From the NCBI RefSeq assembly GCF_025352015.1, contig NZ_JANXUG010000088.1, forward strand, positions 37,295 through 101,294: DNA of 64,000 bases, given 5' to 3'. Within the stretch, counting starts at the first letter, position 1. The number at the start of each line of letters is the position of its first letter. The DNA comes from Flavobacterium sp. (GTDB lineage: Bacteria > Bacteroidota > Bacteroidia > Flavobacteriales > Flavobacteriaceae). Made by a program: the position numbers and the translations under genes. A model generated the notes under the pieces. That model saw only the letters and a program-made list of their open reading frames with translations, had not been told where the DNA came from and did not search any database. Shown here in pieces: positions 1 to 64,000 of the stretch.

Positions 1-60
1 AGTGGTTTTTGGATTGTTTGCTTTATGATTATGGGAGGAATTATCTGTATGATGCAATAA
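1..60 (+). CDS. C-terminal fragment of a membrane protein (SGFWIVCFMIMGGIICMMQ*), truncated by the window edge
   Basis: Frame 1 is open from base 1 to TAA at 58-60; hydrophobic. Confidence 0.5.
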   Translation, partial: SGFWIVCFMIMGGIICMMQ

Positions 61-117
61 TTAACATTTTATTATATACCAATCGCGCTACATTTGTAGG
101 GCGATTTTTTTAGCCTA

Positions 118-1269
118 TTGGAAACATTTACTTATAAAATATACGCTTCGCTATCAGAACTTCCTACTTCATGGGATGAAGTTGCCGTTGAAAATGCATT
201 TTTACAAACACCTTATTTGAAAGTTTTAGAAGATTCTTCACCCATCAATATGCGGTGTTACTACATTGGTATTTATGAAAACGATATTTTAATAGGAGTA
301 GCCTTGACGCAATATTTAGATATTAATAAGTTGGAATCATTTGGCGAACGAGATCAATGCATCAAAACTTATATTAGAAATTTTATCTTCAAAAATTTTT
401 CAGGTCATGTGCTTTTTTTAGGCAATAATCTAGTATCGGGACATAACAGTTATGCTTATAAAAAGCATTTATCGTTTGAAACGATAAGTAAAATAATGCT
501 TGAATATTGTGCTGAAATGCTCGTTTTTTTGAAACAAAAAAACATCACTATACATTTAATTACTTTCAAAGATTTTTATCAAATAGAAGCCACCGAACTT
601 AAAAAGTTTGATTTTAAAAACATCTACGAAATCCATGCGCAACCCAATATGATTTTGAATTTGAATACAAAGTGGAAATCAAAAGAAGATTATAATCGAG
701 AGTTGACAAAAAAATATAGAGACCAGTATAAACGGGCTCGAAAAAAATTTACTGGAATAGCAATCGAAGAATTATCGTTAGAAAAAATCGAACAAAACGA
801 AGCTAAAATTTATGAATTTTATAAATTTGTAGCCAAAAATGCCTCGTTTAACACTTTTATTTTATCAGAAAGTCACTTTTCTACTTTTAAGAAAAAATGT
901 CCCAAACATTTTAAATTATTTGGTTATTTTGATAACCATCTTTTAGTTGGGTTTCACACCATTTTTCAAAACGGAGATACGCTAGAAACCTATTTTTTGG
1001 GCTATGATGAAAAAGTACAAAAAGAGAAAATGTTATATTTGAATATGTTGTATAATATGACCGAATTTGGAATCGAAAATCATTTTAAACGAATCATCTT
1101 TGGCAGAACTGCGCTTGAAATAAAAAGCTCAATCGGTGCACAACCCATTATGATGTCGGGGTTTATGTTTCACAAAAATCGATGGATTAATAAGCTTTTA
1201 CCTAAAATTTTTCCTCGGTTAGAGCCTGAAATGATTTGGCAACAAAGACATCCATTTAAAGAAAACTAA
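118..1269 (+). CDS. FemAB/GNAT-like acyltransferase-fold protein
   Basis: 383 aa ORF, TTG start; 'ELTKKYRDQYKRARKKF' and C-terminal 'FGRTALEIKSSIGAQP' resemble FemAB/GNAT-type proteins. Confidence 0.55.
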   Translation: METFTYKIYASLSELPTSWDEVAVENAFLQTPYLKVLEDSSPINMRCYYIGIYENDILIGVALTQYLDINKLESFGERDQCIKTYIRNFIFKNFSGHVLFLGNNLVSGHNSYAYKKHLSFETISKIMLEYCAEMLVFLKQKNITIHLITFKDFYQIEATELKKFDFKNIYEIHAQPNMILNLNTKWKSKEDYNRELTKKYRDQYKRARKKFTGIAIEELSLEKIEQNEAKIYEFYKFVAKNASFNTFILSESHFSTFKKKCPKHFKLFGYFDNHLLVGFHTIFQNGDTLETYFLGYDEKVQKEKMLYLNMLYNMTEFGIENHFKRIIFGRTALEIKSSIGAQPIMMSGFMFHKNRWINKLLPKIFPRLEPEMIWQQRHPFKEN

Positions 1270-1298
1270 AATTATATATCTTTAACTAAATTTGATTT

Positions 1299-2501
1299 AT
1301 GCTTTTCCAATTTGGATTTTATTCTTCCCTTCTTCTTATAACCTTCTCACAAGGAATCATTTATAGCAGTATTTTGTTAAAAAAAGGCATACAAACAGGT
1401 AGTAATTCCAGTTATTGGTTAAGCCTTTTTATCTTTTTGTGCAGTTTATATATTGCTCCTTGGATGCTTGGTTTTGCAGGCTGGTATGACAATCAGCCGT
1501 ATCGTGACTTTTTGTTTTATACACCGTTTCAGCATCTTTTTTTTGTAGGTCCTGTAATTTACTTCTACACTCAAAGCCTTTTAAATCCTTCTTTTCGATT
1601 AACCAAAAGTAATTTTTTACATTTTATTCTAGGTATTTTATACGTCCTATATTCGCTATTCATGTGGATTTATGATAAAATAATTATCCATGATTATTAT
1701 TTTTATAAAGATGGAATGGACAAAGATTTTGATGATTGGTATCAAAAAACAGGGTTGATTTCAATGTTAATTTACTTCATAATGTCTATTCGGTATTATA
1801 ATTTGTACCGAAAACTCATGTTTCAAGTAGTAAGTTATGCCGACAGTGTTTTATTCAAATGGATAAAAGCCTATTTGTATGCGTTTTTAATTATGTTGCT
1901 TTTGCCTATTGTTTTCGATATTGTAATTCTAATTTATCCTGCTTTAAACTCTTATCAAGGATCGTGGTGGTTTTATCTTTTTTTCTCGATCATTATGTAT
2001 TATGTAGCAATTTCTGGGTATGCCAATTTGGTAGTAACCAAAATACCTTTTGAAATTTCGGTCTTCGATAAGAAACCTGTTTTGCTTTTATCCAATAATG
2101 CACCGTTAGAAAAAGTAATCATTGATGTGGAACATGAAGTTTATGAACCTGAAACTTCTCCAGAAATTGAAAATTGGAAAGTAAAATTAGAATTACTCAT
2201 TAAAGAGCAGCAACTCTATCAAAATCCTGAATTAACATTGGCAGATATTGCCAAAAAATTAGAAACTAATGCATCGGTAATCTCAAAAGCTATCAATCAA
2301 GGTTTTCAAATGAACTTTAATGACTTTATCAACAACTTCAGAGTAGAAGCGGTAAAACAAAATTTTGAAAACGGCGAACATAAAAAATCAACCTTACTCG
2401 GAATCGCTTTTGATAGCGGATTTAACTCAAAAGCAACTTTTAACCGAGCTTTCAAAAAAAATACGGGACTTTCGCCCAAAGAATACCTAAATACAATTTG
2501 A
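1299..2501 (+). CDS. AraC-family transcriptional regulator with N-terminal multi-pass membrane domain
   Basis: Several TM segments, then C-terminal HTH 'LGIAFDSGFNSKATFNRAFKKNTGLSPKEY'. Confidence 0.85.
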   Translation: MLFQFGFYSSLLLITFSQGIIYSSILLKKGIQTGSNSSYWLSLFIFLCSLYIAPWMLGFAGWYDNQPYRDFLFYTPFQHLFFVGPVIYFYTQSLLNPSFRLTKSNFLHFILGILYVLYSLFMWIYDKIIIHDYYFYKDGMDKDFDDWYQKTGLISMLIYFIMSIRYYNLYRKLMFQVVSYADSVLFKWIKAYLYAFLIMLLLPIVFDIVILIYPALNSYQGSWWFYLFFSIIMYYVAISGYANLVVTKIPFEISVFDKKPVLLLSNNAPLEKVIIDVEHEVYEPETSPEIENWKVKLELLIKEQQLYQNPELTLADIAKKLETNASVISKAINQGFQMNFNDFINNFRVEAVKQNFENGEHKKSTLLGIAFDSGFNSKATFNRAFKKNTGLSPKEYLNTI

Positions 2502-2683
2502 TACTTTTAATAAGTCTTGTACTAAAACCCTTTATTTACCTCACTTTTTTTTAATTTAATAATTTGAGATCTATTTATTTTGGCTCAAATTATAATTTGA
2601 AGCGTATGCGTTTGAATGTTGCTACAACTTTGCAGCATTAAATAATCAGAAACCCAACAAAAGGTTTCCTAAAACTTCAAAAA

Positions 2684-3040
2684 ATGAAAACAATTATTAC
2701 AACCTTATTTTTGGCATTAATCATTACTTCTTGTGGCGTGTTTGGTTCTTTAACGTCTAACACCATTATTAAACCAAACGACAGTTTTGTTTTAGGTAAC
2801 AATGAACACGGAACTTTTCAGGTAAAACTAAAAAATGTTTCCAATCATAATTTAAAAATAATTATGGCTCCTATAACTGGAGGCACCCATTCGCCAATTA
2901 TAGTTAGTCCTAATGAAACTGTTAAAGTAAATGCCGATAGCAATACCGCGCTTGTTATCGAAAATAAATCTAGCGAAGAAGCATCGGTTAATTTATATGT
3001 TACTGGAGATACTGGATTATCTATGGGATATAAAAATTAA
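2684..3040 (+). CDS. small lipoprotein, unknown function
   Basis: Lipobox 'LIITSCG'; 118 aa. Confidence 0.6.
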   Translation: MKTIITTLFLALIITSCGVFGSLTSNTIIKPNDSFVLGNNEHGTFQVKLKNVSNHNLKIIMAPITGGTHSPIIVSPNETVKVNADSNTALVIENKSSEEASVNLYVTGDTGLSMGYKN

Positions 3041-3069
3041 TAGTAGTTTCAATCATCAAACAAATCACC

Positions 3070-3559
3070 ATGAGAATAATAAATCAACTCACAAACCCAA
3101 TTAAAATGCCATTTTGTTGGCAAGATTTCTTATTTGCCATTCCCGGAATTACTTGCGGATTTCTATTAAGCTCCAACTTTGGTGCGGCAAAATTCGGATT
3201 GTCGTGGTCGCCTCCCGAAAATAATCTAGGATTATTTGAAGTAGCCTTTTGGTTTCCAAATGATGTAAGCGTCGTATGGTGGAATATTTGCTGTCGCTCC
3301 AGCTTTTTTTGCTTGGATGGGTGCTTTTAGCGAAGCTGTCGGCGGCATTTTTTTAATACTGGGATTTCAAACCCGAATAGCTTCTTTCTTAATCTTGTGC
3401 ACAATGCTTGTAGCGATTTTTATGTAACAAATTCAGAATGGTTTATGGAACTGCCTGCCAGCAACGGGATTTCTATGGGTGGGGACATTCTATCTGATTC
3501 TAGGTTCGGGTCGATTTGGTGTTGATTATTTACTAACTCGTAAAAAAACTGCATTATGA
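3070..3559 (+). pseudogene. DoxX-family membrane protein, frameshifted and with an in-frame stop
   Basis: N-terminal half in frame of 3070; near 3265 the homologous reading continues in another frame (YGGIFAVAPAFFAWMGAFSEAVGGIFLILGFQTRIASFLI...), TAA at 3425-3427, then QIQNGLWNCLPATGFLWVGTFYLILGSGRFGVDYLLTRKKTAL*. Confidence 0.8.
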
Positions 3560-3912
3560 AAACATTATTTATTCTCATTGCACTACTTATTCTAGCGAAT
3601 GCCTGTGTTCAAAAAGCGTATCAAAGAGTAGTTGTAGTAACACTAGATGTCTCTAAAGTAAAAAACATAAAAACTGTTGGAATTCGTGGTAATGGTAAGC
3701 CATTGAACTGGGAAAACGATTATCCTATGAAAGAAGTAATAAAAGACAGCTTGTATAAAGCGGTTATCGTTACGCAAACTGGCTATCTTTTTGCAGAAGG
3801 AAAATGTATCGTAAATGGCAATTTTGAATTACAAAATAAACCCAATCGAAAAGTGGTATTCGACACCAAAAAAGACACGACTTATGTCAATTTTGTTTTT
3901 GATTCAGAATAA
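3556..3912 (+). CDS. small lipoprotein, unknown function
   Basis: Signal peptide with 'ILANAC'; ATGA overlap with the DoxX remnant. Confidence 0.6.
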   Translation: MKTLFILIALLILANACVQKAYQRVVVVTLDVSKVKNIKTVGIRGNGKPLNWENDYPMKEVIKDSLYKAVIVTQTGYLFAEGKCIVNGNFELQNKPNRKVVFDTKKDTTYVNFVFDSE

Positions 3913-3916
3913 AATT

Positions 3917-4792
3917 TTAAAGAACTGCAACTTTCATTTGAGCCGGCAAAATCATAATATCCAATCGTGTTTCTTCACCAATATATTCTCCATCAATTTG
4001 AAAACAAACGGGTGTAATGGTGGTAATTATTGCATTATCGGTAGAAATAATTTGAATATCTTCGGTATTAATTGGAATATTTCCAGTAATTATTTTTCCG
4101 AAAACCAATAAATCTAGGTTCTTTAAAATTACTAATTCAAATTTCCCATCGTTCATGACTCCATCCGGGTTAATGGTTACGCCTGTCCCGTATTTTTGAG
4201 AATTCGCGATTACAATCATTCGTGCAGTACATTCGATTATTTCATTATTGGCTTCTATTTTAGCAAAAAAAGGTTCTTCCAATTCGGTTAAAGTAGTAAT
4301 TACTTGTAAAGCATAACCCAGTTTGCCCCGTGTAGAACCATTTTCATAATTCTTGACAAGTGCTGCATTCAACCCTAAATCGCTTAAATGAATACTTTTT
4401 TTACCATTGATAGAAATCATATCCATTTCCATAAAATGATTGTGAAAAGCTATAGATAGATTTTCTTCAATGGTAGCTGGCAAGTTTAAAGCTGCCGCCA
4501 AACCATTGGCTGAACCTGCAGGAATAATTCCAAAAATGACATCTTGTTGCTCTAGTGCTTCGCCTACCATTTTTATTGTTCCATCCCCGCCAGCAATCAA
4601 TATTCGTTGTGGTTTATGCACATTGTACAAACTTCTTATGGCTTTTTCATCATCGTTACTAGAAGTTTCAAACACAATGATTTCTACTTTAAATTTCTCG
4701 GCAAATGCTAAAGTTTTTACTAAAATTTCAGTTTTATCAACATCTCCGGAAATGGGATTTAGTACTAAAATATATTTCTTATTTGCTGTCAT
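3917..4792 (-). CDS. diacylglycerol/lipid kinase family protein (YegS-like)
   Basis: 'LVLNPISGD', 'AGGDGTI', 'GIIPAGSANGLA' motifs. Confidence 0.9.
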   Translation of the reverse strand: MTANKKYILVLNPISGDVDKTEILVKTLAFAEKFKVEIIVFETSSNDDEKAIRSLYNVHKPQRILIAGGDGTIKMVGEALEQQDVIFGIIPAGSANGLAAALNLPATIEENLSIAFHNHFMEMDMISINGKKSIHLSDLGLNAALVKNYENGSTRGKLGYALQVITTLTELEEPFFAKIEANNEIIECTARMIVIANSQKYGTGVTINPDGVMNDGKFELVILKNLDLLVFGKIITGNIPINTEDIQIISTDNAIITTITPVCFQIDGEYIGEETRLDIMILPAQMKVAVL

Positions 4793-4852
4793 AAATTGTA
4801 TTTCCTAAATTATTTGTACTTTGTTCAGCTAAACTCAAATGTATAAAATTAA

Positions 4853-5821
4853 GTGAAGCCCTTTTTAAAATTATATCGTGGATATGCTAACGACCAAGAA
4901 TTAATTGTGATGGGGCACGTTTTTAAATCTAACTCGAAGGAAGATTACGATTTTCAAAAGAAGAATTTTAAAAATGCAACTTCTGTAATTAGATCGTTTC
5001 GTATTGCAACTCTGGGCAATACAGATGTTTATTTAGAACACAATAATGCACAAATCCACACGAAAACGTTAGACGACGGTTATTTTAAATTTTGTATTCC
5101 GCTGACTGAAAAATCAATTTATGGTTGGATAAATTATACCGTAAGTATTTTTTATAAAAATGAAGAAATTAAAGCCGTTGGAAGTTTTATTAAACCTCAT
5201 GAAGGAAATTTTGGATTCATATCAGACATTGACGACACTTTTTTAGTTTCGCATACTAGAAATCCTTTTAAGAAAATGTCTATTTTATTGTTCAAAAACG
5301 TTTATGATCGACGTGTTTATCGCGACGTTGTAGCGCATTATCAAGCGTTGAGTACCGCAGGCAAAAACAATGTAACCGAACAAAATGTATTCTTTTATGT
5401 GTCGAGCAGCGAATGGAATTTGTATCGTTTTATTACTCAATTTGCCGAAATTAATAAATTACCCAAAGCCGTTTTGCTGTTGAAAGACATTAAAACCAGC
5501 TTAACCGATTTATTTATTACCGGTCGTGGAGATCACAATCATAAATTTGAAAAGATTAAGCACATTTTAGAATTTTATCCAAATTTGCAATACACGCTGT
5601 TAGGTGATGATTCGCAAAATGACCCATATTTATATGAGAATATCTGCAAAATTTTTCCTGTAAATGTAAAAGCGGTTTACATACGACAAACCGGAAATTC
5701 TAAAAAAGAAAGAACGATATTATTACTAAAAAATCTAGAAAGCTTGCATGTAGAAGTGTGTTATTTTAAAGAAAGTTCAGAAGCAATAGCACACTCCAAA
5801 AAAATTGGTTTGATTACTTAA
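4853..5821 (+). CDS. App1/DUF2183 phosphatidate phosphatase-like protein
   Basis: 'GFISDIDDTFLVS' DxDxT motif, 'LLGDDSQNDPYLY'; GTG start. Confidence 0.85.
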   Translation: MKPFLKLYRGYANDQELIVMGHVFKSNSKEDYDFQKKNFKNATSVIRSFRIATLGNTDVYLEHNNAQIHTKTLDDGYFKFCIPLTEKSIYGWINYTVSIFYKNEEIKAVGSFIKPHEGNFGFISDIDDTFLVSHTRNPFKKMSILLFKNVYDRRVYRDVVAHYQALSTAGKNNVTEQNVFFYVSSSEWNLYRFITQFAEINKLPKAVLLLKDIKTSLTDLFITGRGDHNHKFEKIKHILEFYPNLQYTLLGDDSQNDPYLYENICKIFPVNVKAVYIRQTGNSKKERTILLLKNLESLHVEVCYFKESSEAIAHSKKIGLIT

Positions 5822-7718
5822 AATCTATCTCACCCTGAACAATTTCCCAATCATCAAGCAATTTATCTAATTCGGCTTTTTTCTTGTTATAAGCCATAAA
5901 AAAAGTAGCGTCTTCGACATGCTTATTATAATTAGAAGATAAAGCTTTATCATCGTTTTGAATATCAATTTCCAATTGCTTGATTTGGCTTTCTATTTTG
6001 CTCAAACGGTTTTGTAACGATTTGCTTTTCTTTTGATCCTCATAAGAGATGTTTTTGGTAGTTGATTTTGTTTCAAGCACAACATCTTTTTTCTCTATTT
6101 CACGCATATTTACCGCGTTTCTTTGTTCTAAAAAGTAGTTGATATCCCCCAAATATTCTTTAATATTTTGATCTTTAAATTCATAAACAATGTTCGACAT
6201 CCCCTGCAAAAAATCTCTATCGTGTGATACCAAAAGTAACGTGCCTTCATATTTTTTCAAAGCAGCTTTCAATACATTTTTTGATTTAATATCTAAATGA
6301 TTTGTAGGTTCATCCATCAGTAACACATTGATGGGTTGCAATAACAACTTGCACAATGCCAATCGGTTTCGTTCACCTCCCGAAAGCACTTTTACTTTCT
6401 TCTCTACATCGTCACCACGAAATAAAAAGGAACCCAACATATCGCGAACTCTTGAACGATTACCGTCAGTAGCGGCATTGGTCATGGTTTCTAATAAAGT
6501 GATTTCTCCGTCTAAATATTCGGCTTGGTTTTGAGCAAAATAACCCAACTGCACATTGTGACCCAGTTTTATAGCACCCTGAAACTTGAACTCGTTCACT
6601 ATTGCTTTAATTAAGGTTGATTTTCCTTGACCGTTTTGACCCACAAAAGCAATCTTACTACCGCGCTCTACTAGTAGGGAAATATCTTTTAGAATCACTT
6701 TTTCGCCGTAGGCTTTTGTCACATGGTCGGCTTCAATAACTACTCTCCCTGGGGTTTGCGAAACTGGAAACGAAATGTTCATCACCGAATTATCGTCTTC
6801 ATCTACTTCAATGCGTTCTACTTTATCTAATTTTTTAATAAGCGATTGTGCCATCGAGGCTTTCGAAGCTTTGGCCCTAAACTTTTCAATTAACTTCTCG
6901 GTTTCTTCAATTTTCTTGGCTTGATTTTTTTGGGTAGCCAATTGTTTTTCTCTGATTTCCTCACGTAAAACCAAGTATTGCGAATAGGGTTTGTTAAAAT
7001 CATACGCTTTCCCCAATGATATTTCAATAGTTCTATTAGTCACATTATCTAAAAACATTTTATCATGCGAGACAATCACCACCACGCCAGGAAAATTTCT
7101 CAAAAACCCTTCTAACCAAATGATACTTTCAATATCTAAATGGTTCGTAGGCTCATCCAAAAGCAAAATATCATTCGATTGCAATAATAATTTAGCCAAC
7201 TCAATCCGCATACGCCATCCACCCGAAAAAGTATCGGTTTGGTTTTCAAAATCCTCTCTTTTAAAACCCAATCCTAAAAGAATCTTTTCGGTATCTCCCA
7301 CATAATTATAACCTCCCAATATTTCAAAATGATGTGTAACATCACTCAACTGCTCAATCAAATCAGAATAACTCTGACTTTCATAATCGGTTCTGATAAC
7401 CAATTGGTGATTGATTTCATCAATTTTAAGCTCGGCTTTTTTAATTTCCTCAAAGGCTTGATAGGCTTCATCCAGAACTGTTCTACCTTTTACAAAATCT
7501 ATATCCTGACGCAAAAAACCAATTCTAACTTCCTTTTCAGTAGCTATCTGTCCGCTATCGGGTTTAAAATCGCCTGCTAATATCTTAAGCATCGTCGATT
7601 TTCCAGCACCGTTTTTCCCAACAAGTCCTACTCTATCCCCATAACCTAATCGAAAAGTTACCTCTTCAAAAAGATACGTACCACCAAACGAAACCGATAA
7701 ATTGTGAATGTTTAACAT
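5814..7718 (-). CDS. ABC-F family ATP-binding protein
   Basis: Two ABC ATPase domains with Walker A and 'FSGGWRMRIELAKLLL'/'LSGGERNRLALCKLLL' signatures; no TM segments. Confidence 0.95.
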   Translation of the reverse strand: MLNIHNLSVSFGGTYLFEEVTFRLGYGDRVGLVGKNGAGKSTMLKILAGDFKPDSGQIATEKEVRIGFLRQDIDFVKGRTVLDEAYQAFEEIKKAELKIDEINHQLVIRTDYESQSYSDLIEQLSDVTHHFEILGGYNYVGDTEKILLGLGFKREDFENQTDTFSGGWRMRIELAKLLLQSNDILLLDEPTNHLDIESIIWLEGFLRNFPGVVVIVSHDKMFLDNVTNRTIEISLGKAYDFNKPYSQYLVLREEIREKQLATQKNQAKKIEETEKLIEKFRAKASKASMAQSLIKKLDKVERIEVDEDDNSVMNISFPVSQTPGRVVIEADHVTKAYGEKVILKDISLLVERGSKIAFVGQNGQGKSTLIKAIVNEFKFQGAIKLGHNVQLGYFAQNQAEYLDGEITLLETMTNAATDGNRSRVRDMLGSFLFRGDDVEKKVKVLSGGERNRLALCKLLLQPINVLLMDEPTNHLDIKSKNVLKAALKKYEGTLLLVSHDRDFLQGMSNIVYEFKDQNIKEYLGDINYFLEQRNAVNMREIEKKDVVLETKSTTKNISYEDQKKSKSLQNRLSKIESQIKQLEIDIQNDDKALSSNYNKHVEDATFFMAYNKKKAELDKLLDDWEIVQGEIDFK

Positions 7719-7759
7719 AAAAAGAATTTCAAATTACTACTAAAAACTTCCTTTAGAAT

Positions 7760-7767
7760 TATCTTTG
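7760..7767 (+). promoter_or_regulatory. Bacteroidota -7 box TATCTTTG upstream of DUF983 gene
   Basis: Matches TAnnTTTG. Confidence 0.5.
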
Positions 7768-7810
7768 TAGACCGAAAGTCGTGAGACCAAACTGAACGAA
7801 ATTAAAATTT

Positions 7811-8200
7811 TTGCAAATGTTAAAAAAAGGATCCAAACTAAATAGCATTTTAACAGGAACTTGTCCAAGATGCCAAGAAGAAAGCATGTATGTAAACCAA
7901 AATCCTTATAATCTCAACACTATTTACAAAATGCACAACCACTGTAACCACTGCCACTTGCACTATCAAATAGAACCTTCCTTTTTTTACGGCGCCATGT
8001 ATGTAAATTATGGTCTCACGGTCGCAATAGGTGTAGCTTCATTTATTATAACCAAAATACTGCTAGGACTAAATATAGAAACTTCCTTCATTGCCATCAT
8101 TGTCAGTTTAATTGTTTTAATGCCAGTCACTGCAAGGCTATCACGCAATATTTATATTAATATGTTTGTGAGTTATGATCAAACAGCTGGGAAAGAATAA
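7811..8200 (+). CDS. DUF983 family protein
   Basis: CPRCQEESMY / CNHCHLHYQIEPSFFYGAMYVNY motif; two TMs. Confidence 0.9.
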   Translation: MQMLKKGSKLNSILTGTCPRCQEESMYVNQNPYNLNTIYKMHNHCNHCHLHYQIEPSFFYGAMYVNYGLTVAIGVASFIITKILLGLNIETSFIAIIVSLIVLMPVTARLSRNIYINMFVSYDQTAGKE

Positions 8201-8225
8201 GTAGCGATAGGCTTGGGTGTTTTCA

Positions 8226-8280
8226 GTAATCCCTATTCCCGCTGACCGCGCTGCACGGCAGCCAGCTCCCATCGGGGCTA
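8226..8280 (-). repeat. Intergenic structured element copy 1 (TAGCCCCGAT...GCGGGAA)
   Basis: Reverse complement tagccccgatgggagctggctgccgtgcagcgcggtcagcgggaataggg aligns with the copy at 18510-18565. Confidence 0.75.
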
Positions 8281-8380
8281 ATTAGGCAGTGTCTTTTGTG
8301 AAATAAATAACTGTAAAGTCGGTATAACCCAAAAATCTACACCCTCTTTGTCACTCCAAGCCCAGTCGAGGAGCATACAC

Positions 8381-8535
8381 CGTCTGATGCTCTACTTCTG
8401 CCGTCTGATGCTTCACTTTTAACGTCTGATGCTTCACTTTTAACGTCTGATGCTCTACTTTTAACGTCTGATGCTCTACTTCTGCCGTCTGATACTCTAC
8501 TTCTGCCGTCTGATGCTCTACTTCTGCCGTCTGAT
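8381..8535. repeat. 21-bp tandem repeat (minisatellite), 7 full units plus a partial
   Basis: Units begin at 8381, 8402, 8423, 8444, 8465, 8486, 8507, 8528; consensus CGTCTGATGCTCTACTTCTGC. Confidence 0.95.
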
Positions 8536-8580
8536 AAAACCCAACACTCAATAAATAGCAAGCAACAATCTAAACAGTGA

Positions 8581-8609
8581 CTCGCAAACCAAGTTGCGAG
8601 ATTATTTTT
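8581..8609 (+). terminator. Possible terminator hairpin CTCGCAA-accaag-TTGCGAG followed by attattttt
   Basis: 7-bp perfect inverted repeat and T-rich tail. Confidence 0.4.
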
Positions 8610-8647
8610 AATGATAACCAAAAAATCATAGGGAGCAACCCAAAAAG

Positions 8648-9694
8648 TTAGTACTTAACAGCATAACGCTTAATATCAATAGTGCTGTCAAGAGGAATTC
8701 CCATATGAATATGGCGGTATAAATCTTGGGCCATACTTGGTGCCAGCATCACTCCACGTGTACCAAGTCCGTTCAGAATATGCAAATTTTTATGCAAAGA
8801 ATGAGTGCCCACAAGTGGTTTCCGGTCGCGTACTGTGGGACGAATTCCGGCAAAATGAGCTACAATTTCAAAATCACACGTTATAATTTCTTTGATTTTG
8901 CTGATAAGTTCCTGTTTCCCTTCTTGGGTAAGAACATCGGTTTTATCAACCCAGTTATAGGTGGCACCCACTTTAAAAAGATGATTGCCCAGCGGCAGCA
9001 TATAAACACTGGTATTCACAATAACATCAATATCCAAATCAGGTGCGCTAATAATTAGAAGTTCCCCTTTTGTACCATCAAGCGGTAAATAGTTAAAAAA
9101 GGGATTGGCATGCATTCCAAAACCTTCAGCAAAAACAATATGGGTGGCTTTTAGTTTTTGATACGTTACATGATCATCATAAATGTGCAACTGCTGATAG
9201 TGAAAAGAATTTTCATTAAACATATTTAAATTTTTTAGATATTCGTGATAACTTGTAAGCAAAACATCGGTGGTAACGAAACCCGTTTTATACACTTCTC
9301 CGTATCCAAAGGGAGCATCAATAGCAGTATATTTTTTATGAATAACACGAGTAGAAAGAAAAGGAGCTAAATTAGGTTTATCCGAAGCCGTGAACCAATT
9401 ATTTTGTTCTTCTATCGAAAAGAACTTTCTATAAATGGGCATTTCAAAATCTACCTTTAAATGCAGTTTGGCTTCGATGTTTTTATAAAATTCTATAGCA
9501 ATTTGTAGTTGTTGATTGGCATTCCAAACTTGACTAAAACGTTTTAATATTACTGGATTGTAAAGTCCCGCAGCAATCCTAGAAGAATTTTGCGACTGAT
9601 TTTCAAAAATCATAAAGCATTTATTGTTTTGCAAAAGTGTTTCAGCAAAAGCAATGCCTGCCAGCCCAGAACCTACAATAATATAATCTACCAT
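8648..9694 (-). CDS. FAD-dependent oxidoreductase (DAAO-like)
   Basis: N-terminal 'DYIIVGSGLAGIAFAETLL' Rossmann GxGxxG; 'GIRPTVRDRKPLVG'. Confidence 0.88.
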   Translation of the reverse strand: MVDYIIVGSGLAGIAFAETLLQNNKCFMIFENQSQNSSRIAAGLYNPVILKRFSQVWNANQQLQIAIEFYKNIEAKLHLKVDFEMPIYRKFFSIEEQNNWFTASDKPNLAPFLSTRVIHKKYTAIDAPFGYGEVYKTGFVTTDVLLTSYHEYLKNLNMFNENSFHYQQLHIYDDHVTYQKLKATHIVFAEGFGMHANPFFNYLPLDGTKGELLIISAPDLDIDVIVNTSVYMLPLGNHLFKVGATYNWVDKTDVLTQEGKQELISKIKEIITCDFEIVAHFAGIRPTVRDRKPLVGTHSLHKNLHILNGLGTRGVMLAPSMAQDLYRHIHMGIPLDSTIDIKRYAVKY

Positions 9695-9760
9695 TATGTA
9701 TTACTAAAAAAAACTCCCACCATAAAGGCAGGAGTTGAATGTAACTTTAAAAAAACTGTT

Positions 9761-10675
9761 TTAATAATTCCACATATCTGATTCGAAATCTCGAATTTTT
9801 TCTTTGATACGTTCTGATTCTAACAATTGCGATTGCGCATTGTCTTTCATGTATTGCTCTATTTGTCTATCACCATATACATTTTCTTCCTTATAAATTT
9901 CAGCGTTAAACCTACGCGAATTAAGTAAGTGATCAAAAGTAATTGGCATAGCAGAATTTTTGTCGTTAAACGCTTTAGCTTCATGCAATATGTCTCGAAT
10001 TGGAGGGAAATAAACCCAAAACAAATCTATAACATCCGCTTTATCATTACCAGCATCACGAGCTTCGGGAGTTACGGGACAAAGCGCCAATAATCGGTAC
10101 TTCAATTCACCTTGTCGTTTGTCAAAATACCAAAACCCTTTTATCTTATAACCCGAAATATAACTAGCATCTAGCTCTTTCTTATTAATAAATTGTTTAT
10201 CTAATACTTTTCTTCCTGATTTATAATCATCAAAATAATTGTTGATTTCGTCCTTACCAACATTGGTAGTATCAATATAAGTAAACGAAGATTCCATATC
10301 CTTGAAGGTTCTTTTGGTATTGAAATAATCATCAGCATAAACTTCGGTAATTTTACCACTTTTAATATTTTTTACAAGAACGTCAAATAAAGACCTTCTT
10401 TCTTTACCTACAAAGGCAGTGTCTATAGGATAATATAGCGGAAAATTAATTCTTTCATCAATATCAATAAACTCCCAAATTGTTTTTCCCATCAATACAT
10501 CTCTGTCATGAACATAACCATAAGGTAATGGTTTATCATTATCGGAGATTAATTGCGCAGGTGTTTTTTTACCAATCTCCTCGGGAGTTTTGGCATTCAA
10601 CAAATTTGATTGAGCAAAAGTAAAAGTACTCCATGCTACCACAAAAGCTACTGATAAAATATTTCTAATTTTCAT
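9761..10675 (-). CDS. gldN: gliding motility / type IX secretion protein GldN
   Basis: Sequence features and position after gldM in gldKLMN. Confidence 0.93.
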   Translation of the reverse strand: MKIRNILSVAFVVAWSTFTFAQSNLLNAKTPEEIGKKTPAQLISDNDKPLPYGYVHDRDVLMGKTIWEFIDIDERINFPLYYPIDTAFVGKERRSLFDVLVKNIKSGKITEVYADDYFNTKRTFKDMESSFTYIDTTNVGKDEINNYFDDYKSGRKVLDKQFINKKELDASYISGYKIKGFWYFDKRQGELKYRLLALCPVTPEARDAGNDKADVIDLFWVYFPPIRDILHEAKAFNDKNSAMPITFDHLLNSRRFNAEIYKEENVYGDRQIEQYMKDNAQSQLLESERIKEKIRDFESDMWNY

Positions 10676-10723
10676 AATTTACGATATAAGTTATTTGAGT
10701 AGGTTTTCTATCAACTTAAATTA

Positions 10724-12280
10724 TTATTGAATTTCATATAATACTGGTGCTGCATCTTTAGGCACAATAGCAGCACTAGTACCAACAATTTTGGTTTTGA
10801 TGTCAAAAATTGTTATTTGATCTCCTTTGGATGCTCTAGCCAAAGCTGATTTACATTGTGCATTAACTCTATCTCCACTAACAATGATAGCAGCTTGTCC
10901 GGGAACTTTGAAACTAAAACGCGTTACCTGAAAAGTTAAATCATAAAGGAAATCCTGTAAGACTGCAGATATTTGAGAAACTTCTAAACGAGACTTTGCT
11001 CCTTTTTGAAGACCTACGTTTCCGCCAATAGCACCCGCTGGAGCAGGAATATTTTTTATTCTAAATATTTTACTGTCTGTAACGGGTTTACCATCAGGTA
11101 ATTTTGCCGTAACACTAACTTTTACTTCAGTCCCAGAGGGAGGATTTAGATTATATTTTCCAGCATTTCCAGCAGCTTTCGCTAAACCTGGAGCCGAAGC
11201 TGAGACCTTATCATCAGAGATTCCCGCAAATGAGATAGTCATTGGGTTCGGCAAACCTCTATAAACCACATTCATTTTATCTGCAGAAATATTAGCTGAT
11301 TTAGGTTGTGGAACCACAACATAGTTACCTTTTATTGGTAAGCTAACCACTTTTCCGTTTTCATCAAAGTTAAAAGAACCTGTAATTTCATGTTCTCCAA
11401 CTGCACCCGCTCCAAATGAAAAATCAGCTTGTCCTGCTTTAGCAACAACACTTGAACCATTTACAATTACCGATTTGGCAACTAAATTTGGGTCAAATTT
11501 ACCGAGTATAATTTTACCTTTAACTGCTTCACCTTGAAAAAAGGCAGTTTTTTCGGGAACCACAATTGGCTGATAGGCAGTTAATGATGCCGCAGCAACA
11601 AGGTCAGATTTAAACATTCCTTCCATTACGTCACTTTCGGTTGTTTTTATGTCAGCTTGTAATTGTGTCAACTTTGTAACCGATGCAATCAAAGGAAAGT
11701 GATGGTAATTATAATCTAACCATGGTAATTTTGCTTCTGCTTTTTCTGAATAAACATCTGCTGTGGCAAATCTTTTTTCAATTTTTTTCATTTCAACATC
11801 TGCAATTGAACTTCCTCCTATTGCCTTAATTTTTCCGGCAAATCCTTTAATTTTTTCTAAAAATTCCTTACCTTTTGTTGACTCTTTATCTCCTTTGTAG
11901 AACATGTTATCAATAGCATCACTTTTATCCATTTGCTCACAAGGATAATTTCCTTCTTTGTCTTTAGGAAACGGTTTTGTTATTTCACTTTTAATACTTT
12001 CTACATAACTTGAAAATTCTTTAGCCACGGCTCTTATTTTATCAACTTTTGATTTTTTATCCCCATATTGTAATGGTTGGTCTTTAGCTTTTTGTTGAAG
12101 TTGTGCAAAAGAACTTTCATTTCTTGCATCTGTAATCGAATTTGAGCTTTCAATTTTATTATTTAAAATTCCAAAAGCAGATAATACTTCTTTGGACATA
12201 TTTAATGCCAACATTGCGATGAAAACCAAATACATTAGGTTAATCATCTTCTGTCTAGGGGTTAATTTTCCTCCTGCCAT
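10724..12280 (-). CDS. gldM: gliding motility / T9SS motor protein GldM
   Basis: 'MAGGKLTPRQKMINLMYLVFIAMLALNMSKEVLSAFG' N-terminal TM. Confidence 0.96.
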   Translation of the reverse strand: MAGGKLTPRQKMINLMYLVFIAMLALNMSKEVLSAFGILNNKIESSNSITDARNESSFAQLQQKAKDQPLQYGDKKSKVDKIRAVAKEFSSYVESIKSEITKPFPKDKEGNYPCEQMDKSDAIDNMFYKGDKESTKGKEFLEKIKGFAGKIKAIGGSSIADVEMKKIEKRFATADVYSEKAEAKLPWLDYNYHHFPLIASVTKLTQLQADIKTTESDVMEGMFKSDLVAAASLTAYQPIVVPEKTAFFQGEAVKGKIILGKFDPNLVAKSVIVNGSSVVAKAGQADFSFGAGAVGEHEITGSFNFDENGKVVSLPIKGNYVVVPQPKSANISADKMNVVYRGLPNPMTISFAGISDDKVSASAPGLAKAAGNAGKYNLNPPSGTEVKVSVTAKLPDGKPVTDSKIFRIKNIPAPAGAIGGNVGLQKGAKSRLEVSQISAVLQDFLYDLTFQVTRFSFKVPGQAAIIVSGDRVNAQCKSALARASKGDQITIFDIKTKIVGTSAAIVPKDAAPVLYEIQ

Positions 12281-12336
12281 TTTTTCTAATTAGTTTGAAT
12301 TATTATTTTGTTTAAAATATATAGTTATAAAACTAA

Positions 12337-12984
12337 TTATCCTTTGTTACTCATTGCAGAAAGCATTCCACCATATACATTATTCAATGTAGAAAGGTTA
12401 GAAGTCAAACTTTTCATTTGATCTTTTAATTTTAAATTGTTTTCGGCAACTTCATCATTGATTTTCGCATTTCTTTCGGCACTTTGTAATTGTACATTAT
12501 ACAAACCGTTTAAAGCTTCTAATTGAGTAGCAGCTTTGGTCATTTCTTCAGCATATTTTTTTGTCGAAGCAACAGAGTCAACTGTAGGGGATATGGCTTT
12601 TGCAGCTCCTTCAAAATTCTTGATACTGTTTCCTAAACTTTCCATTAATGCACTGTCCACTTTAGCCTCTTTCAACATAGCGTCTAATTTTTTAGACAAT
12701 AACCCTTGCGCATCTGTTCCATCTTCTGTTTTTACTTTTCTGGCTTTTGCTTCACCACCTGCTAATTCAGGATAAACCAAAGACCAGTCTAATTCATTAT
12801 CAACTGGTTCAAAAGCAGATAAACCAAAAATTAATGCTTCTGTTACAAGACCTATAGTCAACATTAAATTACCTGTAATAAATCCGAATTCTATGTGAGT
12901 AATTTTAAATAATGCTCCAATAATCACGACTGCTGCGCCCATACCGTAGGCGAAATTCATTGCTTTTTTGCTTAATAATGCCAT
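12337..12984 (-). CDS. gldL: gliding motility / T9SS motor protein GldL
   Basis: Two N-terminal TMs, 'KKAMNFAYGMGAAVVIIGALFKI'. Confidence 0.96.
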   Translation of the reverse strand: MALLSKKAMNFAYGMGAAVVIIGALFKITHIEFGFITGNLMLTIGLVTEALIFGLSAFEPVDNELDWSLVYPELAGGEAKARKVKTEDGTDAQGLLSKKLDAMLKEAKVDSALMESLGNSIKNFEGAAKAISPTVDSVASTKKYAEEMTKAATQLEALNGLYNVQLQSAERNAKINDEVAENNLKLKDQMKSLTSNLSTLNNVYGGMLSAMSNKG

Positions 12985-13038
12985 AATAATAAAAATTTTA
13001 GTTAGTTAAAGTTAATTGTATTTAAGTTAGTTTTGAAA

Positions 13039-14460
13039 TTACTTTTTAGGTGCGCCGTTTTTTGTCACTTTAGTTCCCATATAATCCTGAACGGTACGGA
13101 AACCAATATAACTTCTAGCGGAGTCTGCATATTCGAAGTCTCTGGTGGCTACTTGTAAGAAGTAAGCAACATCTTTCCAAGAACCGCCACGAACTGCTTT
13201 TCTCATGTTCTTTAAATCTGAAACGTTAGGATTTATAGAAGAAACATATTCATAAGCAGCAGCATCATAAGATGAATCTGTCCATTCAGAAACGTTACCT
13301 GCCATATTGTATAAATTATATCCATTTGGCTGATAGGACTTTGCTTCAACGGTGTATAAAGCTTGGTCTGCCGCATAATCGCCTCTGTTAGGTTTGAAAT
13401 TAGCTAAAAAACAACCACGGTCATTTTTAGCATAAGGACCACCCCAAGGAAAAGTTCCTGATTCTATTCCTCCTCTTGCCGCATATTCCCATTCTGATTC
13501 AATTGGTAAACGAAAAGTATTAATCAAATCATGATGTTTTTTCTTCGATTTAATGTAGGAGTTTTTGTTTAATGTTCTCCATGCACAAAATGCTTTAGCT
13601 TGTTTCCAACTCACACCAACAACTGGATACTGGGCATAAGCTTGGTGCCAAAAGTAATCATTATGCATTGGTTCGTTGTAAGAATAAGCAAAATCTTTGA
13701 TCCATACTGTTGTATCGGGATACACCAATTGTTGTTCTGTTTTAATGAAAGTACTTCTTTTGCCGGTTTTTGCTTTTGCTGCAGCTTGAATGTCCATCCA
13801 TGAATATCTGAATTTCAATTTACGAACATCTATGGTTCGTAACCCGTTGAAAGATTCAGCCATAGGAAGGTACATAGTGTCCATTACTTCTGTGTAGTAT
13901 TCATCAGGATACTTCTTGGTATCTTTAATAAGTTTAATCTTTTTATTTAATCTTCTTCCAGCATAAGGATCGTCATCAGTTCCTACGCTATAATAATTTT
14001 CATACATGTATTTATCATAGGGAGTCATCTTCGCAGGATCGGTATCATTGAAAGCAAAATCACCAATACTTCCTCCATTTTTTCCACTTTTACCGCCTTT
14101 ACCTCCTTTTGCAGAACCAGCCGTTTGACCCACTTCGTCAGCAAGGATAGCTAAACGAACTCTTATAGTAGAATCTTTTACCCATTCAACAAATTGACGG
14201 TATTCACTATTTGTGATTTCAGTTTCATCCATGTAGAATGATCTAACGGTAACCGTTTTCGTAGGTGCATCTTGAACATTAGCTAAATCACCATCGGATT
14301 TACCCATAATGAAAGCACCGCCTGGAATTAATGTCATTCCAAAAGGTTTTTCTGGGTGCCATTTTTTTCCTTTAACTCCTACTAACTCACCTTTGTCGCT
14401 TGACCCACCACAAGAGGTTAATAAAGCCAAAAGTGACACGAATGTTATGAACTTCTTCAT
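13039..14460 (-). CDS. gldK: gliding motility lipoprotein GldK (FGE-sulfatase domain)
   Basis: Lipobox 'LLTSCGG'; 'GGAFIMGKSDGD', 'AGNVSEWTDSSYD', 'RGGSWKD...IGFRTV'. Confidence 0.96.
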   Translation of the reverse strand: MKKFITFVSLLALLTSCGGSSDKGELVGVKGKKWHPEKPFGMTLIPGGAFIMGKSDGDLANVQDAPTKTVTVRSFYMDETEITNSEYRQFVEWVKDSTIRVRLAILADEVGQTAGSAKGGKGGKSGKNGGSIGDFAFNDTDPAKMTPYDKYMYENYYSVGTDDDPYAGRRLNKKIKLIKDTKKYPDEYYTEVMDTMYLPMAESFNGLRTIDVRKLKFRYSWMDIQAAAKAKTGKRSTFIKTEQQLVYPDTTVWIKDFAYSYNEPMHNDYFWHQAYAQYPVVGVSWKQAKAFCAWRTLNKNSYIKSKKKHHDLINTFRLPIESEWEYAARGGIESGTFPWGGPYAKNDRGCFLANFKPNRGDYAADQALYTVEAKSYQPNGYNLYNMAGNVSEWTDSSYDAAAYEYVSSINPNVSDLKNMRKAVRGGSWKDVAYFLQVATRDFEYADSARSYIGFRTVQDYMGTKVTKNGAPKK

Positions 14461-14728
14461 ATGAATATTTTGGGGTTATTTGAATATTATTTTTAAGGCG
14501 TAAACCTATTTATTATTTTTCAAAAAAGCAATTAATTAATATTAAATTTATCAGTCTAAAATTTGATTATGATAATTGACAATTCAAAAATAGAATTAAT
14601 GTTAGTATTAAAAAAATATTTTATCGATAAAATGCATTTTTATACGCTAAAATGCTATTTTTATATATTTTTGTAATCTATATATTATGTTATTAGCATT
14701 GAATGATGAAATATTTATTTAAATTGTA

Positions 14729-15883
14729 TTAAACACTATTTTTTCGTTGTGCTTTCCACCATCTTTCAGGTATTTCTTGGTTACACGCAGTTAAATATTC
14801 TTCATGTGAACATGGTAATAACGTGTTTTTTTTTAGTTTATTGTGCTGACCCGCAAAAAAATTTATTTCTATCCACCATCTTCCTGTTTTGTTACTCTTG
14901 TAAAAAACTAAATCTTCACTTTCTAATGGAACTATATATTTTAAAAAGTTTTCTCTTGTTGTGAATGGATACTCATTAGAACGAAAATTAACCCCTTCAA
15001 TGAAGTACCATATTATTTGCGCTATTAAAATCGATTCTTCTTTTGAATTATTATGATTAAAAATCCCTATCGAACTAACTTTATCACTGATGCCTGAATA
15101 CCTTGACAAGCTACAAATTTCTTTTCCGTCAAATCCATTTGGATTGAAAGTAGTTAGATTTCCTGAAGTAGAGGATTTTACGCTATTTAAATCAATACTA
15201 ACAATATCGGCATCGCGAAAAACGGGTTCTGCAAGCTCAATATTAGTGGACAGTTCGCCTAGTCTGTATGCATCAAAATATAATTTTTCGATTAAATCAA
15301 TTTCCTCTTGTGAATTGTAATAGGTTTGAAAACCTACATTGCTGAAATTAAAAAGATTATTCGGTTCATTAAGAATTATTTTAGTCAGATAAGAGTCGGC
15401 TGAAATGCTGTCATCTTGTTTACCCAAATCAAATTTACTATCTATAGCTACCAAGTTAACCATCTGTTCTAGAGCATCATATGCCCTGTAAATAGGATAA
15501 GTCAAATCTTGTGAACCTCCAATAATTATAGGGATAGTACCTTTTTTGATAAGCTTTGATGCTACTTTCTGTAACGCAAAAAATGTATCTTCCAAGGAGT
15601 TTCCGGCTATAATATCTCCTAAATCTGCAATATAACTATGCCAATTTCCTGGAAATAAACCATATAATTCTTTTCGGATTGCGTTCAAATTAATGATTTC
15701 ATTTACGGAATTTGTAGCACCTCGGTTTTCTAACACACCAATGATTGCAATTTTTACTTTATCAATGTCTGGAAAGTCTTTATCTGTGTGAAAAGCGATT
15801 TTACTCCCCAAATGCTGTGTTGACAATCTATTTATGTATTCCAATATTTCGTTATCAACAGGTGAAAGAAAGTCAAATTCCAT
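14729..15883 (-). CDS. arginase/formimidoylglutamase-family protein
   Basis: 'IIIGGSQDLTYPIY', 'VSIDLNSVKSS' ureohydrolase-like motifs; position between topA and gldK. Confidence 0.8.
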   Translation of the reverse strand: MEFDFLSPVDNEILEYINRLSTQHLGSKIAFHTDKDFPDIDKVKIAIIGVLENRGATNSVNEIINLNAIRKELYGLFPGNWHSYIADLGDIIAGNSLEDTFFALQKVASKLIKKGTIPIIIGGSQDLTYPIYRAYDALEQMVNLVAIDSKFDLGKQDDSISADSYLTKIILNEPNNLFNFSNVGFQTYYNSQEEIDLIEKLYFDAYRLGELSTNIELAEPVFRDADIVSIDLNSVKSSTSGNLTTFNPNGFDGKEICSLSRYSGISDKVSSIGIFNHNNSKEESILIAQIIWYFIEGVNFRSNEYPFTTRENFLKYIVPLESEDLVFYKSNKTGRWWIEINFFAGQHNKLKKNTLLPCSHEEYLTACNQEIPERWWKAQRKNSV

Positions 15884-15886
15884 AGT

Positions 15887-18388
15887 TTATTTCTTTTTTG
15901 TTGCTGCTTTTTTCGTGGTAGCTTTTTTGGCGGCAGTTTTCTTTTCGGGTGTTTTTTTGGCAATCATCTCTTTCACTTCTTCCAAAGTCAATTTGGAGGC
16001 ATCAACATCTTTATTCAATTCAATCTTGATTTTGCCTTTTGTAATTTCTGATCTTCCCCAACGGGCTTTTTGAACCAAAATTCCCTCTGATTCCCAATTG
16101 TGAATTACCTTGTCTATATTTTTTTGTAATTTATCTTCAATAATTGATTCAATGTCTTGCTGTGATAAATTATTGAAATTATATTTTGTACTCACATTAA
16201 TGAACATGCCGTTCCATTTCAAAAAAGGACCAAACCGACCTGTTCCCTTTTGAACACCCTCACCTTTATAAACTGCAACCGGAGCATCGGCAGATTCTTT
16301 TTCATCAATCAAAACTTTTGCTCTTTCTAAATCTACATCTAATGGTTCTTCTCCTTTTGGTAAAGACACGAATACTTTTCCAAACCTGATAAAAGGACCA
16401 AACCGACCTAAACTTACTTCAACTTCTTCTCCTTTATAAGCTCCTAAAGCTTTGGGTAGTAAAAATAAATTCAACGCTTCTTCAAGCGTAATATTGCCAA
16501 TGTTTTGTTCTGGTCGTAAACTAGCAAATTTCTTTTCTTCATCATCGGCCTCTCCAATTTGAGCCATTGGACCAAATTTTCCTAACCGAACTATAACTTG
16601 TTTTCCTGTTTTTGGGTCCTTGCCCAATATTCTTTCGCCGCTTTCTCTTTCGGCGGTGTCTTGAACCAGAATTACATTGGGATGAAATTTATCGTAGAAC
16701 TCTTGCATCATCTTTGCCCAATCGATATTTCCTTCGGCGATTTCATCAAAATCTTGCTCTACTTTCGCGGTGAAATTATAATCTAAAATCGCTGCAAAGT
16801 TCTTTACCAAAAAGTCGTTTACAATCGTTCCAATATCTGTTGGAACCAACTTTCCTTTATCCGAACCTGTCATTTCTGTTAAAACTTGGCTTTTAACTTC
16901 ACCAGCTTTTAATACAAATTGGTTATATTTTCGTTCTAAGCCTTCAAAGCTTCCTTTTTCAACATAGGTTCTTGCAATAATGGTTGAAATAGTTGGCGCA
17001 TAAGTTGATGGTCTACCAATGCCTAATTCTTCGAGTTTTTTTACCAATGCGGCTTCGGTGTAGCGGCTTGGTGCTTGGGTAAATCGTTCTTTGGCTACTA
17101 TTTGCTGATTGGCTAGTCTTTCATTTACTTTTAAGGCTGGCAACATGCCTTCTTGTTCTTCATCGTCATCGTCATTGCCTTCGAGATATACTTTTAAGAA
17201 TCCTTCAAACTTGATTACTTCGCCTGATGCCTGAAAAATTTGGTTGTGATTATTAGCTTCAATCTTAACATTTGTTCTTTCCAATTCAGCATCACTCATT
17301 TGTGACGCTAATGTTCTTTTCCAAATCAAATCGTATAAACGTGCTTGGTCTCTTTCTACATTCACGGTGTGACGCGACATATCGGTTGGGCGAATGGCTT
17401 CGTGGGCTTCCTGCGCACCTTTGCTTTTAGAAGTAAAAGTTCTTGGTTTTGAGAATTGACTTCCGTAAGATTTTGTGATTTCGGCTTGTGCCGCGGCAAT
17501 TGCTTCTTTTGAAAGATTCACGCTGTCCGTTCTCATATAAGTAATCAAACCAGCTTCGTATAAACGCTGTGCGATTTGCATCGTGATTCCTACGGGTAAA
17601 TATAATTTACGAGCCGCTTCCTGTTGTAACGTTGACGTTGTAAATGGTGCAGCCGGTGATTTCTTGGTGGGTTTGGTTTCTAAATCGGCTACTTTATAGC
17701 TGGAGCCGATGTTGTAATTAAGAAAATCTTCAGCTTCTTTTTTGGTGGCGAAGTTTTTTGGCAATTTGGCTTTGACTACTTTTCCGGCTTCGTTGGTAAA
17801 TTCAGCGGTTACCGAATAAGAAGCAACTGGTTTGAAATCCTGTATTTCCCTTTCTCTTTCAACAATCAAACGCACGGAAACCGATTGCACACGTCCTGCA
17901 GATAAACCGCCTTTTACTTTTTTCCATAAAACAGGAGAAAGTTCATATCCAACCAATCTGTCTAAAACCCTTCGTGCTTGTTGGGCATTAACTAAATTAT
18001 AATCTATTTCTCTAGGATTATCAATAGCTTTTAGGATGGCATTTTTGGTGATTTCGTGGAAAACAATTCTTTTGGTTTTGTTTTTGTCTAATTTTAATTC
18101 TTCGGATAAATGCCATGAAATAGCTTCTCCTTCGCGATCCTCATCGGAAGCTAACCAAACCATTTCGGCATTTTTGGCTAATCCTTTTAGTTTGGCAACC
18201 AAAGCTTTTTTATCGGCAGAGACTTCGTATTTGGGTTTAAAACCATTTAAGACATCTACTCCTATTTCTTTAGAAGGCAAGTCGGCTATGTGCCCGTAGC
18301 TTGACTCTACTTGGTAATCGCTTCCTAAAAATTTCTCGATGGTTTTTGCCTTTGCTGGTGACTCTACGATAACTAAATTCTTTGCCAT
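15887..18388 (-). CDS. topA: DNA topoisomerase I
   Basis: 'KNLVIVESPAKAKTIEKFLG', 'GLITYMRTDSVNLS'; Lys/Ala/Thr-rich C-terminus. Confidence 0.98.
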   Translation of the reverse strand: MAKNLVIVESPAKAKTIEKFLGSDYQVESSYGHIADLPSKEIGVDVLNGFKPKYEVSADKKALVAKLKGLAKNAEMVWLASDEDREGEAISWHLSEELKLDKNKTKRIVFHEITKNAILKAIDNPREIDYNLVNAQQARRVLDRLVGYELSPVLWKKVKGGLSAGRVQSVSVRLIVEREREIQDFKPVASYSVTAEFTNEAGKVVKAKLPKNFATKKEAEDFLNYNIGSSYKVADLETKPTKKSPAAPFTTSTLQQEAARKLYLPVGITMQIAQRLYEAGLITYMRTDSVNLSKEAIAAAQAEITKSYGSQFSKPRTFTSKSKGAQEAHEAIRPTDMSRHTVNVERDQARLYDLIWKRTLASQMSDAELERTNVKIEANNHNQIFQASGEVIKFEGFLKVYLEGNDDDDEEQEGMLPALKVNERLANQQIVAKERFTQAPSRYTEAALVKKLEELGIGRPSTYAPTISTIIARTYVEKGSFEGLERKYNQFVLKAGEVKSQVLTEMTGSDKGKLVPTDIGTIVNDFLVKNFAAILDYNFTAKVEQDFDEIAEGNIDWAKMMQEFYDKFHPNVILVQDTAERESGERILGKDPKTGKQVIVRLGKFGPMAQIGEADDEEKKFASLRPEQNIGNITLEEALNLFLLPKALGAYKGEEVEVSLGRFGPFIRFGKVFVSLPKGEEPLDVDLERAKVLIDEKESADAPVAVYKGEGVQKGTGRFGPFLKWNGMFINVSTKYNFNNLSQQDIESIIEDKLQKNIDKVIHNWESEGILVQKARWGRSEITKGKIKIELNKDVDASKLTLEEVKEMIAKKTPEKKTAAKKATTKKAATKKK

Positions 18389-18509
18389 ACTCCGATTGTT
18401 TATGTCGGCAAAAGTACTAGTTTTTTTTAAAAAACCGTTTTATTGCATTTTTTTCACGATGATTGACTCATTTTAATATCCAACTCTGATACAAAAGACT
18501 ACAACTCAC

Positions 18510-18565
18510 TAGCCCCGATTGCAGCGGTTACCATGTAACGCGGAAAGCGGGAACTCGGATTCCAA
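18510..18565 (+). repeat. Intergenic structured element copy 2 (TAGCCCCGAT...GCGGGAA)
   Basis: tagccccgattgcagcggttaccatgtaacgcggaaagcgggaactcggatt; see copy at 8226-8280. Confidence 0.75.
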
Positions 18566-18640
18566 ATATGCTCTTACCAATCGCTCTAAAACTTTTATTA
18601 AACCGCTACTGCCATCCTGTCAGATTTTATAATTTAGTAT

Positions 18641-18648
18641 TATCTTTG
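18641..18648 (+). promoter_or_regulatory. -7 box TATCTTTG upstream of miaB
   Basis: Matches TAnnTTTG. Confidence 0.55.
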
Positions 18649-18693
18649 TTGCCCCGATGAATCGGAAATGATAATGAAGAACATTATATAAGA

Positions 18694-18712
18694 TACTGAA
18701 ATAAATTCAGCA
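18694..18712 (+). repeat. CTGAA-N5-TTCAG palindrome immediately upstream of miaB start
   Basis: gaTACTGAA-ATAAA-TTCAGCAtaaATGG. Confidence 0.7.
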
Positions 18713-18715
18713 TAA

Positions 18716-20164
18716 ATGGAAAAGGAAATTAATGAGCAAAAGCAAGGTAGCAGTCTTGTTTTGGAGCCTAAAAAAGAAAATACCAAAAAACTATTTATAG
18801 AAAGTTATGGCTGCGCGATGAATTTTTCGGACAGTGAAGTAGTCGCTTCTATATTAACCAACCAAGGATATAATACAACAACTGTATTGGAAGAAGCCGA
18901 TCTGGTTTTAGTAAATACCTGTTCCATTCGGGACAAAGCAGAGCAAACGGTGCGAAAGCGCTTGGAAAAATACAATGCGGTAAAACGAGAAGTGAATCCG
19001 AATATGAAAGTGGGCGTTCTGGGTTGTATGGCGGAACGGTTGAAAGAAAAATTTCTGGACGAAGAAAAAATTGTCGATATGGTTGTTGGACCTGACTCCT
19101 ACAAGGATTTACCCAACTTATTGCAGGAAGTTGAACAAGGCAGAGATGCCATCAATGTAATTTTATCGAAAGAAGAAACTTATGGTGATATTTCCCCCGT
19201 GCGACTGATGAGCAATGGTGTGACCGCTTTAGTATCGATTACACGCGGATGCGATAATATGTGTACGTTTTGTGTGGTGCCTTTTACCCGCGGACGTGAA
19301 CGCAGTCGTGAACCGCAAAGCATACTTTCGGAAATTAAAGATTTATGGAACAATGGCTTTAAAGAAGTAACGCTTTTGGGTCAGAATGTAGATAGTTATC
19401 TTTGGTATGGTGGTGGTTTGAAAAAAGATTTTGAAAAGGCTACTGAAATACAACAAGCTTCAGCGGTTGGATTTGACCAATTGTTGGAAATGACGGCGGT
19501 TCAATTCCCGAAGATGCGGATTCGTTTTTCGACTTCCAATCCGCAGGATATGCATGAAGAAGTATTGCATATAATTGCCAAATATCCTAATGTGTGCAAA
19601 CATGTTCACTTGCCTGTTCAAAGCGGAAGCGACAGAATTTTAAAGGAAATGAATCGTTTGCACACAAGAGCAGAATATTTATATCTGATTAACAAAATAC
19701 ATCAAATTATCCCCGAAGTTAGCGTTACACAAGACATGATTGCCGGTTTTCCTACAGAAACAGAAACAGATCATCAAGACACTTTAAGTTTAATGGAAGC
19801 AGTGAAATATGGTTTTGGATATATGTATTCGTATTCAGAACGCCCAGGAACATTAGCAGGAAGAAAAATGAAAGATGATGTAACCGAAGAAACCAAATTA
19901 CGAAGGTTACAAGAAATAGTAGACTTACAACGGATGCACAGCGGTATCAGAACAAAAGAATTTGTTGGCAAAACCGTAGAAGTTTTAGTAGAAAAAGTTT
20001 CTAAAAAATCAGACAATGATTTATCAGGACGCAATTCACAAAGCTTTGTGGTGGTGTTTCCAAGAGAGCACTATAAGATTGGGGATTTTGTAAATGTAAA
20101 AATTACCAGTTGCACCAGCGGCACTTTGATTGGGACTGCAGTTGGGTATAGTGAAATGAATTAA
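18716..20164 (+). CDS. miaB: tRNA (N6-isopentenyl adenosine(37)-C2)-methylthiotransferase MiaB
   Basis: 'SYGCAMNFSDSEV', radical SAM 'RGCDNMCTFCVVPFTRGRERSR', TRAM domain. Confidence 0.97.
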   Translation: MEKEINEQKQGSSLVLEPKKENTKKLFIESYGCAMNFSDSEVVASILTNQGYNTTTVLEEADLVLVNTCSIRDKAEQTVRKRLEKYNAVKREVNPNMKVGVLGCMAERLKEKFLDEEKIVDMVVGPDSYKDLPNLLQEVEQGRDAINVILSKEETYGDISPVRLMSNGVTALVSITRGCDNMCTFCVVPFTRGRERSREPQSILSEIKDLWNNGFKEVTLLGQNVDSYLWYGGGLKKDFEKATEIQQASAVGFDQLLEMTAVQFPKMRIRFSTSNPQDMHEEVLHIIAKYPNVCKHVHLPVQSGSDRILKEMNRLHTRAEYLYLINKIHQIIPEVSVTQDMIAGFPTETETDHQDTLSLMEAVKYGFGYMYSYSERPGTLAGRKMKDDVTEETKLRRLQEIVDLQRMHSGIRTKEFVGKTVEVLVEKVSKKSDNDLSGRNSQSFVVVFPREHYKIGDFVNVKITSCTSGTLIGTAVGYSEMN

Positions 20165-20184
20165 AACAATGAATAATATATAGT

Positions 20185-20223
20185 GGATAATTAATAATTT
20201 CAAAAATTAGGAATTAATTATCC
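20185..20223. repeat. Inverted repeat GGATAATTAAT / ATTAATTATCC
   Basis: 11-bp perfect arms, 17-nt loop, between miaB and the sigma-54 regulator. Confidence 0.6.
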
Positions 20224-20245
20224 ATTATTAATTGTCAATTATCAA

Positions 20246-21517
20246 TTGAATAAAATGGAAACAGTTCAAAACATAAAACAACGATTTGAGATTATTGGGA
20301 ATGATCCAAAACTAAATCGTGCCATAGAAAAAGCAATACAAGTAGCTCCTACCGATATTTCGGTGTTGGTGGTGGGTGAAAGTGGTGTTGGTAAAGAAAG
20401 TATTCCCAGAATTATACATTCGCTTTCGCATAGAAAACACGGAAAATATATAGCTGTAAACTGTGGTGCTATTCCAGAAGGAACTATTGACAGTGAGCTT
20501 TTTGGGCATGAAAAAGGTTCCTTTACTGGTGCCAATAATGCTCGTGAGGGTTATTTTGAAGTCGCCGATGGCGGAACAATTTTTCTGGATGAAGTAGGCG
20601 AATTGCCTTTAACAACGCAAGTGCGTTTGCTGCGTGTGTTGGAAAATGGCGAATTTATCAAAGTTGGTTCCTCTCAAGTTCAAAAAACGAATGTTAGAAT
20701 TGTGGCAGCCACCAATGTCAACATGTTTGACGCTATCGAAAAAGGAAAATTTCGCGAAGATTTGTACTACCGTTTAAGTACGGTTGATATTCCTTTGCCG
20801 CCCTTGCGTGACCGGAAAGAGGACATTCATTTATTATTTAGAAAATTTGCAGCCGATTTTGCTCACAAATACAAAATGCCAGCCATAAAATTGAGCGATA
20901 GTGCCGTTTCTTTTTTACAAAAATACCGCTGGAGTGGCAATATTAGACAGTTGCGAAATGTAGCGGAACAGATTTCGGTTTTAGAAACCAATAGAGAAAT
21001 TTCATTACTTACCTTGCAATCCTATCTTCCTATCGAAGGAACTAATCTACCATCGGTGATTGGCGGAAAAAAATCGGAAAATGACTTTTCTACCGAAAGA
21101 GATATTTTATACAAAGTATTATTTGACATGAAAAATGATTTGCACGATTTGAAAAAATTAACCTTTGAACTGATGCAAAACGGAAGTTCGAAAGTGCAGG
21201 AAATGAATAAGAATTTGATTCAAAAAGTCTTTGACCAAAAAGAAGAAAGTGTTTCGAGTTTTGGAGAAGAGGGAAGAATAAGCAACATGGCTCCGCAAAA
21301 TGAGGTAGATCAAGAGGAATTTGAAGACGATGATGATGCTAATTACTTAGTGGCAGAAACCATTGAAGAAGAAGAAACTTTGAAATTAGAACAACGAGAG
21401 ATTGAACTTATCAAAAAATCATTGTTGCGCCATAAAGGCAAACGAAAAGCCGCTGCCGATGAATTAGGCATCTCTGAAAGAACACTCTATCGCAAAATTA
21501 AGCAGTATGACTTATAA
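20246..21517 (+). CDS. sigma-54-dependent transcriptional activator (AAA+ plus Fis HTH, no receiver domain)
   Basis: 'VVGESGVGKE', 'ELFGHEKGSFTGA', C-terminal 'AADELGISERTLYRKIKQYDL'. Confidence 0.93.
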   Translation: MNKMETVQNIKQRFEIIGNDPKLNRAIEKAIQVAPTDISVLVVGESGVGKESIPRIIHSLSHRKHGKYIAVNCGAIPEGTIDSELFGHEKGSFTGANNAREGYFEVADGGTIFLDEVGELPLTTQVRLLRVLENGEFIKVGSSQVQKTNVRIVAATNVNMFDAIEKGKFREDLYYRLSTVDIPLPPLRDRKEDIHLLFRKFAADFAHKYKMPAIKLSDSAVSFLQKYRWSGNIRQLRNVAEQISVLETNREISLLTLQSYLPIEGTNLPSVIGGKKSENDFSTERDILYKVLFDMKNDLHDLKKLTFELMQNGSSKVQEMNKNLIQKVFDQKEESVSSFGEEGRISNMAPQNEVDQEEFEDDDDANYLVAETIEEEETLKLEQREIELIKKSLLRHKGKRKAAADELGISERTLYRKIKQYDL

Positions 21518-21605
21518 AAATTTTACATTTTACTATTTGATACTACTGATGATTCGCTTCCTTAATTGAAAATAAATAATTACTTTAGCGGCTTTAATTG
21601 TTACC

Positions 21606-22109
21606 ATGAAATCTTTTAAATTATTAACTTTTTTAATTCTAGCCTTTATTGTTAACAGTTGTTCTGTGTATAACTTTACTGGAACGGGGAAAATTGACGC
21701 AAAGACCTTTCAGGTTAATTATTTTCAAAATAATTCTGCACTCATCGAACCAGGAATAGACAGAATTTTTACTATCAAACTTCAAGAACTTATACAAAAT
21801 CAAACCAATCTGAATCTAACAAATTCCAATGGTGATTTATTATATGAAGGCGAAATTGTGGATTATAGAATAGCTCCAATGACAGCCACAGCTGATCAGA
21901 AAGCCGCTCAAAGCAGGTTGTCGATTACGGTGAATGTTCGATTTAGTAAAAAAAATAAAGAAACCGATAATTTTGAAAAAAAGTTTTCATTCTTTCATGA
22001 TTATGATGGTTCTACACAATTAGTTGGATCAAAACTGACAGAAGCTTTAGACGATATTTTTGAAAGAATTACACAAGATATATTCAACGAATCGTTAGCT
22101 AAATGGTAA
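21606..22109 (+). CDS. LptE-like LPS assembly lipoprotein
   Basis: Lipobox 'IVNSCSVYNF'; 167 aa; position. Confidence 0.75.
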   Translation: MKSFKLLTFLILAFIVNSCSVYNFTGTGKIDAKTFQVNYFQNNSALIEPGIDRIFTIKLQELIQNQTNLNLTNSNGDLLYEGEIVDYRIAPMTATADQKAAQSRLSITVNVRFSKKNKETDNFEKKFSFFHDYDGSTQLVGSKLTEALDDIFERITQDIFNESLAKW

Positions 22110-22177
22110 ATCAATACCAATTTCTAAACTAAATAATGCAAATTAGAAAAAAGCGCAAAGCGTAAATCTCAATACAT

Positions 22178-22996
22178 TTGAACTTAACAGATTACACATA
22201 CTTACTCAATAAACCCGATGCAATCAATGACAAGCATGCACAAAAATTGGAAAATGTTTTGAATGTTTTTCCTTATTTTCAAAGCGCACGTGTGTTGAAA
22301 TTAAAACATCTGTACAATCAAGATAGTTTTAATTATAATTTTGCTTTAAAAGTTTCAGCCGCTTACACTACTGACAGAAGCGTTTTATTTGATTTTATTA
22401 CTTCTGACTCCTTTGTAGCTATCCAAAAAGGTTTGTACGAAAAAAAACTAGAAGAATTAATGAATATGAGTGTTATAGCAAGCGAACATCTTATTGTTGC
22501 GCCCAAACAACCCATTATTGATGCGGTAGAACAATCTATTTTGACTTCAATCAAATCCGCTGCCACAAACGATGAGCAAAAAGTAGCCGAGAAACTGGCT
22601 TTAGGCAAACCTTTAGAATTTTCTAGAAATGAAAAACATTCTTTTCAGGAATGGTTGCAATTGTCAAGGTTCAAACCAATTGTCAGAGTAGAAAACGATG
22701 CTACTGTAGATGAAGAAAAGAAGAAAAAATCAGCTATAATCGACAAATTTATTGAAAACAATCCAAAGATAACTCCCATAGCTAAAGACACTATAAATCT
22801 GCCAATAGAAAACATTCCCAACGACACATCTACCTTAATGACCGAAACTTTGGCAAGAGTTTATTTAGAACAAAAAAAATATTCAAAAGCAATGCAAGCC
22901 TACGAAATATTAATTTTGAAATATCCAGAAAAAAGTAGTTTCTTTGCAGACCGAATTTCGGATATTAAAATTTTACAACAAAATAATAATTTATAA
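22178..22996 (+). CDS. tetratricopeptide-like hypothetical protein
   Basis: C-terminal 'TETLARVYLEQKKYSKAMQAYEILILKYPEKSSFFADRI'. Confidence 0.7.
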   Translation: MNLTDYTYLLNKPDAINDKHAQKLENVLNVFPYFQSARVLKLKHLYNQDSFNYNFALKVSAAYTTDRSVLFDFITSDSFVAIQKGLYEKKLEELMNMSVIASEHLIVAPKQPIIDAVEQSILTSIKSAATNDEQKVAEKLALGKPLEFSRNEKHSFQEWLQLSRFKPIVRVENDATVDEEKKKKSAIIDKFIENNPKITPIAKDTINLPIENIPNDTSTLMTETLARVYLEQKKYSKAMQAYEILILKYPEKSSFFADRISDIKILQQNNNL

Positions 22997-22998
22997 CA

Positions 22999-23331
22999 AT
23001 GACTAATTTTACAGTTTTTTTAGTTTTAATAACAATTGTTTGCTTTTTATTGATCATCGTAATTATGGTTCAAAACCCTAAAGGTGGAGGTCTGTCGTCG
23101 TCATTAGGTGGCTCAACACAAATGGGTGGCGTTCAAAAAACAACTGACTTTTTAGATAAAAGCACTTGGACTTTGGCAACCATATTAATAGTTTTAATAC
23201 TATTATCTAGCTTAAGTTTCCCCGGGATAATGGGCAATACTGATTCTAAAATCATTGATAAAAAAGAAACAGTTGCACCAAAAACCACAACTACCACTCC
23301 GGCAAAACCCGTTGAAACTCCAAAAAAATAA
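22999..23331 (+). CDS. secG: preprotein translocase subunit SecG
   Basis: 'VQNPKGGGLSSSLGGSTQMGG' SecG motif. Confidence 0.95.
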   Translation: MTNFTVFLVLITIVCFLLIIVIMVQNPKGGGLSSSLGGSTQMGGVQKTTDFLDKSTWTLATILIVLILLSSLSFPGIMGNTDSKIIDKKETVAPKTTTTTPAKPVETPKK

Positions 23332-23353
23332 TTTTTGTCAAAAAGAAATATCA

Positions 23354-23383
23354 TGCCAGCATAATCAAGCTGGCATTTTTTTT
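23354..23383 (+). terminator. Rho-independent terminator after secG
   Basis: TGCCAGC-ataatcaa-GCTGGCA-TTTTTTTT. Confidence 0.9.
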
Positions 23384-23471
23384 AGACTGAAAATTTGTCA
23401 GCAAATAGCTGAATGGTATAATTTCTGAAAAACAATTTAACAATTATTAAATTTAATAAAATCATACTATT

Positions 23472-23747
23472 ATGGCATTAAACATTAAACCGCTTTCGGA
23501 CAGAGTTATTGTGGAACCTGCAGCGGCAGAAACACAAACGGCATCTGGAATTATTATACCCGATACCGCAAAAGAAAAACCTCAAAAAGGAACTGTTGTT
23601 GCAGTTGGAAAAGGAAAAAAAGACGAACCAATGACTGTTAAAATTGGAGATTCTGTATTGTATGGAAAATACGCTGGAACCGATTTAAAATTTGACGGCA
23701 AAGATTATCTCATCATGCGTGAAGAAGATATTCTTGCGATTATCTAA
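23472..23747 (+). CDS. groES: co-chaperonin GroES
   Basis: '[42 protein letters not shown]'. Confidence 0.98.
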
Positions 23748-23772
23748 TTAAGTATCAAGATTTGAGTATTAA

Positions 23773-25428
<1,656 letters not shown>

Positions 25429-25448
25429 TCTAATTAGTTTTTTTTAAT

Positions 25449-25479
25449 AAACGTCCCGAAATTTTCGGGACGTTTTTTT
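25449..25479 (+). terminator. Terminator after groEL (may be bidirectional)
   Basis: AACGTCCCGAAAttTTCGGGACGTT followed by T-run. Confidence 0.92.
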
Positions 25480-26161
25480 ATTCCTCTACTTTAGGTGTTT
25501 TCTTGATCATTTTTAAAAAAACTGGTAGCGTAGAAATTAGTATAATGCCAATAACAATCTTTTCTATATGATGCTTCAAATCAATATGAAACTTATCTAA
25601 AAACATTCCATACAAGTAATGCCCTGAAAAAATCAAAACAAATGACCATAGAAACGAACTTACAATATTGTAAAACATAAACTTCTTTTTATCCATGGTA
25701 ACAATTCCGGCTACGATTGGCGCAAAAGTTCTTAAAATTGGTATGAAACGTGCAAAGATTATTGCTTTCCCACCAAATCTTTCGAAGAAATCTTTAGACT
25801 GAATTAGGTATTTTTTCTTAAACAAAAAGCTATCCTCTTTTTTATATAAATAATAACCACTTTTGGAACCAAACCAGTAACCCACCATGTTTCCTAATAT
25901 ACCGGCTATAGCAATTAATGTAGACAATAGCGTGACATTAATCATATCACTTTCAATAAAAGAAAAATTTTCTATTAAATCTCGACTGTAAATTCCTGAC
26001 AAGAAAAGTAAACTATCACCAGGCAAAAAGAATCCAGCAAACAAACCTGTTTCAGCAAATACAATAAATAACACTATCCACAAACCCAATTTAATACCGC
26101 CAATAGTAAGCGTTATGTAAAACTCGGGGTTTAATAATTGCATCCAGTCAAAACTACTCAT
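25478..26161 (-). CDS. DedA family membrane protein
   Basis: 'FAETGLFAGFFLPGDSLLFLSG', 'FARFIPILRTFAPIVAG'. Confidence 0.93.
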   Translation of the reverse strand: MSSFDWMQLLNPEFYITLTIGGIKLGLWIVLFIVFAETGLFAGFFLPGDSLLFLSGIYSRDLIENFSFIESDMINVTLLSTLIAIAGILGNMVGYWFGSKSGYYLYKKEDSFLFKKKYLIQSKDFFERFGGKAIIFARFIPILRTFAPIVAGIVTMDKKKFMFYNIVSSFLWSFVLIFSGHYLYGMFLDKFHIDLKHHIEKIVIGIILISTLPVFLKMIKKTPKVEE

Positions 26162-26271
26162 AGAGCATAAATTAAATTGAGCGTGAATTTAGTGATATTT
26201 TATGATTTACGCCGTTACTGTTTGAAGTATTTTGCTTTTAAAAAACTTTCCAAAAAATTACCCTTTCAAAA

Positions 26272-26613
26272 TTACTTTCGCTCATATTGGCAGCAGGCAT
26301 GAAGTTTGTCATAAACTGCATTGGTTGCTTTTATCTCATCAGTGTCATGACCTACTTTGGCAACAGCATTTTTCACATCCACAAGTGAACATTTTTCTTC
26401 ATTGATACTAACACTCAATTGATGACTTTCGATATTCCAAACTGCTGATTTAACACCAGTGACCGAAAATGCTGCTTTCTGAATACGTTTTTGACATTGT
26501 TCGCAATTTCCATTGACTTCAAATTCGTAATGGGCATTTTTATTTTTCTTTTCTTGCGCTTGGGTTGAAAGTGCTACAAACAGCAATATCATTCTTAAAA
26601 TTGTATTTTTCAT
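26272..26613 (-). CDS. secreted heavy-metal-associated (HMA) domain protein
   Basis: Signal peptide; 'FEVNGNCEQCQKRIQKAAFSVTGVKSAVWN' CxxC fold. Confidence 0.88.
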   Translation of the reverse strand: MKNTILRMILLFVALSTQAQEKKNKNAHYEFEVNGNCEQCQKRIQKAAFSVTGVKSAVWNIESHQLSVSINEEKCSLVDVKNAVAKVGHDTDEIKATNAVYDKLHACCQYERK

Positions 26614-26652
26614 TTATGTTAAATTTAGTTCAACATCTTTCGATGTTAAATG
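26611..26652 (-). repeat. Start-codon-proximal three-arm palindromic element (HMA gene)
   Basis: Minus strand TTTAACATC-GAAA-GATGTTGAA-CTAAA-TTTAACATAAATG, filling the gap to the upstream TBDT stop. Confidence 0.7.
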
Positions 26653-28677
26653 TTATTTTTTTATTTTAAATCGTAAACCTGCATAATACATTTGTCCAAA
26701 AACTGGCGCATATATAATTGAGGTGTCAAAATTAGGTCCAAACGGATTATTATTGCCCAAAATAGCTTTGTTTTGACGGTAGTTTCCAATGTTTTCTCCA
26801 CCAATATATACTTCAAAGGTACTCGAAAAAGTTCGGGTAATTTGCGCATTCATTATACTAAATGAAGGTGAAAATTCAGGCAATCTATCTTGTGCAGGAT
26901 TGCTTGCAGTATTGGGCAACTGCTGTTTTCCTAACCAATTAAAGGTGTAATCAAATTTCCATTGCTGTCCTTTTTCGGCGATATGGGTTTCATATTCTAA
27001 ATTACCAAAAAAACGATGTTTGGCTTGTAATGGTCTTTGAAAACTTCCCGAAAGATAATCGGTGGCAATGTCATAATATTTATAAGCGGTTCTTAAATTC
27101 AAATGTTTGATAATTTCTAAATTAAAATCTATTTGAAAACTATTTGCAAACGATTTTCCTCTTAAATTATAGAACAAAACTTGTTGTGGCGAATTCATAA
27201 TATCTACTACGGCTTGGTTTTGAAAATCAGTGCGATAAAAATCAAGTGTTACATCGGCACTTTTGCCAAATAACAAAAAATTTTGAGTAAAACTCAAGCC
27301 ATAATTCCATGCTATTTCGGGATTTAAACCATAAACTTTTCCATTTGTATCTAAAACTTGAAAGGTTCTAGAACTCGCAAACAAATTTTGATTTTCGGCA
27401 TAGATATTAGCCGCACGTTTTCCTCTTCCGGCAGAAAATCGCAACACCGCTTTCTCCCAAGGATTGTATTTTATGTGTAATCTTGGTGTGAAAAAAGCGC
27501 CTAACCTGTTGTGATAATCAAATCGCCCACCAAGTATATAACTGAACTTATCGCCGTTATCATAGGTATATTCAAAGAAAGCTCCAACAGAATTGTCAAT
27601 TCGGCTAACATCAGCAAGGTTAACAAACTCCAAGTATTTATCATACGTAAAGTTCAATCCCGTAGCAAACTTATGCATTGTATTGCTTATAATTGAATTG
27701 AAAATCAGGTTCGAATAATAGCTTTGTTGTTTGATGTTGTATTGATTCAAACCAAAATACGATAACTGATTGTGATTACTGAAAGCATTTTGGAAACCAA
27801 TACTTTGAAACGGCATGTCCTTGAAAACATAACCTACTTTGGAAGTGAAATCTAATCGTTCTGTATTGATTTCAGAACCCCAATAATTTGTTGTTAATCT
27901 ATCTCTGCTTGGCTCAAAATTGAGTTCCCCAGTTTGCTTATCGTCTTTCATAAAACGAAGGTTCAAAAACGAAACCCATCCCGTTTTTGGATTAGAATAC
28001 TGCCAACGGTTGGCTATATTAATTTGTTTTCCCAATGGGTTATCAAGAAAACCATCGTTATTCATATCGGTTTTAGCAACTCGTGCATTCCCATGCACAA
28101 ACAAACTTGACGACCAATAATCAGAAACTTTTTTGTTAAAATGCGTATTCAGTTCAAACCGAGAATCGGTCGAGCCATATGCATTTAGGAAAAAAGGGAT
28201 GTCTTTTATAGGTTTGATCAATTCGGTATTGATTTGACCTGAAATGCTTTCGTAACCATTAACCACACTCCCCGCTCCTTTGGTGATTTGAATACTTTCT
28301 ACCCATGTTCCAGGCGTAAATGATAAACCATAAGCCTGCGATGCGCCTCGAACCGATGGAATATTTTCTTCGGTAATCATAATGTAAGGACTGGTTAAAC
28401 CTAACATTTTGATTTGTTTAGTACCCGTTAGAGCGTCCGAAAAATTGACATCAATGGAGGGATTAGTTTCAAAACTTTCTGCAAGATTACAACAGGCTGC
28501 TTTGAGTAGTTCTTTGCCAGTAACGAGCGTGGTATTTGACGTACCAGAAAGTGATTTTTTTAGTCCTTTTTTATTGGCTAAAACCTTTACCGTTTTCAAA
28601 GTATCGTGTTTAATATCTTCTTGTGAAAAGGTAACTGTCGAAACCAACAATGCAAGGTACAACATTGTGTTTTTCAT
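26653..28677 (-). CDS. TonB-dependent outer-membrane receptor
   Basis: Plug domain 'MLGLTSPYIMITEENIPSVRG', beta-barrel C-terminus 'YYAGLRFKIKK'. Confidence 0.92.
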   Translation of the reverse strand: MKNTMLYLALLVSTVTFSQEDIKHDTLKTVKVLANKKGLKKSLSGTSNTTLVTGKELLKAACCNLAESFETNPSIDVNFSDALTGTKQIKMLGLTSPYIMITEENIPSVRGASQAYGLSFTPGTWVESIQITKGAGSVVNGYESISGQINTELIKPIKDIPFFLNAYGSTDSRFELNTHFNKKVSDYWSSSLFVHGNARVAKTDMNNDGFLDNPLGKQINIANRWQYSNPKTGWVSFLNLRFMKDDKQTGELNFEPSRDRLTTNYWGSEINTERLDFTSKVGYVFKDMPFQSIGFQNAFSNHNQLSYFGLNQYNIKQQSYYSNLIFNSIISNTMHKFATGLNFTYDKYLEFVNLADVSRIDNSVGAFFEYTYDNGDKFSYILGGRFDYHNRLGAFFTPRLHIKYNPWEKAVLRFSAGRGKRAANIYAENQNLFASSRTFQVLDTNGKVYGLNPEIAWNYGLSFTQNFLLFGKSADVTLDFYRTDFQNQAVVDIMNSPQQVLFYNLRGKSFANSFQIDFNLEIIKHLNLRTAYKYYDIATDYLSGSFQRPLQAKHRFFGNLEYETHIAEKGQQWKFDYTFNWLGKQQLPNTASNPAQDRLPEFSPSFSIMNAQITRTFSSTFEVYIGGENIGNYRQNKAILGNNNPFGPNFDTSIIYAPVFGQMYYAGLRFKIKK

Positions 28678-28718
28678 TTTATGCTGAATTTATTTCAGCA
28701 TCTTTCGATACTGAAAAT
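28675..28718 (-). repeat. Start-codon-proximal three-arm palindromic element (TBDT gene)
   Basis: Minus strand TTTCAGTATC-GAAA-GATGCTGAA-ATAAA-TTCAGCATAAAATG. Confidence 0.75.
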
Positions 28719-28736
28719 GATTAATATAAATTCTAT

Positions 28737-28782
28737 TTCAATGATTCTCATAGATGTTGAGAATCTGAACTGAATTCAGATT
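28737..28782. repeat. Overlapping hairpins GATTCTCA/TGAGAATC and AATCTGAA-CTGAA-TTCAGATT
   Basis: Both inverted repeats perfect (8 bp each), sharing AATC; in the HYC_CC_PP-TBDT gap. Confidence 0.75.
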
Positions 28783-28785
28783 AAA

Positions 28786-29187
28786 TCAGGCGTAAAAAGT
28801 ATATTGGCTATACAAAAGATAGAAAGGCGGCGCATTGGCATCGCAATAATAAGTATTATTTTCTCTTGTTTTGAAGTTAAAATTAGAAGCAAAAAAAAGA
28901 GGTTTGCAATCATTACAATTCAAAGTATAATTGGCATTAAACGATAAAGACTTAACTATAATTTGGTCTGATTTAGTTTCGGACTTAATGATTTTATTTT
29001 TACAGCATTTGGAATCTTTCCCAATTTCACCACAGCAATTTTTTTCTGCATTTTGCACTGCCGAAACTGTGGTTAATGTAATTGACGCTATTTCTTTGCC
29101 ACAATAATGCACATTGAACGCCAATCCTAAACTGGAAACTAACAAGAAAAACGTTAGTAAAAAAGATATGTGCTTTTTATAAACCAT
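28786..29187 (-). CDS. HYC_CC_PP family protein
   Basis: 'NVHYCGKE', 'NCCGE...KCCKN', 'NAPPFYLLY'. Confidence 0.9.
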   Translation of the reverse strand: MVYKKHISFLLTFFLLVSSLGLAFNVHYCGKEIASITLTTVSAVQNAEKNCCGEIGKDSKCCKNKIIKSETKSDQIIVKSLSFNANYTLNCNDCKPLFFASNFNFKTRENNTYYCDANAPPFYLLYSQYTFYA

Positions 29188-29243
29188 GAAACAAAGTTAT
29201 AAAAAAGAAGCCGTTTCTTTCTTAAAGTATTCTTATTTTTTAT

Positions 29244-29708
29244 TTAATTTCGGGCTGTTCGCCTTTGGCTCGATTGTTTTTGGTAATAAAACCCAGGAAT
29301 AAAAAGTAAAATAAAAATAGGCTGAATGAGAAATCTTCTGATATAGAACAAAGTCATTTTACTTTCTTCTCCAAAAAAATGGAGTATAAAAATGAAACTT
29401 ATCATTAAAGTTGAACCCAAAAGTATGTAAAGTAATGCCGAGAATTTTACTATTTGAGTGTCTTTAAAAATAACATACAACAAAAATAATGAAATCACCG
29501 AGTTGAGATAAAACCGCATTCCAAAACTAAAAAATAGCTTAAAAATATTAATTCTAGGAAATGGCAAATGTGCATATTCACTTTGAAAGTACTTCAAAAA
29601 AGGATCGTAAAACACCGTTTCTTCAAAAGCTCTTATGAGCACTAAAAGTGCAATCAAAAACAATGACCAACCAAGTTTCTCTTTATTTTTTATCAATTTC
29701 TGAAGCAT
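29244..29708 (-). CDS. exosortase F system-associated membrane protein
   Basis: Multi-TM protein directly downstream of xrtF, overlapping ORFs. Confidence 0.8.
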   Translation of the reverse strand: MLQKLIKNKEKLGWSLFLIALLVLIRAFEETVFYDPFLKYFQSEYAHLPFPRINIFKLFFSFGMRFYLNSVISLFLLYVIFKDTQIVKFSALLYILLGSTLMISFIFILHFFGEESKMTLFYIRRFLIQPIFILLFIPGFYYQKQSSQRRTARN

Positions 29709-30240
29709 AATACGAATAGTTATTAACCCAAATTATCCACAATAAAAACACAACGCCATAAATAATTAATGGAAAAATCACTCCGTGCAACAAATGTTCA
29801 AATTGAGGAAAATGATATAAAGCTACGCACAAAAGTGTAATTCTACCAATATTCAAAATATGAATCAAAAAACTACCTAACAGTATAAAAAGAATAGTGT
29901 TTTTGAGTTTTCCTGTAAATGCTACCACAAATGCTATGAACAAAATAATCACGCTCATGGCGTTGCAACCTTCAATAATTCGGGAAATATATTTGCCTTT
30001 GTAAAACAATTTTATACTTGGTTCTTTGAGATGTGGCATAGTGTAAGATTGCGCATCAAACAACGACAAAACTTTTGCAGATTGATTGCCTACAAGTAAT
30101 GTGAAAGAATCTACTTCGGCATTCTTGGCGTCAAAACGATTTAAATAGGTCTGATAAATCAGCGTTAGAATCAAATAACTGACAATAAATTTTCCTAGAA
30201 AAAGTAAAAAAGGTTTGTACTGGAACAGTAGATTTTTCAA
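29683..30240 (-). CDS. xrtF: exosortase family protein XrtF
   Basis: Cys 'IIEGCNAMSVIILF', Arg 'NIGRITLL', His 'HLLHGVIFP' triad in TM context. Confidence 0.9.
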   Translation of the reverse strand: MKNLLFQYKPFLLFLGKFIVSYLILTLIYQTYLNRFDAKNAEVDSFTLLVGNQSAKVLSLFDAQSYTMPHLKEPSIKLFYKGKYISRIIEGCNAMSVIILFIAFVVAFTGKLKNTILFILLGSFLIHILNIGRITLLCVALYHFPQFEHLLHGVIFPLIIYGVVFLLWIIWVNNYSYYASEIDKK

Positions 30241-30287
30241 AAGATAATTTTTAACAAATTTATATAAAATAAGAAAAAAACAGTCGT

Positions 30288-30295
30288 TACTTTTG
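30288..30295 (+). promoter_or_regulatory. -7 box TACTTTTG upstream of GAF gene
   Basis: Matches TAnnTTTG. Confidence 0.5.
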
Positions 30296-30357
30296 CATGA
30301 AATTAAAATCGAACACAGATTTCACAGATTTTCACAAATTAATTGTCAAAAAAAACT

Positions 30358-30813
30358 ATGAATTTTGAAAGCTTAAAACCACAAGTGATTGCTATTCTTT
30401 CTGAAGCTAATGGTGAAAGAGACATCAAATTGAAGAACCTTTGCCAGTTCCTTTCAAACAGCGTCGATTATTACAACTGGGTTGGATTTTACTTTGCCAA
30501 CCACGAAAACAAGACCTTGCATCTTGGTCCTTATGTTGGTATTGAAACCGATCATACCATAATCCCGTTTGGGAAAGGAATTTGCGGACAGGTTGCCGAA
30601 TCCAATCAAAATTTTGTCGTTCCCGATGTATCGGCACAAGATAATTACATTGCTTGTAGCTTTACGGTGAAATCGGAAATCGTTGTTCCGCTTTTTGTTG
30701 ATGGAAAAAATATTGGACAAATAGACATTGACAGTCATGTTATTGATCCTTTCACTGAAGTTGACGAAAGGTTTTTAGAATTTGTAAATCAGGAAGTTGC
30801 CAAACTTTTTTAA
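30358..30813 (+). CDS. GAF-domain protein (free methionine-R-sulfoxide reductase-like)
   Basis: 'NWVGFYF', 'GICGQVAESNQNFVVPDVSAQDNYIACS'; ORF track starts at 30343 but ATG at 30358 seems more likely. Confidence 0.88.
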   Translation: MNFESLKPQVIAILSEANGERDIKLKNLCQFLSNSVDYYNWVGFYFANHENKTLHLGPYVGIETDHTIIPFGKGICGQVAESNQNFVVPDVSAQDNYIACSFTVKSEIVVPLFVDGKNIGQIDIDSHVIDPFTEVDERFLEFVNQEVAKLF

Positions 30814-30832
30814 GTTAAGCCTATCTTTTTAT

Positions 30833-30862
30833 TTGCCTAATCAAAAAAGAAAATTATCTTTG
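30833..30862 (+). promoter_or_regulatory. rpsO promoter TTG-N19-TATCTTTG
   Basis: -33 TTG at 30833-30835 and -7 TATCTTTG at 30855-30862. Confidence 0.7.
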
Positions 30863-30919
30863 CACTCGAATTGAGAAAGCCTTGATTCATACATAATAAT
30901 CATTTAAAATAATATTGGA

Positions 30920-31189
30920 ATGTATTTAAGTAAAGAAACAAAATCTGAAATCTTCGCTAAACACGGAGGAAAAGCTGAAAACACAGGATCTGCAGAAGGG
31001 CAAATCGCATTGTTCACGCACAGAATTACTCATTTGACAGAGCACTTGAAAAAAAATCGTCACGATTACAATACCGAGCGTTCGTTAGTACTTTTGGTTG
31101 GTAAAAGAAGAAGTCTTCTTGATTACTTGAAGAAAAAAGAGATCAACAGATATCGTGAAATAATCAAAGAATTGAATATTAGAAAATAA
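30920..31189 (+). CDS. rpsO: 30S ribosomal protein S15
   Basis: 'TGSAEGQIALFTHRITHLTEHLK', 'RSLVLLVGKRRSLLDYLKKKE'. Confidence 0.98.
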   Translation: MYLSKETKSEIFAKHGGKAENTGSAEGQIALFTHRITHLTEHLKKNRHDYNTERSLVLLVGKRRSLLDYLKKKEINRYREIIKELNIRK

Positions 31190-31196
31190 TCAATAT

Positions 31197-31226
31197 AAAG
31201 AGGTGCCCACGCGCCTCTTTTTTTTA
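31197..31226 (+). terminator. Terminator after rpsO
   Basis: AGAGGTGC-ccac-GCGCCTCT-TTTTTTT. Confidence 0.88.
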
Positions 31227-31341
31227 GGTTAAAAAGAAGAAAAGTTTCGGTTTTTCATTGGGTTACAAACAACAACTACAACAACACAACTAATCAGTCG
31301 ACAGGCAGGAACCAATGTAAAATTAAAAAAGGAAATTATTT

Positions 31342-33525
31342 ATGATTCCACAATTATTTGTAGAAAAAATCGATTTAGGTGATGGAAGAAACATCACAAT
31401 CGAGACAGGTCGTTTAGCAAAACAAGCCGACGGATCTGTAGTAGTTAGAATTGGAAACACTGTTATATTAGGAACAGTTGTATCCTCAAGAAAAGCAACA
31501 GCTGGTATCGATTTTTTACCATTGACGGTAGATTATCGTGAAAAATTTGCTGCAGCAGGACGTTTTCCTGGTGGTTTCTTTAAAAGAGAAGCGCGTCCAA
31601 GTGATAACGAAGTATTAACTATGAGATTAGTAGATCGTGTATTGCGTCCGCTTTTCCCAAGTGATTACCATGCAGAAGTTCAGGTTATGATTCAGTTGAT
31701 GTCGCATGATGATGACGTGATGCCGGATGCATTGGCAGGATTGGCCGCTTCGGCAGCACTTGCTTTGTCTGACATTCCGTTTGAAACCTTGATTTCTGAA
31801 GCAAGAGTTGGAAGAATTGATGGTAAATTCATTATTAATCCGTCTCGTGCTCAATTAGAATTGTCTGATATTGACATGATGATTGGTGCTTCAACCGATT
31901 CTATCGCAATGGTAGAAGGTGAGATGAAAGAGATTTCAGAAGCTGAAATGGTTGAAGCGATTAAGTTTGCTCATGAGCATATCAAAAACCAAATTGCGGC
32001 GCAAGAAAGGTTGGTAGCTGCTTTTGGAAAAAAAGAAGTTCGTTCTTATGACCAGGATAGAACAGACGACGCTATCCACGCTAAAGTGAAAGCAGCAGCT
32101 TATGATAAAATTTACGCAATTGCAAGCAAAGGTTCTGCTAAACAAGAACGTTCGGTTGCATTTGATGCCGTAAAAGAAGAAGTAAAAGCATTATTTACAG
32201 AAGAAGAATTAGCTGAAAATGGCGATTTAGTTGGGAAATATTTCTACAAAGTCAACAAAGAGGCGGTTCGTAATGTAACCCTTGATTTAGGAACTCGTTT
32301 AGACGGTAGAAAAACTACAGAAATCAGACCAATCTGGTGTGAAGTAGATTATTTACCATCTGTTCACGGTTCGGCTTTATTTACTCGTGGGGAAACTCAA
32401 GCTTTGGCAACAGCAACTTTAGGAACATCCAGAGAAGCTAACCAAATTGATTCACCATCTGAACAAGGAGAAGAAAAATTTTATTTACACTATAATTTTC
32501 CACCATTTTCTACAGGAGAAGCGCGTCCGTTGAGAGGTACTTCAAGAAGAGAAGTTGGTCACGGAAACTTGGCACAACGTGCGTTGAAAAACATGATTCC
32601 TGCGGATTGTCCTTATACTATTCGTGTGGTTTCTGAAGTATTGGAATCTAATGGCTCATCTTCAATGGCAACTGTTTGTGCTGGTACATTAGCATTAATG
32701 GATGCTGGTATTCAAATGATTCGTCCTGTTTCTGGAATTGCTATGGGATTGATTACTGATGGTGATCGTTTTGCTGTTTTATCGGATATTCTTGGTGATG
32801 AAGATCATTTGGGTGATATGGATTTCAAGGTAACCGGAACTTCGGAAGGGATTACGGCTTGCCAGATGGACATTAAGATTGATGGATTGAAATATGAAAT
32901 CATGGAAGCGGCATTGGCACAAGCTCGTGACGGTCGTTTACACATTTTAGGGAAATTAACAGAAGTATTGGCTCAACCAAAAGCAGATGTTAAAGTATAT
33001 GCTCCGAAAATTATCATGAGAACTATTCCTGGTGCCTTCATTGGTGCTTTGATTGGACCTGGTGGAAAAGTGATTCAAGAATTACAGAAAGCTACTGGTT
33101 GTACAATTGTAATTAATGAAGTGGATGAGCAAGGTGTTGTTGAAATTCTTGGTACTGATCCGGACGGAATTGCAGCAGTATTGGCAAAAATTGATTCTAT
33201 CATTTTTAAACCTCAAATGGGCGAAGCTTATGAGGTGAAAGTAATTAAGATGCTTGATTTTGGTGCAGTAGTTGAATATACTGATGCTCCAGGAAATGAA
33301 GTTTTATTACACGTTTCTGAGCTAGCTTGGGAAAGAACAGAAAATGTTACCGATGTGGTTAACATGGGAGATGTGTTTCAAGTGAAATATTTAGGACTTG
33401 ATCCTAAAACTAGAAAAGAAAAAGTGTCAAGAAAAGCACTTTTACCAAGACCTCCAAGAGATGAAAATGCTCCTGCGAGAGAAGATCGTGGCCCACGTCC
33501 TGAAAGACGCGACGACAGAAGATAG
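31342..33525 (+). CDS. pnp: polyribonucleotide nucleotidyltransferase
   Basis: RNase PH repeats, KH '[15 protein letters not shown]', S1 domain. Confidence 0.98.
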
Positions 33526-33543
33526 TTTTTAACTATATATGGC

Positions 33544-33582
33544 AAAACCCCAATTCAAATTTGAATTGGGGTTTTTGGTTTT
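33544..33582 (+). terminator. Terminator after pnp
   Basis: AAAACCCCAATTCAAATTTGAATTGGGGTTTT long perfect palindrome then T-rich. Confidence 0.9.
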
Positions 33583-33872
33583 TTAGGATTTATTTAAGGT
33601 TCGTTCTTTGCTAGCAAGCATTTTACTTTATCTAATTCTTTAATACGATAGTTAAAATATAAAGAGTTATATTATTTTAATTTTTGGGTTAAATAATTAG
33701 TTTATTTAGCATAATAACGTTGCTTTAAAAATAAACACACAGTGTTTTGCTTTAGATAGATTCACGTTAATGTTTATTAAAGGTTGAAACTAATATCCAA
33801 CAATGGGAAATTATTTCATTACCTTTAAAATAATTATGCGTATTAATCAATAATTTAAGTTACTTTTTATCT

Positions 33873-34952
33873 ATGGCTTCAGTGAAACAATACCCTTTCT
33901 ATGTTAAAAGCACTGTGATTATTTTTGGGCTTCTGCTTATTAGTCATGCTCTTTTTAACCTCGCAGACATTCTGTCTCCTATAGCTTTCTCTCTTATAAT
34001 TGCTATTTTATTAAATCCTTTAGTTACGAAATTAGAGCGTAAAGGTGTAAAAAAAGTAATAGCAATTTCTTTAGCATTAGTTTTATCTATAGTTTGTGTT
34101 GCCTGTATTTTCTATTTTATTTCATCCCAGCTAATGCATTTTACTGATTCATTACCAGAGCTTAAAGTAAAATTCAATGAACATTTTAAGGAAATTCAGG
34201 ATTGGATAGCAAAAAGTTTTAATGTATCTCTAGCAAAACAGCAAAAATTAATGTCGGATGCAGGTAACAGCAGTAAGGCATTGATTGGTTCGACACTTGG
34301 TGGTGTATTCGGTATTGTTGGTTTTTTTGTGCTTGTCCCCATTTATGTGTTCCTTTTGCTTTTTTATAAAACCTTAATGATTAATTTCCTTCATGAAGTT
34401 TTTGCTGAGGAAAACAGCAATAGGATTTCAGATGTTCTCACTGAAACAAAAGGTGCCATTCAAAGTTATATGGTTGGTTTAATATTAGAAGCACTTGTGG
34501 TAGCCATACTTAATAGCATTGCTTTATTACTTTGTGGTGTACAATACGCCATCTTACTTGGAGTCATTGGCGCCTTACTTAACATGTTGCCTTACATTGG
34601 CGGAATCATTGCAATTGCCTTACCGGTATTGCTTGCATTTGTTACGAAAGATGGTTTTACAACTCCAATAGCCGTTGTAATTTCGTATATGGTTATCCAA
34701 TTTATAGATAATCATTTTCTTATTCCATTTCTTGTTTCATCACGAGTTAAAATAAACGCCTTCTTTTCTATTGTTGTGGTGCTGCTTGGAGGGGCTTTGT
34801 GGGGTATATCAGGCATGTTTTTGTCAATCCCTTTTGTGGCCATTTTAAAGATCATTTTTGACCGTCTGCCTGAAATGAAACCATGGGGCAAATTGTTGGG
34901 ATATGAAGTTTCCACAAAACATAGAGGAAAAATTTGGAAAAAAGGAAACTAA
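33873..34952 (+). CDS. AI-2E family transporter
   Basis: Multi-TM, 'LLNMLPYIGGIIAIALP', 'IDNHFLIPFLVSSRVKINAFFSIVVVLLGGALWGISGMFLSIP'. Confidence 0.9.
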   Translation: MASVKQYPFYVKSTVIIFGLLLISHALFNLADILSPIAFSLIIAILLNPLVTKLERKGVKKVIAISLALVLSIVCVACIFYFISSQLMHFTDSLPELKVKFNEHFKEIQDWIAKSFNVSLAKQQKLMSDAGNSSKALIGSTLGGVFGIVGFFVLVPIYVFLLLFYKTLMINFLHEVFAEENSNRISDVLTETKGAIQSYMVGLILEALVVAILNSIALLLCGVQYAILLGVIGALLNMLPYIGGIIAIALPVLLAFVTKDGFTTPIAVVISYMVIQFIDNHFLIPFLVSSRVKINAFFSIVVVLLGGALWGISGMFLSIPFVAILKIIFDRLPEMKPWGKLLGYEVSTKHRGKIWKKGN

Positions 34953-34978
34953 AAAAGAATCCCTATCGAAAAAATCAT

Positions 34979-35238
34979 TCAAGATTTAGGAAAATGATTT
35001 AAAGTTTCGTCTGAATGTAGTTGAGCAAAAGTCGGAGAAGAATTTACAGTTCCAACAACCGAATAACCTCCTGTTCCTGTTTTTCATCCTATTTTACAAC
35101 CCGTTTCATCTGATGCACTATCAGTCAAAGACAGGTTATTTGAGTTGTGGCATGCAGCCACACCTGATAAATTAGATGGAGCAGCAGGTAAAACGGTAGT
35201 ACTGTTGTCTGCATTAGAACTTGGTGTGCGGCTGTTAA
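34979..35238 (-). pseudogene. Fibronectin type III domain remnant
   Basis: Minus-strand reading ...NADNSTTVLPAAPSNLSGVAACHNSNNLSLTDSASDETGCKIG*KTGTGGYSVVGTVNSS...; one in-frame TGA, no start. Confidence 0.75.
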
Positions 35239-35529
35239 TTATCATGAATAGAATTACTAGGAGTGAAATTTAGTTTTTATAATGTTTTGGTTAGTTGTTG
35301 GTTTCTAATTCTATGAAATTAGGTTAAGAAACTCACAAATAAATAAAAATAACAATTTAATCAAGTAATTTTCTTAAAAATCGTATGAGTGATTAACAAA
35401 AATCTAATTGATTAACTATGACTAAGTGAATGTAAAAAATAATGGGTGTAACTATTTTAATGTTTTTGTAACTTTTTCGGAACATATTACGTATAATTAC
35501 CTGAACACTTTAAATTAAAGGGACAAACA

Positions 35530-36393
35530 ATGAGACAGCTCAAAATCACCAAGCAGGTAACTAATCGTGAAACTGCATCTTTAGACAAATACCTACAAGA
35601 AATTGGAAAAGTTGACTTAATTACTGCTGATGAAGAAGTAGAATTAGCACAAAAAATTAAAGCTGGTGACCAAAAGGCTTTAGAAAAATTGACAAAAGCC
35701 AATTTACGTTTCGTAGTTTCTGTTGCAAAACAGTACCAAAATCAGGGTTTAACACTTCCCGATTTGATTAACGAAGGCAATCTTGGCTTGATAAAAGCTG
35801 CGCAACGTTTTGATGAAACGCGTGGTTTTAAATTTATTTCCTACGCCGTTTGGTGGATTCGTCAATCTATTCTTCAGGCTTTGGCGGAGCAATCTCGTAT
35901 TGTTCGTTTGCCTTTGAATAAAATTGGTTCTATCAATAAAATCAACAAAATGTACGCTTTATTAGAGCAGTCTAACGAGCGTCCGCCTAGTGCTGAAGAG
36001 ATTGCCAAAGAATTGGACATGACGGTGAATGATGTGAAAGAGTCTATGAAAAACTCTGGTCGTCATTTATCAATGGATGCTCCGCTTGTTGAAGGAGAAG
36101 ATTCTAACTTATATGATGTTTTGCGGTCTGGTGAATCTCCAAATCCAGACAGAGAATTGATTCATGAATCTTTACGTACAGAAATTGAGCGTTCATTGGA
36201 AACTTTGACACCAAGAGAAGCAGATGTGGTACGTTTGTATTTTGGTTTAGGTGATCAACATCCGATGACATTAGAGGAAATTGGAGAAACTTTCGATTTA
36301 ACTCGCGAGCGTGTTCGTCAAATTAAAGAAAAAGCTATTCGCAGATTGAAACATACTTCGAGAAGTAAGATATTAAAAACCTATTTAGGGTAA
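35530..36393 (+). CDS. rpoD: RNA polymerase primary sigma factor RpoD
   Basis: Regions 1.2-4; '[29 protein letters not shown]', '[19 protein letters not shown]'. Confidence 0.97.
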
Positions 36394-36472
36394 GTCGGAA
36401 AGTCATAAAGTTTGAAAGTCTAAAGTTTATACTGGGTAAGACTTTTGACTTTTAGACTTTTGAAATTTGGCT
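36394..36472. repeat. AAAGTC-type phrase repeat with inverted arms
   Basis: AAAGTCTAAAGT (36415-36426) vs ACTTTTAGACTTT (36448-36460), one-base bulge. Confidence 0.6.
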
Positions 36473-36523
36473 ATTAAAAGTAACAGCAGTCTGATTAACT
36501 GTTCGTTTTTTGATTGATGATTG

Positions 36524-36556
36524 AAACTCCGGCTGATTACCGGAGTTTTATTTTTT
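36524..36556 (+). terminator. Terminator 1 downstream of rpoD
   Basis: AAACTCCGG-ctgatta-CCGGAGTTTTATTTTTT. Confidence 0.9.
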
Positions 36557-36563
36557 GCACGGC

Positions 36564-36618
36564 AAATAAAACTCCAGTCTGTTCGCTTTGCTCGAGTATC
36601 CGGAGTTTTATTTTTTTT
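36564..36618 (+). terminator. Terminator 2 (duplicated arm) upstream of rpe
   Basis: AAATAAAACTCC ... CCGGAGTTTTATTTTTTTT. Confidence 0.7.
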
Positions 36619-36639
36619 AATCTGAACTTGTTTCAGATT
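36619..36639. repeat. Palindrome AATCTGAA-CTTGT-TTCAGATT
   Basis: Perfect 8+5+8. Confidence 0.75.
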
Positions 36640-36653
36640 CTTTAATTATAATT

Positions 36654-36661
36654 TACTTTTG
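36654..36661 (+). promoter_or_regulatory. -7 box TACTTTTG upstream of rpe
   Basis: Matches TAnnTTTG. Confidence 0.55.
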
Positions 36662-36678
36662 CAAAAACAACACTAACT

Positions 36679-36717
36679 AATTTCAGTATTATAAAGATGC
36701 TGAAATAAATTCAGCAT
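36679..36717 (+). repeat. Start-codon-proximal three-arm palindromic element (rpe)
   Basis: aaTTTCAGTATtataaagATGCTGAA-ATAAA-TTCAGCAT-aaATG. Confidence 0.75.
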
Positions 36718-36719
36718 AA

Positions 36720-37385
36720 ATGAAAAACATACTTATTGCTCCATCTGTTCTTGCTGCCGACTTTGCCAATTTGCAGCGGGACATAGAAATGATTAATAAC
36801 AGTGAAGCCGATTGGTTTCACATCGATATTATGGATGGTGTATTTGTTCCTAATATTTCTTTCGGAATGCCTGTTTTAGAAGCTATAACTAAACATGCAA
36901 AAAAAGTCATTGATGTTCATTTGATGATTGTTGATCCAGACAGATACATTAAGACTTTTGCTGATTTAGGCGCCAATATTTTGAGCGTGCACTATGAGGC
37001 ATGCACTCATTTGCACAGAACACTTCAAGCTATAAAGTCAGAAGGAATGAAGGCTGGAGTTGCTTTAAATCCGCATACGAATGTATCTTTATTGGAAGAT
37101 ATTATTACAGATATCGATATGGTTTGTATCATGAGCGTAAATCCTGGTTTTGGTGGGCAGTCCTTTATTGAAAACACGTATTCAAAAATTGAAAAACTAA
37201 AAGATTTAATTATAAAAAAAGGTACTTCTACGTGGATTGAGATTGACGGCGGAGTTACAGATAAGAATGCCAAACGATTGGTGGAAGCGGGCGCTGATAT
37301 TTTAGTGGCAGGGAATTTTGTTTTCAAGGCTGTGAATCCAACTCAAACTATAGCTAGTTTAAAGGAACTTGCTATTATAAAATAA
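36720..37385 (+). CDS. rpe: ribulose-phosphate 3-epimerase
   Basis: 'IAPSVLAADFANL', 'WFHIDIMDGVFVPNISFG', 'SVNPGFGGQSFI'. Confidence 0.97.
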   Translation: MKNILIAPSVLAADFANLQRDIEMINNSEADWFHIDIMDGVFVPNISFGMPVLEAITKHAKKVIDVHLMIVDPDRYIKTFADLGANILSVHYEACTHLHRTLQAIKSEGMKAGVALNPHTNVSLLEDIITDIDMVCIMSVNPGFGGQSFIENTYSKIEKLKDLIIKKGTSTWIEIDGGVTDKNAKRLVEAGADILVAGNFVFKAVNPTQTIASLKELAIIK

Positions 37386-38468
37386 TTATTCTTTAGTAAA
37401 CTTTCTTACGGCAATAGAAGTTCCCGATTTTACTTTTAAAGTGTAATTTCCAACTGATAGTTCGGAAACATTTACAGCATTATCCAGATTATCTATACTT
37501 TTGACTTTTTTCCCTGACATATCATAAATTTCGGCACTATCTACTTTGCCGGTTTTTGGTATGGTAATATTCAACATATTTTTCACTGGATTTGGATAAA
37601 TCAAAACAGCAGCCGAAAAATCATTTTCTGGGGTGTCTAAAGAAATAATTGTTCCGTTTATAGAAAAAGGTAGGTCTTGAGGAACATCAGCGGCAGAAGC
37701 TGGATCACCTACATCTAAAATATTTGCCCATCCTAAAACAGTACTGGGAACGGTATTAGCCACAAAGTTTTGTTTTGCATTCCATCCTGCTAATCCTCGT
37801 GTACCTTCGACGGTAACCGATGGAACAAAAATACTGCTGTCATTGATTGCATGAAATTGATAAACCACCCAATAGGTTCCTGGATTTAAAAGAATAGTAA
37901 CAGTTCCCTTTATTTTCCAAATTTTTCTGTTTGTGTTTGGAGCAATTACTGGGAATCCAATGATAGAATTTGGAATTCTATATATAACCGTATTATTGCT
38001 GTTAGCAGCATCGAGAACATTTGTGGTCATATTGCCATAAATAATTGATGAACTAGGTAAAGAGGGATCACCGTTCCATAGCTGAATTCTCAATTGATCG
38101 ACAGGAATTGTAGCTCCAATATAACTGTTTTGATGGGCAAAAAAATCAAAACTTGTGATGCTCCATTGTTGTCCAACAGGAACAATAAAATCATCTCCTA
38201 ACTGAAAAGACGAGGTTTCGGCTGTATTAAAATAACCCGCAAAACCAGTGTTCTTATTGCATTCGGTTGTATTTCCAGTGTTGTTTTGAAGTTCGCTCCA
38301 TGTGTAATTTGTAGGAGATGTGACGCCACTTTTTGATAGTGTTCCCGTCGATAGATTACCATTTGAATAAATTTGACCAGAAGCAATGTTCGATTGAAAA
38401 AAAAGTATAATGAGCAGAAAAGAGGCTACAATAACTTTATTGAATATTAAATAGTTATTTATCTTCAT
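37386..38468 (-). CDS. secreted protein with T9SS type A C-terminal sorting domain
   Basis: 'VLIYPNPVKNMLNITIPKTGKVDSAEIYDMSGKKV...GNYTLKVKSGTSIAVRKFTKE'; start set at MKINNYLIF, not in the tRNA. Confidence 0.88.
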   Translation of the reverse strand: MKINNYLIFNKVIVASFLLIILFFQSNIASGQIYSNGNLSTGTLSKSGVTSPTNYTWSELQNNTGNTTECNKNTGFAGYFNTAETSSFQLGDDFIVPVGQQWSITSFDFFAHQNSYIGATIPVDQLRIQLWNGDPSLPSSSIIYGNMTTNVLDAANSNNTVIYRIPNSIIGFPVIAPNTNRKIWKIKGTVTILLNPGTYWVVYQFHAINDSSIFVPSVTVEGTRGLAGWNAKQNFVANTVPSTVLGWANILDVGDPASAADVPQDLPFSINGTIISLDTPENDFSAAVLIYPNPVKNMLNITIPKTGKVDSAEIYDMSGKKVKSIDNLDNAVNVSELSVGNYTLKVKSGTSIAVRKFTKE

Positions 38469-38489
38469 GGTACTATTTTTAATTAATTG

Positions 38490-38563
38490 TGACTGCGAAG
38501 GGATTCGAACCCCCAACCATCAGAGCCGAAATCTGATATTCTATCCAGTTGAACTACGCAGCC
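38490..38563 (-). tRNA. tRNA-Arg (anticodon TCG)
   Basis: Minus strand GGCTGCGTAGTTCAACTGGATAGAATATCAGATTTCGGCTCTGATGGTTGGGGGTTCGAATCCCTTCGCAGTCA; cloverleaf, no encoded CCA. Confidence 0.97.
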
Positions 38564-38625
38564 TGTTTATTATGGGTTATTAAATATAAAATAGTAGTTG
38601 TTTAAAACCAAATAACTAAACTATA

Positions 38626-39075
38626 TTATACTAATAATTTTTTGACGATGGCTGATATCGTTTTACCTTCAGCTGTTCCACCCAATTGTGCCGATGCAAT
38701 TCCCATTATTTTTCCCATGGCAGCAATTCCTGAAGCTCCCGTTTCTGAAATGATTTTGGCAATAATTGCTTCAACTTCAGTTTCTGATAATTGAGCAGGA
38801 AGAAATTTTTCGATTATGGCAATTTGTGCTAATTCTGGCTCGGCCAAATCGAGACGGTTTTGAGTCGTAAAAATACCTGCACTGTCTTTTCGCATCTTAA
38901 CCAATTTTTGCAATATTTTGAATTCATCGGCTTCAGTTATTTCTTCTTTTGCTCCCGAAGAAGTTTGTGCTAGTAAAATTTCTGATTTTATGGCTCGTAA
39001 TGCTTCCAATGCAATGGTGTCTTTGGCACGCATAGCATTCTTCATTTCGTCCATGATTTGGGTTGATAAACTCAT
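38626..39075 (-). CDS. GatB/YqeY domain-containing protein
   Basis: 'IMDEMKNAMRAKDTIALEALRAIKSEI'. Confidence 0.93.
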   Translation of the reverse strand: MSLSTQIMDEMKNAMRAKDTIALEALRAIKSEILLAQTSSGAKEEITEADEFKILQKLVKMRKDSAGIFTTQNRLDLAEPELAQIAIIEKFLPAQLSETEVEAIIAKIISETGASGIAAMGKIMGIASAQLGGTAEGKTISAIVKKLLV

Positions 39076-39339
39076 ATGTATGTTATATTTTTAGTTTATA
39101 GCTTCTTTCATAGCTAAATGGTACTCAAAAGGCACTGTAAAGTTAGAAAAAATAACCCGAAAACAGAAATCCATTTTCCGATTCTATATTCAAACATAAT
39201 TATAACGAAAAATAAAATAGTTGTTTAAGAAATACCTTTAGATTCTAATGCATTCTTTATTAACTAATTATAAAAACTAAACCGAAAGCGGCTGTTTAAA
39301 AATTTTATAACATTATTTATTGCTTAAACTCATTTATAA

Positions 39340-39374
39340 TAAAAAATCCTGAAGCAGGACTTCAGGATTTTTAA
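39340..39374. terminator. Terminator hairpin between ppiase gene and yqeY
   Basis: AAAATCCTGAAG-cagg-ACTTCAGGATTTTT. Confidence 0.85.
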
Positions 39375-39390
39375 TCTTATTGAGAAGGTA

Positions 39391-41493
39391 TTAATAAAAA
39401 TCAGCTCGATTGTCTTTTATATCAGCATCGTTTTTCAAGGCTGGCAAAACTCTTCCTGAATAATTGGCAACTTGAGGTTTTATTTTATTGACATATTCAT
39501 CATATTTTTTAATTGCAGGCGCTTTGGTAACCACTTTGGTAACTATTACAAATTCTCCTGAATTTCCATCAATTGGTTTTGATAATTGACCTGCTTTTGA
39601 TGAAAATGATAGTCCCACTACTTTTGGTTCAAAACCACCACCAGCAATATTTGGATTTTCGATAGTTAAATCAACAGCATTCATAACCGTTACCTTATTA
39701 GTTGTTGCAATAGCTGCTAGTGACGTCCCTTTCATTTTTGTAGCAATCATCGCGGCTTTCTTTTTGTTTTTCAAAATTGTTTCTACTTGTGGTTTTGCCT
39801 CTTCTACGGTCATTAAACCTTTATCGGCAGTGCTTTTTAATTTTGCGATTACATGACCTACGTTTACAATTTCAAATCGTTTTACATCACCTATTTTGGT
39901 TGCCTTGTCAAATGCCCACTTTACAATTTGTCGTTGATTGCTGATTGATCCAAAACCTTCATCCACCGCTTTCACTCTTACTGATGGGTTGATTGTTAAC
40001 TTCATTTGTTTAACCAATGTAGCAAAATCTTTTTTAACAGCATCCATTTCAAATTTGGTTGCTTCGGTGTATGCTTTATCGTTGGTCGCTTCTGATGGTT
40101 GAATTTTTTGTGCAATAGTTGCCAACTTTACGGCATCTTGCTTGTCTGTTACGTTGATAATATGGTACCCAAATTCGGTTTCCACTAAACCAATTTTTCC
40201 AACGGGATTATTAAAGACAAAATCATTAAACGGTTTTACCATTTGACCTGGAGCAAAATAACCTAAATCTCCACCTTGTTGTGCTGATGAGTCATCAGAA
40301 TTTGTCATGGCCAGCATCATAAACATACCCGGATTTGCTTGTGCTTGCGCCAATAATCCCTCTGCTTTAGCTTTGGCTTGTTCTTTTGTTCTTTTCTCTT
40401 TTTTGGTGGGAACTTTTGTTCCTTCCCAACTAATAAGAATGTGGCTAGCTTTTACTTTGGCACCTGCTTTTCTGCCTAATGATTTTGAAATACAGTAATA
40501 ATTGTTTTTGATGTAAGGTCCATAAACATCACCTACAGGTAAATTAAATAATTGATCCGCACTTTCTTTTGGTAAATCTTGTTTTGCGATATAAGTGGAA
40601 TCAAAAGGAATATCCGAATTAGAATTTACAAATTCAGCATTATTAGTCACCGATTTGAATCCTTGTATTGTATCGTTTTTTGTGGTTTCTTTGTTGTAAC
40701 GAACACTTGGCAGCAACAACGCCTCAATATTTTTCTTTATTTCAGCTTCGTCTTGTGCCGATGGCTTTTCTGAAATCAAAACATAGTCCAACTCGCGAGA
40801 ACCTTCGGATTTGAATTTTTTTTCTTTCGTTTTCATGTATGCCTTGATTTCGTCATCGGTTATTTTTACATCCGTATCTTTAATCGAAGAAAACGGAACC
40901 ATTACGTAATCAAAACTTACTTTATTAGTTTCTGCCTCATATTTGAATTTACCTTCCGTTTGGGTGGTAAACATGGCACCTTTTATGAGTGAATTATAAA
41001 TTTGATATTTGGCATTTATTTCAGCATTTTTCTCTTCTTCTTTTAACATTTGCATTCCTTCTGGCGTAGCTTTGAAATATTCTTTGAACTTATTAAGATC
41101 AAATTTTCCCGCGGCATTCAAAAACATTTTGTTTTGTGCATAGCGTTGGTCTGCTTTCAAAACTTCAAGAATGTGTTTTTCGCCCACTCGAATTCCTAGT
41201 TTTTCAAATTCTTCATTTAGCAAAGCAATACTTACCTCTTGATTCCAAACTTGATTAGAGGCTTGCATCGAGGTCATATTTTGTCCTTGACCTTGACTAT
41301 TTTTTTCGGTATTTGCCACTTTTATTCTAAATTCTTCAAAAGAAACATCTTTTCCATTGATGCTTCCCACATCTTTTGATAAACTCTTAAATCCTTTTGT
41401 AAACAAATCTTGAACTACAAATGCTAATAATGCAAAACCTATTGCTAGTAAAAGCAAACCCGAGCGTTTTCTAATTTTTGATAAAACTGCCAT
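39391..41493 (-). CDS. SurA N-terminal/PpiD-like peptidylprolyl isomerase
   Basis: N-terminal TM; 'ASHILISWEG...GGDLGYFAPGQMVKPFNDFVF' parvulin domain. Confidence 0.92.
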   Translation of the reverse strand: MAVLSKIRKRSGLLLLAIGFALLAFVVQDLFTKGFKSLSKDVGSINGKDVSFEEFRIKVANTEKNSQGQGQNMTSMQASNQVWNQEVSIALLNEEFEKLGIRVGEKHILEVLKADQRYAQNKMFLNAAGKFDLNKFKEYFKATPEGMQMLKEEEKNAEINAKYQIYNSLIKGAMFTTQTEGKFKYEAETNKVSFDYVMVPFSSIKDTDVKITDDEIKAYMKTKEKKFKSEGSRELDYVLISEKPSAQDEAEIKKNIEALLLPSVRYNKETTKNDTIQGFKSVTNNAEFVNSNSDIPFDSTYIAKQDLPKESADQLFNLPVGDVYGPYIKNNYYCISKSLGRKAGAKVKASHILISWEGTKVPTKKEKRTKEQAKAKAEGLLAQAQANPGMFMMLAMTNSDDSSAQQGGDLGYFAPGQMVKPFNDFVFNNPVGKIGLVETEFGYHIINVTDKQDAVKLATIAQKIQPSEATNDKAYTEATKFEMDAVKKDFATLVKQMKLTINPSVRVKAVDEGFGSISNQRQIVKWAFDKATKIGDVKRFEIVNVGHVIAKLKSTADKGLMTVEEAKPQVETILKNKKKAAMIATKMKGTSLAAIATTNKVTVMNAVDLTIENPNIAGGGFEPKVVGLSFSSKAGQLSKPIDGNSGEFVIVTKVVTKAPAIKKYDEYVNKIKPQVANYSGRVLPALKNDADIKDNRADFY

Positions 41494-41601
41494 TTCTATT
41501 CTTGTTAAATTTTAATTTAGTTTGCGAAAATACAATTATATGTGAAATAATAATACTCAACAAGTTATAATTTCATGTAATTTTTGATTTATTGTTCAAA
41601 A

Positions 41602-42861
41602 TTAATCGATTATAGTCATTTTAACTAATTCAATTTTTTTATTCGATGCTTCTTCAATGACAAATTGAAAATTTCCAATACTAATTTGTTCGCCTTTATG
41701 AGGAATTTCTTTGCTGAAATCTACAATAAAACCACCCAATGTTTCATAGGAATCATTTTCTGGAATATTAAGTTTATATTCTTCATTAAGGTATTCAACA
41801 TCTAACCGCGTCGAAAAAAGATAGGTTGATTCATCAATTTTATTTTCTATTAATTTTTCATCAGAGTCGTGTTCGTCTTCTATTTCACCAAAAAGTTCTT
41901 CCACAATGTCTTCTAAAGTAACAATACCCGAAGTTCCGCCATATTCGTCAAGAATTACCGCCACACTTTTTCTCTTTTTAGTCAATAAATTCATGGTGTC
42001 TTTTATCAAAATGGTTTCGGGAACAAATTCTACAGCTATCATTATAGATTTGATACTTCTTGGTTTTTTAAATAATTCGAAGGAATGAACATAACCTACA
42101 ATATCATCCAGCGTATTTATGTAAACAAGTATTTTGGAATAACCAGTTTCTATAAAAAGTGCTCTCAAATCAACCACTGAACTGTACAAATCAACGGCAA
42201 CCAATTCGGTTCTTGGGGTCATAATTTCTCTTGCTTTTACACCCGAGAATTCGAGTGCATTTTGAAAAATTTGAATTTCAGAATCCACAGTTTCATGGTC
42301 TTGCACTGCATTCATTTGTTCAGAAATATAATTGCCAAGTTCTACTTTACTGAAAGAAAGATTAATTTGATCTCCTTGAGTTTTTAAAAATTTGCGCAAA
42401 ACATAATCAGATATCCAAATCATAAAAGTAGATATGTAATAAAAAAGTTTGTAAAAAAAATAAGCGGGTAAGGCAAAAAACTTGATGAAACTATTGGCGT
42501 AAATCTGAAAAAACACTTTTGGTAAAAACTCTGAAGTCATCAAGACTATTAAAGTTGATATAGTTGTTTGCAATAATAAATTAGTCAAATCAGAGAATTT
42601 AAAGCCAAATGTGACAAACCAATGCATGAGCAAATCGCCCATAAAAAACCCATAAACCACCATAGAAACATTGTTGCCAACAAGCATGGTGGCAATAAAT
42701 TTTGACGGTTTTTGAGTAAGTTTGGTTAAGATTTTTGAAATAAAATCGTCTTGCTTTTTTTCGATTTCAAGGTAAATTTTGTTGGAGGAAACAAAGGCTA
42801 TTTCCATTCCAGAAAAAAAAGCGGAAAGTATCAAGCATAGGATGATTATTCCGATTTGCAT
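41602..42861 (-). CDS. hemolysin/CNNM-CorC family protein
   Basis: DUF21 TMs, 'REIMTPRTELVAVD' CBS pair, CorC_HlyC domain. Confidence 0.93.
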   Translation of the reverse strand: MQIGIIILCLILSAFFSGMEIAFVSSNKIYLEIEKKQDDFISKILTKLTQKPSKFIATMLVGNNVSMVVYGFFMGDLLMHWFVTFGFKFSDLTNLLLQTTISTLIVLMTSEFLPKVFFQIYANSFIKFFALPAYFFYKLFYYISTFMIWISDYVLRKFLKTQGDQINLSFSKVELGNYISEQMNAVQDHETVDSEIQIFQNALEFSGVKAREIMTPRTELVAVDLYSSVVDLRALFIETGYSKILVYINTLDDIVGYVHSFELFKKPRSIKSIMIAVEFVPETILIKDTMNLLTKKRKSVAVILDEYGGTSGIVTLEDIVEELFGEIEDEHDSDEKLIENKIDESTYLFSTRLDVEYLNEEYKLNIPENDSYETLGGFIVDFSKEIPHKGEQISIGNFQFVIEEASNKKIELVKMTIID

Positions 42862-42864
42862 AGC

Positions 42865-43056
42865 TTATGTTTTTTTATTTTGGTCGTCAAATTTTTTAGC
42901 AAAATTTCTTCTAAAAAAAAACAAAAAAATACAAACAGCCGCAAATAATCCGCTGATAGTATAGCTTTGATGTGACTGCCATTTTACAAATGCATCAAGA
43001 GCAAAAAGAATTCCTGCAAGTAAATAAGCGTATTGCGTAAATCTTAAATAGTTCAT
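42865..43056 (-). CDS. small membrane protein, unknown
   Basis: 63 aa, two TMs, overlapping stop/start with lptC ORF. Confidence 0.6.
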   Translation of the reverse strand: MNYLRFTQYAYLLAGILFALDAFVKWQSHQSYTISGLFAAVCIFLFFFRRNFAKKFDDQNKKT

Positions 43057-43613
43057 AATTTTTTTTCTGATTGGATTTCTCCTGATATTTTTTTGGAATT
43101 TACTTTTTTGAAATCTTTACTGAAATCAATTCCTTCGCCATAAGAAACTCCTTTGGGAGAATTGAATTTAAACTTTTTTTCGGTAAAAAACCATTCGTTT
43201 TTTTGGTCGTAAAACAATTGTTCTGTTTCAAGCACATTGCCACTTTGATTGGATATTTTTACATTTTCTTGCAAATCAATGATGTTTGTGGTTTTGTGTG
43301 TAATTGCATATTTTGCATCAATGTAGGTTTCCTTACCATTTTTATCAAACAAAGTTAGATGTATTCCTTTTGGAAATTCGGTAAAAGGATATTCAACTGT
43401 TGCATAATCAAGCATTTTGGGGCTTATCAAATTGGCTGTAATCCTACCCGAATCGGTATATTTTAAATTTATAAAATCGGCATCACCGCTTGGAGAAAAC
43501 TCGGCAAATCCCATTTTTTGAACATCGCGAAAGTTGCTCTCGCAAGCCATTATCGTGAAGCAAAAAAGAATTGCCATTAGAAAAGGAACACTATTTCTAA
43601 TAAATTGCTTCAT
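43053..43613 (-). CDS. lptC: LPS export ABC transporter periplasmic protein LptC
   Basis: Signal/TM, LptC-like 'LENVKISNQSGNVLETEQLFYDQKNEWFFTEKKF'; start at MKQFIRNS favoured. Confidence 0.85.
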   Translation of the reverse strand: MKQFIRNSVPFLMAILFCFTIMACESNFRDVQKMGFAEFSPSGDADFINLKYTDSGRITANLISPKMLDYATVEYPFTEFPKGIHLTLFDKNGKETYIDAKYAITHKTTNIIDLQENVKISNQSGNVLETEQLFYDQKNEWFFTEKKFKFNSPKGVSYGEGIDFSKDFKKVNSKKISGEIQSEKKL

Positions 43614-44887
43614 TATTTGGAGGGAAAAGTAATAGTTTCGTTTATCCAAAATCCAATTGTGAATGATTTTCCAGTCATTTTAGCAGCTGTAATATCGACC
43701 TGATTAAGGGCTTTTTTAAGAAAGTCATTATTCATTTTGTCTGAAGTTGGCTTTAACCGTGTTTCAACATCTCCCGCTTTTTTAACGGTTTCAGCGGCTA
43801 AATAATATATTGCTTTCTTTTCAAAATTTGTCCTTCCACATTCATCTGCACTGTTCGAATAAAGTTGAGCCAAAAATAGATAGGCTTTCCCCATTTGTGG
43901 GTCGAGCGTCAATGCTTTGTTTAAATATTCTTTAGATTTTGGCGAATCATTTGATAGTAAGCTGGTTGCAATAAGATAATAGATTTTAGCTTTCTCGACT
44001 GGATTGCTTTGTAATTCTGCTGATTCATTGTAGAATTTTATAGCTTCGGGGAATTTTTTTTGTTGCAGATTTGACAACGCTATAAAGTTGGCAGATTTTG
44101 TTGTTGCTTTTATCGAATACAATTTTTCGGCAATGGTATTAAAAATGGGCTTGGTACTACATCTTTCGGATAAATTAATTAATGCTGTGGTGAGCCAATC
44201 GCTATTCTCCTGATTGCTTGGATAATTTTTGTCATAAAAATTAGTTAGGTTTTCACAAGTTGCTACATCTTTCGTCAAAGCGTTTATTGCGTTTAATGCC
44301 GTTCTATACTCATTAGCTTTAGTCAGATTGGAAACTTGTAATTGATTGAGCATTGAACTAACTAGCGTGAATTTTTCTAATAGTACGTTTGAGGTAATCG
44401 CATTGTCTCCACTCTTGAATTTTTCGCATAAAAGACTAAAGTAAATGTAGATTGCATTAGCGTCGGTGATACTTTTAGAAGCTGTTGCAAAACCGTTATC
44501 AAGCAAACTGAAAATTTCTTCTTTAGCTTCAATTTTATTATTAACCAAAACCATTGCCTTGTCGGCTTGAAAACTTGGTGTGGTAAGGGGGAAGTTTTTG
44601 TTGTATTGATTGTACAATTTTAGAACATCACGAACTAATTTTTCTTTAGCTTCTGCTGTTGTTGCATTGTCAATTTTATATTGAAGGATTTGAATACCTA
44701 CGGTGTAAATAGACTCACTTTGATTTGGACAATTTTTTTGAACTTCGTTCCAAATTTCAAACGATTCAGCTATTTTTCTTTCTTTAAAAAGCGTTTGATA
44801 CGCTATTATTTTTGAAGAACAATCAAACTTCTGAGCATTTGCATTTGCAATAAATAAAATACCAGCGATAAAAATAATTGCTCTCAT
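43613..44887 (-). CDS. TPR-containing secreted/periplasmic protein
   Basis: Signal peptide, 'YLNKALTLDPQMGKAYLFLAQLY'. Confidence 0.75.
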   Translation of the reverse strand: MRAIIFIAGILFIANANAQKFDCSSKIIAYQTLFKERKIAESFEIWNEVQKNCPNQSESIYTVGIQILQYKIDNATTAEAKEKLVRDVLKLYNQYNKNFPLTTPSFQADKAMVLVNNKIEAKEEIFSLLDNGFATASKSITDANAIYIYFSLLCEKFKSGDNAITSNVLLEKFTLVSSMLNQLQVSNLTKANEYRTALNAINALTKDVATCENLTNFYDKNYPSNQENSDWLTTALINLSERCSTKPIFNTIAEKLYSIKATTKSANFIALSNLQQKKFPEAIKFYNESAELQSNPVEKAKIYYLIATSLLSNDSPKSKEYLNKALTLDPQMGKAYLFLAQLYSNSADECGRTNFEKKAIYYLAAETVKKAGDVETRLKPTSDKMNNDFLKKALNQVDITAAKMTGKSFTIGFWINETITFPSK

Positions 44888-44899
44888 AACTAAAAATTT

Positions 44900-46150
44900 T
44901 TAGTCAAATTTACGTTTTATAAACCAACGTTCACTTAAAGACAAACCAATACTTAAATTAACATAATTCTCTTCAACCAAGTTACTATATACTGTGCCTC
45001 TTTTTCCCATTTCGAGCCCAATATTTATGTTAGAAAAAGTTCCACCAAGAGGTAATCCAAGTCCCAGATTTGCTGCAAAATCTGTAATTGATTTATTTTG
45101 GATTACCAAACCAGTATTTTCGTAACGAATACCGCCTCGATACACTATTTTTTTAACATAATTAGAGTACGAATTATAGTTGGGTATATAAAAACCACCC
45201 ACACTATAACGGATAGAATTTTCGAAAGTAGAACCGTTAATATCAGTAAAACGATTTGAAATCACACTGTTGTTTATAAAGGTGATTTCACCACCTAGTA
45301 ACCATTTTTTTACTTCCCCAAACCCGGAACCTAATGATAGTTTAGCAGGAAGTTTGATAGAAGTATCTTGAACAGGTATTTTGTCTTGTTCTATAACACT
45401 GACTGCTCCTGACGATAAAAACTGTATAATTTCAATAGTACGAGAATTACCCAATGTTATTTTAGCTTCTGGAGTATAAGATAAACTGCTAAAAAACGAA
45501 TATTTACTTTTCACCTTTGTTTGATAAGTCAACCCTAAATCTAGGTTTACACCACGAACATCTGAAGCATTGTTTTCTCGTGTACCATATTGAAGACCAT
45601 CTTGAAAACGAAGATTTGTAGTTTTGATGGTTCCAAAATTATATTGTAAATCGGCACCAATATTTAGCTTTTTCGTCAGTTTATAACCAATTCCTAAAAA
45701 AACTTTATTCACGCCTCCAATACCCGTGTATCTTGAAAAAATTGGCGTGGTATCACTAGATAATTTTTGAAGTTTGTATCCTACGGATGAGTAAGGGATT
45801 AGTCCAAAACCTACTCCAAACTTTCCAACAGGAATTCCAACCGCAAGATAATCCAACGATGTTCTTTTGGCTTTAGCCTCATCTAATTCGCTTTTAGATT
45901 TTGTAGTGGCATAGGTAGTCCCAATTGCAAAACTTGTTAATTTGAGACTTGCCAAATGCGCAGGGTTTTGAAGATTCATGTGAATACTATCAGGAAAAAC
46001 CGAAATTCCACCCATTGATCTATTTTCAACGGTTCCTTTAAATTTTACCTCACCAATTCCGTAAAAAGAATAAGGCGATGAAGTTCCTTCTTGAGCTGCC
46101 AGTACTAATGAAAAAAGTAAACAAACGCTTACTATAACTTTTTGAATCAT
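44900..46150 (-). CDS. outer membrane beta-barrel protein
   Basis: Signal peptide, 'SSPYSFYGIGEVKFKGTVENRSMGG', alternating beta-strands. Confidence 0.75.
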   Translation of the reverse strand: MIQKVIVSVCLLFSLVLAAQEGTSSPYSFYGIGEVKFKGTVENRSMGGISVFPDSIHMNLQNPAHLASLKLTSFAIGTTYATTKSKSELDEAKAKRTSLDYLAVGIPVGKFGVGFGLIPYSSVGYKLQKLSSDTTPIFSRYTGIGGVNKVFLGIGYKLTKKLNIGADLQYNFGTIKTTNLRFQDGLQYGTRENNASDVRGVNLDLGLTYQTKVKSKYSFFSSLSYTPEAKITLGNSRTIEIIQFLSSGAVSVIEQDKIPVQDTSIKLPAKLSLGSGFGEVKKWLLGGEITFINNSVISNRFTDINGSTFENSIRYSVGGFYIPNYNSYSNYVKKIVYRGGIRYENTGLVIQNKSITDFAANLGLGLPLGGTFSNINIGLEMGKRGTVYSNLVEENYVNLSIGLSLSERWFIKRKFD

Positions 46151-46875
46151 TTTTTATTGTATTGAAATGTTTGATTCAAACTTTCGAGCATAAAATTTGA
46201 ATTGGCAAATATGGTATTTTTTAATTGCATAGCCAAAAAATAGGCATCGCCGCCCGTTAAAATTATGATAAATTTAGCGTATTGAATTTTATAATGTTCA
46301 ATAAATCCATCTATTTCCAGCAAAACACCGTTAATTATACCCGAATGTATTGATTCATCAGTAGAATTTCCAATATAATTTATGGGATGTTTTTTTTGTA
46401 ACAAAGGTAATTTTGCTGTTTGCTGATGCACTGATTCATAACGTAAACGAATGCCTGGAGAAATAGCACCGCCAAGATAATTGTCTAGATTATCTACAAA
46501 ATCATAAGTGATGCATGTACCAGCGTCTATAACCAATCGGTTTTGAGCAGGGAATTGCATTACGGCACCTGCTGCCAATACCATTCTGTCTATGCCTAGC
46601 GTTGTTGGAGAACTATATAAATTGGTAAAAGGAAATTTACTCTGGTGAGTAATATAATGTACTTCGACACGATTTTCAAGTGATAAAAAAAATTTATTTT
46701 CTATATTTCCAACAGAGCAAATGACCAACTTTTTTATTTTTGGATAGTGATTCAGAATATAATGAAGCTTATTTTCAAGCTCTTTATTCTCAAAAATAAA
46801 TAACTCAACAACTGTATTTTGTTCGAAGACAGCGGTTTTAATTTTTGTGTTTCCAACATCAATGGTTAAGAGCAT
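46147..46875 (-). CDS. coaX: type III pantothenate kinase
   Basis: 'MLLTIDVGNTKIK', 'LGIDRMVLAAGA', 'DAGTCITYDFVD'; start moved from 46947. Confidence 0.94.
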   Translation of the reverse strand: MLLTIDVGNTKIKTAVFEQNTVVELFIFENKELENKLHYILNHYPKIKKLVICSVGNIENKFFLSLENRVEVHYITHQSKFPFTNLYSSPTTLGIDRMVLAAGAVMQFPAQNRLVIDAGTCITYDFVDNLDNYLGGAISPGIRLRYESVHQQTAKLPLLQKKHPINYIGNSTDESIHSGIINGVLLEIDGFIEHYKIQYAKFIIILTGGDAYFLAMQLKNTIFANSNFMLESLNQTFQYNKK

Positions 46876-46927
46876 AATGCTATTTTTGGTGCACAAAGTT
46901 ACGAATAGTTTTTTTTTAGTATTTGTT

Positions 46928-46957
46928 TTGGATAAATTAAAAATCATCCTATATTTG
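46928..46957 (+). promoter_or_regulatory. tRNA-Phe promoter TTG-N19-TATATTTG
   Basis: TTG 46928-46930, TATATTTG 46950-46957. Confidence 0.7.
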
Positions 46958-46973
46958 CACCCGCATTAAGCGA

Positions 46974-47046
46974 GGTACCTTAGCTCAGTTGGTAGAGCAA
47001 TGGACTGAAAATCCATGTGTCCCTGGTTCGATTCCTGGAGGTACCA
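46974..47046 (+). tRNA. tRNA-Phe (anticodon GAA)
   Basis: GGTACCTTAGCTCAGTTGGTAGAGCAATGGACTGAAAATCCATGTGTCCCTGGTTCGATTCCTGGAGGTACCA; cloverleaf. Confidence 0.98.
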
Positions 47047-47168
47047 CAACACAACCCATTACTGAAAAGTTAGTGGGTTTTTTATTGTAAACTGTTTTTA
47101 ATATAAAAAACTGCTGTTATCTCTAAAATTTTCACTAAAATTGACAGTTTTTATAATTAACTATAGCA

Positions 47169-49337
47169 ATGAAATCAAAACAACTCGTCGTTCTATTCCT
47201 ATTATCGTGCTTTTGCCTTGTAGCACAACAAAAATTATCGGTAGAAGAAATTTATTCCGGAGCTTTTAGATCCGAAACCATGGAGGAACTTATAGCAATG
47301 AAAAACACCAACCAATACACTGTGCTCAATTTTGACAGAAGCACACGAAGTATGCAAATTGACCTTTACGATTTTGCTACACTAAAAAAAATTAACACAA
47401 TCATTGATACTAAAAATTTCCCATTATTGGTAAATGGCATTGACAGTTTTGTTTTCAGCAAAGATGAAAAGCAATTGTTATTAGCCAATACTACCAATCA
47501 AATATACCGTCATTCTTTCACGGCTAATTATTTTTTGTATGATATTCAAATCAAAAAACTGACTAAAATTTTAGAGCAAGTACAAGAACCAACTTTTTCT
47601 CCAGATGGTTTAAAAATAGGTTTTGTTAAAGAAAACAATCTTTTTATATATGACATTGCATCTCAAAAAACTACTCAAGTTACCACCGATGGCAATAAGA
47701 ACAGCATTATTAATGGCATTACAGATTGGGTTTACGAAGAAGAATTTGCTTATGTGAGAGCTTTTGATTGGAGTGCCGATAGCAAAAGACTAGCCTATAT
47801 TCGTTTTGATGAAAGCCAAGTGCCCGAGTTTTCGATGAGTATTTTTCAAAAAGAATTATATCCAAAAATAGAAACTTTCAAATATCCAAAAGCTGGCGAA
47901 AAGAATTCGGAAGTGGCTTTGTTTATTTATGATGTGGCTGCTGGCAGTTCCAAAACAGTAAATTTAGGCAATTACAAAGATTTCTATATTGCTCGAATGA
48001 AATGGACAAAAGATGCGAATGTGCTTTGCGCTCAAATACTTAACCGCCATCAAGATACTTTAGATTTGCTTTTTATAGATGGTACTACGGCAGCTTCAAA
48101 AGTGGTTTTGAACGAAAAAGATACTGCTTATGTTGATGTTACCGATAATCTAACATTCTTAAACGACAACAGTTTTATTTGGACTTCCGAAAAAGATGGT
48201 TTTAATCATATTTATTTGTACGACAAAACAGGTAAGTTAAAAAATCAAATCACAAAAGGCAACTGGGAAGTCACTGCCTATTATGGATTGGACGAAAAAA
48301 CAAAAACAGTTTTCTATCAATCGGTAGAAAATGGTTCAACAGTTAGAGATGTTTATAAAATAGGTTTAGACGGAAAAAATAAAGTGAAATTATCTGAAAA
48401 AGAAGGAACCAATGCAGCTACGTTCAGTCCAAATTTTCAATTTTTTATCAATACGTTTTCTAATGTAAATACGCCCACCTTATACACATTAAATTCGGCT
48501 TCTAATGGCAAGGTAATTCAGCCGATATTGAATAATAATGCGCTTGCAGAAAAACTAAAAAAATACAACCTTCCTACCAAAGAGTTCTTTGAATTGACCA
48601 CCGAAAAAGGTAACAAATTAAACGCTTGGATGATTAAACCCAAAGACTTTGACGCCACAAAAAAATATCCGGTTTTCATGAATCAATACTCTGGTCCTGG
48701 TTCGCAGCAAGTAGCGAATGATGGATTAGACATTAATGATTATTGGTTTATGCTATTGTCACAACAAGGTTACATCATTGTTTGTGTGGACGGGAGGGGA
48801 ACCGGTTTTAAAGGAGCTGCTTTCAAAAAAGTTACCCAAAAACAACTCGGAAAATTAGAAGTAGAAGATCAAATTGATGCTGCAAAAGACATAGGTAAGT
48901 ATTCGTATGTAGATAAATCAAGAATAGGTATATTTGGTTGGTCTTACGGTGGTTTTATGTCGAGTAATTGCATTATGAAAGGTGCCGATATTTTCAAAAT
49001 GGCGATTGCAGTTGCTCCCGTTACCAATTGGCGTTTTTATGACACCATTTACACTGAGCGTTATTTGCAAACGCCTCAAGAAAATGCAAGTGGTTATGAT
49101 GACAATTCGCCTATCAATTTTGTATCAAAACTAAAAGGAAATTTCCTTTTAATCCATGGAAGTGCTGATGATAACGTGCATTTACAAAATTCAATGCAAA
49201 TGATTGAAGCCTTGGTACAAGCCAACAAACAGTTTGATTGGGCTATTTATCCTGATAAAAATCACGGGATATACGGCGGTAAAACCAGAATACAATTGTT
49301 CAATAAAATGACAAATTTTATTAAAGAGAAACTATAA
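47169..49337 (+). CDS. S9 family peptidase (dipeptidyl peptidase IV)
   Basis: DPPIV N-terminal propeller; 'GWSYGGFMS', 'HGSADDNVH', 'DKNHGIYGG'. Confidence 0.95.
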   Translation: MKSKQLVVLFLLSCFCLVAQQKLSVEEIYSGAFRSETMEELIAMKNTNQYTVLNFDRSTRSMQIDLYDFATLKKINTIIDTKNFPLLVNGIDSFVFSKDEKQLLLANTTNQIYRHSFTANYFLYDIQIKKLTKILEQVQEPTFSPDGLKIGFVKENNLFIYDIASQKTTQVTTDGNKNSIINGITDWVYEEEFAYVRAFDWSADSKRLAYIRFDESQVPEFSMSIFQKELYPKIETFKYPKAGEKNSEVALFIYDVAAGSSKTVNLGNYKDFYIARMKWTKDANVLCAQILNRHQDTLDLLFIDGTTAASKVVLNEKDTAYVDVTDNLTFLNDNSFIWTSEKDGFNHIYLYDKTGKLKNQITKGNWEVTAYYGLDEKTKTVFYQSVENGSTVRDVYKIGLDGKNKVKLSEKEGTNAATFSPNFQFFINTFSNVNTPTLYTLNSASNGKVIQPILNNNALAEKLKKYNLPTKEFFELTTEKGNKLNAWMIKPKDFDATKKYPVFMNQYSGPGSQQVANDGLDINDYWFMLLSQQGYIIVCVDGRGTGFKGAAFKKVTQKQLGKLEVEDQIDAAKDIGKYSYVDKSRIGIFGWSYGGFMSSNCIMKGADIFKMAIAVAPVTNWRFYDTIYTERYLQTPQENASGYDDNSPINFVSKLKGNFLLIHGSADDNVHLQNSMQMIEALVQANKQFDWAIYPDKNHGIYGGKTRIQLFNKMTNFIKEKL

Positions 49338-49360
49338 TAAACCAAACTAAAACAATAATT

Positions 49361-51037
49361 ATGAGTGAAACAGCAGTAAAAACAGGACATCCAAAAGGAC
49401 TTTGGGTACTATTCGGAACCGAAATGTGGGAGCGATTCAACTTCTACGGAATGCGCGCTATTTTAACATTATTTCTTGTGAATTCATTACTGATGAAAGA
49501 AGAAGATGCTTCCTTAATTTATGGAGGTTTCTTGGGTCTTTGTTACTTAACCCCAATGCTTGGCGGATTCATCTCTGACCGTTTCTTTGGAAACAGAAAC
49601 TGTATACTTTTAGGAGGCTTAATGATGGCTACGGGTCAGTTTTTACTGTTTTTTAGTGCCAGTATTTTTGGAACAAACATTAGTTTAGCCAATACATTAA
49701 TGTGGACAGCTCTGGGAATAATTATTTTTGGTAACGGTTTTTTCAAGCCAAATATTTCAAGTATGGTGGGAAGTTTGTATCCAAAACAAGAAAAAAGCAA
49801 ATTGGATACTGCGTTTACTATTTTTTATATGGGAATCAATCTTGGCGCTTTTTTAGGTCAGTTAATTTGTCCAATTGTAGGCGACGTAAAAGACACTGCA
49901 GGGATTAGAGATATTCATGCTTTTAAATGGGGATTTTTAGCAGCTTCAATAGCAATGTTGATTGGAACAGCAGTGTTTTACTTCTTAAAAAATAAATATG
50001 TTATAACTCCAGAAGGAAGACCATTAGGAGGATTACCAAAACACAACGTAAATGATGATTATGAAGAAGGCGAGTCGCAAAAAGCAGTATTTTCTAAAAA
50101 CGCCTTAATAGGCGCTGTAATTTCATTTTTTGTTTTAGGAGCTTTATTCCATTTTGTTGTAAATCAAAACTGGATTTACACTGTAATCTACTCTAGCGGT
50201 ATCACTTTAGCGGGATTAATTATTTCGGACTCTTCGTTAACAAAAATAGAAAAAGACAGAATTTTAGTAATTTATATTGTTGCTTTCTTTGTTATTTTCT
50301 TTTGGGCAGCCTTTGAACAAGCAGGTTCGTCTTTAACTTTCATTGCAGATAACCAATGTGATAGAAACTTCTTTGGCTATAACATGCCCCCATCTATGGT
50401 GCAAATCTTCAACGGATTATTTGTTGTGGCTTTTGCGGTTCCCTTCAGCATGTTGTGGGATTATTTAAGAAGTAAAGACAGAGAGCCAATTTCACCCGTA
50501 AAGCAGGCGGTTGGTTTAGGATTAATTGCCTTGAGTTATTTTATCATTGCCCATAATGTAAAAGATTTAGGAAACAACGGGCTTTTAGCTATTAAATGGT
50601 TAATTCTTTTATATTTAATACAAACTTGTGCCGAGTTGTGTTTATCACCAATTGGTTTATCATTAGTTGGTAAATTATCGCCAAAACGTTTTTCATCATT
50701 ACTTTATGGGGTATTCTTTTTGTCCAATGCTTCTGGTTATGCATTAGCGGGAACTTTAGGTTCAATACTACCCGCAACAGGAGATAAATTCAATAAAGCA
50801 AAAGAACTAGGTATTGATTTACAGGCTGTTTTAGATAAAAAAATAGTGCCAACAGCGGAGCAAGTAAAATTATTGGCAGATAATCAAATTACAGATCATA
50901 ATCCTATTTTTGCTGGATTTGAAATTCATAATTTATTTGAATTTTTTATGGTATTTGTAGTATTAACAGGTTTAGCGGCTATTATTTTAATGGCACTCAC
51001 TCCAAAATTGAAAAAGATGATGCACGGCGTTCGCTAA
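49361..51037 (+). CDS. POT family peptide MFS transporter
   Basis: 'GTEMWERFNFYGMRAIL', 'GNGFFKPNISSMVG'. Confidence 0.95.
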   Translation: MSETAVKTGHPKGLWVLFGTEMWERFNFYGMRAILTLFLVNSLLMKEEDASLIYGGFLGLCYLTPMLGGFISDRFFGNRNCILLGGLMMATGQFLLFFSASIFGTNISLANTLMWTALGIIIFGNGFFKPNISSMVGSLYPKQEKSKLDTAFTIFYMGINLGAFLGQLICPIVGDVKDTAGIRDIHAFKWGFLAASIAMLIGTAVFYFLKNKYVITPEGRPLGGLPKHNVNDDYEEGESQKAVFSKNALIGAVISFFVLGALFHFVVNQNWIYTVIYSSGITLAGLIISDSSLTKIEKDRILVIYIVAFFVIFFWAAFEQAGSSLTFIADNQCDRNFFGYNMPPSMVQIFNGLFVVAFAVPFSMLWDYLRSKDREPISPVKQAVGLGLIALSYFIIAHNVKDLGNNGLLAIKWLILLYLIQTCAELCLSPIGLSLVGKLSPKRFSSLLYGVFFLSNASGYALAGTLGSILPATGDKFNKAKELGIDLQAVLDKKIVPTAEQVKLLADNQITDHNPIFAGFEIHNLFEFFMVFVVLTGLAAIILMALTPKLKKMMHGVR

Positions 51038-51063
51038 CATTATTTAAAATAATTTTATACCTT

Positions 51064-51095
51064 TCAAACCTCCAAGAATCCTTGGAGGTTTTTTA
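51064..51095 (+). terminator. Terminator between the two POT genes
   Basis: AAACCTCCAAG-aatc-CTTGGAGGTTTTTT. Confidence 0.9.
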
Positions 51096-51107
51096 ATTTA
51101 CAATTTT

Positions 51108-52592
51108 ATGGAACAAAATCTGACTTTAGACCAAATTCAAAACTTTAAAGGCAAATACCCAAAGCAACTATGGTATTTGTTTACTGTAGAAATGTGGGAA
51201 CGCTTTTGTTTCTATGGAATGCGCGGTGTGCTTACTTTTTTTATGGTAGATCAACTGCTGTTAAAAGATGATGCGGCAAACCTTCAATACGGTGCGATTC
51301 AAGCATTTGTATATGCGTTCACTTTTATAGGAGGAATATTTGCAGATAAAATTTTAGGTTTTAGAAAGTCGCTGTTTTTTGGAGGTATTGTAATGATAAT
51401 AGGAAACCTTTTAATTGCTTTTTCTCCTCAACATATGTTTTATTATGGTATTGCTTTTTCTATTATTGGGACTGGTTTTTTCAAACCAAATATATCTTCA
51501 ATGGTTGGCGAGTTGTATCACGAAAAAGATCACAGACGAGATGCAGGTTACGGGATGTTTTATGCTGGTATAAATATAGGAGGACTTTTTGGAGGTGCTT
51601 TGTGCATTTTTCTTGGAAAATATTATTCTTGGTCATTATGTTTCCTAGCCGCAGCTTTTGTTATGATAGCTGGATTATTGACATTTTTATTTACCAAAAA
51701 ATATTTAGGTCCGATAGGTGATTCTCCATTGTTGAAATTACCAGAATCTAAAAGAAAATTCAGAGAAATAGCCGTTTATATAGGTTCATTGTTAAGTATT
51801 CCGCTCATTTTCATAATGGTCAAAAATACTGATTACACTGATTATTTTATGTATATCATAGGTATAATTGCAGTGAGCTATTTTATTTTTGAAACGGTCA
51901 AATTGGGAGAAAAAAGTTTGCAGAAAAAACTAATTGCAGCATTTGCTTTTATCTTTTTCTATTTTTTATTTAACGCCATTTATGAGCAAAGTGGGGGTTC
52001 ATTGTCGTTGTTTGCAAAAGATAATTTGAACTATAATCTGTTAGGTTTTTCTATTGATCCCAATGTGGTTAACAATAGTTCGAATACTTTATTTGTAATT
52101 GTTTTAAGTCCAATTATTGGATTGCTTTGGTTGTGGCTTGCTAAAAAGAAAATAGAACCAAATACTTTAATCAAGTTTGGAATTGGATTTTTATTCTTGT
52201 CAGCTTCTTTCTTTATTTTTTATTACACTAAATTCTTTGCCAATGTAAAAGGTATAACATCTTTGAATGTTTTTACATTTGCTTATTTCGTAACAACTAT
52301 AGGAGAACTTTGTTTAGGCCCGATAGGGATGTCAATTATCACCAAATTATCTCCTAAAAGATTATTTGGAATGATGATGGGATTGTGGTTTTTAGCGAGC
52401 GCATTTGGTCAATTAGCTGCAGGAAAGTTAGGTGCTGAAATTTCAAGATCAAATCAAGGTGTTACTTTGCTTTCAAAATTGCAATCTTATACAGATGGCT
52501 ATTATAAATTAGCTTTATATGCCCTTATTGCAGGATTAATTTTAATCCTAATTTCTCCTTTTGTGAAAAAATTGATGCAAGAAGTAAAATAA
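51108..52592 (+). CDS. POT family peptide MFS transporter (second paralogue)
   Basis: 'VEMWERFCFYGMRGVLTFFMVDQLL', 'GTGFFKPNISSMVGELY'. Confidence 0.95.
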   Translation: MEQNLTLDQIQNFKGKYPKQLWYLFTVEMWERFCFYGMRGVLTFFMVDQLLLKDDAANLQYGAIQAFVYAFTFIGGIFADKILGFRKSLFFGGIVMIIGNLLIAFSPQHMFYYGIAFSIIGTGFFKPNISSMVGELYHEKDHRRDAGYGMFYAGINIGGLFGGALCIFLGKYYSWSLCFLAAAFVMIAGLLTFLFTKKYLGPIGDSPLLKLPESKRKFREIAVYIGSLLSIPLIFIMVKNTDYTDYFMYIIGIIAVSYFIFETVKLGEKSLQKKLIAAFAFIFFYFLFNAIYEQSGGSLSLFAKDNLNYNLLGFSIDPNVVNNSSNTLFVIVLSPIIGLLWLWLAKKKIEPNTLIKFGIGFLFLSASFFIFYYTKFFANVKGITSLNVFTFAYFVTTIGELCLGPIGMSIITKLSPKRLFGMMMGLWFLASAFGQLAAGKLGAEISRSNQGVTLLSKLQSYTDGYYKLALYALIAGLILILISPFVKKLMQEVK

Positions 52593-52655
52593 AATACTTA
52601 AATTTCGGCATTGTTTTTGAAACGAAAATAATATTATAATTTAAAAAATGAAAAA

Positions 52656-53123
52656 ATGAAAAAATTAGCTATTACTTTATTTGTAATTTTAAGTTCCTTA
52701 ACGATACAAGCACAAGAATTAACTTGGCAAACAGACATGAACAAAGCAATGGAAATTTCAAAAAAATCAAAAAAACCATTGTTTTTATTTTTTACAGGTA
52801 GTGATTGGTGTGGCTGGTGTATGCGTTTGCAAAATGAGGTGTTCAAAACTCCTGAATTTAAAAAATGGGCAACAGAAAATGTGATTCTTGTTGAGTTAGA
52901 TTTTCCAAGACGAACTCCACAATTACCAGAAATTCAAAAACAAAATTCTGAATTACAACAAACATTTGCTGTACAGGGTTATCCAACAGTATGGTTTGTA
53001 AATGCCAGTAAAAAAGATGGAAAAATAAACCTTGAAAAATTAGGAAGCACTGGTTATCTCGCTGGTGGGCCAAACGCTTGGTTAGACGCCGCTAATAAAA
53101 TTTTGATTAACAAAAAATCATAA
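52656..53123 (+). CDS. thioredoxin-family protein
   Basis: Signal peptide; 'FTGSDWCGWCMRLQNEVF', 'VQGYPTVWFVN'. Confidence 0.92.
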   Translation: MKKLAITLFVILSSLTIQAQELTWQTDMNKAMEISKKSKKPLFLFFTGSDWCGWCMRLQNEVFKTPEFKKWATENVILVELDFPRRTPQLPEIQKQNSELQQTFAVQGYPTVWFVNASKKDGKINLEKLGSTGYLAGGPNAWLDAANKILINKKS

Positions 53124-53133
53124 ATTTCATAAA

Positions 53134-55164
53134 TTACATCTTATAAAATCCCTTTTCGTTAGTATTATGAAAAGGGATTTTTTCTTGTTTACATGTTGCT
53201 TCCCAAAGCTTAACATAACTTTTAAAATTGGAACCATCCACAATGATTTGCTCTGGTTTCCATGTAGACAATAGTCTTGTTAAATTTAGTTTTGGTGAAT
53301 TGGTTATAATCAAAATATCTGGTTTTATATTCTTTAAATAAACGTTGGAACTATCTATGATAAGTATCTTTTTGTTATTAAAAAAAAGAAAGTTTTTAAG
53401 TTTATTTTTTGCTCTTATTTTGCAAAAATTTCCCACCAAATAAGATTGAATAATTTGATTATTGTGCATCGATTGCAAAATGCTATCGTTACTGTAAACA
53501 GTGACAAGATTATGGCTTCTTTCGGTTATCAAAGTGCATTTCTTCATATTAAAAACGATTAATTCATCAGCATTTTCAGTTTTGTATTTGGCAAAAATAT
53601 AAATGCCTTGAAGCAATAATACACTTGTTAAAGCAAATGCTAATCGTTTGAAATTTGGTTTCTCTAACCAAAGAATAATCAATAGTATCATCGTATAAGA
53701 AACTAAAAGCATCTCAAAAGAAAATGAAATATTTTTTACAATAAAGCTTTCAAAAGAAGCAACCCAATGAATAATATAATTTAACATCGTTATCACCAGT
53801 TCGAGCGGTTTTGCAATAAAAATTGGTACATTTCCAAAGCATGCAATGATAATAGCGATTATTCCAATAATCATGATAATTCCTAGTAACGGTAAAACTA
53901 TAATATTGGTAATAAAAAACAAGCCAGGAAATTGATGAAAATAATAAATGCTTAAAGGCATTGCCCCAATTTGTGCCGCAAAAGAAACAGTAATAATATC
54001 CCAAAAATACTTGACAATTTTATTTTTGGGTAACCAAATGCTAGATAAAATGGGCTGTAACCAAAGAATAAAAAACAAAGCCAAATAACTTAATTGAAAT
54101 CCGATATCAAAAAGGAAAGACGGTTTGAATAATAATATTATGAGCATGGAAACCAACAAAGTGTGATAGGTATTTACAGTTCTTCGCAAATGATTTCCAA
54201 TGGCAACTATTGAAAACATTGCAGCCGAACGAACAACTGATGGCGCTAATCCGGCGAGAATTCCAAATACCCAAAGTGAAAGCAAAATGAGTATAAGTTT
54301 CAAAAACGAGCCTTTTTTTGAATTGGGAATTGGCTTTAAAATAAAAGTAACAAATAGTAAAATAAACCCAACGTGCAATCCAGAAACCGAAAGAACATGT
54401 ACTGCTCCAGCATATTGATAATCTTTCATGACTTCGGGCGAAATATCTTGTTGTTGCCCCACAAGTAAAGCAATCAAGACATTGAGCTCATCATTTTTTA
54501 TATTAGAATGAGCTAAATTAGCAATAATCTTGTTTCTAAAATTTGAAAATAAAGACCACAAAGTTGGTGTGTTTTTACCAATTTTTATTTGATTGTTTTG
54601 AGTATAAAGTTGCGCATAAATTTCTTGATTTTCTAAATAACGACCATAATCAAATTGATTTGGATTAATAGGATTTAGGTTTTTATATACCTTGGATTTT
54701 ACTATTAAATTTACCCCGATTGCCAAATTTTTTTCTGACCTTGTTTTTTTTATATTTAGGATAACTTTTCCATGGCTTTTTTTTCCGTCTAAACTCGTAA
54801 TCAAAGATATATAGCGATTATTTTTAAGGGTGCTCTTTAGTTTTTCATTGACAATTAAACCAATTAAATATGGTTTTTCGGAATCATGAATCTGATTTGT
54901 ATAATGATTTACATTGTACGTTTCTTTATTAACGATTGAGGAAGAAATGCCAATAAGGAAAGAAATAAGCAAGGTGAAAACTCCAAAATATATTTTTAGA
55001 GACGGGATTTTTTTGTCAAAAAAATGCAGTAAAATTAAAAGAAACCCACAAACAGTTAAACTACCAAATACAATAACAGGGATTGGTTGATACCAATTAA
55101 AAAAAAGTAAGCCCAGAATAAAACTGATTGAAATTCTTGCTGCAGGAAACTTTAAAATTTTCAT
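53134..55164 (-). CDS. comEC: ComEC/Rec2 family competence protein
   Basis: 'YAGAVHVLSVSGLHVGFI', multi-TM competence domain. Confidence 0.93.
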   Translation of the reverse strand: MKILKFPAARISISFILGLLFFNWYQPIPVIVFGSLTVCGFLLILLHFFDKKIPSLKIYFGVFTLLISFLIGISSSIVNKETYNVNHYTNQIHDSEKPYLIGLIVNEKLKSTLKNNRYISLITSLDGKKSHGKVILNIKKTRSEKNLAIGVNLIVKSKVYKNLNPINPNQFDYGRYLENQEIYAQLYTQNNQIKIGKNTPTLWSLFSNFRNKIIANLAHSNIKNDELNVLIALLVGQQQDISPEVMKDYQYAGAVHVLSVSGLHVGFILLFVTFILKPIPNSKKGSFLKLILILLSLWVFGILAGLAPSVVRSAAMFSIVAIGNHLRRTVNTYHTLLVSMLIILLFKPSFLFDIGFQLSYLALFFILWLQPILSSIWLPKNKIVKYFWDIITVSFAAQIGAMPLSIYYFHQFPGLFFITNIIVLPLLGIIMIIGIIAIIIACFGNVPIFIAKPLELVITMLNYIIHWVASFESFIVKNISFSFEMLLVSYTMILLIILWLEKPNFKRLAFALTSVLLLQGIYIFAKYKTENADELIVFNMKKCTLITERSHNLVTVYSNDSILQSMHNNQIIQSYLVGNFCKIRAKNKLKNFLFFNNKKILIIDSSNVYLKNIKPDILIITNSPKLNLTRLLSTWKPEQIIVDGSNFKSYVKLWEATCKQEKIPFHNTNEKGFYKM

Positions 55165-55203
55165 GTAACTAAATTACATAAAAAATTTAATTATGCAAGA
55201 AAA

Positions 55204-55854
55204 TTATTCCACAATCCTATTTATTTGTTTAAAAGTCTTTTCGTAATAAGGTTCTTTTAAAGATGAAATCATCACGCCACCGTTGGTTGAAGAATGTATA
55301 AATTTAATTTCATCACTTTTTACTTCTACAATCATTCCAACATGATTTATTCTTTTTTGACCACGGTTTATAAAGAAAATCAAATCCCCTTTTTTAGCTT
55401 TTTCGGTGGCAATTAATTTTCCTATTTCTGCCATTTCGTAAGAAGAACGTGGAAGTGAAATGTTAAATTTTTTAAATGTTGAATACATCAAACCAGAACA
55501 ATCAAAACCTTCTTTTGTAATACCCCCACCACGATAAGCAATCCCTAAATTATAGCTGGCAGTGTTAATTATTTGTTCAATTAAATAGTTCGAATCTTCA
55601 TTTTCAATCACAATATCACTTTCGTTATTATCATTTAACTTTGGTGCTTTTTTTACATTTGGAACTGATTTAACTTCTTGGTAAGTGTACTCATTTTGAT
55701 TTTTTTTTACTTTTAATATGGTGTTTTTCCCAAGAACTGGTAGAGAGTAAATACCTTTTTTTACAGTAACATTTTTTGAAGTTATGATGTTCGAAGTAGG
55801 TTTACAAGCTGTAAACAAAAATAAAATTGTCAAGATAAATAAATAATATTTCAA
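55204..55854 (-). CDS. NlpC/P60 family cysteine peptidase lipoprotein
   Basis: 'EGFDCSGLMYSTFKKFNISLPRSSYEM', 'RINHVGMIVE'. Confidence 0.92.
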   Translation of the reverse strand: MKYYLFILTILFLFTACKPTSNIITSKNVTVKKGIYSLPVLGKNTILKVKKNQNEYTYQEVKSVPNVKKAPKLNDNNESDIVIENEDSNYLIEQIINTASYNLGIAYRGGGITKEGFDCSGLMYSTFKKFNISLPRSSYEMAEIGKLIATEKAKKGDLIFFINRGQKRINHVGMIVEVKSDEIKFIHSSTNGGVMISSLKEPYYEKTFKQINRIVE

Positions 55855-55900
55855 GGTAAAAATTTTCTGAAAGATATTAGTTTAAAACCTAATTATATAA

Positions 55901-57013
55901 CTACTTCAAATCATTTATGATTAGTTTAGCTGTTTTTTTGCTAGCGCCAACTCCGCCAAGCCTAGTTTCTAATTCATTATATTTTATTAGTAAAGCTTTT
56001 CTGTTGTTTACATCCAATAATTTTATAAGTTCTATCTTTAAATTTCTAGAATTAAATTTTTCTTGTATAAGTTCAGCAACCACTTTTTCGTCCATTATTA
56101 AGTTGACTAATGAAATATATTTAAGTGTAATAATTCTTTTTGCAATTTGATACGAAGCCCAACTTCCTTTGTAACAAACGACTTCAGGAACTTTGAATAA
56201 TGCTGTTTCCAAAGTTGCTGTTCCTGATGTAACCAATGCTGCCGATGCTACACTCAATAAATCATAGGTTTTATTTGAGATAAACTTTACATTATTTGAT
56301 TTCAAAAAGGGTTCGTAAAAATGATATTCCTGACTTGGCGCTCCCGCAATTACAAATTGATGCTCCGGAAAATCAAGGACAATACTCAACATTACACTTA
56401 ACATTTTTGATATTTCTTGTTTTCTGCTTCCAGGAAGTAAAGCAATTATGGGTTTTTGATCAAGATTATTCGCTTTTCGGAAAGTAGCTTCATCTATCTT
56501 TTGTCGATTGTGAATAGCGTCAATCAACGGATGTCCGACAAATTCAACAGAAAAATGATGTTTTTCTTCAAAAAAATCTTTCTCAAACGGAAGAATCACA
56601 AACAGTTTATCAAAATCTCGTTTTACTGCTTTTATTCGGTTTTCTTTCCAAGCCCAAATTTGTGGCGCAATGTAATAATGCGTTTTAATTTTTCTTGCTT
56701 TCGCCCATTTGGCAATGCGCATGTTGAAACCAGGATAATCTATAAAAATAATCACATCTGGATTGAATTTTTCAATATCAGCTTTACAAAGTTTAATATT
56801 GTTAAGAATCGTTTTCAAATTAATTAGTACTTCGGAAAATCCCATAAAAGCTAACTCACGGTAATGTTTTACTAAAGTTCCGCCCACATTTTGCATCAAG
56901 TCGCCACCCCAAAATCGAATATTTGCTTCGCCATCTTCTTTGAAAAGCGCTTTCATTAAATTTGAACCATGCAAATCGCCCGAAGCTTCGCCAGCAATGA
57001 TGTAATATTTCAT
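55901..57013 (-). CDS. lpxB: lipid-A-disaccharide synthase
   Basis: 'YIIAGEASGDLHG', 'YYIAPQIWAWKENRIKAVKR', 'LLPGSRKQEI'. Confidence 0.97.
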   Translation of the reverse strand: MKYYIIAGEASGDLHGSNLMKALFKEDGEANIRFWGGDLMQNVGGTLVKHYRELAFMGFSEVLINLKTILNNIKLCKADIEKFNPDVIIFIDYPGFNMRIAKWAKARKIKTHYYIAPQIWAWKENRIKAVKRDFDKLFVILPFEKDFFEEKHHFSVEFVGHPLIDAIHNRQKIDEATFRKANNLDQKPIIALLPGSRKQEISKMLSVMLSIVLDFPEHQFVIAGAPSQEYHFYEPFLKSNNVKFISNKTYDLLSVASAALVTSGTATLETALFKVPEVVCYKGSWASYQIAKRIITLKYISLVNLIMDEKVVAELIQEKFNSRNLKIELIKLLDVNNRKALLIKYNELETRLGGVGASKKTAKLIINDLK

Positions 57014-57023
57014 AGTTGAGAAT

Positions 57024-57794
57024 TTAAAAATCCCATGAATTCAGTTGTTGAATAGCATGATGTGCCGTTAAATCAAACTGAATAGGAACGATGGAAATGT
57101 ACCCTTTAGAAAGTGCCCATTCATCAGTATCCTCACCTTTATCCTGATTGACAAATTCTCCTGTGAGCCAATAATAATCTTTTCCATAAGGTGTTTTTCG
57201 TTTATCAAATTTTTCCATCCATATAGCTTTCGCTTGACGGCAAATTTTTATTCCTTTGATTTCGTTAGATTTTAATTTTGGAAAATTCACATTCAAAACG
57301 ATGCTTTCAGGCAGTTTCTTGGACAAAACCTCAAACGCAATTTTTTTAATAAACGGTTTTATTTGTTCGAAATCTGCATTCCATTCATAATCTAATAAAG
57401 AAAAACCTATGGCGGGAATTCCTTCAATTCCGGCTTCGACAGCTGCACTCATGGTTCCCGAATAAATCACATTGATGGAAGAATTAGAACCATGATTAAC
57501 ACCAGACACACACAAATCGGGTTTCTTTTTCAGCAATTCGTTTACTGCCAATTTCACACAATCTACAGGAGTTCCAGAGCAACTGTATTCAGTAATAGCT
57601 GCATTTTCAGCAGAAACTTTATTCAAATATAATGTACTGTTGATGGTAATTGCGTGTCCCATGGCGCTTTGTGGACTATCCGGCGCCACAACAATGACAT
57701 TGCCAATTTCGGCCATGACGCTAATTAAAGCACGAATTCCTGGCGCATTAATACCATCATCATTGGTAACTAAAATAGTTGGTTGGTGTGCCAT
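57024..57794 (-). CDS. surE: 5'/3'-nucleotidase SurE
   Basis: 'ILVTNDDGINAPGIRAL', 'VSGVNHGSNSSINVIYSGTMSAAVEA'. Confidence 0.98.
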   Translation of the reverse strand: MAHQPTILVTNDDGINAPGIRALISVMAEIGNVIVVAPDSPQSAMGHAITINSTLYLNKVSAENAAITEYSCSGTPVDCVKLAVNELLKKKPDLCVSGVNHGSNSSINVIYSGTMSAAVEAGIEGIPAIGFSLLDYEWNADFEQIKPFIKKIAFEVLSKKLPESIVLNVNFPKLKSNEIKGIKICRQAKAIWMEKFDKRKTPYGKDYYWLTGEFVNQDKGEDTDEWALSKGYISIVPIQFDLTAHHAIQQLNSWDF

Positions 57795-57998
57795 CAGATT
57801 TTTTTGAATTTTAAAAAGCTTTTTATAGCCAAATATTGGTTTGTAAAATTAACAAATTTTAGGGTTTTATGCAGTTACATTTTTATAACTTTGGAACTTT
57901 GTGCTTCTCAAAGCAATGAAAATAACGATTTTTAACAAAAATTTATCTCGGCAGAAAACTCATGACCTAGTTTTTTGTTTACTTTAGACCATTAATTA

Positions 57999-60269
57999 AT
58001 GAATAAAATAATTGTATACATGAAAAGGAATTATAAAATACTTCTGTTAGTTGCCATAGTAGCAGTTGCATTATGGAGTTTTATCCCAAAAGAAAAACAG
58101 TCAGATCCCGATAAAGATAAGATGCTTCTTGAATTGTTAACCTTTGTAATCGAAAAAGGGCATTACAATCCGGCAAAAATTGATGACACTTTTTCAAAAG
58201 GCGTTTATAAAGATTATCTGAACGCTATTGATCCTTCTAAACGGTTCTTTTTGCAGTCTGATATTGATGAATTTGCCAAATATGAAACCAAAATCGATGA
58301 TGAAATTTTGAACAAAGATTTAACATTTTTTGACTTAACCTATTCGCGTCTTATGAAAAGAATGGACGAGACAAAAGCCTACTATAAATTGGCGTTAGAT
58401 AAGCCATTTGATTACAAAAAAAATGAATCTATTAACACCGATTACGAAAAATTGCCTTATGCAAAAGACGTTAATGAATTAAAAGAAAGATGGCGTTTAC
58501 AAGTCAAACTTTCTACTTTGTCTTCCTTGGTTGAAAAGCAAAAATTAGAGGATGATTTAATAAAAGATAAAAATAAAACTACCGAGGAAAAGCTAAAAGA
58601 TTACAAAGCAAATCTTGGAGATAATATAACTCCAGAATTAGAGAAAAAGTTTCTTTCTGATCTTGAAAAAAAGAAAAATCAGGCTCCAAAAAGCTATGAG
58701 CAACTTGAAAAAGACACTAGAGAAAACACACTTAACTCGCTGAATGATAATTTTAGTTTTATTAAAGATTTAGACCGAGAAGATTGGTTTTCAATCTTCA
58801 TAAATGCGATTGCTTCACGTTTTGATCCACACACATCTTACTTTGGTCCTAGCGAAAAAGAAAAGTTTGATGTTAGTATGAGTGGTAAATTGGAGGGAAT
58901 TGGTGCTCGTTTACAAAAGAAAAATGATTTTACAGAAATTACCGAGTTAATTTCTGGTGGTCCAGCATGGAGAGGAAAACAACTAGAATCGGGTGATGTT
59001 GTTTTAAAAGTAGCTCAAGCCGATGCAGAACCTGTTGATGTGGTAGGCATGCGTTTGGACGATGTAGTAAAAAAAATAAAAGGTCCAAAAGGTACAGAAG
59101 TTCGATTAACCGTAAAGAAAACTGATGGAACCATCAAAGTTATTACGATTATACGTGATGAAGTTGAAATTGAAGAAACCTATGTAAAATCTAGTGTTGT
59201 AGTGAAAGATGGTTTTAAATACGGAGTAATATATTTGCCTAAATTCTATATCAATTTTGAAGATCAAAACAGTAGAGATGCAGGAAAAGACGTAGCTCAA
59301 GAAGTTGAAAGATTGAAAGCGGAGGGTGTACAAGGGATTGTGATGGATGTGAGAGATAATGGTGGAGGTTCTTTAAAAACCGTGGTTGATATTGCAGGAT
59401 TGTTTATAGATCAAGGCCCAATTGTTCAAATTAAGTCGGCTGCAGGAAAAAAAGAAGTATTGTATGATAGAGATGCAAAAGTACAATGGGACGGACCGTT
59501 AGTAGTTATGATTAATGAATTTTCAGCATCTGCTTCAGAGATTTTGGCGGCAGCCATTCAAGACTACAAACGTGGTATTATCATTGGAAGTAAACAATCC
59601 TACGGAAAAGGAACAGTTCAAAATGTAATCGATTTGAACCAGTTTGTAAGAGGAAGTACTTATGGCGATTTAGGCGCGTTAAAAACAACAACTCAAAAAT
59701 TTTATAGAATTAATGGTGGTTCTACACAACTAGAAGGCGTAAAAAGTGATATCGCTATTCCTGATCGTTATTCGTATTTAAAAATGGGCGAAAAAGATAT
59801 TGATAACGCTATGCCTTGGGACAAAATTGATGCTGCGGATTACAAAGTTTGGGACAAGCAGAACAATTTTGATTTAACTATTTCAAAAAGCAGAGAACGA
59901 ATGAGTAATAATGCTCAAATGAATTTAATAGATGAAAATGCCAAATGGCTTGACGAACGAAATAAAGAGAACGTTTATAGTTTAAACATCGATAAATTTA
60001 AAGCAGAACAAAAAGCATTGGATGATAAAAACAAGAAATACAAATCTATTGTAGACTATAAAAATTCATTTCAATTCAACTCGTTACCTTATGAAGTAAG
60101 TCAAATGAAAAGCGATCCAATTCTAAAAGAAAAAAGAGATAGATGGCACGAAAATTTAGCAAAAGATATCTACATTGAAGAAGCAATTCATATTCTAAAC
60201 GATTTACAGTCAGAAAATAATAAAGGTTTAACGTCCAAAGTTAAAAAAGATAAAGTGGTAAAATCCTAA
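57999..60269 (+). CDS. carboxy-terminal processing (tail-specific) S41 protease
   Basis: PDZ domain, 'VMINEFSASASEILAAAIQDYKRGIIIGSKQSYGKGTVQ'. Confidence 0.95.
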   Translation: MNKIIVYMKRNYKILLLVAIVAVALWSFIPKEKQSDPDKDKMLLELLTFVIEKGHYNPAKIDDTFSKGVYKDYLNAIDPSKRFFLQSDIDEFAKYETKIDDEILNKDLTFFDLTYSRLMKRMDETKAYYKLALDKPFDYKKNESINTDYEKLPYAKDVNELKERWRLQVKLSTLSSLVEKQKLEDDLIKDKNKTTEEKLKDYKANLGDNITPELEKKFLSDLEKKKNQAPKSYEQLEKDTRENTLNSLNDNFSFIKDLDREDWFSIFINAIASRFDPHTSYFGPSEKEKFDVSMSGKLEGIGARLQKKNDFTEITELISGGPAWRGKQLESGDVVLKVAQADAEPVDVVGMRLDDVVKKIKGPKGTEVRLTVKKTDGTIKVITIIRDEVEIEETYVKSSVVVKDGFKYGVIYLPKFYINFEDQNSRDAGKDVAQEVERLKAEGVQGIVMDVRDNGGGSLKTVVDIAGLFIDQGPIVQIKSAAGKKEVLYDRDAKVQWDGPLVVMINEFSASASEILAAAIQDYKRGIIIGSKQSYGKGTVQNVIDLNQFVRGSTYGDLGALKTTTQKFYRINGGSTQLEGVKSDIAIPDRYSYLKMGEKDIDNAMPWDKIDAADYKVWDKQNNFDLTISKSRERMSNNAQMNLIDENAKWLDERNKENVYSLNIDKFKAEQKALDDKNKKYKSIVDYKNSFQFNSLPYEVSQMKSDPILKEKRDRWHENLAKDIYIEEAIHILNDLQSENNKGLTSKVKKDKVVKS

Positions 60270-60303
60270 TGATTTAAACAAATAATTATTGCCATAAACT
60301 GAA

Positions 60304-60341
60304 AATGCCTCAAATATTGAAAAATTATTGAGGCATATTTT
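60304..60341. terminator. Terminator between S41 protease and GHMP kinase
   Basis: ATGCCTCAA ... TTGAGGCAT then T-rich. Confidence 0.8.
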
Positions 60342-60371
60342 ATAGAAAAAGCATTAACAATCTATTGATTA

Positions 60372-61286
60372 TCACAAAATTATTTCTTCATAAGGAATGA
60401 CAATTTCAAAACCTTTATCTTTAAAATAATTACTAGGATTTTCTTTTGAAACGCTCATTACAAAATCTCCACCCCAAGCACCGAGGCTTTTAATAACACC
60501 ATCAAAGTCTGGAAAGAGTATTTCTTTAATAGTTTTTTGATGTAAAACGGCACTCATTTGTGTTTCGTGATTTTGTAGAGCTGTTTCAAATTCTTCGACA
60601 GTTGCACCTTTAATCAACTCATTTGTAATTGTATTAATGATAGGAATGTACTTTTCAATGTTTACATGACTCTTATAATAGGATGAAATGGCAGTTTTGC
60701 TGTTTTGTTTTTTGTTTAAATAAACAAAAAAGATTTGATTAGTAAAGTTGGGTTTAAAAATAATTCTTTCAATTACTGGTTTCTGGTTTAGAAGTTGATA
60801 TACAATGGGCATATTATTTTGAGCGCATGCAATATCATAGCCGCTTCCTCCAAAACTTCGTATTAATAACTCAAACGCATCTATTTGTAACCACTGGGCA
60901 ATATTATTTATTAAAGATGAAGAAGTTCCCAAACCCCAAAATTTTGGAAAACTCAATTCAGTTGTAACCAAATATCCATTTTTATCTGTTATAAAATTAG
61001 GATTCATAAGATAGGCTTCGTGCAGGATTTCAATTAAGGTGTTTTTAATAGTATCGGTATCATTAAAACGTTCTTTTTTAACAATTGAGTTGTACATAAT
61101 GGTATCTTCAAACCAAATACTTAGATCACTATCATAACTTTTCCAATGGATTTTTTGCCCTTCGGATTCTTCAACAATAAGATTTTGACCAAACTTTGTT
61201 GGCAGAGCAAAGGCTTTGGCACCATCAAGCACCAAATATTCTCCTGTGATTAGTAATTTCCCGTTGCTGTAAAAGTTTTTTTTCAT
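60372..61286 (-). CDS. GHMP kinase, GYDIA-type
   Basis: 'SNGKLLITGEYLVLDGAKAFALPT', 'WGLGTSSSLINNIAQW', 'GSGYDIACAQN'. Confidence 0.9.
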   Translation of the reverse strand: MKKNFYSNGKLLITGEYLVLDGAKAFALPTKFGQNLIVEESEGQKIHWKSYDSDLSIWFEDTIMYNSIVKKERFNDTDTIKNTLIEILHEAYLMNPNFITDKNGYLVTTELSFPKFWGLGTSSSLINNIAQWLQIDAFELLIRSFGGSGYDIACAQNNMPIVYQLLNQKPVIERIIFKPNFTNQIFFVYLNKKQNSKTAISSYYKSHVNIEKYIPIINTITNELIKGATVEEFETALQNHETQMSAVLHQKTIKEILFPDFDGVIKSLGAWGGDFVMSVSKENPSNYFKDKGFEIVIPYEEIIL

Positions 61287-61354
61287 CTGGCTTTTTGCAA
61301 AGTTTCTGGACTATATCTTTATAATCATTCGGTGATATTAAGCGCAGTTGTGAG

Positions 61355-62671
61355 TTATTTTCTAATTTCTTCTATAAAAGTTACCACTGCAGCATGTGAA
61401 ATTGTATTGTTTTCAAAATGATTTTTAATCATTTTGCGCTCTTCGGCTGTCGTTTGATATTGATTCAAAATATTATTGATGTGCATTTTCATGTGTCCTT
61501 CTTGAATTCCAGTGGTGATTAGTGAACGTAGCGCCGCAAAATTTTGTGCCAATCCAGCAACGGCTACAATTTGCATTAATTCCTGCGCTGTTGGTTTCCC
61601 TAAAATTTCTAACGCCATTTTAACCAACGGATGTAATGATGTTAAACCGCCGACAGTTCCTAACGCTAGTGGAATTTCCATCCAAAAAGTAAATACGTCA
61701 TTTTCGATTTTGGCAAACGATAAACTCGAATAGTTTCCGTTGCGTGCAGCATAAGCGTGAACTCCAGCTTCGACAGCTCGGAAATCATTACCAGTGGCCA
61801 ACACTACAGCGTCAACACCGTTCATAATTCCTTTGTTATGTGTAACCGCTCTGTATGGTTCAATTTGCGCTATTCGAACTGCCTGTACAAATTTTTCGGC
61901 AAACTCTTTTGGGTCTTCGATTTTCTTTTCGGCAAGCTCTGACACCAAGCAGGATACTTCGGCGCGAACTAAACAATTAGGAACATAGTTGGAGAGAATG
62001 CTCATCACAACAGTAATGTCTTTTTCCTCTTGATTAAAATCAGCGTAGTTCAGTGCTTCTTCTTTTAATGATTTTGCTAATTGTTCAAGACAAGAGTTGA
62101 TAAAATTAGCACCCATGCTGTCTTTGGTTTCAAAAGTTACATGCAGCTGAAAGTAGTTTTCTAATTTTGATGTTTTATCTCGCAGTTCTAAAGTTGTAAT
62201 TCCGCCACCACGTTTTTGCATGTTTTGAGTAATACTGTCAGTTGAATAAATTAAATTTTCTTTTATTTTATCAAAAAAAGTTTGTAGTTTTTTTGAACTT
62301 GCTTTGGATATAAAATGAACTTGTCCAATTTTTTCAGTATTCAAAATAACAGCTTTAAATCCGCCTCGCGTACTCCAATATTTTGCAGATTTAGCTGCTG
62401 CTGCGACTACAGAACTTTCTTCAATTACCATTGGAACAGCATAATACCTTCCGTTTATTTGAAAATTAGGTGTGATTCCCATAGGCAAATAGAAATTGGT
62501 AATCGTGTTTTCAATAAAATCATCATGCAACTGTTGAAGTTTTACATCATCATTCCAATATTGTTTTAAGGTTGCAATTGCTTCAGCTGGATTTGTAAAA
62601 TATTGATAGGCAATCCAATTAATTTTTTCTTCTTTGGAAAATTTGGAAAATCCTGCAACAGCATTATTCAT
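61355..62671 (-). CDS. hydroxymethylglutaryl-CoA reductase, class II
   Basis: 'GITPNFQINGRYYAVPMVIEESSVVAAAAKSAKYWSTRGGF', 'MGANFINSCLE'. Confidence 0.96.
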   Translation of the reverse strand: MNNAVAGFSKFSKEEKINWIAYQYFTNPAEAIATLKQYWNDDVKLQQLHDDFIENTITNFYLPMGITPNFQINGRYYAVPMVIEESSVVAAAAKSAKYWSTRGGFKAVILNTEKIGQVHFISKASSKKLQTFFDKIKENLIYSTDSITQNMQKRGGGITTLELRDKTSKLENYFQLHVTFETKDSMGANFINSCLEQLAKSLKEEALNYADFNQEEKDITVVMSILSNYVPNCLVRAEVSCLVSELAEKKIEDPKEFAEKFVQAVRIAQIEPYRAVTHNKGIMNGVDAVVLATGNDFRAVEAGVHAYAARNGNYSSLSFAKIENDVFTFWMEIPLALGTVGGLTSLHPLVKMALEILGKPTAQELMQIVAVAGLAQNFAALRSLITTGIQEGHMKMHINNILNQYQTTAEERKMIKNHFENNTISHAAVVTFIEEIRK

Positions 62672-62734
62672 AGATAAAGTAAATTTTAATGAGTTACAAA
62701 TATAGTTTAGATAGTTGATTGTTTAGTACAAAAT

Positions 62735-62767
62735 AAAAAACCACGTTTATTACAACGTGGCTTTTAT
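62735..62767. terminator. Terminator hairpin downstream of amylase
   Basis: CCACGTT-tattac-AACGTGG with A-run upstream and T-run downstream. Confidence 0.8.
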
Positions 62768-62787
62768 AGAAAATAGAATAAGTTGAA

Positions 62788-64000
62788 TTATTCTTTTATT
62801 AACTTCATAGTTTTTGAACTTCGGTTAGCATCAAAAGCTTTAACTAAATATATTCCAGCACTTAAATAGGTAACATTGTACTGATTATCTTCTGTTAGTA
62901 TTGAATCAAAAGTTTTAACTAATTGACCTGTAATTGAATAAATTTGAACTTTAGAAACTTGACCAGTAATGGTAAATATTCCAGAAGTAGGATTAGGTGA
63001 TAAATTTAAAGTAGCAACATTATTAAAATTAGTTGTGCTTAAAGTGGATGGTTGGTTGCCATATACTTTAAACCCTCCTGTTGGTATAGATATATTCATA
63101 TTTGTATCTGTAACAATCATAGCTGAATTATCCATTAAGTTGTACCAAGTTCCTAAAAATGGAAAGCCCACGCCCGTAGTTAAGGTGTTGTCTGAAAAGT
63201 TTGTTCTAACAAAAACATAACTTAAAGCAGAACTAGGGGAAGTGCTTGTCCAGACATCTAATCTTGGACTTCCTGTTGCGGCCAAATTCCATGAAAATTG
63301 TCCATTTTCAAAAACGTTTTCAGTTTTTTTCAAATCAATCATCCTTGCCCAACTGTTATAAATATTTAACCTTGCTGGGTCTCCCAGCCAATTATTAACC
63401 CATTGTGGTTGTGGCTTTGTATCTAATTTACAATCTGGATTTGAATAAGAAATGTTTCCATTATTGCATGTCCATAAAGAAGATGTGTATCCTAAATCGG
63501 CAAAATGCCAAATCATTTTTGGCCCTGGAACTAATAAATGAACAGCTCCTAAAGCTGGAAATCTTTGCAAAATTTTAGCTAAATTTCCTTGTGTTTGTCC
63601 TGCCTCATTAAAAGCTTTGTAACCAACTCTTTCTTCATCATGACTTTCTGCATATCCTACCATTCGTTCTGACGGATCAGTAACACCAGTTAAATCAGCA
63701 TAATTCCCTTTCAGTAGATTAGCATAAGGATCTGTCATTTTTCGCCATTGCATAATTCCTTTTGTGTCTCCAGAACGAAGATAATTTGCCCATTCCGTTT
63801 CTTCAGTAGCGGAACCACCAGTTCCTAAATGTTCAAAAATCACTAAAAAATTTGGGTCAAAAGACCACTGAATATCAGCATATTCTTTTAGTTTAGCAAC
63901 TCGGTCGGGTAGGTAACTATTAGTACAAGGTTCGTCTCCAGAGGTACAACTATTTGTAAAACCTTTAGTTAAATCCCATCGAAAACCATCAATCTTATAA
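62788..64000 (-). CDS. alpha-amylase-family glycoside hydrolase with T9SS type A sorting domain (5' truncated by window edge)
   Basis: Frame stays open to base 64000: 'YKIDGFRWDLTKGF...VIFEHLG...ESHDEE'; C-terminal 'LNLSPNPTSGIFTITGQ...GIYLVKAFDANRSSKTMKLIKE'. Confidence 0.9.
   Translation of the reverse strand, partial: YKIDGFRWDLTKGFTNSCTSGDEPCTNSYLPDRVAKLKEYADIQWSFDPNFLVIFEHLGTGGSATEETEWANYLRSGDTKGIMQWRKMTDPYANLLKGNYADLTGVTDPSERMVGYAESHDEERVGYKAFNEAGQTQGNLAKILQRFPALGAVHLLVPGPKMIWHFADLGYTSSLWTCNNGNISYSNPDCKLDTKPQPQWVNNWLGDPARLNIYNSWARMIDLKKTENVFENGQFSWNLAATGSPRLDVWTSTSPSSALSYVFVRTNFSDNTLTTGVGFPFLGTWYNLMDNSAMIVTDTNMNISIPTGGFKVYGNQPSTLSTTNFNNVATLNLSPNPTSGIFTITGQVSKVQIYSITGQLVKTFDSILTEDNQYNVTYLSAGIYLVKAFDANRSSKTMKLIKE

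Follow-up and report, generated by a model that had tools for sequence, protein, structure and literature searches.

A start-docked palindromic repeat in Flavobacterium and its competing upstream arm

Translational attenuators of the sequestor/anti-sequestor kind, such as the erm leaders, are built from three segments that form two exclusive hairpins, and in one of these the initiation region is covered. Transcribed MITE-like elements, such as the Correia/NEMIS repeats of Neisseria, give rise to repeat-derived hairpins in mRNAs, adjoining coding sequences. The REP/REPIN/BIME palindromes associated with RAYT transposases are short, dispersed, intergenic, arranged in inverted pairs and patchy among relatives, and REP repeats have been hypothesised to influence mRNA fate (PMC3733652, PMC3116915). 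In Bacteroidota, translation initiates without Shine-Dalgarno pairing. In Flavobacterium johnsoniae adenines at -12 and -13 are reported to stimulate initiation, structure between -20 and +20 is reported to lower it, and AUG is underrepresented near starts (PMC6847099).

The element described here was found in a 64,000-nucleotide stretch of Flavobacterium sp. DNA (the window; genome G000) and combines traits of these systems. As in the sequestor/anti-sequestor leaders, two exclusive stems share one strand and one of them lies over the initiation region; unlike for the erm leaders, a leader peptide or ligand was not found, there is no Shine-Dalgarno sequence to hide, about 46 unrelated gene families are involved, and strong and weak versions coexist. 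It differs from Correia/NEMIS in its unit of about 36 nt, in that no target duplication was seen, and in being docked to the AUG in one orientation. The likeness to REP/REPIN extends to the dispersed intergenic palindromes, the inverted pairs and the patchy distribution. However, the Y1 transposase (PF01797) is absent from G000, while being present in 40 of 61 genomes of the genus, and among 20 Y1_Tnp neighbourhoods in relatives the full core occurs in only one (L213), so that, this one apart, the element does not flank the transposase there, and a link to RAYT transposases was rejected. As to the GTAG or CGTC tag that REP/REPIN carry at one end, the right flank of the repeat reads NATAAA in G000 and NATGACA (reverse TGTCAT) in others. 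The AUG-docked subset with fixed spacing and an added arm is a feature of this element that is not part of the REP descriptions compared. No match was obtained among 4227 Rfam models at E <= 2, and literature searches returned nothing for the core sequence and, by topic, nothing describing a start-docked element. A metabolite riboswitch was rejected, given the lack of an Rfam match, the presence of hairpins only and the unrelated genes. The element shares its position in a gene leader with the S15-Flavobacteria ribosomal protein leader (RF03161) of the same window, which lies at 30855-30922 on the plus strand, directly before an 89-aa frame at 30920, and scores 73.7 bits, above the gathering score. 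A weak match to the Flavo-1 RNA (RF01705, E 9e-4, below gathering) was seen at 18507-18558 on the plus strand, about 160 nt upstream of miaB.

The TonB-receptor leader and other copies in the window

On the minus strand, from 28716 to 28675, the leader of a TonB-dependent receptor gene reads TTTCAGTATC-GAAA-GATGCTGAA-ATAAA-TTCAGCAT-AAA-ATG. The 36-nt leader string is unique in the window, and shuffles expect 0. It comprises the following features:

28707..28716, minus strand: arm A, TTTCAGTATC, from pairing letters and folding; retained with pairing changes in G179, G157 and G040
28706-28703, minus strand: A-B loop GAAA of the tonB leader
28694..28702, minus strand: arm B, GATGCTGAA, partner of A or of C, from pairing letters, folding and co-variation
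28689..28693, minus strand: B-C loop ATAAA, placing A at -12 and -13 from the ATG, from the letters (role of A-12/A-13 from PMC6847099)
28681..28688, minus strand: arm C, TTCAGCAT, separated from the ATG by 3 nt, from pairing letters, folding and co-variation
26653..28677, minus strand: TonB-dependent receptor gene, 674 aa, ATG at 28677-28675, directly after the leader element
28759..28785, plus strand: inverted, non-docked repeat copy upstream of the leader, core 28765-28779, from a core search; also retained in G179

The three-arm leader that the initial annotation had placed next to this ATG was thus confirmed with all arms and loops. Since arm B is common to both stems, A-B and B-C are mutually exclusive, as had been proposed, and B-C, described as ending 3-4 nt from the ATG, ends 3 nt from it. 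The A-B stem contains one U.G pair. For this leader folding predicts -10.9 kcal/mol for A-B and -9.3 kcal/mol for B-C, with P(A-B) of 0.99, and the corresponding leaders of G179, G157 and G040 give 0.97, 0.99 and 0.75, respectively. The predicted B-C stem spans about -24 to -3/-4 from the start, so that this one stem would occlude the initiation region. Within the ten most paired leaders of 46 window genes, no local hairpin ahead of the ATG is stronger than those of tonB and rpe (-9.3 kcal/mol compared with a window median of -0.2 kcal/mol). Folding favours a constitutive A-B state for the tonB leader, in which the start would be open. A thermosensor was rejected, as folding at 10, 20 and 37 C gives no inversion between A-B and B-C.

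The same element had been reported before three other genes of the window, and copies are indeed present before all three:

18693..18713, plus strand: docked miaB copy lacking arm A; B ATACTGAA and C TTCAGCAT joined by the loop ATAAA, with an A.C mismatch at N1
18716..20164, plus strand: miaB gene (TIGR01574)
26616..26650, minus strand: three-arm copy of the HMA gene; A 26650-26642 TTTAACATC, B 26637-26629 GATGTTGAA, C 26623-26616 TTTAACAT
26272..26613, minus strand: gene for an HMA-domain metallochaperone-like protein of 113 aa, the one that follows the TonB receptor gene
36616..36642, plus strand: inverted, non-docked copy of the repeat ahead of the rpe promoter, with its core at 36622-36636
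36681..36717, plus strand: three-arm rpe copy; A 36681-36689, B 36697-36704, C 36710-36717, then AA-ATG
36720..37385, plus strand: ribulose-phosphate 3-epimerase gene (rpe)

The start-proximal copies at 26613 (HMA) and 36720 (rpe) have three arms, with predicted P(A-B) of 0.94 and 0.96, respectively. The copy at 18716 (miaB) is not a three-arm element, because arm A is missing and the A.C mismatch cuts B-C to 5 bp; it folds as B-C alone, with -3.2 kcal/mol. The HMA leader, TTTAACATC-GAAA-GATGTTGAA-CTAAA-TTTAACAT-AA-ATG, uses letters other than those of the tonB copy, and its counterpart in G179 (L321) differs from it by compensating changes.

Inverted repeat copies lie 55-105 nt upstream of several docked copies (window 28765-28779 and 36622-36636; L014 1548-1562; L350, L352, L356, L373), and before DUF6495 the inverted upstream copy and the docked copy appear and disappear together. 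A single composite MITE made of both was rejected: at rpe the docked and the inverted copy lie on either side of a sequence resembling the promoter of rpe itself, so that they appear to be separate.

A dispersed repeat with a start-docked subset

The core CTGAA-N5-TTCAG occurs five times in the window, compared with 0.07 expected, and at 37 places in G000, compared with one for the reversed control. About eight of the 37 exact cores fall within long reading frames and about 29 are intergenic, in both orientations. Nine are docked, with TTCAG followed by the ATG of a real gene after 5 nt (eight copies) or 6 nt (tonB), and only four lie at 7-60 nt. Most intergenic copies of G000 are not at starts. 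The 5-6 nt spacing likewise predominates in G179, where any spacing of 2-24 nt was permitted, and in relatives it recurs before the same genes and before others. With docking defined as TTCAG, 5 nt (sometimes 6), then ATG, 112 docked copies from about 46 gene families and at least 14 species were gathered by patterns and a model, mostly from genomes rich in such copies; the families were clustered crudely from N-termini, and the counts are not independent events, because the species (and paralogues) are related. The docked genes include miaB, rpe, TonB receptor, HMA chaperone, ThiF/MoeB-like, DUF6495, Amdase-like, glycosyltransferase, wecB and DUF3098, whose functions are unrelated. The presence of one repeat at so many unrelated starts, together with the competing arm that almost always accompanies its strong docked hairpins (see below), points to a simple RNA device by which translation may be kept or set.

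Docked copies differ from the others in sequence. The loop xTAAA is found in 44 of 66 docked and 14 of 57 other intergenic copies (p = 4e-6). The N1 pair is retained in 28/66 docked compared with 50/57 non-docked copies (p = 2e-7), or, for copies found without fixing N1, in 14/31 compared with 35/38 (p = 3e-5). Adenine is present at -12 in 111 and at -13 in 102 of the 112 docked copies, compared with 19 and 21, respectively, of 37 other window genes. The favourable A at -3/-6 is usually missing, with T at -3 and G at -6 being usual, so that the docked leader may be weak overall.

Occupancy varies between species, and the leader of one and the same gene can be filled in some and empty in near relatives. 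Among the readable tonB leaders of the 30 closest orthologues the element is present in four, those of G000, G179, G157 and G040. G227 has it too, and relatives including G150, G220 and G102 show a related leader that lacks the element. DUF3098 leaders contain it in about 10 of 29 genomes, which were chosen for high copy number and searched with an approximate query, the matches being checked by reading the leaders. In the rpe leaders of about 43 species it is mostly absent; the closest rpe relatives of G000 bear the name Flavobacterium. Since most orthologues do without it, no gene needs the element. The same type of hairpin, or one related to it, lies 13-21 nt from the rpe ATG in Flavobacterium sandaracinum, fryxellicola, xanthum, weaverense and frigoris (L091, L093, L094, L098, L127). 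Copies of rpe 80-87% identical to that of G000 were also seen on contigs from metagenome bins titled Lentimicrobium, Rhizobium, Chlorobiota and Rhodobacteraceae (L100, L103, L117, L142), which, given this identity to a Flavobacterium gene, are probably contaminated.

Arm A and the strength of the docked hairpin

Docked copies were classed as strong, with a full 8-bp B-C stem, or weak, with B-C weakened, mostly by an A.C mismatch. An upstream arm was scored for at least six contiguous pairs including N1, a criterion set on a first set of copies and held on a second. In the first set the arm is present in 26/27 strong docked (the exception being L290), 5/39 weak docked and 5/36 strong non-docked copies, and shuffled upstream sequence gives it in 2.2/27 on average, with a maximum of 6. 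For the second set, 14 genomes were searched with a covariance model of B-C-ATG, and copies not seen before were fetched after the rule had been stated; the model alignment has 36 rows, two of which (GATCC..GGATAAATG) come from partial matches that only widen the model and were not counted as copies. Here arm A accompanies 16/16 strong and 2/18 weak copies, with 1.4/16 for shuffled upstream sequence. Combined, it is found in 49 of 50 strong but only 8 of 62 weak docked copies, and, counted by gene family, in 17/17 strong compared with 4/33 weak (p = 6e-10); if the core is required to be exact, 46/48 copies have it. By contrast, strong copies located 9-60 nt from a start possess the arm in only 2 of 26 cases. 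This indicates that arm A goes with hairpins that are both strong and docked and not with the repeat as such, and that the constraint on the mutually exclusive geometry is specific to start codons. Since 55 of the 112 docked copies, including that of miaB, lack arm A by the criterion used, a two-hairpin switch does not define the docked family.

Pairing is maintained while the letters change. Across an alignment of 22 TTCAG-type three-arm leaders, 97.3% of the A-B cells and 98.3% of the B-C cells are paired, compared with at most 43% for slid versions. Arms A and C change with B, and the covariation scores are reached by 5 (A-B) and 26 (B-C) of 500 shuffles. The N1 triplets A:B:C are C:G:C in nine gene families, T:G:C in five, A:T:A in five, T:A:T in four and G:T:A in one. 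Across species the A-B loop of the tonB leaders varies, and arm A swaps U.G for C-G or G.U with pairing kept. For DUF6495, whose arms are short and of the GCATC type, folding does not let arm A prevail over B-C at equilibrium in all species (L282 is an example), and such arms thus would have to act kinetically.

The balance tips slightly toward a dispersed palindromic repeat that has been taken over into the translation initiation region, with arm A as an anti-sequestor and a default state that is "on." With its arm C 2-3 nt short of the AUG, a docked repeat sets two loop adenines at -12 and -13, and a full 8-bp B-C hairpin at this place would bury the initiation region, which would account for two leader forms: one with a weakened B-C, usually by A.C at N1, and no arm A, and one with a strong B-C and an upstream arm A. 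In the latter, arm A would be transcribed first and capture B, so that the loop, arm C and the AUG stay open. A strong docked hairpin would thus be harmful to initiation and survive only with an anti-sequestor, the others surviving through a weakened B-C. Judged from the sequences and predicted folding, arm A most likely is such an anti-sequestor, keeping the initiation region open; we infer from sequence that the element acts as RNA, with B-C lowering and A-B restoring translation. Evolution seems to have repeated this experiment, a strong hairpin before the AUG being tolerated only with a competing arm and otherwise weakened. The repeat would also be a clear case of a dispersed element recruited into mRNA leaders. 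Dozens of test pairs are available where sister species differ in whether the leader of a given gene is filled or empty.

Alternative readings of the docked element

In a regulated two-state switch B would pass between A and C in response to a signal and so turn translation off or on; the signal could come from a protein that binds the RNA, from a small RNA on arm A, from processing of the leader, or from the speed of transcription or the temperature. Such a translational switch was what the initial annotation had read from the geometry, of which the exclusive stems, their constraint at start codons and the co-variation of the arms with B stand, whereas a dedicated switch finds no comparable support: the tonB element is one member of a dispersed repeat family and not a dedicated regulator, about half of the docked copies have no arm A, and neither a ligand, a signal nor a shared regulon is visible among the docked genes. 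Both hairpins are kept by compensating changes, as seen for DUF6495 (GCATC..GATGC..GCAT compared with GTATC..GATAC..GTAT in G048), for WecB (A:T:A in G000, T:A:T in G172) and for the HMA leader of G000 and G179, although loss of B-C would suffice if an open start alone mattered. Because both stems are maintained in this way and not simply lost, room is left for true regulation. Nevertheless, the docked genes have no common function, occupancy is patchy between species and folding from 10 to 37 C gives no thermal switch, so that regulated switching is doubtful. It is also unlikely that the start-docked module forms a genus-wide translational regulon, derived from a mobile palindrome and addressed in dozens of unrelated genes by a common trans-acting factor; if it did, insertion of the repeat would have spread a control device for translation that works without Shine-Dalgarno pairing.

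The copies could also be ordinary decaying mobile palindromes with no role in translation, their arm symmetry stemming from quasi-palindrome correction or gene conversion and their docking from insertion preference or tolerance. Many non-docked copies with co-varying N1, the empty and filled sites and a unit made of inverted halves fit this account, and part of the arm symmetry can arise at the DNA level. This leaves the arm A rule unexplained, however, as arm A accompanies strong copies only where they are docked, and it does not explain the fixed 5-6 nt spacing of the exact G000 cores, which makes passive decay quite improbable.

Arm A might instead mask a decoy AUG in arm B (GAUGC) that, in this genus lacking Shine-Dalgarno selection, would otherwise rival the true start. 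This reading could draw on the underrepresentation of AUG near starts (PMC6847099) and on the upstream arm being present in 20/23 docked copies with an AUG in B compared with 8/43 without. Yet arm A is also present in each of the 14 strong docked copies whose arm B contains no AUG, indicating that hairpin strength and not the AUG predicts the arm; decoy masking was accordingly rejected as the cause of arm A and is very improbable. A protein-binding DNA operator or an intrinsic terminator, as a perfect 21-bp palindrome with a 5-bp spacer might suggest, is hardly credible, since the stem letters vary with pairing kept, G.U included, no U-run follows arm C (AAAUG does) and the distance is fixed to the AUG and not to a promoter.

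Some docked or docked-looking copies depart from the usual form. In three genomes (L029 2483-2520, L068, L069) such a copy precedes a conserved 7-codon frame, ATGGAAAGCTTTTCATTGGTCTAA, where no longer gene starts and which is possibly a leader peptide or a relic. In others a second repeat (about CTCGAGCAAAGCGAACTGACGAAGT) lies inside the B-C loop (L280 at about 560-620, L286, L306), and in L274, L291 and L292 the B-C loop holds a whole second hairpin, leaving the outer GATACTGA...TTCAGCAT-AAATG.
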